Shown: positions 1-41,257 of the stretch, one piece after another
How the letters are laid out: each line of letters starts with the position of its first letter
Numbering within the stretch: the first letter of the stretch is position 1
Source: Acidobacteriota bacterium
Lineage (GTDB): Bacteria; Acidobacteriota; Terriglobia; Terriglobales; Acidobacteriaceae
Direction: 5' to 3'
NCBI GenBank assembly: GCA_003225215.1
Contig: QIBC01000029.1
Span: 1 to 41,257 of the forward strand
Length of the DNA: 41,257 nt
The notes under the pieces: generated by a model
Seen by the model: only the letters and a program-made list of their open reading frames with translations
Databases searched by the model: none
What the model was told of the DNA's origin: nothing
Program-made: the position numbers and the translations under genes

Positions 1-7
1 AGCAACA

Positions 8-634
8 TCACCGCGCTACCCGCAGCCGATGTCGCCAGTGTGACCAAACGAACCAAATGATCCCAATCACGATGACCGCTCCGATCACCTTGTCGAATTC
101 GTGGAAGTATTTGCCTAAGTAATTCCAATGCTCACCAGCTTTCATTCCCAGGTAGGCCAGTCCCAAACACCACGGGAAGGACCCAACGAACGTGTACAGA
201 TGAAATCGGAAACGAGGCATGCGGGCGATTCCGGCCGGCAGAGCTATGAACGTGCGAACGACCGGGAGCATGCGGCTGATCAACACCGTGAGATCGCCGA
301 ACCTGGCGAAGAAGCGATCGGCCCAATCCAGTTCGGTCTGGGTAAGCAGAATATATGAGCCGTAACGCTCGACGAGCCGCCGTCCACCAAAGTATCCGAC
401 CTCGTAAGCAACCGCCGAGCCTACATTGCAGCCAATCGCTCCCATCAATGCCACAATCCACAAATTGAATTGTCCCGTGTAAACGAGATACCCGGAAAAT
501 GGCATGATTACTTCTGAAGGCAGCGGGATACAGGCGGACTCGATGGCCATCAGCAGCATCACTCCGAGATATCCCATCGCGGAGATCACGGAGATAACAA
601 ACAGCCCTAATTTAGCGATTAGAGTTTCGACCAA
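8..634 (-). CDS. DedA family (SNARE-associated/VTT domain) inner-membrane protein
   Basis: This is a 208-residue polytopic membrane protein of the DedA family. Members are thought to act as lipid flippases or transporters (undecaprenyl phosphate or phosphatidylethanolamine in studied cases) and support envelope homeostasis. Visible hallmarks are the N-terminal hydrophobic helix, the family signature around PSEVIMPFSGYL (about residues 38-50), the GCNVGSAVAYEVGYFGG stretch (about 68-84) and the arginine/proline re-entrant segment SRMLPVVRTFIALPAG (about 119-134), followed by two more hydrophobic helices. The start is TTG and directly abuts the TGA stop of the 75-residue upstream gene, so translation of the two is probably coupled. 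An in-frame ATG 19 codons in would remove part of the first helix and is less likely. The substrate cannot be told from sequence. Confidence 0.9.
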   Translation of the reverse strand: MVETLIAKLGLFVISVISAMGYLGVMLLMAIESACIPLPSEVIMPFSGYLVYTGQFNLWIVALMGAIGCNVGSAVAYEVGYFGGRRLVERYGSYILLTQTELDWADRFFARFGDLTVLISRMLPVVRTFIALPAGIARMPRFRFHLYTFVGSFPWCLGLAYLGMKAGEHWNYLGKYFHEFDKVIGAVIVIGIIWFVWSHWRHRLRVAR

Positions 635-862
635 TCAGAAGTCCTGCGCGTCTTGGGTATAGGTGTAGCCGGGCAGCGTTGCGCCATCGGAACCCTTTTG
701 TACCTTGACCCGAATGGTATCGGAGTTCGCAGCATTGGCATCGGCCTGGCGCAGGATCGCAAATTGCGTAAAGACTTCGTTATAGAGCTTGGTTACCAGG
801 TAATTGGATCCGTTCTCGTCATTGCGCCACACCTGGCCAAGTTGAATCGCTTTCACGGGCAT
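635..862 (-). CDS. small hypothetical protein, 75 aa, upstream of the DedA gene
   Basis: This is a small soluble protein of 75 residues with no signal peptide or membrane segment. I do not recognise a characterised domain. It begins MPVKAIQLGQVWRN and ends in a GATLPGYTYTQDAQDF tail; the middle (NYLVTKLYNEVFTQFAILR) looks like beta strands and a helix. The composition is that of a normal folded protein, and the reading frame runs exactly to the TTG start of the DedA gene (TGA and TTG adjacent), which is the main support for it being real and co-transcribed. No convincing Shine-Dalgarno precedes the ATG. The function is unknown. Confidence 0.65.
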   Translation of the reverse strand: MPVKAIQLGQVWRNDENGSNYLVTKLYNEVFTQFAILRQADANAANSDTIRVKVQKGSDGATLPGYTYTQDAQDF

Positions 863-1025
863 AAACCCAAGATATCAGAACAATTGAGTGCCTCTCGGTC
901 GACACCGAACCCCTGAGTCCGACTTCGCGAGGACATTGCCGACGCAGCCCAAGACCTGCAAGAATTCTCAGGTTATTTGAAAGCTCAAGTCTGTTACACG
1001 AGGTGGGACTCTTCTGGAGGTATCA

Positions 1026-1883
1026 ATGAGGCAGACAAACAGAGTCGTTGCAACCTGCACTTTGTTGGTTGTGCTTGCATGGGCTCAGGCACCGAGCAAG
1101 TTTCGACCAGGGTTCAACTTGTTTTCAAAGGAGCAGGATGTCCAGGTTGGGCAGGAATCGGCCGCGCAGGTGCGCAAGCAGATGACACTGGTTAAGGATT
1201 CGTTCCTGAATCAGTACGTCAACACTGTAGGAAAACGGTTGGCAAACGCACGGGAAGCAAAAGACAGCGGATTTCCGTTCACGTTCGAGGTGGTCGCTGA
1301 TCCTTCGATCAACGCTTTCGCGCTCCCCGGCGGACCGATGTTCATCAATAGCGGCCTGCTGAAATCCGTCGATAACGAAGCCCAATTAGCCGGAGTGATG
1401 GGACACGAGATGTCGCATGTGATCCTGCGTCATGGAACGAATCAAGCGTCGAAATCGCAGATGATCCAGCTTCCCGCTGTCCTCGGATCGCAGATGGCGG
1501 GAGGATCGATGATGGGACAGCTCGCGCAATTAGGAATCGGCCTCGGAGCAAATAGTGTGCTGCTCAAGTTCTCGCGCGGCGCCGAGAGTCAGGCGGACCT
1601 GCTCGGCTCGCACCTGATGGCAGAGTCCGGATACGATCCGGTGCAAATGGCAAAATTTTTCGAGAAGCTGGAAGCGGATGGCGGTGCGAGGGGTCCGCAA
1701 TTCTTCTCCGATCACCCGAATCCCGGTAATCGACAGGCTGCCATTCAGAAAGAAGTCACCAAGATGCCGCAGCAGAACTACGGCTATCAGACGGGACAGT
1801 TCCAGCGCATGAAGCAGGTAGCCGCAGCGATTAAGGAGCCGCCTCCGAAGCAGCCAGCGCAACCACAGCAACCACCAAAGTAG
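1026..1883 (+). CDS. M48 family zinc metalloprotease, secreted (Loiq/BepA-like)
   Basis: This is a 285-residue periplasmic zinc protease of peptidase family M48, related to BepA/YfgC and LoiP, which act in outer-membrane protein quality control. The N-terminus (about 1-22, ending AWAQA) is a Sec signal peptide. The zinc site is the HEMSH motif, with H127, E128 and H131, and the third ligand is probably E187 in GAESQADLLGS, matching the family ExxxD pattern. The upstream segment NAFALPGGPMFINSGLL is also typical of M48. A strong Shine-Dalgarno (TGGAGG, 5 nt spacer) fixes the ATG start. There is no TPR domain, so it is a short M48. The C-terminus is Pro/Gln rich, and the TAG stop is the first three bases of an adjacent palindromic repeat, suggesting that the repeat truncated or re-set the 3' end. 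The gene stands alone. Confidence 0.93.
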   Translation: MRQTNRVVATCTLLVVLAWAQAPSKFRPGFNLFSKEQDVQVGQESAAQVRKQMTLVKDSFLNQYVNTVGKRLANAREAKDSGFPFTFEVVADPSINAFALPGGPMFINSGLLKSVDNEAQLAGVMGHEMSHVILRHGTNQASKSQMIQLPAVLGSQMAGGSMMGQLAQLGIGLGANSVLLKFSRGAESQADLLGSHLMAESGYDPVQMAKFFEKLEADGGARGPQFFSDHPNPGNRQAAIQKEVTKMPQQNYGYQTGQFQRMKQVAAAIKEPPPKQPAQPQQPPK

Positions 1884-1980
1884 AGACGCAGCATGCTGCG
1901 TCTTAGCGATGTTGACGTACAGAAGGCAGCATGGCGGTTCCGTGCTGCATGGTCAAGACGCAGCATGCTGCGTCTCTACC
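1884..1980. repeat. paired 20-bp palindromes (GACGCAGC family), copy 1
   Basis: Two perfect 20-bp palindromes, AGACGCAGCATGCTGCGTCT, lie at 1884-1903 and 1956-1975, 72 bp apart start to start, each with partial GTAG/CTAC extensions. The pair sits directly on the stop codon of the M48 gene (the TAG at 1881-1883 belongs to the repeat). The same arrangement recurs at 18968, 36000 and 38130. In RNA each would form a strong hairpin. Function is unknown; mRNA 3'-end protection, termination or selfish REP-like spread are all possible. Confidence 0.85.
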
Positions 1981-1997
1981 ATCTTGTGGGGCATCTG

Positions 1998-2003
1998 TAT
2001 AAT
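1998..2003 (+). promoter_or_regulatory. candidate -10 box (TATAAT) upstream of tmRNA
   Basis: A perfect TATAAT lies 54 nt before the mature 5' end of the tmRNA. No good -35 is seen 16-18 bp upstream, where the sequence is the end of the palindromic repeat. If used, it would give a precursor with about 45-50 nt of 5' leader for RNase P to remove. Confidence 0.4.
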
Positions 2004-2056
2004 TGAGTTGGCCCCGATCGGCAGCAATGGCAGTTTGGGGTCGGCTTCAGCAATCC

Positions 2057-2426
2057 GGGGGCGTCACGGCTTCGACGGAAGTGCTTGCGGCTGAGAGGCA
2101 TGCCGGGGTGCACACACCCGTAATCGCGTGCAAAACAACAATTGCCAATCAACAGATGGCATACGCTGCTTAATTTAGTTAAGTAGCCGTTCTAGGTGGC
2201 TGCGCCCGCGGGCCTCCCAAGGACGTCATTTAGCGGGCTGGTCTCCGGCGCGCGGTCCGAGTGCCGGAGGCGAGATCATCGGACTAGCGGTTTGCGTTTC
2301 TTGTCCGCTCTGAGCGCCGACCGCGAACGTTCCCGTAGAAGTACGGGAGCATGAACGCGACTAAGCATGTAGTCTCTTCGCCAGTAACATTTTCGGACGC
2401 GGGTTCAACTCCCGCCGCCTCCACCA
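2057..2426 (+). ncRNA. ssrA: transfer-messenger RNA (tmRNA)
   Basis: This is a one-piece tmRNA of 370 nt, the trans-translation RNA that rescues stalled ribosomes with SmpB. The 5' end GGGGGCG (2057-2063) pairs with CGCCTCC (2416-2422) to close the alanine-type acceptor stem, followed by A and an encoded CCA (2424-2426). The T-arm region GGTTCAACTCC and the 5' segment GGCTTCGACGG are the conserved tRNA-like elements. The tag reading frame begins after TAATC with GCG at 2126 and ends at TAA 2171-2173, giving ACKTTIANQQMAYAA. The AYAA end matches the hydrophobic C-terminal degron used by ClpXP-type proteases. The short gene-like frames crossing this locus on both strands are not real. Confidence 0.96.
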
Positions 2427-2497
2427 TTCTAATCTCCAATTTCGTCGTCGACTTGTCGGACACCAAGCCCAAATCAGCTAATTCACTGATTGAGGAT

Positions 2498-2533
2498 AAC
2501 AGTGAAAAGATCAGTGAATCTAACAGTGAATTT
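2498..2533 (+). repeat. three 12-bp phased CAGTGAA repeats after tmRNA
   Basis: CAGTGAA occurs at 2500, 2512 and 2524, exactly 12 bp apart, with unit forms AACAGTGAAAAG, ATCAGTGAATCT and AACAGTGAATTT. An inverted TTCACTG lies at 2482-2488. The location just 3' of ssrA, a common integration site, suggests a remnant of an integrative element or protein-binding sites, but no integrase is present. A similar CAGGGAA array lies at 24646-24757. Confidence 0.55.
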
Positions 2534-2595
2534 CTGAAGAGCGATCTGCGAGCAACGGATAATTTCCCGCAACTCTCTTCCACCCGCCTGCCCTC

Positions 2596-3792
2596 TTATA
2601 CCTGTCCGTGGTGCTGGAGCTTTACCTGTAGGGCTTCGCGCACTGCATCCTGCAGCGACTGCGGCAGCTTGCTTCCACTTGACGTTAGGTAGAAGACATC
2701 GAGCGCCATTTCGCCTTCGGTGTCGATAAGAGCAATCTCGATATTGCACTTCAACTCTGCCAGCACCTCTGCTATGCGGTACAGCAATCCGGGACGATCC
2801 TCCGCGATGACTTCCAGCAGCGTGCTGTGAGTCGAGGACTCGTCATCGATCGTGATCTTCGTTTCTATCTTCACTCGCGCGCGGTTCGTACCCTTGAATC
2901 CCGATCGGGCGCGGATCAGGTGCTCCAGCGAACGGCCGCCGCTCACTACTTCCGAAATGTCTTTCTTTAACCGCTCGTGTTCGGAAGGGTTCAGATCGAG
3001 GGTGCGAAAGCGATCTTTGAAGTAAAAGCAGTCGATGACCGTGCCTTTGCTGTTAGAGAATGCGTTGGCCTTGACGATCTCCATGCCCCAGGCTGAGAGG
3101 GCTCCAGCGAGCGTGGCAAAGAGAAAAGGCTTATCTCTGGTGACGACCGTGAGCTCGTATAGATTGCGATGAGGAGCCAAGACAAGCTGAACGGGTTGCT
3201 GCCAAAGTCTCAAAGCGAGTTCAAGATGCTTTAGGACCTGCTCGCTTCCGTAGGTCCTCAAGTAGCGTTGAGGTAATCCATCAAGCAATGACTCTAAGTC
3301 TTTGATTAGTGGCGCTGTAAGAGCCTGAAACTTCGCGTTTGATTCCCGATCCAGCCGGCCGTGAACTCGCTCTTCGTCCACGTGGCGATTGAGGAAGTTC
3401 GAAGTTGCAACATAGACGTGCCAAAGATTTTCGGCCTTCCATTCCGTCATCGCTTCTGGATTCACGGATGCGATGTCGCCATAGGTGAGAAGAGTGAGCA
3501 TCTTCAGCATCTCGGGCGTGCCGACTCTTTCCGCGAAACCGCCAACGACTTTCGCTTCGAAGAAATCTCTGCGCATAGCCGCGGACATTTCAAGATGGTT
3601 CTGAATGAGAAATTCGATGGTTTCTCGTTCCTCAGTCGGTAACCCGAGACGAATCAGGACGTCGCGTGCCGACGCAAGACTCCCAATCACATGGCTCTCG
3701 CCCTCAATCCCTTTCCCGATATCGTGCAGCAGTAAGGACAAGAACAGCAGCTCCGGCTTTGCGAGGTAAGAATGCGCCGCAAATATGGCCAT
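2596..3792 (-). CDS. glnD: GlnD C-terminal fragment (HD + two ACT domains), frameshifted
   Basis: This frame holds the C-terminal half of [protein-PII] uridylyltransferase / uridylyl-removing enzyme. The HD signature LLLHDIGKG (H23, D24 of this frame) belongs to the UMP-removing domain. An ACT domain lies around residues 207-260 and a second (RPGLLYRIAEVLAELKCNIEIA) around 335-385; these sense glutamine in the family. The frame opens at an internal ATG preceded in frame by TGA and overlaps the N-terminal fragment by 106 nt in another frame. Compared with complete GlnD proteins as I remember them, the stretch with the first HD-domain histidine (YTVDEHT-like) is absent from both frames. It is best read as half of a damaged gene, or of a gene broken by an assembly error, rather than an independent protein. 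Confidence 0.85.
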   Translation of the reverse strand: MAIFAAHSYLAKPELLFLSLLLHDIGKGIEGESHVIGSLASARDVLIRLGLPTEERETIEFLIQNHLEMSAAMRRDFFEAKVVGGFAERVGTPEMLKMLTLLTYGDIASVNPEAMTEWKAENLWHVYVATSNFLNRHVDEERVHGRLDRESNAKFQALTAPLIKDLESLLDGLPQRYLRTYGSEQVLKHLELALRLWQQPVQLVLAPHRNLYELTVVTRDKPFLFATLAGALSAWGMEIVKANAFSNSKGTVIDCFYFKDRFRTLDLNPSEHERLKKDISEVVSGGRSLEHLIRARSGFKGTNRARVKIETKITIDDESSTHSTLLEVIAEDRPGLLYRIAEVLAELKCNIEIALIDTEGEMALDVFYLTSSGSKLPQSLQDAVREALQVKLQHHGQV

Positions 3793-4979
3793 AGCGATTC
3801 TCTGGCTTCATCCACGTGCAGCGTCGAAACCACCTCAGTGATCGCGCGTTGGGCGTCGATGCCGAGCCGCAAGTCTTCTCTCGCCATGCGATCGAAGATG
3901 TTCAGCAGGGCTGGATATTCGTTCAGGCGATAGCCCTTCGGCAAAACAATCCCACCAGATACGATCGACAACTCGCCGTTTGATTTTTGCGACCGCCGCC
4001 ACCTCTTCAGACCCGCGCCTAATGATGATTTCTTAGCAGGCAGCTCTTCCAGAAGCTGAATTGCAGCTCCCGCCACAAGGCGCGCGTGACGGAAGTACGC
4101 GCGCATCCACTGCGGCGTGTCTGTCGGCTGACGACCAATGCCGATTCCGTTCGCCGCAGCAGCATCTTGCGCTTCCCAAGACAGGAGATTGTCATCGCGT
4201 CCGTTGCGATAGTGGAGAAAGGAACGAAGAGAAAACAGAAACTCGACAGCCGAGTCCAGCTCTGACTGTAAACGCGACTCAAACAAGGAACCCATATTGG
4301 GCCAGGTGTTTGCTTCGAGAAAGTGACTCACCAAGGCAAGCCAGCAAGCCAGGTTATAGTCGCGAAGACCGCCGGGACCTTCCTTAACATTGGGCTCGAG
4401 GTGATAGATCGTACTTGCGAACTTGTGGTGACGCGAGCGAGCCGATTCCGCAACTCTCGTGAGCAGCGTTCGGCCAGACTTCCTCAGAAGAGCGGGCAGA
4501 GTCTTCACGCGAACCCGCTCAAACAATTCTCGATCTCCCAGAAGAAAGCGCGAATCGAGCATTGAGACCGTGAACTCCATGTTCTCGGGATCAAATCGCC
4601 CGCATTCCGCCACGGTGCGCGCTGTGGCACTTGCACGAATCTTGAGGTCCCATAGATCGAGATAGACGCGGCTGAGCGCGTCTTTATGGCTCGCTTCCTC
4701 CTTTGCGTCCTTGAAAAGAAAGAGCAAGTCAACATCGGAGTGAGGCAAGAGTGTGCTTCGGCCGTAGCCTCCAAGTGCAACGATGGCCACACAATTGGAA
4801 GGAACAGAGCCTTGCTCGACAAGACGTTGGTAGCAGCGGCGGATGACATCATCTACAAGCTGCGAACGCCCCTGGACGACGGCGGTTCCATTCCCGGAGA
4901 TCTGGAATTGTTTCCGCAGCGTGGCGAGTCCATCTTCATACGCTTCACGCACCTCGCTGCTGGACAAAAGGACTGACAT
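3687..4979 (-). CDS. glnD: GlnD N-terminal fragment (nucleotidyltransferase domain), frameshifted
   Basis: This frame holds the N-terminal uridylyltransferase half of GlnD, which normally adds UMP to the PII protein when glutamine is low. The nucleotidyltransferase signature GGYGRSTLLPHSDVDLLFLF spans about residues 70-89, with metal-binding D82 and D84. It is followed by the helical NTase-associated region (EGPGGLRDYNLACWLA) and a segment ending SLWPYLRRIL. After about residue 408 the frame carries a Cys/Ser-rich tail that is the wrong frame of the HD region. The two fragments together cover 2384 nt, about 794 codons, whereas GlnD is usually 850-930 residues. It is followed upstream by glnB and amtB on the same strand, a natural nitrogen-control grouping. 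Confidence 0.87.
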   Translation of the reverse strand: MSVLLSSSEVREAYEDGLATLRKQFQISGNGTAVVQGRSQLVDDVIRRCYQRLVEQGSVPSNCVAIVALGGYGRSTLLPHSDVDLLFLFKDAKEEASHKDALSRVYLDLWDLKIRASATARTVAECGRFDPENMEFTVSMLDSRFLLGDRELFERVRVKTLPALLRKSGRTLLTRVAESARSRHHKFASTIYHLEPNVKEGPGGLRDYNLACWLALVSHFLEANTWPNMGSLFESRLQSELDSAVEFLFSLRSFLHYRNGRDDNLLSWEAQDAAAANGIGIGRQPTDTPQWMRAYFRHARLVAGAAIQLLEELPAKKSSLGAGLKRWRRSQKSNGELSIVSGGIVLPKGYRLNEYPALLNIFDRMAREDLRLGIDAQRAITEVVSTLHVDEARESLWPYLRRILTSQSRSCCSCPYCCTISGKGLRARAM

Positions 4980-5030
4980 GCGGGAAGTTCACCAACTCAG
5001 ACTATGGCAGTTTCATGATTAACGTAGACA

Positions 5031-5185
5031 GGTTTAGGGAGGGGCACGGATTCCATCCGTGCCGAAAGAGGTCCCCGATTATCCGTTTTTCAGCGGCTTC
5101 AGCCGCGGCTGAAGCCGCTGAATTATAAAGGAAGATTATTCTTCCCATAACGGCAACGGATTGAATCCGTGCCCCTCCCTAAACC
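5031..5185. repeat. 155-bp nested palindromic element between glnB and glnD
   Basis: The ends are imperfect inverted repeats of about 33 bp: GGTTTAGGGAGGGGCACGGA opens the left arm at 5031 and its near-complement closes the right arm at 5185. Each arm contains its own small hairpin (CACGGATTCCATCCGTG type). The centre has a perfect 34-bp palindrome at 5089-5122 built on CAGCGGCTTCAGCCG. It has no coding capacity. The look is that of a MITE or REP-like unit; CAGCGGCTGAAGCCG sequences recur near 21185-21240. Confidence 0.8.
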
Positions 5186-5220
5186 AACTCGGCCGAATCC
5201 ACCCCAAATGTGAAAACGCT

Positions 5221-5565
5221 TCAAAGCGCCGTCACTCCGCGCTCATCGTTCCGAATGCGGATTGCGTCGTCGATACGCGACAGAAATATCTTGCCGTCTC
5301 CAATGCGACCAGTACGTGTGACAGAGACGATGGTTTGCACGGCACGGTCCACCATCTCATCGGCCAGCACGAGTTCAAGCTTGATCTTGGGTAGCAGATC
5401 GACGGTGTACTCGCGTCCGCGATAAATTTCGGTATGTCCCTTCTGCCGTCCGTGACCACGCACTTCGAGAATCGTCATGCCCTCAACACCGATTTCGAGT
5501 AGCGCTTCCTTCACCGATTCCAATTTGGATGGCTGAATGATTGCTTCGACCTTCGTCATCGACAT
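5221..5565 (-). CDS. glnB: nitrogen regulatory protein P-II
   Basis: This is a PII signal-transduction protein, a trimeric sensor of ATP/ADP and 2-oxoglutarate that controls targets such as AmtB and glutamine synthetase regulation. From the second Met (MTKVEAII, start 5559) it is exactly the canonical 112 residues. The T-loop GRQKGHTEIYRGREY ends in Y51, the uridylylation site, and the nucleotide-binding segment RTGRIGDGKIF is intact. I place the start at ATG 5565 (114 residues) because GTGAGG lies 5 nt upstream of it. A longer open frame reaching 5772 runs through an intergenic repeat and is not real. It lies downstream of amtB on the same strand, with a 167-bp repeat between them. Y51 is kept although the dedicated uridylyltransferase gene nearby is broken. 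Confidence 0.95.
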   Translation of the reverse strand: MSMTKVEAIIQPSKLESVKEALLEIGVEGMTILEVRGHGRQKGHTEIYRGREYTVDLLPKIKLELVLADEMVDRAVQTIVSVTRTGRIGDGKIFLSRIDDAIRIRNDERGVTAL

Positions 5566-5623
5566 GTATGCCTCACGTAAACGGTTAGCAGGTTGCCCAA
5601 AGACAGTTGTGGAGTCTCTACAT

Positions 5624-5790
5624 CTGTCATCCTGAGGCCCGATTTGGCCGAAGGATCTCCCGGAATATTTCGGACTTCGTTGGCGCTTCCCAGCTCTCTG
5701 GCGAGAATTCTCGTAAAGAGCCTCGAAAGTGCAATTAAGACTGCCCATCCCGGGAGATCCTTCGGCCAACATCGGGCCTCAGGATGACAG
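5624..5790. repeat. 167-bp inverted-repeat element, copy A
   Basis: The left end CTGTCATCCTGAGGCCCGAT runs on as TTGGCCGAAGGATCTCCCGG. The right end is the near-perfect reverse complement (CGGGAGATCCTTCGGCCAAC then ATCGGGCCTCAGGATGACAG). The arms are about 40 bp and the centre is non-coding. It fills most of the 304-bp amtB-glnB gap. Further copies lie at 12815-12981, 22422-22588 and 40715-40883. Confidence 0.85.
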
Positions 5791-5869
5791 TTGGCAATTG
5801 GCGCGAAGATCAGTTCAGCGCTTTTCAACACCGGGACATTCACAGCGACCTTCAACCGACCGCGAGTAC

Positions 5870-7294
5870 TCATGAAGCTGAAAGCTCCCAATAATATCCT
5901 TCTTCTCCATGCTGACTGAGATCCAGCCCCTGCACTTCGTGATCGGCTGGTACACGCAAGCCGATAAGTAGATCCACGACCTTGAGAATGACGAACGTTC
6001 CAACAATCGCGAGCACCCAGGCAATCAGAACCGCTACAAACTGATTCCCTAATTGAACCCAATTGCCGTCGACAACTCCTGAGGGAAGCACCTCACCACG
6101 CTGGTTGTGGTAAATCGGATTGATGCTGCTGGTCGCGAATATCCCGGTCAAGACTGCTCCAATCGTTCCCCCGGCCCCATGCACACCGAATGCGTCGAGC
6201 GAGTCATCGTATCCGAACCAACTCTTTACCTTGGCAACCATGAAGTAGCAGCAGCCGCCGGCAACCAAGCCAATGAATAAAGATGACATTGGCGTAACAA
6301 AGCCGGCTGCGGGCGTAATCGCTACCAGTCCGGCCACCGCGCCGGAAATCGCGCCCAATGCACTGGCCTTCCCGTTGCGCAGCCATTCTGCGCCGGCCCA
6401 TCCAATCACCGCGGCAGCCGCCGCGAAGTGAGTATTCACAAAGGCGCTAGTGGCGAGGCCGCTTGCAGCCAGCGCACTTCCCGCATTGAAACCGAACCAT
6501 CCAACCCAAAGCAGACAGGCTCCCACGAAGCTCAACACTACGCTGTGCGGAGGCATTGGCTCCTTGGGATAACCGAGGCGGCGTCCGAGATACGCTGCGC
6601 AAACAAGCGCCGAGACCCCTGAAGTGATGTGAACGACGGTGCCGCCGGCAAAGTCCAAACTGGGAAAGCGTCCACCCAACGCGGCGTTCAGCCATCCACC
6701 TTTGCCCCACACCATGTGGGCCATCGGTGCGTACACAATCAAGCTCCAAAGGGTCATGAAGAGAAGCATCGCGCTGAACTTCATTCGTTCCGCGAAAGCA
6801 CCGGTGATAAGCGCAGGAGTGATGATTGCGAACATCAATTGGTAGACCATGAAGGTCTGCGCGGGCAGGGTGGCGGAGTAGTCGGTATCAGGTTGAACGC
6901 CAACACCGTGGAGAAAGATGTTGTGCAACCCTCCGATAAAGCTGTTGCCCGATCCGAAGGAGAGACTGTAGCCCACAATGCCCCAAATCACTGTGACTAG
7001 CGCCATCATGGCGAAGCTCTGCAGCATGGTGGCAAGCACGTTCTTCTTGCGTACGAGGCCGCCGTAGAAGAGCGCGAGCCCGGGACCGGTCATCAACAGC
7101 ACTAACGCAGCGCTAACCAGCATCCATGCGTTGTCCGCCGATGATTGGGCGTTCCTTACCTGCGATTCGAGTTGCGCGATTCTGTCAGTAGTTGCCGCCG
7201 GCGATGTTTGTGCAGCGAGATGTGAACCGCCCGCAAGCAGGATCAAACCAAGACAGAAAGCCATTAGCGTACTGCCTGAAAGATGCCTGTTCAT
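5870..7294 (-). CDS. amtB: ammonium transporter (Amt/MEP/Rh family)
   Basis: This is a 474-residue ammonium channel/transporter of the inner membrane. It starts with a cleavable signal-like segment (about 1-29, ending LAAQ) and then a linker before eleven expected membrane helices, beginning DNAWMLVSAALVLLMTGPGLALFYGG. The conserved pore histidines are likely those in PMAHMVWGKGGW and DAFGVHGAGG, and the family motif GGTVVHITSG is present. GAGG lies about 9 nt upstream of the ATG. It stands first in the amtB-glnB-glnD series, the usual arrangement in which GlnK/GlnB plugs the channel. No convincing sigma-54 (-24/-12) promoter was found upstream. Confidence 0.96.
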   Translation of the reverse strand: MNRHLSGSTLMAFCLGLILLAGGSHLAAQTSPAATTDRIAQLESQVRNAQSSADNAWMLVSAALVLLMTGPGLALFYGGLVRKKNVLATMLQSFAMMALVTVIWGIVGYSLSFGSGNSFIGGLHNIFLHGVGVQPDTDYSATLPAQTFMVYQLMFAIITPALITGAFAERMKFSAMLLFMTLWSLIVYAPMAHMVWGKGGWLNAALGGRFPSLDFAGGTVVHITSGVSALVCAAYLGRRLGYPKEPMPPHSVVLSFVGACLLWVGWFGFNAGSALAASGLATSAFVNTHFAAAAAVIGWAGAEWLRNGKASALGAISGAVAGLVAITPAAGFVTPMSSLFIGLVAGGCCYFMVAKVKSWFGYDDSLDAFGVHGAGGTIGAVLTGIFATSSINPIYHNQRGEVLPSGVVDGNWVQLGNQFVAVLIAWVLAIVGTFVILKVVDLLIGLRVPADHEVQGLDLSQHGEEGYYWELSAS

Positions 7295-7540
7295 TCGCCA
7301 ATCCTCGCGGCAAGATGACTCAGCTTACTGTGACAAACTTTTTTTCGCTCATTCTTCTGAGATTGAAACTTTTGATTCTTGCCATTACTTTTTCTTATTT
7401 GCGATTCGAGGCGCTTGCCAGACCGATTCCCCTATTCGTAAATCCATAACCCTAAGGATTCGTGATGTGCAGCGCAGGAGGATTATCGCGCGCGCTGTCC
7501 GAGCGTGAATCGCTCGGTGGGGCGGGCGCGTGAGAAGGGC
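7295..7540. other. upstream region of amtB, AT-rich, no gene seen
   Basis: The region between the amtB start and the 63-bp hairpin is relatively AT-rich, with a run of T on the plus strand near 7337-7345, and presumably holds the amtB promoter. I checked for a sigma-54 GG-N10-GC pair around 7400-7425 and did not find an acceptable one. No small gene or RNA is supported. Confidence 0.4.
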
Positions 7541-7603
7541 GTACCGGCGGCGGTAGCCGCTGGGTGCGTGCCTGCAGGACCCAGCGGCTACCGCCGCCGG
7601 TAC
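7541..7603. repeat. 63-bp hairpin repeat after the thr operon
   Basis: Two 25-nt arms (GTACCGGCGGCGGTAGCCGC plus TGGGT, and the exact complement) flank a 13-nt loop GCGTGCCTGCAGG. It lies 25 nt beyond the thrB stop on that gene's transcript and has no U-tract. A second copy at 16309-16371 has the complementary loop, so it is inserted in the opposite orientation, after galT. It could act as an mRNA 3'-end stabiliser or as a mobile REP-like unit. Confidence 0.85.
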
Positions 7604-7628
7604 TCTGTTCTACCGCGTTGGAGATGAC

Positions 7629-8558
7629 TCAACTGCAGCTAATCGCAGCGCAAGCTGGAAGACTCACCTGGTTGTGAACTCGCAAGATTGAAGTACGAAA
7701 CGGAATGCCAAGTGGCCGATAGCTCTCAGACAAGAGATCGGCCACTGCGTGGCACCTTTGTCGAGCCAGCGCCACGATCGATGGACCGGAACCACCGAGG
7801 AACGCTCCCAGCAAGTCGGGATGCGAGAGCTTGAGGGCTGTGCTTAAACCGGGCACGAGTGATTCTCTTGCCGGCTGATGAAGACGGTCACAGAGCGCTT
7901 CCGCCAGGGCTCCATCGTCGCCGCTTTGAATCGATTGCAGGAGAAGCAATACTCGCTGCATGTTCGAAACCGCGTCCCTCAAACTCACTGAATCGGGCAG
8001 TGCCTGACGTGAGGTCTGCGTGGCGAGTCGAATTTGAGGCGTTAGTACAACAAGGCAGAGTGATTCCGGCCACGGCAATGAGAACGCTGAGACGGTACCG
8101 TCCTGTCTTTGGCAGCAGACGGAGAGTCCCCCAAGGAGTGCGGCAGCAGCATTGTCCGCGTGTCCTTCCAACTGCAACGCCGCCGAGAGCAATCGATCTT
8201 CGCTTTGCTTTCCGAAGAGAACTTCATAGAGACGAAAGCCCGCGATGGTTGCGGCGGCGCTGCTTCCCAGTCCAGCGCCCATGGGAATGTCGCTGCTGAC
8301 ACTGATCTGCAGGGAGGGAAAATCGCCATTGTTCCGCGCCAAGGTGTGGAATGCTGTCTCGATGCGATTCTCACTCGGGGGAGCTTGTGATTCAAAATGG
8401 AATTCCAGGCTTCCATGTTTTGTGTTGCTAACGCCTACGACGCGAACTCTCAAGTAAAGCTGCACGGCTACTGCTAAAGTATCCAGGCCGGGACCGAGGT
8501 TCGCAATCGATCCCGGCACCGTAATCTCGGCGCTTTCCAGGCAATCGCTCCACATCAT
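7629..8558 (-). CDS. thrB: homoserine kinase
   Basis: This enzyme phosphorylates homoserine with ATP to O-phosphohomoserine, the penultimate step of threonine synthesis. It is a 309-residue GHMP kinase: the N-terminal VPGSIANLGPGLDTLAVAVQ and the ATP-binding PMGAGLGSSAAATIAG loop (about residues 92-107) are diagnostic, and a C-terminal GAFLGGSGPSIVAL glycine motif closes the active site. The start ATG overlaps the thrC stop by 4 nt (ATGA), so it is translationally coupled, and it is the last gene of the lysC-hom-thrC-thrB operon. A second Met at position 2 is an equally possible start. A strong 63-bp hairpin follows the stop codon. Confidence 0.94.
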   Translation of the reverse strand: MMWSDCLESAEITVPGSIANLGPGLDTLAVAVQLYLRVRVVGVSNTKHGSLEFHFESQAPPSENRIETAFHTLARNNGDFPSLQISVSSDIPMGAGLGSSAAATIAGFRLYEVLFGKQSEDRLLSAALQLEGHADNAAAALLGGLSVCCQRQDGTVSAFSLPWPESLCLVVLTPQIRLATQTSRQALPDSVSLRDAVSNMQRVLLLLQSIQSGDDGALAEALCDRLHQPARESLVPGLSTALKLSHPDLLGAFLGGSGPSIVALARQRCHAVADLLSESYRPLGIPFRTSILRVHNQVSLPACAAISCS

Positions 8559-9772
8559 GCCGATACCTCCGCTGCCGCCATCCGTTCGCTATGAGTCTTT
8601 AGGATGATGTCTGGATCTTTCAGAACATGGCCAGTGAGAATGGCGACTACACGGTCATGCTCGCCGATTTCTCCGGTTCGCCGGAGACGACGGATTCCGG
8701 CGAGGGTAGTCGCGGAAGCAGGCTCGCAGCCGATGCCATCGAGCCCGATGACGGATTTGGCTTCGAGGATCTCCTCATCACTGACGTCGAGAACGTTGCC
8801 TTTGGTGAAATTGAGAGCGGTCAAAGCTTTTCTCCAGGATCGCGGAGCCCCGATCGAGATAGCACTGGCGCAAGTCTTCGGCTCCACTACGGCTTCGAGT
8901 TGTCCGCTACCCGCCGCAAGGGTCTTCACCAGCGCGTTTGCACCTCTGGCCTGCACGATCACAAGTCGTGGAACGCGATCGATCAACCGGGCTTCGGAGA
9001 GCTCTCTAAGCGCTTTCCCAAATGCGGAGGAATTCCCCAGGTTACCGCCTGGAACTACGACAAAATCTGGTGGATTCCAGTCGACTTGTTCCATCAACTC
9101 GAACATCGTCGTCTTCTGGCCTTCGACGCGGAACGGGTTGATGGAATTCAGGAAGTACTCCGATGAACTCTTTCGCTCCGTCATCATTGCCAGGGCCTGG
9201 TCGAAGTTCCCGTCCACCTCAACGATCTCAGCGCCATAGTCGAGCGATTGAGCCACCTTCGCAGGCGAGAGTCTTCCCTTTGGTAAATACACACGGGCAG
9301 CGATGCCGGCGCGAGCAGCGTAGGCGGCCATTGAAGCGGCCGTGTTCCCGGTCGAGGCACAAGCGACGACTTTGACTCCTCGTGCACGCGCTTCGGTCAC
9401 TGCCACCGTCATGCCGAGATCTTTAAAGGATCCAGTCGGATTCCAACCCAGATGCTTGAACTGCAAGTTGCTGAGGCCGGCGAACGCTCCAGTCTTGTGT
9501 CCCGCGATCAGCGGAGTGTTTCCCTCACCGAGTGAAACTATTTGGTCACTCGAGTAATCAGGCAGGAACTCTCGAAACCTCCACACGCCGCTGCGGTCTG
9601 CCGGATCGTTCGATAGGCGCCGATCGCGCCATAAGGCCTTCAGCTCGATGGGATCGGGCTGGAAGCCGTTGCAGCTAAGCTCCAGCAAGTCGCCGCACTT
9701 TGGGCAGTCGAAGGCTGCAAAATCGCGCGGAAGGGACTCGCCGCAATGTTGATTGCTGCATTGCAGTTGCAT
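8555..9772 (-). CDS. thrC: threonine synthase
   Basis: This PLP enzyme converts O-phosphohomoserine to threonine. At 405 residues it is the shorter, plant/Bacillus-like type. It has an N-terminal zinc-ribbon of four cysteines (C5, C10, C23, C26), often seen in this group. The PLP lysine is in the NPTGSFKDLGM motif, and the phosphate-binding loop is probably ACASTGNTAASMAAYAA. The gene begins one base after the hom stop and overlaps thrB by 4 nt, so it is an internal gene of the threonine operon. Confidence 0.95.
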   Translation of the reverse strand: MQLQCSNQHCGESLPRDFAAFDCPKCGDLLELSCNGFQPDPIELKALWRDRRLSNDPADRSGVWRFREFLPDYSSDQIVSLGEGNTPLIAGHKTGAFAGLSNLQFKHLGWNPTGSFKDLGMTVAVTEARARGVKVVACASTGNTAASMAAYAARAGIAARVYLPKGRLSPAKVAQSLDYGAEIVEVDGNFDQALAMMTERKSSSEYFLNSINPFRVEGQKTTMFELMEQVDWNPPDFVVVPGGNLGNSSAFGKALRELSEARLIDRVPRLVIVQARGANALVKTLAAGSGQLEAVVEPKTCASAISIGAPRSWRKALTALNFTKGNVLDVSDEEILEAKSVIGLDGIGCEPASATTLAGIRRLRRTGEIGEHDRVVAILTGHVLKDPDIILKTHSERMAAAEVSA

Positions 9773-9773
9773 A

Positions 9774-11069
9774 TCAGTGTCCGAAGATGGGCAGCTTTAA
9801 AGCCGGCTCAACCAGAAATTCGCAGAGCGCAATCTCGTCAAGAGCTGCCTGGAGTTTCTTGCTGCTGCACCGCTCGACGGTGACTACAAAAGGCAGCCGA
9901 GCTTTGTCATAACCAGGTTTCTGGAAGACCGCGTCTACATTGATCTCAAACTTTGCTAACGCTGCAGCGATGGCGGCGACGATGCCGGGCCGGTCGCGGA
10001 CCACGAACCGCAGAAAATATGGTGACATACGTTCATTCGATACCGGTAAAGTCCGCATCTCGCGAATTACTGGAGCTGACGATGCGGAAGCCAGGGCAAC
10101 AAGGTCCGAGATCACGGCGACTGCGGTTGCATCCCCGCCTGCACCTGGCCCAGAGAAGGCGGTGCTGCCTCCGAACTTGCCTTGAGCAAGGACGACGTTC
10201 TCACAACCCTGCGCGCGCGCCAACGGGGAACTCGCGGGAACCAGCATTGGCTCTACTGCAGCAAAGCATTTGTCCGCGACCAGCTCTGCATGTCCGATCT
10301 GTCTGATGGTGCAACCCAACTCGCGCGCGTACTCGAAGTCGACGGGATCAACGGTTGAGATGGGCTGGCAGACCACTTCGCCTAACGTGATTTCCGTGCG
10401 CAGAGCAACGCGCGCGAGGATTACAAGCTTTGCTCGAGTATCGTATCCGGCGATGTCGTCGGTGGGATCGGCTTCGGCATAGCCGAGCTGCTGCGCTTGT
10501 TCCAATGCGAGGCGAAAAGATTCGCCGCTTTCCATCTTGCTCAGAATGTAGTTGCAGGTGCCGTTGAGAATTCCGCAAACCGACTGAAGCTCGTCTCCTG
10601 CGAGTCCGTGTTCCAGGGCAGTAATCACGGGAACGCCACCGGCTACGGAAGCCCCAAAGAGCAATTGGCAGTCGTGCTCCTGCGCGATCTCTGAGAGCTC
10701 AGCTCCATGGCGCGCGATCAATTGCTTGTTTGCCGTGACCACCGACCGGCCAGATTCGAGAATGGACTTAACCCACTGCTTCGCCGGTTCAACGCCTCCC
10801 ATGACTTCGACGACAAACTCCACGTCGCTGGCCAGAACATCGTCGATATTCTCGGTCCACTGAACATCGCGGTTGACCCAGGGAACGCGCTTGCGCTCAA
10901 CGTTGCGGTTGAATACTTGCGTGAGTTCAAGGCCCGCCAGCTTTCCTTCGGACAGGATGCGTGCCACGGATTTGCCAACGGTGCCGAATCCAAGGATTGC
11001 GACCCTGCGTGAATTCAGCGACGGAACAAGCGGTGCGCTTTTGTCGATTAGTACGCTTTGAGTAGCCAT
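9774..11069 (-). CDS. hom: homoserine dehydrogenase
   Basis: This enzyme reduces aspartate semialdehyde to homoserine with NAD(P)H, at the branch to threonine, methionine and isoleucine. It is 431 residues: a Rossmann domain (VAILGFGTVGKSVARIL, about 22-38), the catalytic domain with GGVPVITALEHGLAGDELQSVCGILNGTCNYIL, and a C-terminal ACT domain (FVVRDRPGIVAAIAAALAKF, about 355-374) that usually gives threonine feedback. It is a single-function enzyme, not fused to aspartokinase. GGAGG precedes the ATG and only 4 nt separate it from lysC. Confidence 0.95.
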   Translation of the reverse strand: MATQSVLIDKSAPLVPSLNSRRVAILGFGTVGKSVARILSEGKLAGLELTQVFNRNVERKRVPWVNRDVQWTENIDDVLASDVEFVVEVMGGVEPAKQWVKSILESGRSVVTANKQLIARHGAELSEIAQEHDCQLLFGASVAGGVPVITALEHGLAGDELQSVCGILNGTCNYILSKMESGESFRLALEQAQQLGYAEADPTDDIAGYDTRAKLVILARVALRTEITLGEVVCQPISTVDPVDFEYARELGCTIRQIGHAELVADKCFAAVEPMLVPASSPLARAQGCENVVLAQGKFGGSTAFSGPGAGGDATAVAVISDLVALASASSAPVIREMRTLPVSNERMSPYFLRFVVRDRPGIVAAIAAALAKFEINVDAVFQKPGYDKARLPFVVTVERCSSKKLQAALDEIALCEFLVEPALKLPIFGH

Positions 11070-11073
11070 GTCT

Positions 11074-12501
11074 CTATGCCTCCGCCCGAGCCAGCAGCGG
11101 TTCTTGCGACTTGTTCAATGGAATTGGCGCCTCGGCGTGGTGAATCGCGGGCTGCCGCGGGAACAATGCTAGGTGCAGGGCGCGGACAACCTCGTCAGCG
11201 TCCTCTTCGGCTACCACAAAACTTAGATTCATGTCAGAAGCGCCGTGGAAGATCATCCGCAGAGGTAGATTGGGCAGCGCACTCAAGGCCCGTGCACAAA
11301 TCGCTGGATTTCGCGCCACATTCCGGCCAACTAAGGACACTAACGCGCTTCCCTCGATCACGTTAACCGATGCTCTGTCTCGAAGAAACTCGCTCAGGGC
11401 GTCTGCCCCGCTGCGAGAGTTAAGGAGCAAAGAAAGATTCGAGCGAGACATCGCGGCCAGATCCACGAGGCACTTCTGCCGTTCGAGCGCATCGAAGATC
11501 GCCGAAGTGAGCTTTGCTTCAAGTCCCTGCCGCGCGAATACCTCCGCCAAAGTGATACCGCGCTTACATGCAACCGATCTGACGCGACCTTCTTCACTCG
11601 TCTCCGTAACTTCCACGCGCGTACCGCAGTTCTCGGGATGGCGCGAATTGAGGACATACACCGGAATACCACGATCCATGGCGGGCTGCAGCGTCTTCGG
11701 GTGCAATACTTTGGCTCCGAAATGGGCCAATTCGGCAGCTTCGTCGAAGCTGATGGATTCGATGTTCTGCGCGTCGGAGCAAATGCGCGGATCGGCGGTC
11801 ATCATCCCGTCAACATCCGTCCAAATCTCGATGGATTCGGCTTCGAGGCTCGCACCGAGAATCGATGCGGTAAAGTCGGAGCCGCCCCGGCCTAACGTGG
11901 TGGGAATGCCATCCTCGGTCGATCCGATGAAGCCGCCGAGCACGGGAACGCAACCGCTCTGGACTCGTGGACGAATCCTCGTTCCTACGCGGGCTGCAAT
12001 AAGATCGATCCGCGGAGTCGCGTGGGAGTAATTCGCGTCGGTTACGACAACATCGCCGGCGTCAACGTGAACCGCTCGAAGACCTTCAGCGCGAAACGCC
12101 TCCGCAACCAGGCGGCTGGACCACCGTTCCCCAAAACCGAGCAGCCGGTCCAGCGTGCGCGGAGTTAGCTCCTGCACTGCAAATACAGCTTTGAGCAGGG
12201 CACGAGCCTCGTCGAACAAGGGCCGCAGGTCGTTCTTGAAAAAGGCTTCGCTCTTGTTTGGAAACAATGCTTTAGCAGCTTCGTGATGGCGATCTTCACA
12301 TCCGTGCAAGAGCGACAACGCATCCTCAAGTGCTCCATCACGACTGAGCGCACCCATCGTCTGTAGCCCATCGGTAACGCCGGCCAGCGCGCTGACGACC
12401 ACAACAGGTTGGAGGTGAAGTCGTTCGCGCACAATTCTCGCGACGCGACCGATGCTTTCCGCGCAAGCTACCGAGGTTCCGCCAAACTTCATTACCAGCA
12501 T
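11074..12501 (-). CDS. lysC: aspartate kinase
   Basis: This enzyme phosphorylates aspartate, the first step of the pathway to lysine, threonine, methionine and isoleucine. It has 475 residues from ATG 12501: the kinase signature VMKFGGTSVA is at the extreme N-terminus, a LGRGGSDFTA motif lies in the middle, and two C-terminal ACT-type regulatory segments follow (around SNLSLLLNSRSG and MIFHGASDMNLSFVV). I prefer ATG 12501 because AGGAG lies 5 nt upstream. The longer frame to 12543 begins inside the terminator hairpin. It is the first structural gene of the operon and directly downstream of the attenuator. This suggests that the whole aspartate-to-threonine route is controlled as one unit. Confidence 0.95.
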   Translation of the reverse strand: MLVMKFGGTSVACAESIGRVARIVRERLHLQPVVVVSALAGVTDGLQTMGALSRDGALEDALSLLHGCEDRHHEAAKALFPNKSEAFFKNDLRPLFDEARALLKAVFAVQELTPRTLDRLLGFGERWSSRLVAEAFRAEGLRAVHVDAGDVVVTDANYSHATPRIDLIAARVGTRIRPRVQSGCVPVLGGFIGSTEDGIPTTLGRGGSDFTASILGASLEAESIEIWTDVDGMMTADPRICSDAQNIESISFDEAAELAHFGAKVLHPKTLQPAMDRGIPVYVLNSRHPENCGTRVEVTETSEEGRVRSVACKRGITLAEVFARQGLEAKLTSAIFDALERQKCLVDLAAMSRSNLSLLLNSRSGADALSEFLRDRASVNVIEGSALVSLVGRNVARNPAICARALSALPNLPLRMIFHGASDMNLSFVVAEEDADEVVRALHLALFPRQPAIHHAEAPIPLNKSQEPLLARAEA

Positions 12502-12532
12502 GGCTACTCCTACGTTCAACGTTCCAGAAAAC

Positions 12533-12563
12533 AAAAAACCCACCGCCGTCTGGCGGTGGGTTT
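12533..12563 (-). terminator. intrinsic terminator in the lysC leader (attenuator hairpin 3:4)
   Basis: On the minus strand AAACCCACCGCC pairs with GGCGGTGGGTTT around an AGAC loop, and the second arm runs into six consecutive T (plus positions 12533-12538). This is a 12-bp stem and U-tract, a classic Rho-independent terminator. It stands about 32 nt before the lysC ATG and would stop transcription before the operon. It is therefore an attenuator, not an end-of-gene terminator. Confidence 0.93.
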
Positions 12564-12665
12564 GGGTATCTGAAACTTATTAGTGCTTAGATATCTCCCT
12601 CCGCCAGATGAGCAGTGGACATAATTGTCCCTGTTGTTGTCATCGACATCGTAATTTGGCGGAAG
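12549..12665 (-). promoter_or_regulatory. mutually exclusive leader RNA hairpins (antiterminator/anti-antiterminator)
   Basis: Three segments can be read on the minus strand. Segment 1 is CTTCCGCCA (12665-12657), just before the leader ATG. Segment 2 is TCTGGCGGAGGG (12608-12597), inside the last codons of the leader peptide. Segment 3 is CCCACCGCCAGA (12560-12549), the left arm and loop of the terminator. Segments 1 and 2 form 9 consecutive pairs with one G-U. Segments 2 and 3 form 11 pairs with one A-A mismatch, and 2:3 pairing destroys the terminator. This is the geometry of ribosome-mediated attenuation. Confidence 0.85.
12587..12649 (-). CDS. threonine-rich leader peptide of the lysC-hom-thrC-thrB operon (thrL-like)
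   Basis: This is a 20-codon ORF, too short for routine gene calling: MSMTTTGTIMST followed by AHLAEGDI and TAA. It contains five Thr (codons 4, 5, 6, 8, 12), three Met and two Ile, so half of its residues are end products of the aspartate family, as in E. coli thrL with its Thr and Ile codons. It lies between a good promoter and an intrinsic terminator. Its 3' part encodes the antiterminator strand, so a ribosome stalled on the ACA ACA ACA run would leave that strand free, while a ribosome reaching the stop codon would cover it. The weak point is the lack of a clear Shine-Dalgarno before the ATG; a second ATG two codons in is an alternative start. Confidence 0.8.
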   Translation of the reverse strand: MSMTTTGTIMSTAHLAEGDI

Positions 12666-12682
12666 TTCAACAAAGTGTCGTC

Positions 12683-12711
12683 ATCCTAGTGCAGAATTTG
12701 GGGGCAGTCAA
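12683..12711 (-). promoter_or_regulatory. sigma-70-type promoter for the lysC-hom-thrC-thrB operon
   Basis: On the minus strand TTGACT (12711-12706), a 17-bp spacer and TAGGAT (12688-12683) form a near-consensus housekeeping promoter. The predicted start near 12676 gives a leader RNA of about 27 nt before the leader-peptide ATG and about 175 nt before lysC. Confidence 0.75.
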
Positions 12712-12814
12712 GAGCTACCTGGTTAGCGATGGCCCGACAGGCAAGGTTTCTCGCGTATTAAAGCGCGGCAGGTTAGTGAAAACGCTGAAATGAACTTCGC
12801 GTAAAACGCGAACT

Positions 12815-12981
12815 TGTCATCCTGAGGCTCGGTTTTGGCCGAAGGATCTCCCGGGATATTTCAGACTTGATTGGCTCGTCCTGGCTCTTTGGCCAGGATT
12901 TGTGAAAGAACCCTGACGGTGCAATTTAACCCGATGCATCGCGGAAGATCCTTCGGCCAACATCGGGCCTCAGGATGACAG
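12815..12981. repeat. 167-bp inverted-repeat element, copy B
   Basis: The left end is TGTCATCCTGAGGCTCGG followed by TTTTGGCCGAAGGATCTCCC, and the right end is GGAAGATCCTTCGGCCAACA then TCGGGCCTCAGGATGACAG. It lies in the 383-bp space between the divergent thr operon promoter and galE. The sequence to its right (ATTTTTCAGTAGCCTGC, about 13010-13026) resembles the right flank of copy C, so the mobile unit may be larger than the core. Confidence 0.85.
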
Positions 12982-13094
12982 TTGTGGGAAGTTGTGAGAC
13001 TCCGGCACATTTTTCAGTAGCCTGCTACTGTAGAAGGGTCGGCAGCTAAAGGTGTGATAAGACTAGATGCTTCTACTCTGAAGCGGGAGACACC

Positions 13095-14096
13095 ATGAGA
13101 GTAGTAGTTACCGGTGGGGCGGGGTACATTGGCGCCACCACGGTACAGGCTCTGCTCGACAACGGGCATGAAGTCGTTGTTTATGACAACCTCAGCAAGG
13201 GCTATTCGGAGGCAGTACCCCCGCAGGCAAGGCTCGTTCGTGGCGAGATCGACGACCGCTCACATCTGGACAATTTGTTTCGTGACTACCGCCCGGAAGC
13301 AGTCTTTCATTTCGCCGCGCTCATCGAAGCCGGCGAATCGATGACAGTCCCGGAACGGTACTTCCGCAACAATTCCGCTTCGACTCTTACACTCCTGGAA
13401 GCCATGCTGGCGCACAATATCGGGAAGTTCATCTTCTCGTCCACTGCGGCGCTGTATGGCAATCCGAAACGAGTTCCAATTCAGGAAGACGATGAACTCC
13501 AGCCCACGAATGTCTACGGCGAATCGAAGTTGCTGGTCGAACACATGCTTGCCTGGTTCCACCGTATCCACGGATTGCGTTATGCCAGTCTGCGCTACTT
13601 CAATGCTGCCGGATCGAACGGAGTGTCCGGCGAACTCCACAATCCCGAATCCCACCTGATTCCGTTAATTCTTCAGGCAGCAGCGGGAAAGCGTGAGCAT
13701 ATCTCGATCTTCGGGACGGACTACCCCACCGAAGACGGAACCTGCATTCGCGATTACGTCCACGTTAGCGATCTTGCCGATGCACATGTTCTGGCTCTGC
13801 AAGCTCTCGGATCACGCGACAAATTGATCTACAACCTTGGAAGCGGAACCGGCTTCTCGGTGCGACAGGTCGTGGACTGCGCCCGCAGAGTGACCGGCAG
13901 GCCTATAAAAGAAGTCGAGGCTGCACGGCGTCCAGGGGATCCGGCAGTCCTGGTTGCCAGTTCGGAAAAAATCCGCAAAGAACTGGCTTGGAGTCCTAAA
14001 TACCCGAAGCTGGACGACATTGTTGCGAGTGCCTGGGAGTGGATGGAACAACATCCTCACGGTTACGCCGAACTCGCCGGCACGAGATCTTCTTAG
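13095..14096 (+). CDS. galE: UDP-glucose 4-epimerase
   Basis: This enzyme interconverts UDP-galactose and UDP-glucose in the Leloir pathway and for surface polysaccharides. It is 333 residues, the normal length, an extended SDR with NAD-binding GGAGYIG (7-13), the SST region at 115-117 and the catalytic Y141-x3-K145 (YGESK). The ALRYFNAAG-like segment (LRYFNAAGSN) and the C-terminal RRPGDPAVLVASSEKIRKELAW are typical of GalE. A GGGAG Shine-Dalgarno lies before the ATG. It is the first gene of galE-galK-galT, and galK starts 4 nt after its stop. Confidence 0.95.
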   Translation: MRVVVTGGAGYIGATTVQALLDNGHEVVVYDNLSKGYSEAVPPQARLVRGEIDDRSHLDNLFRDYRPEAVFHFAALIEAGESMTVPERYFRNNSASTLTLLEAMLAHNIGKFIFSSTAALYGNPKRVPIQEDDELQPTNVYGESKLLVEHMLAWFHRIHGLRYASLRYFNAAGSNGVSGELHNPESHLIPLILQAAAGKREHISIFGTDYPTEDGTCIRDYVHVSDLADAHVLALQALGSRDKLIYNLGSGTGFSVRQVVDCARRVTGRPIKEVEAARRPGDPAVLVASSEKIRKELAWSPKYPKLDDIVASAWEWMEQHPHGYAELAGTRSS

Positions 14097-14100
14097 ACCG

Positions 14101-15249
14101 ATGGACATCGAAACTCTCAAGAGAGATTTCCGCGCAGTCTATCGTGAGGAACCGCAGGTCTTCCGAGCTCCGGGAAGAGTGAACCTGATCGGCGAACATA
14201 CCGATTACAACGAGGGTTTCGTCATGCCGGCGGCGATCGATTTTTACACGGCGGCCGCGATCGCTCCACGTTCCGACACCAAGGTCAATGTTCGTTCGCA
14301 GAGTTTTGACAGAGCCGTTTCATTCGATATAGCCGACGACCTTCGACCGAAACACAATTGGTCCGACTACGTGGTTGGAGTCATCGACCAGATCCGACGC
14401 TCAGGCGAGCGCCCTCGCGGCATGGACATTCTCATTCAGGGCGAAGTGCCAATTGGCGCGGGCCTAAGCTCCTCTGCCGCCATCGAAGTGGCCGTCGGAT
14501 TCGCGTTGCTGAACGCAGAGCACGCGACTATCGACCGGGTGCAGTTGGCATTGCTCTGTCAGCGAGCGGAGAACGAATTTGTGGGCATGCGCTGCGGGAT
14601 CATGGACCAGTTCATCTCCTGTAACGGGCAGCGCGACCACGCGTTGATGCTGGACTGCCGCAACCTTCAATTCAAGCTTCTGCCAATATCGCCGGGCGTA
14701 TCCCTCGTGATCTGCAATACGATGGTCAAACACGAGCATGCCGGCGGAGAGTACAACCAGAGGCGGGCAGACTGCGAAGAAGGTGTCAGGATCCTGCAAA
14801 AATCTGGGCCCGGCATTCGCTCGCTGCGAGATGTTTCTGTGGAGCAGCTTGAGCGGCATCGAGAGATGCTACCTCCGGTCATCTATCGCCGCTGCCGCCA
14901 TGTGGTGACGGAAAATGCTCGCGTAGAAAGTGCCGCTGAGGCACTCCAGAAAAACGATCTGCGAGCGTTCGGTAAGCTGATGGCCGAATCGCACAGGAGT
15001 TTGAGAGATGACTATGAAGTGAGTTGCCGTGAGCTCGATGTCATGGTCGAAATCGCCACTGCGCAAGCTGGAGCCTTCGGAGCCCGCATGACCGGAGGCG
15101 GGTTCGGCGGTTGCACCATCAATCTGGTCGTCAGTGAACATGCCGAAGCTTTTCGCAAGCGTGTAACTGCGGAATACGAAAAGGCCGTCGGACTCACACC
15201 TGACGTATACATTACTTCCGCTGCAGATGGTGCAGCGCGCGTGGCATAG
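14101..15249 (+). CDS. galK: galactokinase
   Basis: This enzyme phosphorylates galactose to galactose-1-phosphate. It is a GHMP kinase of 382 residues, the family's usual length. The signature [16 protein letters not shown] spans 26-41, the ATP loop [15 protein letters not shown] spans 117-131, and [14 protein letters not shown] near the C-terminus is motif 3. I start it at ATG 14101, 4 nt after galE; the longer open frame upstream overlaps galE and lacks galactokinase features. It is in an operon with galE and galT, so the cell can feed external galactose or galactosides into glucose metabolism. Confidence 0.96.
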
Positions 15250-15254
15250 CTTCG

Positions 15255-16289
15255 ATGCTCGATCTGGGCAAGACTCCTCATCGTCGCTGGAATCCGCTAT
15301 TGCGCGAGTGGGTCCTGGTTTCGCCGCACCGCACTGAACGTCCATGGCAGGGACAAGTTGAGAAGCCTGCGGCGGAACAGCGGCCGAAATACGATCCCCA
15401 CTGTTATCTCTGTCCGGGCAATTCCCGCGCCGGAGGACACAGGAATCCCAATTACAGCGGCACCTTCGTTTTCGACAACGACTACGCAGCACTGGTACCG
15501 GGCGCGCCGACGGGAAACATTCGTGAATCATCGTTGATCGTTGCTGAGTCGGAGCGAGGAATTTGTCGCGTCATCTGCTTTTCTCCTCGGCATGACCTTA
15601 CGATTTCCAATATGGGAATCGACGGTGTGACAAATGTCGTCGGCATTTGGAGCGAGCAATACCAGGAATTGGGAGCCATTGAGTGGGTTCGCTATGTCCA
15701 GATCTTTGAGAATCGTGGGGAGATGATGGGGGCGAGTAATCCGCATCCTCATTGCCAGGTTTGGGCCAACGAAACCATTCCCAACTATCCCGCAAGCGAG
15801 CAAAGCGCATTACTGGAATTCCGTAAGGACCACGGCAAGTGCATGCTTTGCGAGTATCTGCGTCTGGAGAAAGCGCAGTCCATCCGCGTAATTTGCGAGA
15901 ACAATTTCTTCACCGTCGTGGTTCCCTTCTGGGCGGTCTGGCCGTTCGAAGTTCTGGTTCTTGCCAACGAGCACGTCACCGGGATGGATCAGTTCTCGCC
16001 CGATGCCCAAAGAGCTCTGGCCGACATTCTGAAATGCATCACCTCTCGCTACGACAATGTCTTTGAAGTTTCATTTCCGTACTCGATGGGATTCCATCAG
16101 AGTCCGACCGACGGCGAAGAGCATTCGGAATGGCATTTCCACGCGCACTTCTATCCTCCTCTTCTGCGCTCCGCAACCGTACGCAAATTCATGGTTGGCT
16201 ACGAGATGCTGGCTACGCCCCAGCGCGATATAACGCCGGAGAGTGCAGCGGAGAGATTGCGGTCGGCACCTGAGACGCCGCTTGACTGA
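15255..16289 (+). CDS. galT: galactose-1-phosphate uridylyltransferase
   Basis: This enzyme transfers UMP from UDP-glucose to galactose-1-phosphate, completing the Leloir triad. It has 344 residues. The catalytic motif [10 protein letters not shown] (162-170) has H164 and nucleophile H166, which carries the UMP. Candidate metal-binding C50 and C53 lie in DPHCYLCPG, and the C-terminal HFHAHFYPP supplies further histidines. It starts 5 nt after the galK stop. Shortly after its stop comes the inverted second copy of the 63-bp hairpin. Confidence 0.96.
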
Positions 16290-16308
16290 GTCAGCTCATG
16301 AGTGAGCG

Positions 16309-16371
16309 GTACCGGCGGCGGTAGCCGCTGGGTCCTACAGGCACGCACCCAGCGGCTACTGCCGCCGGTAC
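16309..16371. repeat. 63-bp hairpin repeat after galT (inverted copy)
   Basis: This is the same 25-nt-arm hairpin as at 7541-7603, with one mismatch in the right arm. The 13-nt loop CCTACAGGCACGC is the reverse complement, bar one base, of the other copy's loop, so the element is flipped. It begins 19 nt after the galT stop. Confidence 0.85.
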
Positions 16372-16435
16372 TGCAGTAACTGAAGAATCCATATAGCATG
16401 ACAATTCGCTCGATCCTGAACAACCATCGAACAAA

Positions 16436-18946
16436 ATGAAGAAACTCCTGCTCGCAGTCTTTCTCTCCTCAGTGATCTTCGCCCAAAACGACAATGCACG
16501 ATCAGCAAGTCAGTCCACAACAGCGCACAGAGACGAAAATCGTCTTCAAGGCCTCAAGCGAAACGACGGATTCATTCCTTTCTACTGGGACGCCAAGAAG
16601 GGTGCGCTCCTCTTCGAGCTCTCGCCCCAGCGCCTGAACGAAGAATTCATCTATTTCACCGGCTTGAGCAGCGGCGTCGGATCGATCGAGATGTTTGCCG
16701 ATCGCAGCAGTGTCGGAGGCTCACAGTTATGCCGCTTCGTGCGCTCAGGGCCAAAGGTGCTGGTGATCGCCGAAAACACCCGCTTCCGCGCGGAGAATGG
16801 AAGCGCTGAGCTGAGACATTCGGTGGAGCGAAGCTTCCCGACGTCGGTCCTTGCCTCCTTGCCGGTTGAAGCAGAGGAGGGTGAAAACCTCATCGTGAAC
16901 GCCAACCCGCTGGTCGTGCGCGATGCGGCAGGACTGCTCGGACAGTTGCGGCGCCCGTCGCGCGCTGTGAATGGCATCATTCGACCGGTGGCAAACGAGA
17001 ACGCCGGAAACTGGCGACTTGACGATCAACGCAGCACAGTCGACCTGGATCACACTCGTGCCTTTGCGTTGAATACAGAGTTCGAGAACATTCTGACCTT
17101 CGCCAGCGATTCCGCGGGACGCACCATAAACAATCCGGAAGCTGGGGTGGTGACGGTCCACGAGCACATCTCGCTGCTAGCGTTGCCCAAAACGGGGTTC
17201 CAGCCGCGAATCGCCGATCCGCGCGTTGGATTCTTCGGCGAACGATTTGACGACTTCTCCAGAACCTACAAAGAATCGTTAAGTCAGCACTACATCGATC
17301 GTTGGCGGCTGGAGAAGAAGGATCCCACGGCCGCTGTCAGCGAGCCAATCAAGCCCATCACCTTCTATCTGGATCGCGCCATTCCTGCGCCCATGCGCTC
17401 AGCCGCGCGTCGTGGAGCGCTGTGGTGGAACCAGGCGTTCGAGCAGGCTGGTTTCCGCAACGCGCTAGTGATCGAGGATCTTCCGGAAGGAGCCGATCCG
17501 CTCGACATCCGGTACCCGACGATCCAATGGACGAATCGCAACGGACGCGGATGGTCCGTGGGCATGGTGCAAACCGATCCTCGCACGGGCGAGATACTGC
17601 ACGCGGTCGTTCAACTCGATTCGCACCGCATGCGTACGGTCAACAACTACTGGAGCGTCGTCTCGCCCGGCTCGGGAGGCGATGACTCAGGAATCGATCT
17701 CTTCGCCGAACTCGACGGCGCCGATCCACAGCTTTCGGAAGACGAGGTCATGACCCGCCGCATTGCCCTGCTCACTTGTCACGAAATGGGACACGTCCTT
17801 GGGCTCGAGCATAATTTTGCTGCCAGCACCTTCAACCGCGGTTCAGTGATGGACTACTTCGCTCCGCGCATTGCCACCCGAAACGATGGCACGGCAGACT
17901 TGAGCGACGCATACATGCAGGGCGTGGGCAGCTATGACAAGTTTGCAATCGAATGGGGATACAGCACGAGTGATTCGGCACAGGCCCCGCCTCCACAGGA
18001 TCCGCGCGAGAGAGCTAGGCTCGATGGCATAGTGCAGAGAGCACTCAAGCAGGGCATCTTCTGGGGAAATTATGACGATCCGCGCTGGAACGCTTACGAT
18101 GACGGTCCCGATCCGGTGACTTGGTTGCGGCAGATTCTACCCGTCCGTGATGCTCTCGTCGCAGCGTACAGTTCTTCGAATCTGCGCGGTGGAGAGCCTG
18201 TCTCTAGACTCGCATCGCGCCTCGCTCTGGTTTATCTCTTCCATCGTTATGCGTTGGCTTCGGCTATCAACACCGTTGGGAGCGCCAAAATTCCTCCTTC
18301 TCTGGCCGGCGATGGTCAGAAGCCTTTGGAAATATGGAACCCTGCGGCTCAGCGTGAAACCATCAAGCTTTGCTTGCAGGCGCTTCGGCCGGCTGAGCTG
18401 GAGATTCCGGCACGGCTTTGGACTGATCTAGTGCAGTACGAGAACAACGGGAATGACCCTGAGGCGTACAAATCCAGCGCTGGTTACCTGTTCAGTCCTT
18501 ACGATGGTGCGCGCTCCATCGCCGAGATCGTCTTCGGTGGTTTTCTTGATCCCGAGCGACTGGCGCGTATGGATTCGATTCACCACTTTATGTCAACTTC
18601 ACCCTCGAGCGAAGAAGTGCTGTCGCTGTTGGTGAATGGCGCATTCTCAGCACCTGCATCAGGAACGTCCGCGACACCTCCGCGCTCCAGCTCCAACGAT
18701 CTTTCGGATGTCGTACAAAACGAACTGGCGGATCGATTGATGATCCTGGCTGTCAATGACGATGCCACGCCGGAGATTCGCTCGCATGCCTGGACAGCCA
18801 TAAGCAAGGTGTACGCGAGCGCGAAGACCATGCGCAGTGCGACCGCCGGCGACATCACCCGACGGATTGACGCTTTCATGCGCGATCCTAAACAGAACGT
18901 TCCGAAGTTGAAGCCATCGGGTGCACCCGCGGGTCCGCCGATATAG
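16436..18946 (+). CDS. secreted zinc-dependent metalloprotease (DUF5117/DUF5118-type)
   Basis: This is an 836-residue exported protein. The first 17 residues (MKKLLLAVFLSSVIFAQ) form a Sec signal peptide. The region to about 330 matches the DUF5118/DUF5117 N-terminal module as I remember it (start DGFIPFYWDAKKGALLFELS, then HYIDRWRLEKKDP). The catalytic module has the metzincin site HEMGHVLGLEH with H449, E450, H453 and H459, followed by the Met-turn candidate GSVMDYFAP. The C-terminal domain is helical. Such proteins are abundant in Acidobacteriota and Bacteroidota; their substrates are unknown, and degradation of external protein is a reasonable guess. The gene stands alone and is followed 21 bp later by a palindrome pair. 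Confidence 0.9.
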   Translation: MKKLLLAVFLSSVIFAQNDNARSASQSTTAHRDENRLQGLKRNDGFIPFYWDAKKGALLFELSPQRLNEEFIYFTGLSSGVGSIEMFADRSSVGGSQLCRFVRSGPKVLVIAENTRFRAENGSAELRHSVERSFPTSVLASLPVEAEEGENLIVNANPLVVRDAAGLLGQLRRPSRAVNGIIRPVANENAGNWRLDDQRSTVDLDHTRAFALNTEFENILTFASDSAGRTINNPEAGVVTVHEHISLLALPKTGFQPRIADPRVGFFGERFDDFSRTYKESLSQHYIDRWRLEKKDPTAAVSEPIKPITFYLDRAIPAPMRSAARRGALWWNQAFEQAGFRNALVIEDLPEGADPLDIRYPTIQWTNRNGRGWSVGMVQTDPRTGEILHAVVQLDSHRMRTVNNYWSVVSPGSGGDDSGIDLFAELDGADPQLSEDEVMTRRIALLTCHEMGHVLGLEHNFAASTFNRGSVMDYFAPRIATRNDGTADLSDAYMQGVGSYDKFAIEWGYSTSDSAQAPPPQDPRERARLDGIVQRALKQGIFWGNYDDPRWNAYDDGPDPVTWLRQILPVRDALVAAYSSSNLRGGEPVSRLASRLALVYLFHRYALASAINTVGSAKIPPSLAGDGQKPLEIWNPAAQRETIKLCLQALRPAELEIPARLWTDLVQYENNGNDPEAYKSSAGYLFSPYDGARSIAEIVFGGFLDPERLARMDSIHHFMSTSPSSEEVLSLLVNGAFSAPASGTSATPPRSSSNDLSDVVQNELADRLMILAVNDDATPEIRSHAWTAISKVYASAKTMRSATAGDITRRIDAFMRDPKQNVPKLKPSGAPAGPPI

Positions 18947-18967
18947 TCGCGCAGGAGCAAAGGGTAA

Positions 18968-19062
18968 AGACGCAGTATGCTGCGTCTTCACCATGCTGCT
19001 GCGCGGAACACACCGCAATCGAGCCCACATGGTGCATGGTGGAGCCGCAGCGTGCTGCACGC
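18968..19062. repeat. paired palindromes (GACGCAGC family), copy 2, next to the IS
   Basis: The first palindrome AGACGCAGTATGCTGCGTCT is at 18968-18987 (one variant base). A degenerate partner, built on GCAGCGTGCTGC, starts near 19043, the same 75-bp spacing as the other pairs. The IS1595 element begins at its edge. Confidence 0.75.
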
Positions 19063-19088
19063 TTGTCCAAATTAGGGTGATAATATAC

Positions 19089-19117
19089 TTGACTGACCGG
19101 ACCTTTTTGGATATGCT
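19089..19117 (+). promoter_or_regulatory. transposase promoter giving a near-leaderless mRNA
   Basis: TTGACT (19089-19094), 17 bp, TATGCT (19112-19117) is a good sigma-70 match. Transcription would begin around 19124, about 3 nt before the transposase ATG (19127). The mRNA would thus be almost leaderless, a way to keep transposase levels low. Confidence 0.6.
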
Positions 19118-19126
19118 GACTTTGCT

Positions 19127-20095
19127 ATGGAAAGTCCGAAGACCTTACAGCAAGCCATCATTCATTTCAGCGAGTACGAAAACTGCCGTCAGTTCATGAT
19201 CGCGGTTCGCTGGCTAGATGGCAGCGTGAAGTGTCCCATCTGCAATTCAGAGAACGTCATCTACCTGGAGAACGCCCGTCTCTACAAATGCCGCGAGAAT
19301 CACCCGCGTCAGAAGTTCTCTCTCAAAGTGGGAACCGTGTTTGAGGATTCTCCCATTGGTTTAGATAAATGGCTTCCTGCCGTTTGGATGCTGGTGAACT
19401 GCAAGAACGGAGTCAGCTCCTACGAACTTCATCGCGCATTGGGAGTCACCCAGAAAACCGCTTGGTTCATGCTTCACCGCATTCGCCTTGCTGTTCACAG
19501 CGGCTCTTTCAGCAAGAAGCTAGGTGGCCCTGATAGCGAAATCGAAGTGGACGAGAGTTTCATCGGCGGCAAAGCTCGGAACATGCACATTGATGTTCGC
19601 AAACGTCGCATCACCGGAACCGGCGGCAAGGGTAAGGCAATGGTGTTTGGCATCTTGGAACGCGGTGGGCAGGTTCGCACCGCTGTCCTTCTCAATCGCC
19701 AGAAGGAAACCGTCCAACCTGAAATCAAGAAGCACGTTCAAGGCGGAACCGCTCTTTACACCGATGAAATGCTCGGCTATCGCGGGTTGGAAGCGGACTT
19801 CGCGCACAAGGTCGTAGATCACGCGGTTAAATACGTAAATGGCCGCGTACACACAAACGGATTGGAAAACTTCTGGAGTCTGCTGAAGCGCGGACTTGCG
19901 GGAACCTACGTTAGCGTAGAGCCGTTCCACCTGTTCCGGTATCTGGACGAGCAGAGCTTCCGTTACAACAACCGTGCCACTGAGGATAATCCATTGAACG
20001 ATGCTGACCGTTTCAGCTATGCGATGAGTCAGATTGTCGGGAAGCGTTTGACCTATGAGGAGTTGACCGGCAAGGTGGGAGAAACGCCGTTCTAA
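19127..20095 (+). CDS. IS1595 family transposase (ISXO2-like)
   Basis: This is a 322-residue DDE transposase. The N-terminal zinc-ribbon has CPIC (C36, C39) and C55; then comes a helix-turn-helix-like segment (VSSYELHRALGVTQKTAWFMLHRIR, about 96-120), and the ISXO2-type catalytic domain with D142 (EVDESFIGG), D213 (YTDEMLGY) and E247 (NGLENFWSLLKR), matching the family's DDE/N pattern. The length is normal and no frameshift is seen, so it may be active. No Shine-Dalgarno is seen before the ATG, consistent with the promoter lying only a few bases away. Its 3' end overlaps the convergent 65-residue passenger gene by 4 nt. Confidence 0.95.
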   Translation: MESPKTLQQAIIHFSEYENCRQFMIAVRWLDGSVKCPICNSENVIYLENARLYKCRENHPRQKFSLKVGTVFEDSPIGLDKWLPAVWMLVNCKNGVSSYELHRALGVTQKTAWFMLHRIRLAVHSGSFSKKLGGPDSEIEVDESFIGGKARNMHIDVRKRRITGTGGKGKAMVFGILERGGQVRTAVLLNRQKETVQPEIKKHVQGGTALYTDEMLGYRGLEADFAHKVVDHAVKYVNGRVHTNGLENFWSLLKRGLAGTYVSVEPFHLFRYLDEQSFRYNNRATEDNPLNDADRFSYAMSQIVGKRLTYEELTGKVGETPF

Positions 20096-20289
20096 TCCTT
20101 TTGGCCGTTTAAAGCGCGGGAAGCGGAAGTCTTAGACGTTCGCTTCCGCTTCTTGGCTCTTTTCTCGGCATCAAGTTTTGCTTTGATTTCCGAGTGCGGC
20201 ACGGCGACCAATCGCCGCATGAAATCTGTGAACTTGTCGAATTCGCCCGCGTCATTCTTGGCGGAAGGTTTCGGGCGGTTCGTAGCCAC
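20092..20289 (-). CDS. small passenger protein of the IS1595 element, 65 aa
   Basis: This is a 65-residue, very basic protein: an N-terminal Lys/Pro tail, a short helical core FDKFTDFMRRLVAVPHSEIKAK and a Lys/Arg-rich C-terminus (KRAKKRKRTSK). I recall similar small VPHSEIK-type hypothetical proteins in many bacteria but know no function for them. The convergent 4-nt overlap with the transposase and position inside the proposed inverted repeats make it an IS passenger. Its basic tails suggest nucleic-acid contact, which is inference only. Confidence 0.65.
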   Translation of the reverse strand: MATNRPKPSAKNDAGEFDKFTDFMRRLVAVPHSEIKAKLDAEKRAKKRKRTSKTSASRALNGQKD

Positions 20290-20387
20290 GGGACAAGTGT
20301 GCCGTGGCCAGCAGCAGAAGTCAATCGCATCGCACCACTACGGAATATTTATGTGAACTAGTTCATGGAGATTGCGAGCTGCTTGGG

Positions 20388-21242
20388 ATGCTGCGCGCTT
20401 ACTTTGACGAAAGCGGGATTCATGCAGGTTCTCCCGTGTGCGTTGTCGCAGGGTTAATTGCTTCTCCATCGCTTTGTAAGGACTTGGAGCTTGCATGGAG
20501 GCATCACCTCCGCCAGTTCGATCTGCCTTACTTCCATGCGAAAGACTTTGCCAAGGGGAATTCGCCATACCGTCACTGGGGTGCGGCGAGGCGAAGAGAA
20601 TTCCTCTCCGCATCCGGCGACATCACGGAAGCGTGGTGGCGCTCGACTACTCGAATTCCCGACATTGCTTTGTTCGCCTCAGCTATGGACACAGCTCCAT
20701 TTGTCTCACTGCCATTGAATCAACGGCGATGGCTTACTGGAGGAGAAGTCACAGAAAGCGGCAAATGGAAAAGACAGGGTGCGCCGACGAAGCCCTATTT
20801 CGTGCCTTTCCAGCAGATTGTGTTAGACGCGATTAGGCTCACGCCACAGCATCACCGCATCCACTTTGTCTTAGATCGACAGAATGACTACGAGCATAAT
20901 GCGACATTCATTTTCGACCGCTTGTCAGAAAAATATTCCCCAGTAAGAGCGCGTCTTGGAGACATCGTTTATTCAAGCAAGGAGCAGGCCGTTCTTCTTC
21001 AGATCGCAGACTTCGTGGCCTATTCTTGTTACCGATTCCTTACGCACGAAGATAACGACGGTAGCGGAAGGGCGATGTGGACTTATCTGCTGAGCAATTG
21101 GCACACAACGCGCATCGACAAAAGCGGACTCCAGTGGCTAATGAGGACTCGCCCAATCGTTCCGGGCAATTTAGAAAGAGTACCTCAGCGGCTGAAGCCG
21201 GATTTCAGGCCGATTTTAACGGCACGGCTACGCTTGCGCTGA
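20388..21242 (+). CDS. DUF3800 domain protein, IS passenger
   Basis: This is a 284-residue protein of the DUF3800 group, often found on mobile elements; the fold is thought to be RNase H-like, and no activity is established here. The diagnostic N-terminus MLRAYFDESGIHAG has the conserved DES acidic motif; a second acidic site is FVLDRQNDY and the third QIADFVAYSCYRFL. I start it at ATG 20388, because these proteins begin just before YFDES; a longer frame from 20304 adds 28 unrelated residues. The last 20 or so residues (RVPQRLKPDFRPILTARLRLR) are read from a CAGCGGCTGAAGCCG-type intergenic repeat, so the original C-terminus has probably been replaced. Confidence 0.8.
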   Translation: MLRAYFDESGIHAGSPVCVVAGLIASPSLCKDLELAWRHHLRQFDLPYFHAKDFAKGNSPYRHWGAARRREFLSASGDITEAWWRSTTRIPDIALFASAMDTAPFVSLPLNQRRWLTGGEVTESGKWKRQGAPTKPYFVPFQQIVLDAIRLTPQHHRIHFVLDRQNDYEHNATFIFDRLSEKYSPVRARLGDIVYSSKEQAVLLQIADFVAYSCYRFLTHEDNDGSGRAMWTYLLSNWHTTRIDKSGLQWLMRTRPIVPGNLERVPQRLKPDFRPILTARLRLR

Positions 21243-21340
21243 AGCCGTGCCCCTTCAAACCTCAGGAAACCAAGAAACACGCCAGCTTAATTTGGACAGT
21301 CTTGCAGCGTGCTGCGTCGTTACATGCCGTCGGAGGCACT

Positions 21341-22303
21341 TCAAGGAATCAGCACGATTTTGCCGTAGCTGCCCGGCTTCATTACTTCTTCGTGCGCCTT
21401 TGCGGCTTCGGCTAGGGGAAATTCTTTCGCTATTACTGGACGGGCCACGCCACTCTCGAGCGCAGCGTCAAGAGCCGCATAAACACGAGCTCGATCTGCA
21501 TCGGACAAATTGAACAGTGTCATGGCCAGAATGGTTGCGTCGCGGCTCATGGCATCGCGCGGATTGATCTCGATCGTCCCGCGATTACCCACGACGACGA
21601 TGCGTCCACGGAGAGCGACCATCGAGAGATCTTTTCCAAGGTTCTTGTTCGCCAGCATCTCGAGAATGACATCTGCTCCACGGTCGGCCGTGAACTTCTT
21701 TACCTGCTCGGGAACATCGCCCTGTGTGTGATCAAGCACGTGGTGTGCGCCCTGCTCGCTCACAAGAGTCTTTCCCCTTTCGGTACCCGCTGTGCCGATC
21801 ACAGTCATGCCATGGGCTCGCGCCAACTGCACGGCTGCCAGCCCAACCCCGCCGCTGGCGCCATGCACCAGCACAGTCTCGCCCGGTAAACTCTGGGCTT
21901 TATCAAAGAGTGCGCGATATGCAGTCGCGTAAGGGACGCCAATCGCAGCGCCTTGCGGAAAGGAAGTGTTCTTCGGAAGCGGATGAACTTGCGACTCCTG
22001 GCATAACGCAAACTTGGCATAGGCTCCGCTTATTGTCCCCGCAACATATACGCGGTCTCCAACTTTGAACTGCTTCACACCTGGACCTGTTTCAGTGACG
22101 ACGCCGGCCGCGTCCGCACCCGGCGTGTACGGGAGCTGTGGCTTCAGGGCATAGGTTCCAGTGCGAATGTAGGTGTCGAATGGATTTACACCTACAGCAT
22201 GGATTTTCACCACTGCTTGCCGTTCTCCCGGGTACAGATCAGGCACTTCCTCCAGCTTCAATACTTCCGGCCCCCCAAATTGGTGAATACGAATGGCTTT
22301 CAT
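21341..22303 (-). CDS. NADPH:quinone reductase-like zinc-free medium-chain dehydrogenase
   Basis: This is a 320-residue MDR-superfamily enzyme of the quinone oxidoreductase (zeta-crystallin/QOR) type, which reduces quinones or enones with NADPH. The N-terminal GroES-like domain has the typical AVGVNPFDTYIRTGTY and the nucleotide-binding loop VHGASGGVGLAAVQLARAHG sits near residues 145-164. Zinc ligands of the alcohol dehydrogenases are absent. It begins MKAIRIHQFGGPEVLKLEEVP, the family N-terminus. It is a lone gene, lying just outside the right end of the IS element and before a palindromic element. The exact substrate is unknown. Confidence 0.92.
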   Translation of the reverse strand: MKAIRIHQFGGPEVLKLEEVPDLYPGERQAVVKIHAVGVNPFDTYIRTGTYALKPQLPYTPGADAAGVVTETGPGVKQFKVGDRVYVAGTISGAYAKFALCQESQVHPLPKNTSFPQGAAIGVPYATAYRALFDKAQSLPGETVLVHGASGGVGLAAVQLARAHGMTVIGTAGTERGKTLVSEQGAHHVLDHTQGDVPEQVKKFTADRGADVILEMLANKNLGKDLSMVALRGRIVVVGNRGTIEINPRDAMSRDATILAMTLFNLSDADRARVYAALDAALESGVARPVIAKEFPLAEAAKAHEEVMKPGSYGKIVLIP

Positions 22304-22339
22304 CGCAACATGCTCCTGATGCTGATTTAGTTGCCGGCG

Positions 22340-22690
22340 TGTCCAAATTCGCTCTGCTGGAATTGGTCTTGAAGGGGAACGGCTTCACAGGCTGCGGAAA
22401 AACAATTGTGGAATTCTCGAACTGTCATCCTGAAGCCCGATGCTGGCCGAATGATCTCCCGGAATAATCAGACTTGGTTGCTACATCCTGGCTCTTTCAC
22501 GAAGATCTTCGCCGAAATGCCACGACACGGCATGTATGTTCCACTCATCGCGGGAATCCTTCGGCCAACAGAGGCCTCAGGATCACAGTTTCCCAATCAC
22601 TAGGCGTTCCCACAGCATTTTTCAGCAGCCTTTGAAGCCATGCCCCTTCAAAACCAATTCAGAACGAAAGCACGACGGTTGATTTGGACA
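22340..22690. repeat. 351-bp nested palindromic element with IS-like TGTCCAAATT ends
   Basis: The outer ends are TGTCCAAATT (22340) and the inverse GATTTGGACA (to 22690). Inside them the two arms continue to match for about 80-90 bp in inverted order: left AATTGGTCTTGAAGGGGAAC...GGCTTCACAGGCTGCGGAAAAA, right the complement of AATTGGTTTTGAAGGGGCAT...GGCTTCAAAGGCTGCTGAAAAA. The 167-bp repeat copy C is nested in the middle. It fills the 395-bp gap between two minus-strand genes and has no coding capacity. The ends match those of the IS1595 element. Confidence 0.75.
22422..22588. repeat. 167-bp inverted-repeat element, copy C (nested)
   Basis: The left end is CTGTCATCCTGAAGCCCGAT and the right end is TCGGCCAACAGAGGCCTCAG followed by GATCACAG. 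It is somewhat more diverged than the other copies and shares the inner CTGGCTCTTTCACGA and CGGCATGTATGTTC blocks with copy D at 40715. It lies in the centre of the 351-bp palindromic element. Confidence 0.8.
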
Positions 22691-22698
22691 GCCCTGAC

Positions 22699-23064
22699 TT
22701 ATTTCCGATCAATTGAAGCTCCGCGAAGATAGCCGTCCGTCTTGTTGATCCAGTCCTGGCGCGGAGGGTAGAAGACGTCGAGATCTATCGTGTCCTCTAC
22801 GGCTTCGGCCTTGTGCGGAACGTTCGCTGGAATGCAAAGGACTTCCCCGGTACGTACGATGATTTCTTTGCCTTCAATCCAGAACTTCAAAGCACCTTCC
22901 AGAATGTAAGTGACCTGTTCGTTCTCGTGACTGTGCTCGGGGACAACACAACCTCTCTTCAAAAGAACCCGGGCAAGCATGACTTTGTCGCCGGTAATCA
23001 TTTGCCGGTCCAGGAGAGGATTCAACTGCTCAAGCTCCACATCTTTCCAGGCGGTGTATTTCAT
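22699..23064 (-). CDS. cupin domain protein
   Basis: This is a 121-residue single-domain cupin. Motif 1 is recognisable in PEHSHENEQVTYILEGALKFWIEG (metal ligands H, H, E and later H), and motif 2 in GEVLCIPANVPHKAEA. The small beta-barrel usually binds a metal and acts as an isomerase, dioxygenase or sugar sensor; no choice among these can be made here. It is separated by 60 bp from the Gfo/Idh/MocA oxidoreductase on the same strand, so a shared sugar-related role is possible. Confidence 0.88.
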   Translation of the reverse strand: MKYTAWKDVELEQLNPLLDRQMITGDKVMLARVLLKRGCVVPEHSHENEQVTYILEGALKFWIEGKEIIVRTGEVLCIPANVPHKAEAVEDTIDLDVFYPPRQDWINKTDGYLRGASIDRK

Positions 23065-23124
23065 AGGTTCAGACTATCAAGCCTTTCGTGAAAAAGTTGT
23101 TAGCCCCAAGAGCCGCGTACTCCG

Positions 23125-24174
23125 TTAAAGAGTCCGCCAGTCGAGCGTGCATTGCTTCTGGTTACTCTCGCGAGCCAACTCGAGAGCATGCATTACGTCG
23201 AGCATCTGCTCATGAGTCACATCAATGCTAGCAGTGCGAAGGATCGTGTCGCGCACGTTGGCATAGAAGAGACGATAATCCCCAGGCAGGGTCTGGATGG
23301 TTTCGGCAGTCACTGCTCCGTCTTGTGAACCATATAACGTTCCCCACTTCTCCCTCGCTTCCCGACCCCAGGTATCGTCGCGCGGAGTCTCCCCGTGTTT
23401 CAAAGCTTGCTCCTGCGGGTCGATTCCATGTTTTACGAATGCCGCTTTCTCTCCACGGAGCAAGAATCTCAGGTCCGGAGCAATGGCGATCATGCTGGCC
23501 CGAAGCAGCGCCCGCATCTTCGGGTAGTGCAAGGTAACGTCGAAAGCATCGTCCACCACCGCGCCGTCGCGTTCGACACGTATATCGGCACTGATCGCGC
23601 TTGGTCGCCCAAAGAGCACTATGGCCTGATCGATAAGGTGAACTCCGAGATCGAAGAACACTCCGCTTCCCGGTTCAGCTCTTTCGCGCCACGCTCCTGG
23701 GCGTGTCTGCAGGCGATAGCGATCAAAATGCGCCTCGTAGAGAGCAACTCGTCCGAATCGTTGTGACTCCGCGAGCTGCCGGATGGTACGGAAGTCTCCA
23801 TTGGAACGCAGATTCTGGTATACGCTGAGCAAGCGGCGATGCTGTTTCGCCAGTTCGATCAAATCCAAAGCCTCTTCATAGGTGGTAGTGAAAGGCTTGT
23901 CTACTACGACATCCTTGCCTGCCAGAAGTGATTGCCTGGCAAGCCCATAATGGGAAGTGTTCGGAGTAGCGATGACCACCAACCTGATGTCGTCGATGGC
24001 AAGCAGGTCGTCGATGGACTTTACGATGATCGCTTGCGGATAGAGAGCTGAGGCATCACCCTGGCTGCGCTGGACAATAGCTCGCAGACGCAGCCCCGGC
24101 ACAGCGGCGATGATCGGAGCATGAAACACTCGGCCGGCAAAGCCGAAGCCGACTAGACCAACATCTATCGTCAC
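23125..24174 (-). CDS. Gfo/Idh/MocA family oxidoreductase (cytosolic)
   Basis: This is an NAD(P)-dependent sugar or polyol dehydrogenase-like protein of 349 residues. The Rossmann motif VGLVGFGFAGRVFHAPII is at the N-terminus, the VVDKPFTTTYEEA segment carries the conserved EKP-like lysine, and the C-terminal domain has GSGVFFDLGVHLIDQA, the usual substrate-site motif. I start it at GTG 24174, 4-5 nt after a GAGGAGGAG Shine-Dalgarno. The frame continues upstream to 24261, but that addition is hydrophobic and not part of the fold. The substrate is unknown. Unlike the homologue at 39230 it has no export signal. Confidence 0.92.
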   Translation of the reverse strand: MTIDVGLVGFGFAGRVFHAPIIAAVPGLRLRAIVQRSQGDASALYPQAIIVKSIDDLLAIDDIRLVVIATPNTSHYGLARQSLLAGKDVVVDKPFTTTYEEALDLIELAKQHRRLLSVYQNLRSNGDFRTIRQLAESQRFGRVALYEAHFDRYRLQTRPGAWRERAEPGSGVFFDLGVHLIDQAIVLFGRPSAISADIRVERDGAVVDDAFDVTLHYPKMRALLRASMIAIAPDLRFLLRGEKAAFVKHGIDPQEQALKHGETPRDDTWGREAREKWGTLYGSQDGAVTAETIQTLPGDYRLFYANVRDTILRTASIDVTHEQMLDVMHALELARESNQKQCTLDWRTL

Positions 24175-24289
24175 TTGCTCCTCCTCAGAAACTCGGTTGC
24201 GCAAGGCGAACCATAATAGAATCAGTAACGCACCTGGACGCCAGAACTGTGCATACTGCACGTATTAACCTGCATCAATTTGAGGGCGA

Positions 24290-24490
24290 ATGGAAAGACG
24301 ACAACAGTCCCGTATCGACGACACCGAGCTTCAGGAATTCTTTCGCAACATCGAAGACGCGTTCTACCGCAAGTTTCAGCGGGAGATGCCAGGCGAAGCG
24401 CGCCGCTACCTGCAATTGGCAGAGCAAGTAGTCCGCTCAAGCGAGCAAGAGCTCAGAAGCGAATCCTCACGAGAAGGGCTACGCTCCTGA
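24290..24490 (+). CDS. small hypothetical protein, 66 aa
   Basis: This is a short, highly charged, alpha-helical protein (ELQEFFRNIEDAFYRKFQRE and ARRYLQLAEQVVRSSEQEL). GAGGG lies 3 nt before the ATG. Its composition looks like a real peptide rather than a chance frame, but I know no homologue and it is divergent from the neighbouring oxidoreductase. No function is proposed. Confidence 0.45.
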   Translation: MERRQQSRIDDTELQEFFRNIEDAFYRKFQREMPGEARRYLQLAEQVVRSSEQELRSESSREGLRS

Positions 24491-25036
24491 TCGGCCGCTT
24501 GTGGCCTGCGTAGAGTCGTTCAGATCTTCGGCCGATCCTGATCCTCGCTTGCGTTTCGTGGTAGCACAGTGTTGTGGGTCGTCAAACAGAACCAAGCGTT
24601 CGTTATCGGGAACCTGGACAGAAGGAACCGTGCCAGCGGAACGAATTCCCTGCTAATTCCCTGCAAGTTCCCTGGTCAGTTGCGAATCGCCTGTGTTCAT
24701 GCGGGTTCTGCGATCAAAATTTTTCTCTGCGGGAAAAATTCCCTGCTGTTTTCCCTGCTTCGGGAATTACCGAGTTCCAGCTTTCCGGCTCTCCGATCCC
24801 CAGCAACCAGGAGAGAATTTGGCTGAAAGTCCTTTCTCACTCGACCAGTTGAACATGGTTTAGTGCTGTCCGCTGCTTGAGACAGCGCCCATGCCCACCG
24901 GGCAGTACCATTGAGTAAGTTACTAATTTCGGAGTTGTTGTTCCGCTGATTGAAATCGAAGCAAAGATTCTGTCTGTGGTACCAACCCGGCACCTGGTCC
25001 CAGCTTCTCTTTTCGTAGAGAGAAGTTTCAATCTTC
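24491..25036. other. 546-bp intergenic region with repeat array, no gene seen
   Basis: No convincing gene lies here; short open frames have odd composition. The left part contains the phased TTCCCTG array (24646-24757). The right part (24840-25000) includes a stretch ending CCACCGGGCAGTACCATTGAG that could fold but that I do not recognise. The last bases provide the leader of the phosphoesterase gene. Confidence 0.4.
24646..24757 (-). repeat. phased CAGGGAA (TTCCCTG) array
   Basis: TTCCCTG occurs five times: 24646, 24657, 24668 (11 bp apart), then 24739 and 24751 (12 bp apart). Read on the minus strand this is CAGGGAA with A/T-rich spacers, similar to the CAGTGAA array after tmRNA. One helical turn spacing suggests protein binding on one face of DNA. 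A remnant of an integrative element is one possibility. Confidence 0.6.
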
Positions 25037-25999
25037 ATGGGTCAGCAGGCGAGATTCGCTGTACTAGTGTGGCCGTTGTACTCTGCTCTTCTTCTTCTCA
25101 CCGCCTGCGGTGGCACAGGCGCTACCGTAATGGGGAGTTCACCCGGATCGAGTGGGCAACCAGCTCCCGGCCAGTCCACGGCGCAGCACAGTTTTGTTGT
25201 CTTGGTCGCGGAGGAGAACCATTCCTACGAACAAGTGATCGGCAATTCGTCCATGCCGTATTTGAACAGCTTGGCGCAACAGGGAGCGTTGGCCACGCAG
25301 TACTACGCGAACGCACATCCTTCCATCGGTAACTACTTCGCGCTGACAACCGGAGCCGTACAGACCAACGACAACAACTTTCCCGGGCCACTCTCAGCGG
25401 ATAATCTTGCGCGTGAGTTAAGCGCATCAGGAAAAACGTGGAAAGTTTACGCTGAGGATCTTCCGTCGGCCGGATATCTGGGTACCACCATTGGCAATTA
25501 CGAAAAACACCACAATCCCTTCGCCTACTTTACGGATGTTGTGAATAATCCCAGCCAGGCGGCGAACATTGTTCCTTTCCCGCAGTTGATGAGCGACGCG
25601 AACGCTGGGGCGCTTCCCGATTTCGCTTTTGTCATACCGAACGCCATCGATGATGGACATTCCTGTCCTTCGGGAACAGTCTGCAGCGACAGTGATCTCT
25701 TGGCACGTGCGGATCAATGGTTGAAGACAAGTATCAGTCCTCTGCTCGCAACTTCTCGATTTCAGTCCAGTGGCTTGCTTTTACTTACTTTTGATGAATC
25801 CAATATCGCCGATCTCCGCAATGGCGGCGGACGCGTGCCTCTGATTGCATTCGGTGCGAAGGCTAAGTCAGGATCGCAATCCGCAACCTCGTACAAGCAC
25901 GAGAATACTTTGAACACGGTATGCGTCGTGTTGGCTATTGCTACCTGCCCGGGACCGGCAGCGTCGGTTGCTGCTGAGGACGACCTCGTTCAACGCTAA
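25037..25999 (+). CDS. phosphoesterase family lipoprotein (acid phosphatase / phospholipase C-like)
   Basis: This is a 320-residue exported lipoprotein: a hydrophobic leader ends in the lipobox LLTAC with C24, then a Gly/Ser/Pro-rich linker. The rest matches the phosphoesterase (PF04185-type) family: the conserved N-terminal HSFVVLVAEENHSYEQVIGN (acidic metal site and Asn), the ANAHPSIGNYFALTTG block, and the C-terminal LLLTFDESN and SYKHENTLNTV motifs. Enzymes of this family release phosphate from phosphomonoesters or phospholipids outside the cell. The gene stands alone after a long intergenic region. Confidence 0.88.
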   Translation: MGQQARFAVLVWPLYSALLLLTACGGTGATVMGSSPGSSGQPAPGQSTAQHSFVVLVAEENHSYEQVIGNSSMPYLNSLAQQGALATQYYANAHPSIGNYFALTTGAVQTNDNNFPGPLSADNLARELSASGKTWKVYAEDLPSAGYLGTTIGNYEKHHNPFAYFTDVVNNPSQAANIVPFPQLMSDANAGALPDFAFVIPNAIDDGHSCPSGTVCSDSDLLARADQWLKTSISPLLATSRFQSSGLLLLTFDESNIADLRNGGGRVPLIAFGAKAKSGSQSATSYKHENTLNTVCVVLAIATCPGPAASVAAEDDLVQR

Positions 26000-26070
26000 C
26001 TGGCCGTACTAATTGGCTAGCCATCAGCCAGAAAGAAGCCATGATCGTTTAATTTATTCTTCTCAACACG

Positions 26071-26505
26071 ATGCCAGCCTGCGCTTTCTGTCAGATAGTC
26101 AGCCGAGCGGTTCCAGCTGCGATCGTCTTCGAAGATCAACTTACGCTGGCTTTCCTGGATCACCGGCCGCTCTTTCCCGGCCACTGCCTCCTGATACCGA
26201 AGGAGCATGTAGAAACGCTGAACGAGATTGCCTCGTCTCTGCTGAAGCAGGTCTCGGCAAACGCGCGCTTGCTTGCCATTGCGATGGAAAAAGGCATGGG
26301 AGCGCAAGGCGCATTCGTCGCGATCAATAACCGCGTCAGCCAGAGCGTGCCTCACCTCCACGTGCACGTGGTCCCACGAACCAAGGGAGACGGACTGAAA
26401 GGATTCTTCTGGCCACGGCAAAAATATCGGGACGCCGAACACCTCGAAGAGACACGTGCATTGCTTGCCCGCGTAATGGAAGAGACGATGCAAAATAAGG
26501 CGTGA
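26071..26505 (+). CDS. HIT family protein (histidine triad hydrolase)
   Basis: This is a 144-residue histidine-triad nucleotide hydrolase or transferase. The triad PHLHVHVVP has H95, H97 and H99, the last being the likely nucleophile at the alpha-phosphate. The N-terminus CAFCQIVSRAVPAAIVFEDQLTLAFLDHRP and GHCLLIPKEHVETL are typical of the Hint/HIT branch, with a possible zinc site from C4 and C7. A C-terminal extension (residues 108-144) includes a Trp-Pro motif (FFWPRQKY). It is probably an AMP-lysine or adenosine phosphoramidate-type hydrolase; the natural substrate is not evident. Confidence 0.92.
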   Translation: MPACAFCQIVSRAVPAAIVFEDQLTLAFLDHRPLFPGHCLLIPKEHVETLNEIASSLLKQVSANARLLAIAMEKGMGAQGAFVAINNRVSQSVPHLHVHVVPRTKGDGLKGFFWPRQKYRDAEHLEETRALLARVMEETMQNKA

Positions 26506-26545
26506 GCATTTTTCTGTCACTCACGCTGACAACTCTGAACACCGG

Positions 26546-26724
26546 CAGAGAATCTGCAAGAATTCACAGGTCTCCGGTGTCTAATAAACGTGGAGAATCT
26601 TCGTTCCCGTATATTCAGTCCTGTTGAATCTGTGGAAGCTTTGCCGGATGTTTAACGCATCCAACAGAAACACACAGCCATTTTTCTTCAAGGGAAACTG
26701 CAACATCTTCTTGCAGATTCTCTG
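26546..26724. repeat. 17-bp perfect inverted repeat pair in the HIT-purC gap
   Basis: CAGAGAATCTGCAAGAA (26546-26562) is repeated exactly inverted at 26708-26724. An ACACCGG/CCGGTGT pair (26539-26545, 26574-26580) partly overlaps the left arm. The 145-bp interior is AT-rich and non-coding. Together with the purC promoter this accounts for most of the 389-bp gap. It could be a small MITE-like unit. Confidence 0.6.
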
Positions 26725-26825
26725 AAAGAAAAGTTGTGGAGCGAACTCTTTTCGCGAAGCAATGAATTTTTTTCTTCCATGTGCTTCATTCACGGCTGAT
26801 GCTCACGAAGTCAACCTCAGATGCG

Positions 26826-26853
26826 TTGACAAAACTTCTGTGAGGGTTAGAAT
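26826..26853 (+). promoter_or_regulatory. sigma-70-type promoter for purC
   Basis: TTGACA (26826-26831), a 16-bp spacer and TAGAAT (26848-26853) give a near-consensus promoter. The expected start is near 26860, about 35 nt before the purC TTG. No purine riboswitch-like fold is seen in this short leader. Confidence 0.65.
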
Positions 26854-26894
26854 ACGAATGCTTCCTTACGCTTCTTGAGTAGAAATATCCGACC

Positions 26895-27788
26895 TTGAGC
26901 TCTCTGTTGACCCAATCCGAACTATCTGCGTTGACGCTGCACGCCAGGGGCAAAGTACGAGACATTTACGAGGCCGGAGACGATCTACTCTTCCTGGCAT
27001 CCGATCGGATTTCTGCATTCGATCACATCCTCGCGAGCGAGATTCCCGATAAGGGAAAGGTTTTGACTCAGCTTTCTCTTTTTTGGTTCGATCATCTGCG
27101 GGACGTCGTTGCGAATCATGTGATCACCGCTCGCGTGGAAGATTATCCGGAGCCGTTGAGGTATTTCCGGGATCAGCTGCGCGGGCGCTCGATGCTGGTA
27201 CGACGCGCGAAGATGTTTCCCGTGGAGTGCGTGGTGAGGGGATATCTTTCCGGGTCTGGGTGGAAGGATTACAGGCAAACCCATTCTATTTGCGGCATTC
27301 GACTTCCTGCCGGGCTGCGCGAGTCAAGTCGGTTGCCGGAACCAATCTTCACACCAGCGACTAAATCCAACACCGGACACGACATCAATATCCCGTTCGG
27401 CGAAATGGTGGGCCTGGTAGGCGGCGCTGCTGCGGAGAGACTCCGAGAACTGTCTCTGGGGATCTATGCCCTTGCGGTTGAGCACGCGAAGAATCGCGGG
27501 ATTATCGTGGCCGACACAAAGTTTGAGTTCGGGACGGTCAACGGTGAAATCGTCCTGGCGGACGAGGTACTGACCCCGGATTCTTCGCGCTTCTGGCCAG
27601 CCGAGAGCTATCGTCCGGGTGGACCACAATCTTCTTACGATAAGCAGTTTGTTCGTGACTATCTGGAGTCCATTCATTGGGATAAGAACCCGCCTGCTCC
27701 TGCGCTGCCCGAAGATGTGGTTCAGAAAACGCGGGAGAAGTACATCCAGGCGTATCGTCAACTTTCGGGAAAGGAACTCGAACTGTGA
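26895..27788 (+). CDS. purC: phosphoribosylaminoimidazole-succinocarboxamide synthase (SAICAR synthetase)
   Basis: This enzyme joins CAIR and aspartate with ATP in purine synthesis. It has 297 residues, the longer form of the family. Characteristic segments are ARGKVRDIYEAGDDLLFLASDRISAFDHIL (about 16-45), the CVVRGYLSGSGWKDY motif (about 114-128) and DTKFEFG. It uses a TTG start (TTG AGC TCT), and the cvpA GTG overlaps its stop by 4 nt. It is driven by the promoter at 26826. Confidence 0.95.
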   Translation: MSSLLTQSELSALTLHARGKVRDIYEAGDDLLFLASDRISAFDHILASEIPDKGKVLTQLSLFWFDHLRDVVANHVITARVEDYPEPLRYFRDQLRGRSMLVRRAKMFPVECVVRGYLSGSGWKDYRQTHSICGIRLPAGLRESSRLPEPIFTPATKSNTGHDINIPFGEMVGLVGGAAAERLRELSLGIYALAVEHAKNRGIIVADTKFEFGTVNGEIVLADEVLTPDSSRFWPAESYRPGGPQSSYDKQFVRDYLESIHWDKNPPAPALPEDVVQKTREKYIQAYRQLSGKELEL

Positions 27789-28357
27789 CGATCTTCGACT
27801 GGGGAATCGTGGGCGTGGTTGTTCTCTCAATCTTATTGTCTGCTGCACAGGGATTCTTCTACGAGATCTTCTCACTGGCCGGAGTCGTTCTTGGTTACCT
27901 GAGCGCGATTTGGGGATACCATCGCCTCTCAGCCGTGTATCGTCCCTACGTAAACGCAACTCAGTATGCGGATATCGCAGCTTTTCTGACAATTTTCTTC
28001 GCCGTGCTCATTTTCGCGGGCATGATCGGGCGCGTTGCCCGGTGGGCGATGAGAGAAGTTGGCTTGAGCTCGATTGATCGCCTTCTCGGGGGTGCCTTTG
28101 GGCTCGTCCGAGGCGTCGCTATCGTCACAGTTGGCGTGTTGGCCATGGCGGCATTCTTTCCTGACAATCAGGCGCTGGCTCGTTCCAGTATGGGAGGCTA
28201 CTTCCTTGTGGCCGCCCGCACTGCAACCTGGGTAGCGCCTTACGAGTTGAGGGCTCGCGTGCGCTCGGGCGCACAGGCCATCAGCAACTTGCAGGCGAAT
28301 GCCGACTTACGCGCTGACTCGGAGAAGAAGACCTCTCCGGCAGGAACAGCTAAGTAG
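27785..28357 (+). CDS. CvpA family membrane protein
   Basis: This is a 190-residue protein with four predicted membrane segments (about 5-23, 31-49, 66-84 and 103-121) of the CvpA/colicin V production family. E. coli cvpA sits beside purF, and here the gene overlaps purC by 4 nt, so the purine link is kept. The N-terminal FDWGIVGVVVLSILLSAAQGFFYEIFSLAG is diagnostic. The function is not understood; it affects envelope stress or toxin sensitivity in other bacteria. The start is GTG, and the soluble tail after about residue 150 is charged. Confidence 0.85.
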   Translation: MTIFDWGIVGVVVLSILLSAAQGFFYEIFSLAGVVLGYLSAIWGYHRLSAVYRPYVNATQYADIAAFLTIFFAVLIFAGMIGRVARWAMREVGLSSIDRLLGGAFGLVRGVAIVTVGVLAMAAFFPDNQALARSSMGGYFLVAARTATWVAPYELRARVRSGAQAISNLQANADLRADSEKKTSPAGTAK

Positions 28358-28432
28358 TCTTCGCCCTTCATATCCTGCGGCCTTGGTGGCTGTGCGTAGT
28401 TGACTTGATTACTGTGTGATTTGGGAGGCTCT

Positions 28433-28717
28433 GTGAAGAACCAGCTTGAGGCGCTCGTTGCACAAATGCACGAGTCCGGCATTCTCTATTCGGAAGCAGT
28501 TCGCGAATTTAAAAAGCGCTTCATCATGAATGTGCTTGATCGCAATCATGGAAATCAGAGCAAAGCCGCTCGCGAACTTGGAATGCACCGCAATACTCTG
28601 AGCCGGACCATCTCAGAGCTCAACCTCGACCTCGGCGAGTTGCGTAACAGCGCTCGTCGCCCGCCACGCAGTGCCCGTCCTGAACCTGAGCTTCTGGAGA
28701 AAAAAGCTGTACGATGA
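28433..28717 (+). CDS. Fis-type helix-turn-helix DNA-binding protein
   Basis: This is a 94-residue protein with a Fis/NtrC-type C-terminal helix-turn-helix: FIMNVLDRNHGNQSKAARELGMHRNTLSRTISELNL (about 30-65), preceded by a helical N-terminal part (KNQLEALVAQMHESGILYSEAVREF) and followed by an Arg/Pro-rich tail. It lacks a sigma-54 AAA+ domain, so it is a small stand-alone regulator or nucleoid protein. I start it at GTG 28433, 5 nt after GGGAGG, rather than at TTG 28421, which lacks a ribosome site. It lies 4 nt before the HAD gene and is probably co-transcribed with it. Confidence 0.85.
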   Translation: MKNQLEALVAQMHESGILYSEAVREFKKRFIMNVLDRNHGNQSKAARELGMHRNTLSRTISELNLDLGELRNSARRPPRSARPEPELLEKKAVR

Positions 28718-28721
28718 TTGA

Positions 28722-29546
28722 ATGAAGCTGCGTGAAAACGCCAGCAAGATAATCAGCGATCAAAAGCCGCACGAGCTTGCAGGGCAAGCTTCGGTTTCCG
28801 TCTTGAAGACCGGGTGGGTACGCGCAGAAGGCATTGGAGCACCATCGGCACCTTTCACATACCTTCAACCGGAATTCGACTGGACCGCCTCTGATTGCTA
28901 TCTATTCGACATCGATGGCACCTTGCTCAACAGCAGAGACGCGGTTCACTACCATGCCTTTCATCGCGCCGTCGCAACAGTCTTCGGACTGGAATTTCGA
29001 CTCGATGGGGTTCCCGTTCACGGCAATACCGACGTCGGGATTCTGCGCGCGTATTTTGAACAAGCCGGCTTGCCGGATAGCGAGTGGCGTTCGCGCTTGT
29101 CGCAAGCGCTTGAATTCATGTGTGCAGACGTGGAGGACAACGCGACAGACCTCCGTCCTGAGGTCTGCCCCGGCATTCCTCAGCTACTGCAGAGACTGGC
29201 GGCTCAAGGCAAGTTGCTGGGCGTGGCATCGGGCAATCTCGAGCGTGTGGGATGGGCCAAGCTTAAGGCCTGCGGACTTCGTCGCCATTTTTCGTTCGGG
29301 GGCTTCGCGGGCGAACTGGAGAAACGCGATGAGGTCATCGCCCACGGGATCGAGCAAGCGCACAAGCTACGCGGCTCAGAAACCACTGTGTGCGTTGTCG
29401 GCGACACCCCGGCGGATATTCGCGCTGCGCATGCCAATGGCGTGCCTGCAATTGCCATTGCCACAGGCATTTATCGGACCGAAGAGCTAGTCGCCTGCAA
29501 CCCTGAGATGTGCGTCCAGTGCTGCGAAGACCTGCTGAGAATCTGA
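28722..29546 (+). CDS. HAD family hydrolase (phosphoglycolate phosphatase-like)
   Basis: This is a 274-residue haloacid-dehalogenase-fold phosphatase. Motif I is FDIDGTLLNS (nucleophile Asp in DIDGT), motif II lies in LGVASGNLERV, the conserved lysine is in the KRDEVI region, and motif IV is CVVGDTPADIRAA. The cap is the helical C1 type, as in Gph. The first 50 residues before the domain are unusual for the family and may be a false start, though no better Shine-Dalgarno-linked start was found. It follows the Fis-like gene. The substrate is unknown. Confidence 0.87.
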   Translation: MKLRENASKIISDQKPHELAGQASVSVLKTGWVRAEGIGAPSAPFTYLQPEFDWTASDCYLFDIDGTLLNSRDAVHYHAFHRAVATVFGLEFRLDGVPVHGNTDVGILRAYFEQAGLPDSEWRSRLSQALEFMCADVEDNATDLRPEVCPGIPQLLQRLAAQGKLLGVASGNLERVGWAKLKACGLRRHFSFGGFAGELEKRDEVIAHGIEQAHKLRGSETTVCVVGDTPADIRAAHANGVPAIAIATGIYRTEELVACNPEMCVQCCEDLLRI

Positions 29547-29600
29547 CGCAAGATCACTCTGCCTGCCCGTTCCCATCCAGAGTCGAATAGAATCACAGCC

Positions 29601-31406
29601 ATGCGCAGTCTCCTGATTGTGGTTATCGGCGTTTGCCTGCTCACTTGGGCGGTCGCCGACAACGGTCCAGACAAGGACAAGCGGCGCAATCCGAAGAAAG
29701 CGCAAACAGAATACCTGGACGCGTTGGAATCAATTCGCGCCGGCAATACCGAGAAGGCGCGAACTCTCCTGGATGACGCGGTGCAGCTGGATCCCATGAA
29801 CTCGGGCGCGCTGACCGCGCGAGAGCTCCTGCGGCAACAGGAGATCCAACAACAGGTCTCCGAGGCCAATCAGGAGTTCGCAGGGAACCATCCCGAGAAG
29901 GCAGTCGATGGCTTCCGGAGGGCCCTGGCTCTAGATTCGACCAATGCGGCTGCTCAGGAAGGACTCCGTTCAGCCTTGGCACAAACCGCGCCTGCCCGCG
30001 ATACGCGGCCACAGATTCGCTATCGCGATGCCGATGATATTCGCCTGCAGCCGGCAGAAGCCAAGCAGGACTTTCATTTCAAAGGCGATAGCCGCGGACT
30101 TTTGCAGCGATTATGGAATGCCTACAGCATCCGTCCCCTGATCGATAACTCCGTGGTCAGTAAGCAACTGAGATTTGATCTTGAGGGAGCCGATTTCGCC
30201 ACGGCCACCGAGATCGCTTCCAAGGTTACGAAGACTTTCTACGTACCGATGTCGTCAACGCAAGCGCTAATCGTTGCGGACACGCCGGAGAACAGAAGGA
30301 ACTTTGAGCGACTTGCACTGCGGACGTTCTACATCAGCGATGCGTCATCTGCCGGGGAAATCAATGATGTTGTAACTCTCCTTCGAACCGTCTTCGAGTT
30401 CAAGTACGTTACGCCTGCCGCAGGTTCCAACCAGGTCACGGTGCGCGCACCAGTAACGTTGCTCGACGCTGCGACTAGGATCCTCACCGACTTATATTCG
30501 GGAAAGCCTCAAGTAATGCTCGAAGTCAATATTTTCCAGATCGAACAGACGTTCGCGCGCGATTTGGGTATCGGACTTCCAACACAGTTCTCATTGTTCA
30601 ACGTCGAGACCGAAGCGCGAAAACTGTTAAGCGGCGCCAACCAGGACCTGATCAATCAACTCGTCTCGTCAGGCGCCATTAATCAGGCCAATAGTTCGTC
30701 AATTGCGGCACTGTTGGCTGGGTTAGCTGCCGGACAAAATTCGATTCTTAACCAGCCCATCGCGACGTTCGGGGGTGGCATAACGAAAAGTGGAGTGATC
30801 ATTCCTGGGATAAGCATCCACGCCTCTCTGAATGAGTCGTCCTTTCGCTCCATCGAACACCTGATGGTACGCGCTACGCAGGGAGATCCGGCTACTGTAA
30901 GGAATGGCACCAGATACCCCATTCTTAATGCGAGCTTTGCCCCCATTTTCAACACGGCGCAAATCTCGCAGGTACTTGGGAACCAGAGCTTCCGGGCTCC
31001 GTTCCCCTCGTTCAGCTACGAGGACCTTGGGCTAACTCTGAAAGCGACGCCGACGATTCACGGATCACGTCATGTCTCTCTGAAGCTGGAGTTTCAACTC
31101 CGTGGATTGGGTGCAACGCAACTAAATGGCGTCCCCGTGATCACAAATCGCGAGTACAACGGAACCATCGGTATTCCCTTGGGCGAGACTGCGGTCTTAG
31201 CCGGCATGGTCTCGCGATCTGAGCAGCTAAGCTTGCTGGGACTTCCTGGAATTTCGAGATTGCCGATCTTCGGCGCCGCCACATCGATTCGCAACAAGCA
31301 GACCGATGATGCCGAACTGATCGTCACGATCCGTCCGCATCTGGTACGTGAGGCCATTCACGACCCGGAGGCAGGTACGGCGTTTGTGTCTGCCCCCACG
31401 CAGTAG
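29601..31406 (+). CDS. secretin-domain outer-membrane protein (GspD/PilQ-like)
   Basis: This is a 601-residue exported protein. The signal peptide is about 1-19 (ending WAVAD), a TPR-like region spans about 35-125 (NTEKARTLLDDAVQLDP, PEKAVDGFRRALALD), an N0/N1-like domain follows (SIRPLIDNSVVSKQLRFDLEG to about 300), and the secretin core runs to the end with the signature VPVITNREYNGTIGIPLGETAVLAGMV and LPGISRLPIFG. Secretins form gated outer-membrane rings for type II secretion or type IV pili. The TPR front end and the absence of gsp/pil neighbours mark it as a solitary gene, so its partner system lies elsewhere. Confidence 0.88.
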   Translation: MRSLLIVVIGVCLLTWAVADNGPDKDKRRNPKKAQTEYLDALESIRAGNTEKARTLLDDAVQLDPMNSGALTARELLRQQEIQQQVSEANQEFAGNHPEKAVDGFRRALALDSTNAAAQEGLRSALAQTAPARDTRPQIRYRDADDIRLQPAEAKQDFHFKGDSRGLLQRLWNAYSIRPLIDNSVVSKQLRFDLEGADFATATEIASKVTKTFYVPMSSTQALIVADTPENRRNFERLALRTFYISDASSAGEINDVVTLLRTVFEFKYVTPAAGSNQVTVRAPVTLLDAATRILTDLYSGKPQVMLEVNIFQIEQTFARDLGIGLPTQFSLFNVETEARKLLSGANQDLINQLVSSGAINQANSSSIAALLAGLAAGQNSILNQPIATFGGGITKSGVIIPGISIHASLNESSFRSIEHLMVRATQGDPATVRNGTRYPILNASFAPIFNTAQISQVLGNQSFRAPFPSFSYEDLGLTLKATPTIHGSRHVSLKLEFQLRGLGATQLNGVPVITNREYNGTIGIPLGETAVLAGMVSRSEQLSLLGLPGISRLPIFGAATSIRNKQTDDAELIVTIRPHLVREAIHDPEAGTAFVSAPTQ

Positions 31407-31638
31407 CAGCAATTTAATGAAATTGGAACACAAGAGATTTCAAGAGCGCAGGATTGAAGGACCGGCCCGCGCCCTCACGCGGGTGTTCGTTGATTTGAAA
31501 GCATCTCCAGAAAAGGAAAAACTGAGATTATCGACGACGATTGAATCCGTGGAGTTCCAGACAAACACCCGGCCGAGGGCGGCCGCAGGTCCTTCGTTCC
31601 GGATTCCCTGGTCATCATCGAAACCCGCGATTTACAAG

Positions 31639-31700
31639 CAACCAGCCCTTACTTCCTAGCGCTATCCTGCAACCAGCCCTTACTTCCTAGCGCTATCCTG
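31639..31700. repeat. 31-bp exact tandem duplication at the DsbA-like gene's 3' end
   Basis: The unit CAACCAGCCCTTACTTCCTA plus GCGCTATCCTG occurs twice in a row, at 31639-31669 and 31670-31700, without a mismatch. It includes the last seven codons and the stop of the minus-strand thioredoxin gene, so the second unit is a non-coding copy just past the stop. This points to a recent duplication or an assembly artefact. Confidence 0.85.
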
Positions 31701-32600
31701 AGCCTCGAAATCCACCATCTGCTTCATGATTTCGGCGGGCGTGTCATTAACATTCGTGATCTTTCGCCCGTTCAGAAACAGAGTCGGCGTTCCGGTAACG
31801 CCCAGCGAAACTCCGAGCTGGTATTGCTGGTTCACGCGAGCTTTGGTTTCTGACGAGTCGGCGCAAGCTGCGGTTGCTGCGGCATCTGCCCCGGCGTCGG
31901 TGGCAAGTATATTCAGCTTTGCGACCGCATTTTGATCGTTGATCTGTTCTTGCTGATCGAAGACCGCCTGTGCGAACTTCCAGAACTGATCTGGACTCTT
32001 GCGACTGATGCAATCAGCATAGCCGGCAGCGCGGTCAGCCCACTTGTGAATGTTGGAGAGCGGAAAATTCTGGAAGACCAGCCGAGCATTGGGAGACTGA
32101 CTCATTAGCTGTTCAACTTTCGGCCACGCACGCTTGCAGTGCGGGCACTCAAAATCGCTGAACTCTACGATCTCAACCGGTGCATCCGGAGCGCCTTTGA
32201 CCGGCCCCTTTGCTTCCTCGGCGAGCTTGCGACGCGCCGGGCCAAACGGATCAGCTCCAAACGGAATGATCTCGCCAATGAAGGCATGTTGCAGGTCGCT
32301 TGCCACGTAAAACGGCGTTCTCTGCTGTACGGGATCACCGAAGGTCACGACCACTTCCGTTACACCTGGAACCTCCGATGGCTTCACGCTTTCGATCTTC
32401 CACTTCACCGCGGGATCGTACCCAAACATGTGACGCATGAAGCCGTTGAGTTCTTCCGTGCTCGGCTGCTTTTCGGGCGTTGTAGGAGCCGATTTTGTTT
32501 TGGCCGGCGCTGCGGCTTTCTTTGCGGAGCTCGGCGCTGACTGTGCAGCCGCAATAGTCATGGACAGAACAGCAATTATGAAGGCGAGACTCTTCTTCAA
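31680..32600 (-). CDS. DsbA-like thioredoxin domain protein (periplasmic disulfide oxidoreductase)
   Basis: This is a 306-residue exported thiol oxidoreductase. From TTG 32600 it starts with KKSLAFIIAVLSMTIAAAQ (signal peptide), then an Ala/Lys/Pro linker and a roughly 80-residue N-terminal domain, then a DsbA/DsbG-type thioredoxin fold with CPHC (C152, C155) in FSDFECPHCKRAW and a cis-proline region GVTGTPTLFLNGRKI. The TTG is preceded by GAGGAAA. The open frame continues to 32789 but the extra residues are not signal-like. Its role is probably to make or isomerise disulfides in the envelope. Its 3' end is duplicated in tandem. Confidence 0.88.
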   Translation of the reverse strand: MKKSLAFIIAVLSMTIAAAQSAPSSAKKAAAPAKTKSAPTTPEKQPSTEELNGFMRHMFGYDPAVKWKIESVKPSEVPGVTEVVVTFGDPVQQRTPFYVASDLQHAFIGEIIPFGADPFGPARRKLAEEAKGPVKGAPDAPVEIVEFSDFECPHCKRAWPKVEQLMSQSPNARLVFQNFPLSNIHKWADRAAGYADCISRKSPDQFWKFAQAVFDQQEQINDQNAVAKLNILATDAGADAAATAACADSSETKARVNQQYQLGVSLGVTGTPTLFLNGRKITNVNDTPAEIMKQMVDFEAQDSARK

Positions 32601-32641
32601 AGTGTTTCCTCGATGTGAAGGTGAATAGAAAACTGCCGCAC

Positions 32642-34288
32642 TCAGCACTGGGCCTCGTACTTTGCGGCGATAGGAAAACGTCGGCCAAGTCCGAATGCCT
32701 TCTGACTGATTTTCAGGATTGGGGCGGCCTGCTGGCGTTTGTACTCGCTGCGTTCGATCATGCGAATCACGGACTTGACGAGCTTGCAATCATAGCCGCG
32801 TTCGCTACAGATCTGCTCGGCGGTCTTGTAATCCTCGACATAGTCTTCGAGGATGCAATCCAGAACTTCGTAGGGAGGCAACGAATCCTGATCGGTCTGA
32901 TTCGGACGAAGCTCCGCTGACGGAACCTTTTTGATGGTCGCGTCGGGGATGACGCGAGAAATCCTATTTCGGTACTCACTCAGGTGATAGACCATGGTCT
33001 TCGGAACATCCGCGATCACCGCCAGGCCCCCGCACATGTCGCCGTATAGCGTGCAATAACCAACTGCCATTTCCGATTTATTGCCGGTCGTGAGCACAAG
33101 CGCGCCGAGCTTGTTCGACAATGCCATCAAGGTAGAGCCCCGAAGACGCGATTGAATGTTCTCCTCGGTAAAGTCCTCAGGAAGGCTGCGGAACGCCGGG
33201 GAGAGAGCTTTGCGGAATTCGTCGAAGACTGGAGAGATTGGAATTACCTCGTATCGAATGCCGAGGTTGGTGGCGAGTTCCCTTGCATCGTCCTTGCTGC
33301 CCTGCGACGAGTAAGGGCCGGGCATCGAAACTCCCATCACATTCTCCGTGCCCAGAGCGTCGACGGCGATGGCTGCCGTCAATGCGCTATCGATTCCTCC
33401 GCTTAGGCCGACGATTACCTTTTTGAAACCGCACTTGCAAACATAATCTCGAGTACCCAGGACCAAGGCCGCGTAGGCTTCAGACTCAGTATCGGCCGGT
33501 TGGTCGTGCAAATCGCCCTTCAGGGTTTCGGTATCAAACAGCACAAGATCTTCTTCGAACGACTTCGCTTGCGCCAGGACTCGTCCATCGGGTCCAATCA
33601 CGATGCTGGAGCCGTCGAAGATCAGGCTGTCGTTGCCTCCCACCTGATTGCACATGACTACCGGTACTCGGAAATCAGCGGCAATAGCCTGCAGCATCTT
33701 TTTGCGGGTTTCACGCTTGTGAATCGTGAACGGCGAAGCGGAGATGTTCAGCACTAGATTGCCGCCGGCGCGAACGAGTTCTTCTACAGGATCGACACTG
33801 TAGAGGCGCTTATGCCAAAAATGCTTGTCGTTCCACGCGTCTTCGCAGATGGTAAGCGCGAGCTTTGAGCCGTCAAGGCTGACGACCTCCTGCTTACGGG
33901 CAGGCGCGAAGTAACGGTCTTCATCGAAGACGTCATAGGTTGGCAATAACATCTTCGACTGCATGAATTCGACGCGTCCATCGCGCACAAGCGCGGCGGA
34001 GTTCATTACCGATTTTCCCGTGTCGCTTTGTGCCGGTGTAACTAGTCCGCAAATAACGGCGATGCCGCTGGTCTGCTTGGCTATGCGCTCCAATGTCTCG
34101 GCGTTTTGAGTAACGAACGAAGGTTTTTCAACCAAGTCACGGGGCGGATATCCGCAGATTGCTAATTCTGGAAAGAGTATGAGATCGGCTCCCTGGGCCC
34201 TGGCTCTGTGACTGTGTTCAACAATCTTCGCCGCATTCCCACAGAAGTCCCCCACCGTGGGATTGATTTGGCCGAGAGCAATCTTCAT
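32642..34288 (-). CDS. nadE: glutamine-dependent NAD+ synthetase
   Basis: This enzyme makes NAD+ from nicotinic acid adenine dinucleotide, ATP and glutamine. It is 548 residues with two domains: an N-terminal nitrilase-type amidase with triad E41 (FPELAICGYPPRDL), K112 (MQSKMLLPTYDVFDE) and C148 (LTICEDAW), and a C-terminal synthetase with the ATP loop SGGIDS (296-301) and LRGSTLMALSNKLGALVLTTGNKSE. The C-terminal YEVLDCILEDYVED and MIERSEYKRQQAAP are typical. It is divergent from the GH13-like gene, with a 103-bp gap that presumably holds both promoters. Confidence 0.96.
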   Translation of the reverse strand: MKIALGQINPTVGDFCGNAAKIVEHSHRARAQGADLILFPELAICGYPPRDLVEKPSFVTQNAETLERIAKQTSGIAVICGLVTPAQSDTGKSVMNSAALVRDGRVEFMQSKMLLPTYDVFDEDRYFAPARKQEVVSLDGSKLALTICEDAWNDKHFWHKRLYSVDPVEELVRAGGNLVLNISASPFTIHKRETRKKMLQAIAADFRVPVVMCNQVGGNDSLIFDGSSIVIGPDGRVLAQAKSFEEDLVLFDTETLKGDLHDQPADTESEAYAALVLGTRDYVCKCGFKKVIVGLSGGIDSALTAAIAVDALGTENVMGVSMPGPYSSQGSKDDARELATNLGIRYEVIPISPVFDEFRKALSPAFRSLPEDFTEENIQSRLRGSTLMALSNKLGALVLTTGNKSEMAVGYCTLYGDMCGGLAVIADVPKTMVYHLSEYRNRISRVIPDATIKKVPSAELRPNQTDQDSLPPYEVLDCILEDYVEDYKTAEQICSERGYDCKLVKSVIRMIERSEYKRQQAAPILKISQKAFGLGRRFPIAAKYEAQC

Positions 34289-34391
34289 TTTCTTAAGTGT
34301 AAGACGCTGAGGAAGATGATGTCATCTTTGCGCCCCGCATCGCCAACTGCTTGGGACGGGGTGGGAAATTCTGCCCAAATCGTTTGACCGG

Positions 34392-35996
34392 GTGTCGGCT
34401 CAGGCTCTACACTCCGCTGTTCTTCTCAAAGACGAAACGCGAGAACCTCGCTTGGCTCAACTGGACAGACTTGCCGCGACAGTTCCAGCCGAAGCCGGAG
34501 CAGATACTCTGCCGCCGCTTAGACTTCATCCTCAGCTCTACGAGATCAGTACATTGCCTTGGCTCTTGCGCCTGGGCAAACAGCTCGGGAGATCGATCGG
34601 CATCTCCGACGTACCCCACACTGAATGGGAGCGACTGCGAGCACTTGGCTTTGATCTCGTTTATCTGATGGGAGTGTGGAAGCGCAGCCCCGAAGGCCGC
34701 CGGCTTTCTCGAAGCCAGATTTCATTGTTCAAACGATACGACGAATGCCTACCCGGCTGGACTCTCAACGACGTACCTGGCTCACCTTTTTCCATTCAGG
34801 CTTACGAACCAGATCCATCCATTGGTACTTGGGACGACTTCGATGCTCTCCATCGCCGGCTACATGAGCTCGGCATGCGGCTGATCCTCGATGTAATTCC
34901 CAACCACACCGGGCCAGATCATCATTGGATCACCGAACATCCCGAATACTACATCCGCGGTACGCTGGCACAATACCGCGTCAACCCAGGTGATTTCTTC
35001 ATCGCCGAGAACAGCTCAGGCGGCGCTGAAGTGATTGCCTATGGAAGAGACCCCAATTTCGCTCCGTGGACGGACACTGCTCAACTCAACTATTTCAACC
35101 CTGGCTTGCGCGCGGCGATGGTCGAGCAGATCCGGCGCATTAACGAAATCTGCGACGGCGCCCGCTGTGACATGGCCATGTTGATCCTCAACGACCATTT
35201 TCATCAGACATGGGAATCGGTCTTGGGCTCAACCCCTACCCCGCGCGAGGAATTCTGGGAGGAAGCGACGCGGTTATTCCCGAATTTCATTTGGATCGCC
35301 GAAGCCTACAGCGACTCGGAATGGGCTCTCCAGCAACTCGGATTCAATTTCACGTATGACAAGCGGCTTTATGATCGTCTTCGCGACGGTTTCGTTCGCG
35401 ATGTCTACCTGCATTTGAAAGCCGATTTGGAGTTCCAGCGACGCTCCGTGCGCTTTCTCGAAAATCACGATGAGGCGCGCGCCGCAAGCGTCTTCGGAAA
35501 GTCGAGATTGCCGGCTGTCGCGGTGTTGGCCTCTACCGTCCCAGGCATGCACTTCTTCAATGATGGCCAGTTTGAAGGCTTTCAGAAGCAGCTCGTTGTG
35601 CAGCTCTCACATGCGCAGGAAGAGAGCGCAGATCCTGAGATCCAGCGAATATACGAGAAGGTTCTCACCATAACCGACTCGCCGGAATTCCATAATGGCG
35701 TTTGGAAACTGCTCGAAGTGAAGGACACCGGCGAGCGCACTAACTCCGATCTCATTGCTTACAGGTGGAGTGATAGTTCAGGACAGAAGCTCGTCGTGGT
35801 GAATCTGGGAGCGAGCAACTCTACTGGTCGCATTTATTTCGATGACAATGTCCTCTCGGGAGCTGGATTGCGCTTCGATGACTTGCTTAACGATCGCAGC
35901 TACGAAAGACCAACTGCCGATTTGAAGCGTTGGGGGCTATTCATCAAATTAGCGGGGTTTGGCGCCCATATCTTTGACGTGAAAAGCATCGCTTAG
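34392..35996 (+). CDS. alpha-amylase family (GH13-like) glycosidase
   Basis: This is a 534-residue cytoplasmic protein (no signal) with a (beta/alpha)8 GH13-type barrel. Region I is LILDVIPNHTGPDHHW, region II GARCDMA with candidate nucleophile D260, region III WIAEAY with acid E304 and region IV ENHDEAR with D360. The tail (KLLEVKDTGERTNSDLIAYRW and VVVNLGAS) is the beta domain C. The first ~50 residues are not typical and the GTG start at 34392 lacks a clear Shine-Dalgarno, so a later start is possible. The substrate class (maltose, sucrose, trehalose, glucan) cannot be told. The TAG stop is directly followed by a palindromic repeat. Confidence 0.85.
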   Translation: MSAQALHSAVLLKDETREPRLAQLDRLAATVPAEAGADTLPPLRLHPQLYEISTLPWLLRLGKQLGRSIGISDVPHTEWERLRALGFDLVYLMGVWKRSPEGRRLSRSQISLFKRYDECLPGWTLNDVPGSPFSIQAYEPDPSIGTWDDFDALHRRLHELGMRLILDVIPNHTGPDHHWITEHPEYYIRGTLAQYRVNPGDFFIAENSSGGAEVIAYGRDPNFAPWTDTAQLNYFNPGLRAAMVEQIRRINEICDGARCDMAMLILNDHFHQTWESVLGSTPTPREEFWEEATRLFPNFIWIAEAYSDSEWALQQLGFNFTYDKRLYDRLRDGFVRDVYLHLKADLEFQRRSVRFLENHDEARAASVFGKSRLPAVAVLASTVPGMHFFNDGQFEGFQKQLVVQLSHAQEESADPEIQRIYEKVLTITDSPEFHNGVWKLLEVKDTGERTNSDLIAYRWSDSSGQKLVVVNLGASNSTGRIYFDDNVLSGAGLRFDDLLNDRSYERPTADLKRWGLFIKLAGFGAHIFDVKSIA

Positions 35997-35999
35997 TAG

Positions 36000-36100
36000 A
36001 GACGCAGCATGGCTGCGTCTCCTGCATGCGGCATCGAGAACCCCGGCGAGCATGGTTTCGAAGGATTTGTTGCGGAGACGCAGCGTGCTGCGTCTCTACC
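36000..36100. repeat. paired palindromes (GACGCAGC family), copy 3
   Basis: The first palindrome is at 36000-36020 with one extra G at the centre, and AGACGCAGCGTGCTGCGTCT is at 36076-36095, 76 bp apart. The unit begins 4 bp after the GH13-like gene's stop and separates it from the convergent UdgX gene. Confidence 0.82.
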
Positions 36101-36129
36101 ACGGCGCGAGAGAATCTTCCCAAAGCCAC

Positions 36130-36777
36130 CTAAGCCGCTTTCCTGTGGCCGCTTATCTGTCCGGCAACAACACGAAGGTCTTCGATGAAGTGCGCCATCT
36201 CCGCGTGGCGAGTCTGGTCATCCGGTGCACGCAATATTGAAGAAGGGTGAACCGTAGCGACGAAACGAATACCCTCGCGCGAAATTACCTTCCCTCGTTC
36301 TTGAGTGACTTTAAAATTTCGCCCAAGAAGCGCCTGAGCGGCTGTCGCTCCCATGCAAACAATCACACTAGGCTTGACGACGCGTACTTCTTCATCGAAC
36401 CAGGGGCGGCACGCAGCGATTTCCATTGCACTGGGCTTCTTATGGATGCGTCGCTTGCCTCGAGGCTCCCATTTGAAGTGCTTCACCACATTGGTGACAT
36501 AAACATCATCACGATCAATTCCCGCCGCTTCCAGGGCTCTATCCAGCAACTTCCCCGCGGGACCCACGAAGGGACGGCCCTGAAGGTCTTCCTGATCGCC
36601 TGGCTGTTCGCCCACTAGCATCACTTCTGCTCCGGGTTTTCCTTCTCCGAACACTGCCTGAGTCGCGTTCTTCCAAAGGTCACATCCTCTGCAGTGCTGT
36701 GCTGCCTCACGCATGTTGGGGAGCGTCCGACATTCGGGAAGAAAGTCGGCGGCAGAGGTAGCAATCGTTCTCGGCAT
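36130..36777 (-). CDS. UdgX-type uracil-DNA-binding protein (uracil-DNA glycosylase superfamily)
   Basis: This is a 215-residue Fe-S uracil-DNA glycosylase-fold protein. Motif A is GEQPGDQED (56-64) and motif B is HPSSILRAP (H177). Cysteines C29 and C32 (HCRGC), plus C123 and C141, are candidate 4Fe-4S ligands. The loop GKRRIHKKP (108-115) carries H112 and matches the R-loop KRRIH of UdgX, whose histidine attaches covalently to the abasic site after uracil removal. Ordinary family 4 enzymes lack that histidine. The call is UdgX rather than a normal repair glycosylase. It is convergent with the GH13-like gene and divergent from the lipoprotein gene. Confidence 0.88.
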   Translation of the reverse strand: MPRTIATSAADFLPECRTLPNMREAAQHCRGCDLWKNATQAVFGEGKPGAEVMLVGEQPGDQEDLQGRPFVGPAGKLLDRALEAAGIDRDDVYVTNVVKHFKWEPRGKRRIHKKPSAMEIAACRPWFDEEVRVVKPSVIVCMGATAAQALLGRNFKVTQERGKVISREGIRFVATVHPSSILRAPDDQTRHAEMAHFIEDLRVVAGQISGHRKAA

Positions 36778-36882
36778 GATGCTGAATATTGGATGCCGGC
36801 CGTCAAGCGGGCGGCGACGCTTTCAAGCGCGGCATTTATAATGCGGTTCAGCACTGAATATCAGCTTCTCTGAGGAGAAACA

Positions 36883-38121
36883 TTGAGACGTTGCGTTCGC
36901 CTCGCTGCCTTGGCCGCGAGCTTTCTTTTGTGTTTGGGAATTCAGTCAGGATGCGGAGGCGGAAGTAGTAATACTCCGGCGAGTGGTCTTGATCAACGGG
37001 TCTTCATAGCAATTCAGAATTCAAGCGTTTCGAGTCTGGAAATTGCCAATGCCGGCAAAGATCAGCTAACTGCCAGCGTCGCCTCCGGAGCGGGCAGCGC
37101 GCCATCGCTCATGGTTCCTGGCGCGAACAATACGACCCTAGTCTTCGGTTCGGGAGACGGCAGCCTTTCCGTGATCGATAACCTCAAAGAAGCCGCGGCG
37201 GCGAGTGTGAGCACGAATTGCACGAACGGAGCAACATTTTGCCCTCCGACTCTGCCTGCACCCACCGAAAGCATAGCTGCTTCGTCTGATGGAAAATTCG
37301 CGTATGCGGCCCTTCCAACCACGAGCCAGGTTTCAGTAGTTGCGTTAACTGCGGGCCCACCGATTACCGTAACCAATATCCCGGCGACTCCGGCAAATTG
37401 TGCAGCAACGAATAACTGTTTACCCGGCGCGCATCGCGTCGTGCTCTCGCACAACAATTCGAAGCTGCTGGTATTCAACGAGGGCCTGAATCAGTTCGAG
37501 GTCATCAACACCTCTGACAATTCCGTAAAGACGGTCACAGGCACTGGACTCGACCATCCTGGCTACGCCGTATTTTCCTCCGACGACAGCAAAGCTTACA
37601 TCCTGAATTGTGGCGCTGAATGCGGAGGGACGCAGGCCAGCGTATCGGTGCTAGATACGTCGGCCCTCACCATCAATCAGACTGTGAATGTCGATTCCGC
37701 GACTATAGGGACAAGCGATGCAAATAACCTGTACGTCGCGGGCACTGGACCGAATGGTGGCAGCGCAACTGTGCTCCCCCTCTCGTCTCTAACGCCGGGA
37801 AAACCAATCGGCATTGGAAACGGATTCCACCAGGTGATCTCGCTGTTTCAGAACAAGGTCATCATTGGCGCGCGCACCTGCTCGACAGGCTGCATGTCGA
37901 TCGTCGATCCCAGCGCCGGGACAGCTGTTGTGGATTCACCCAAAGGAGACGTTACAGCAATCACTCCCATCACTCCTCGGAAAGTCGTGTATGCAACAGA
38001 GGGAGGCGAGGTACGCATTTACGACCTGACGACGAATCAGGAGCTCGTGAACAACAATACGCCGCTCATCGACGTTGTCGGGAAGGCAGCAAGTGTTCTG
38101 TACGTCGGGCCGAAGACGTAG
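36883..38121 (+). CDS. exported beta-propeller lipoprotein, YncE/surface-antigen-like
   Basis: This is a 412-residue exported protein. From the TTG start, which follows GAGGAG, the first residues form a lipoprotein signal ending QSGC (C24), followed by GGGSSN. The rest is Ser/Gly/Thr rich with repeated blade-like strands: AIQNSSVSSLEIANAG, FVYAALPTTSQVSVVAL-like (YAALPTTSQVSVVALTAG), LVFNEGLNQFEVINTSDNSVKTV, KAYILNCGAEC, ASVSVLDTSALTINQTV. This pattern suggests a seven-bladed YVTN/YncE-type propeller. The function is unknown; binding or surface roles are typical. A palindrome pair follows after 9 bp. Confidence 0.82.
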   Translation: MRRCVRLAALAASFLLCLGIQSGCGGGSSNTPASGLDQRVFIAIQNSSVSSLEIANAGKDQLTASVASGAGSAPSLMVPGANNTTLVFGSGDGSLSVIDNLKEAAAASVSTNCTNGATFCPPTLPAPTESIAASSDGKFAYAALPTTSQVSVVALTAGPPITVTNIPATPANCAATNNCLPGAHRVVLSHNNSKLLVFNEGLNQFEVINTSDNSVKTVTGTGLDHPGYAVFSSDDSKAYILNCGAECGGTQASVSVLDTSALTINQTVNVDSATIGTSDANNLYVAGTGPNGGSATVLPLSSLTPGKPIGIGNGFHQVISLFQNKVIIGARTCSTGCMSIVDPSAGTAVVDSPKGDVTAITPITPRKVVYATEGGEVRIYDLTTNQELVNNNTPLIDVVGKAASVLYVGPKT

Positions 38122-38129
38122 CATGGTAG

Positions 38130-38229
38130 AGACGCAGCATGCTGCGTCTCCACTATGCCGCATGTACCACCGACTCTCCGTGGGATTCCGATGCAGCATG
38201 GAAAAGACGCAGCATGCTGCGTCTCTACC
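38130..38229. repeat. paired palindromes (GACGCAGC family), copy 4
   Basis: Two perfect AGACGCAGCATGCTGCGTCT palindromes lie at 38130-38149 and 38205-38224, 75 bp apart, with GGTAG and CTACC edges. They lie between the convergent lipoprotein and isomerase genes. Confidence 0.87.
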
Positions 38230-38233
38230 TGAC

Positions 38234-39085
38234 CTACGACATGTTTTGCAGTGCCCCTCGCATGAAACCTAACGACTCAGCCGCGCCGGGAAGTGGATCC
38301 TTAGGTTCTATCTCGTACTCCAATTGAACTTCTCCTGTGTACCCTGACCGCACCAACTCGCGCAGCACAGGGATAATCGGCAGCACGCCAGTCCCAACTG
38401 GCAGACCCTTCGCGTCAACGTGATCCGACTCGAGGTCTTTGAAGTGCATGCTATACAGCCGATCGTTGGTCTTCTTCAAGTCGGAGACGAGGTCTTCGTG
38501 CATGCGGAATGTGTGGCCAATATCCATGCACACGCCGATTTTGCGATCCAGTCCTTTAATCGCGTCATAGACCTCGAGCGGTGATGGGAAGCGCTTATCG
38601 TTGGGACCGTGATTGTGGATGGCGGCTTTTAAGTCGTAATCGCGAATCACTTTGTCTAGCGTGGGCAGTTGATCGCGGGTAACGCCGACCACGGCGACGG
38701 AAGCTCCCAGGTCACGAACATAGTCGAATGCCTGACGCATATCGCCCTCGGCATCTTTCAAATAGATCACCCCACAGCTCGTGATCGAGAGTCCTAAATC
38801 TGCAGCCTGTTGCCTGACTTGTTTCCGCTGATCGGGCATCGAGTTCAGTGGTAGATGAACTTCCTTGAGCGACAAATAATGCACGCCTAGGCGGCGAATG
38901 TCCTGCAACGCCTCAGCAAGAGGGAAAGAGCGTAAGGAGTAGGAGCAAAGGCCGACGCGCAATCCATGGAATTGTTTATCATCGCCCGCGCTCGGCTCTA
39001 CAGCGAAGGAAGTTAATGGACGGATAGCATTGCATGCGGCGCCCAAAGCGGCCGCTTTCATTACGGAACGACGGGTTAGAACCAT
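38234..39085 (-). CDS. Tat-exported sugar phosphate isomerase/epimerase-like protein
   Basis: This is a 283-residue AP-endonuclease-2 fold TIM barrel, as in sugar isomerases/epimerases (IolE/hydroxypyruvate isomerase type). The N-terminus VLTRRSVMKAAALGAACNAI has the twin-arginine pattern (RRSVMK), so export is likely. Barrel segments include GLRVGLCSYSLRSFPLAEAL, LKAAIHNHGPNDK (metal His), KIGVCMDIGHTFRMHEDL (metal Asp/His) and MHFKDLESDHVDAK, giving the usual E/D/H metal site. It is convergent to the lipoprotein and divergent from the exported Gfo/Idh/MocA gene; the two probably act on the same external sugar derivative. Confidence 0.88.
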   Translation of the reverse strand: MVLTRRSVMKAAALGAACNAIRPLTSFAVEPSAGDDKQFHGLRVGLCSYSLRSFPLAEALQDIRRLGVHYLSLKEVHLPLNSMPDQRKQVRQQAADLGLSITSCGVIYLKDAEGDMRQAFDYVRDLGASVAVVGVTRDQLPTLDKVIRDYDLKAAIHNHGPNDKRFPSPLEVYDAIKGLDRKIGVCMDIGHTFRMHEDLVSDLKKTNDRLYSMHFKDLESDHVDAKGLPVGTGVLPIIPVLRELVRSGYTGEVQLEYEIEPKDPLPGAAESLGFMRGALQNMS

Positions 39086-39229
39086 GAATTTCCTCCAGGA
39101 TAACTACAGACACGCCACTGACAAGTTAATCAATTGAATCGCAGGTTTCGCACAATGCAATACGACTTCGCTTGCGGCAGTTATACTATGCGGCTTGCAG
39201 GATAGATTCCAATCCTAAGGGGTACTCCT

Positions 39230-40642
39230 ATGGCGATCGATCGCCGAGATTTTCTTAAGACGACCGGGAAAGCAATCACCGTTGGCGCAGCAACGCTCGC
39301 CCTCGGCGGACGCGTACTGGGTGCGAACGATCGTGTTCGCGTTGCAATTTGCGGGGTACGAGGCCGCGGCAACGACCATCTTCATGGGTTTGCGAAAGTT
39401 CCCGGAGCGGAAATTGCTGCATTCTGCGATGTCGACGAGAGTGTTCTGAACCAGCGGGTCGGCGACATGCAGAAGCTCGGACTCGCCAAGCCCAGGACTT
39501 ACGTCGATATTCGCAAGCTGCTTGAAGATAAAGATATCGACGCAATCTCCATCGCCACACCCAATCATTGGCATTCGCTTATGGGCATTTGGGCCTGCCA
39601 GGCCGGCAAAGACGTCTACGTAGAGAAGCCTTGTTCTCACAATTCGTTTGAAGGCCGTCAACTGGTGAGCGCAGTAAAGAAGTACAACCGTATCTGCCAG
39701 CACGGCAGTCAATCCCGCTCGAATCCCGGAATGATCGACGCCGTACAAAAAGTCCAAAACGGGACTATCGGCGACGTCTATCTTGGGCGCGCACTTTGCT
39801 ACAAGTGGCGGCAATCAATTGGACGTGCCACTCCTGAGCCGGTGCCCGCAGGTGTCAACTATGACCTGTGGACGGGTCCGGCTCCTCTGAAGCCGTTCAC
39901 GCGTAATCGTTTTCACTACAACTGGCATTGGATTTGGGACACGGGTAATGGCGAGGTCGGCAATCAGGCAATTCACGAGATCGACATCGCGCGCTGGGGG
40001 TTGGGTGTTCGCTTCCCTGTTCAGGTTTCGGCGATGGGCGGTCACTTTATGTTCGATGATGATCAGGAGACGCCCAACGTGCTGAACGCGACGTTCTACT
40101 TTGAGGATGCCAACAAGAAGCGCAAGATGATGGAAGTCGAAGTCCGCCACTGGACTACCAATCACGAAGCGGAGATCGGCTCCGGCGCTTACGGGAGCGC
40201 TGCAGTACCAGCTGCCGGTCTAACTGCGAGCAGCGGCAAGAAGTCGGGAGAGAAGCAATCGCTCGGTCCGAAAGACGCGAAGACTAACACCATCGGCAAC
40301 ATCTTCTACGGCTCGAACGGGTATCTCGGGATCGACGGTTACGATGCCTACAAAACCTGGCTCACGGAAGAGGCAGTACCCGGACCCTCCGGCAAAGCAA
40401 CAGGCGACCACTTCGCAAACTTCATCGATTGCATTCGTAGCCGCCGTGCTGAGGACATCCACTCGCCCATCGAGGAAGCTCACATTTCGACCACACTCGT
40501 ACATCTTGCGAACGCCTCATATCGCTTGGGACGCACGCTGCAATTCGATCCGGAAAAAGAAGAAGTAGTGGGAGATGAAGAAGCCAATCGCATGCTGCGC
40601 GGCACCTATCGCGCACCGTACGTGGTGCCGGAACAGATCTGA
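39230..40642 (+). CDS. Tat-exported Gfo/Idh/MocA family oxidoreductase
   Basis: This is a 470-residue NAD(P)-dependent dehydrogenase-like protein with a classic Tat signal DRRDFLKTTGKAITVGAATLALG (about 4-26). The Rossmann segment VAICGVRGRGNDHLHGFA follows, then the conserved VEKPCSHNSFEGRQLV (lysine of the EKP motif) and GEVGNQAIHEIDIARWGLG. The C-terminal part has the family's extended insert, with a Gly/Ser-rich linker (about 325-340). Exported members of this type are common in Planctomycetes and Acidobacteria, with the cofactor tightly bound. The start is ATG 39230. The next gene (40943) is a second isomerase-like protein, 300 bp on, after a repeat. Confidence 0.92.
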   Translation: MAIDRRDFLKTTGKAITVGAATLALGGRVLGANDRVRVAICGVRGRGNDHLHGFAKVPGAEIAAFCDVDESVLNQRVGDMQKLGLAKPRTYVDIRKLLEDKDIDAISIATPNHWHSLMGIWACQAGKDVYVEKPCSHNSFEGRQLVSAVKKYNRICQHGSQSRSNPGMIDAVQKVQNGTIGDVYLGRALCYKWRQSIGRATPEPVPAGVNYDLWTGPAPLKPFTRNRFHYNWHWIWDTGNGEVGNQAIHEIDIARWGLGVRFPVQVSAMGGHFMFDDDQETPNVLNATFYFEDANKKRKMMEVEVRHWTTNHEAEIGSGAYGSAAVPAAGLTASSGKKSGEKQSLGPKDAKTNTIGNIFYGSNGYLGIDGYDAYKTWLTEEAVPGPSGKATGDHFANFIDCIRSRRAEDIHSPIEEAHISTTLVHLANASYRLGRTLQFDPEKEEVVGDEEANRMLRGTYRAPYVVPEQI

Positions 40643-40714
40643 GAAATAGTCACATTCTCGCAGTACCAGTTAGCTGTCTAGGAGCGGCTTCAACAATATG
40701 CAATTTTTGTAATT

Positions 40715-40883
40715 TGTCATCCCGAGGCCCGGTGTTGGCCGAAGGATCTCCCGCAATGAATCGAGGTTGATTGCTGCATACTGGCTCTTTCACGAGGACC
40801 TTCGCCAAAGAGCCGAGAGGCGGCATGTATGTTCGACTCATTCCGGGAGATCCTTCGGCCAACACCGGGCCTCAGGATGCCAG
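40715..40883. repeat. 167-bp inverted-repeat element, copy D
   Basis: The left end TGTCATCCCGAGGCCCGGTG continues TTGGCCGAAGGATCTCCCG, and the right end GGAGATCCTTCGGCCAACAC continues CGGGCCTCAGGATGCCAG. It fills the 300-bp space between two plus-strand genes. Confidence 0.85.
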
Positions 40884-40942
40884 CTTTACAATCGGCGTGA
40901 AGCTGATCCTGTTCGCGGGATCTGGAGCCGAGCTTTTTATCA

Positions 40943-41257
40943 ATGATCACGAGACGAGCACTGCTTGCTTCCTTAGCTGTGTCGCCCTTCTTCACGGCCT
41001 TTAAGTCCGGCGAAGCTATCAAGATCGGCGTCTGCACTCGCGATAGCGCCAGCGCAGCGAAGTACGGTTTTGATTACATTGAGCCCGCGGCCGCAGAGAT
41101 CGCGGCCATGAGCGAAGACGAATTTCGTGACTACTCTGAGGAGGTACTCGCTTCGCCCGTCCGCTGCCGAGCATTTAACGGACTCATCCGCCGGCCCGAT
41201 CTGAAGGTCGTTGGCAACGAAGTTTCCATCTCGGCGCTACGAGATTATCTGGAGCCA
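40943..41257 (+). CDS. sugar isomerase/epimerase-like protein, 5' part only
   Basis: The window ends inside this gene; 105 codons are visible. The start ATG at 40943 is followed by MITRRALLASLAVSPFFTAF, a twin-arginine-like export signal, then IKIGVCTRDSASAAKYGFDY and IEPAAAEIAAMSEDEF, the beginning of a xylose-isomerase-like TIM barrel (first strand and the Glu metal ligand of YIEP). No strong Shine-Dalgarno is seen (GGAG lies about 18 nt upstream). It is a second exported isomerase in this cluster. The C-terminal part is missing, so the exact family cannot be set. Confidence 0.75.
   Translation, partial: MITRRALLASLAVSPFFTAFKSGEAIKIGVCTRDSASAAKYGFDYIEPAAAEIAAMSEDEFRDYSEEVLASPVRCRAFNGLIRRPDLKVVGNEVSISALRDYLEP

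Follow-up and report, generated by a model that had tools for sequence, protein, structure and literature searches.

Upstream of a lysC-hom-thrC-thrB operon in the 41,257-nucleotide stretch of DNA analysed here (the window), we predict a ribosome-mediated transcription attenuator which very probably controls these four genes by sensing charged tRNA-Thr, probably together with tRNA-Ile and possibly tRNA-Met. This reading is built on the parts themselves, their conservation, covariation in both the antiterminator and the terminator, and the match between leader residues and downstream pathway, all of which were observed. The operon genes lie on the minus strand and were assigned by NCBIfam, each above the model cut-off: lysC, aspartate kinase (11074–12501; TIGR00657), hom, homoserine dehydrogenase (9774–11069; NF004976), thrC, threonine synthase (8555–9772; TIGR00260), and thrB, homoserine kinase (7629–8558; TIGR00191). 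The amino acid specified by the control codons is the product of the genes that follow, as judged from NCBIfam profiles and, for relatives of the element, from similarity. The best named contigs with a relative of LysC are Acidobacteriota MAGs, in agreement with the acidobacterium-like host proposed in a first-pass annotation of this DNA.

Read directly on the minus strand, the element begins with the promoter TTGACT-N17-TAGGAT, present as the first-pass annotation described it. The -35 element (TTGACT, 12706–12711) is followed after a 17-nt spacer by the -10 element (TAGGAT, 12683–12688), which ends 12 nt before a probable UUG start codon at 12670; the layout is kept in relatives of the same genus. 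Downstream, an ORF running from ATG 12649 to the TAA at 12589–12587 encodes MSMTTTGTIMSTAHLAEGDI. This is the 20-codon, Thr-rich ORF noted earlier; it exists as described, but the alignment of relatives indicates that its start is probably seven codons farther upstream, at 12670, giving a leader of 27 codons (12587–12670). The upstream start is the likelier because the ORFs of the same-genus relatives G004, G001 and G003 are in frame from ATG, TTG and ATG, respectively, aligned with window position 12670 (ATG in loci L084 and L086, TTG in L085), and because an ATG is absent from the G003 leader, MNAIRRISIEITITRTSMPTIESAEGCS, where it aligns with 12649. The full leader, UUG AAC UUC CGC CAA AUU ACG AUG UCG AUG ACA ACA ACA GGG ACA AUU AUG ... 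UAA, contains six Thr, three Ile and three internal Met codons, with the control codons ACA ACA ACA GGG ACA at 12626–12640. Since this start lies only 12 nt past the -10 element, the transcript should be almost leaderless.

Four pairing arms follow from the same strand. Arm 1 (12656–12666; ACTTCCGCCAA) occupies leader codons 2–5, and so falls within the leader ORF if translation starts at 12670; arm 2 (12597–12608; TCTGGCGGAGGG), the antiterminator strand, lies in the last leader codons; and arm 3 (12549–12560; CCCACCGCCAGA) has two possible partners, arm 2 in the antiterminator and arm 4 in the terminator. The segment CTTCCGCCA of arm 1 (12665–12657) forms nine pairs with arm 2, one of them G-U, while 11 of 12 positions are paired between arm 2 and arm 3 (12560–12549); direct reading thereby confirmed the two alternative partners originally claimed for arm 2, with nine pairs on one side and 11 with one mismatch on the other. 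Pairings 1:2 and 2:3 are mutually exclusive, and the terminator is 3:4. A small hairpin at the leader stop (12567–12593), situated between arms 2 and 3, fits both states. The intrinsic terminator (12533–12563) has the 12-bp stem (12563–12552 with arm 4, 12547–12536) and the six U (T run 12538–12533) that had been reported, but three of these six U are inside the stem. The leader folds with z = -6.2 relative to dinucleotide shuffles, and the isolated folds of 1:2, 2:3 and 3:4 (-26.2, -24.0 and -23.3 kcal/mol, respectively) each lie beyond 200 of 200 shuffles.

Such parts could also be those of an ordinary terminator, or mark where a small RNA ends, beside an ORF that is Thr-rich by chance; there would then be no regulation. 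In the 7-kb region, patterns resembling terminators or promoters do not in themselves exceed the number expected, and the promoter match by itself is not above chance (three promoter-like sites in the window scan versus 2.2 expected). We nevertheless give this explanation very little weight, since different genera share the leader frame, the Thr content, the antiterminator pairing and the placement ahead of lysC/hom, and since the Cys, branched-chain and Pro versions of the leader match their own genes.

The evidence for conservation comes from the regions upstream of hom at 80 loci of the family and in the orthologs; many of the genomes compared are incomplete assemblies. LysC had been considered as the ortholog marker and was dropped in favour of hom, as most of its matches were to a second LysC paralog, encoded separately and lacking the element. 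One convincing match to the element, itself a lysC-hom pair, was obtained from 80 lysC loci, and separate lysC loci were otherwise devoid of it. Orthologs from the same genus retain the leader and all arms. A short Thr/Ile/Met ORF followed by a terminator was found in most places where lysC stands directly before hom and in some of the hom-first cases; among the 80 hom upstream regions and orthologs, no such leader was seen in many of the genomes whose operon opens with hom.

Across the family, 28 lysC/hom regions repeat the combination of a Thr-rich leader and both alternative helices, and in 21 of these 28 (alignment A1) the leader end offers arm 3 a better partner than dinucleotide shuffles do (p < 0.05). 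In the alignment of leaders from related genomes, which had been proposed as a check on the attenuator, the leader ORF is kept and both helices covary above shuffles. When the sequences were aligned by sequence only, 72.9% of alignment cells paired in the 2:3 antiterminator (47.2% in the best slid register) and 89.0% in the 3:4 terminator. Covariation was 0.144 for 2:3 (0.089 in shuffles) and 0.217 for 3:4 (0.121 in shuffles); for each helix, none of 500 shuffles reached the observed value, which also exceeded all register slides. Of 34 Thr leaders, 26 had a 1:2 duplex stronger than shuffles, and the count for 2:3 was also 26. Fisher and combined p-values for pairing overstate the significance, the sequences being related. 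The alignment set and the frames of the leader peptides were picked by hand, while the control on covariance-model matches was automatic.

The covariance model behind this control describes the RNA body from the last leader codons to the terminator and leaves out most of the leader. Matches (E up to 0.001) were present in 46 of 100 family genomes, representing 40 of 79 genera, and 40 of these matches were examined, the choice favouring those not already tied to lysC-hom. All six examined matches located before lysC carry a Thr-rich ORF (0.72 expected), and none a Cys-rich one. Among the other 34, 28 carry a Cys-rich ORF (0.12 expected), mostly ahead of sulfite reductase or siroheme synthase genes. 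As identified by similarity or profiles, the genes that follow these 34 code for sulfite/nitrite reductase in 22 cases and siroheme synthase in three, and in three more, with branched-chain (Ile/Val/Leu) leaders, they are ilvB, ilvC or ilvD; a mercaptopyruvate sulfurtransferase gene and a tRNA-Cys gene are among the remainder. Because the model covers only the leader end, past the Thr or Cys run, the correspondence of residue and pathway is largely independent evidence, and it lends strong, if indirect, support to ribosome-mediated attenuation. The swapped leaders are in effect natural controls.

Across the phylum, 20 of 396 genomes had model matches. Outside the family, inspection of translations revealed Cys leaders before cysteine synthase and PAPS-reductase-like ORFs, and an Ile/Val leader before an ilvB-like gene. 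In the window's own genome, a second attenuator-like leader, this one rich in Pro (MFLRIPNPPIPCPPPACARWCGCMEDA) and followed by a terminator, precedes a proC-like gene (L297; G000:C126:7999-8076), although the match is weak (E 1.2) and the gene was named by inspection. No Cys or branched-chain leader was found directly before the sulfite reductase or ilvB of this genome, both of which seem to sit inside longer operons. We think it somewhat probable that Acidobacteriota share a modular, near-leaderless attenuator platform, a single RNA body with interchangeable Thr/Ile/Met, Cys, branched-chain and Pro leaders, and that this makes up an amino-acid regulon, extended in some genomes to a tRNA-Cys gene behind a Cys leader.

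The composition of the leaders identifies the probable signals. Thr contributes 19.3% of the residues read in frame from 34 Thr leaders (the two remaining frames give 2.5 and 2.1%), with Ile at 9.0%, Met at 6.2% and Lys at 2.6%; in 30 Cys leaders, Cys accounts for 22.8% and Met for 5.0%. ACA represents 59% of the Thr codons in Thr-type leaders versus 10% in ten window genes, and TGT 70% of the Cys codons in Cys leaders versus 24% in the same ten genes; codons of this rarity would be expected to make stalling sharper. The signals are likely to be Thr and Ile. Perhaps, instead, a ribosome-dependent attenuator responds mainly to methionine, or to a general slowing of translation, rather than to threonine: Met reaches the 6.2% quoted above in Thr-type leaders against 2.1% in window genes, and methionine, too, derives from homoserine. 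Thr is nevertheless the more frequent residue and is clustered, and the similar Met content of Cys-type leaders argues that Met enrichment is not specific to this operon, so that we consider a response of this kind to be quite improbable. Met as a specific signal was accordingly left unproven. Of the broader aspartate-family sensing suggested in the first-pass annotation, the enrichment of Ile alongside Thr was upheld, but with Met nearly as enriched in Cys leaders and Lys near background, sensing of the whole family is unproven.

Other members of the group may have an almost leaderless start too. In 41 of 66 leaders, against 2.6 expected, a -10 element ends 5–15 nt ahead of the predicted start codon; a Shine-Dalgarno-like core is found in just five of 67 members. 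A published survey gives the mean share of leaderless genes in three acidobacterial genomes as 13.3% (PMC3160421).

We infer the transcription and translation start sites, termination, stalling and the response to threonine from this arrangement, as follows. The transcript would begin a few bases ahead of the leader start codon, and the leader would be translated almost leaderless. With ample threonine, a ribosome at the stop codon would cover arm 2, or would depart and allow 1:2 to re-form; with arm 2 masked, arm 3 would pair with arm 4 and RNA polymerase would halt near 12533. When threonine is short, the ribosome would stall between arms 1 and 2, where the rare ACA codons are, leaving arm 2 free to pair with arm 3, which would block the terminator and permit transcription of the operon. 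This stall-or-stop logic, put forward at the outset, is supported by the recurrent Thr leaders, the alternative pairings and the swapped leaders with matching residues. Judging from the codon positions, a ribosome stalled at the first ACA (12640) may not fully cover arm 1, so that 1:2 could compete with 2:3; if arm 1 is unhidden, 2:3 must outcompete it.

Threonine, a metabolite or uncharged tRNA might also be sensed directly by a riboswitch or T-box, the ORF being incidental; T-boxes and riboswitches do control this pathway family in other bacteria. Against this, the element matched no Rfam riboswitch, T-box or aptamer model and no Rfam family at the gathering score, the best weak matches being to unrelated small RNAs and leaders. 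Moreover, a conserved aptamer is not visible, and the sequence upstream of arm 2 changes with the leader codons. We therefore regard direct sensing as exceedingly improbable, and return to the leader-peptide attenuator.

The E. coli thr operon has a Thr/Ile-rich leader peptide, an antiterminator competing with a terminator, and a fused thrA. The acidobacterial element would work like this attenuator, as was originally suggested: a leader ORF with pathway codons, a terminator, a mutually exclusive antiterminator and matching threonine genes were all found, which covers every feature of leader-peptide attenuators that sequence comparison can address. It is not a member of Rfam Thr_leader, which gave no match at the gathering score nor among matches with E up to 10. 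It differs from thrL in preceding separate lysC and hom genes rather than a fused thrA, in its predicted near-leaderless start with arms 1 and 2 both within the leader ORF, and in an RNA body held in common with Cys and branched-chain leaders.

Most descriptions of leader-peptide attenuation concern Proteobacteria, Actinobacteria and certain Firmicutes. In Actinobacteria, including the Corynebacterium ilvB-II uORF, it likewise involves translation of a uORF, pathway codons and a choice between terminator and antiterminator (PMC1262725, PMC10272879), features shared with the element described here. The actinobacterial survey reported no such structures before threonine operons (PMC1262725). Attenuators with leaderless polycysteine ORFs are known from mycobacteria (Canestrari et al. 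2020, as cited in PMC13236596 and PMC9031893). Going by title and citation, these are, like our Cys-type relatives, short leaderless ORFs with a Cys run before operons; they belong to another phylum, and the element described here has a strong intrinsic terminator and an antiterminator. In a 2010 survey, almost no predicted attenuator of Acidobacteria had an associated function (PMC2965389). Searches of open-access papers turned up no work on threonine attenuators from Acidobacteriota, though subscription papers may hold an earlier prediction. The mechanism is classical, and what is new is its apparently widespread use in Acidobacteriota, unreported in the papers searched: leader-peptide attenuation is indicated as widespread in one family and present in others, and a function, a mechanism and testable predictions now follow for a large set of attenuators in a phylum abundant in soil.

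Several relatives of the element have less expected neighbours. In L269 (G050:C17) a Cys-leader attenuator (351–459) is directly followed by a tRNA-Cys gene with anticodon gca (467–543), an arrangement that points to control of a tRNA gene by the supply of cysteine; this would be an unusual target. In L308 (G394:C56) a leader with a Cys run (1501–1595) precedes a peroxiredoxin-like ORF, identified by inspection, and a tRNA-Cys gene (2349–2424) lies approximately 750 nt farther along. Cys-rich leaders also precede genes for FadL/OmpP1-like outer membrane proteins, an unexpected target, in L277 (identified by Pfam) and L307 (by inspection).

Elsewhere in the window, a tmRNA gene (Rfam RF00023) is located on the plus strand at 2057–2426. 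By inspection, two overlapping ORFs in different frames on the minus strand (2596–4979) resemble a single glnD-type gene split by a frameshift or an assembly error, and a plus-strand ORF (19127–20095) resembles an IS1595-type transposase.
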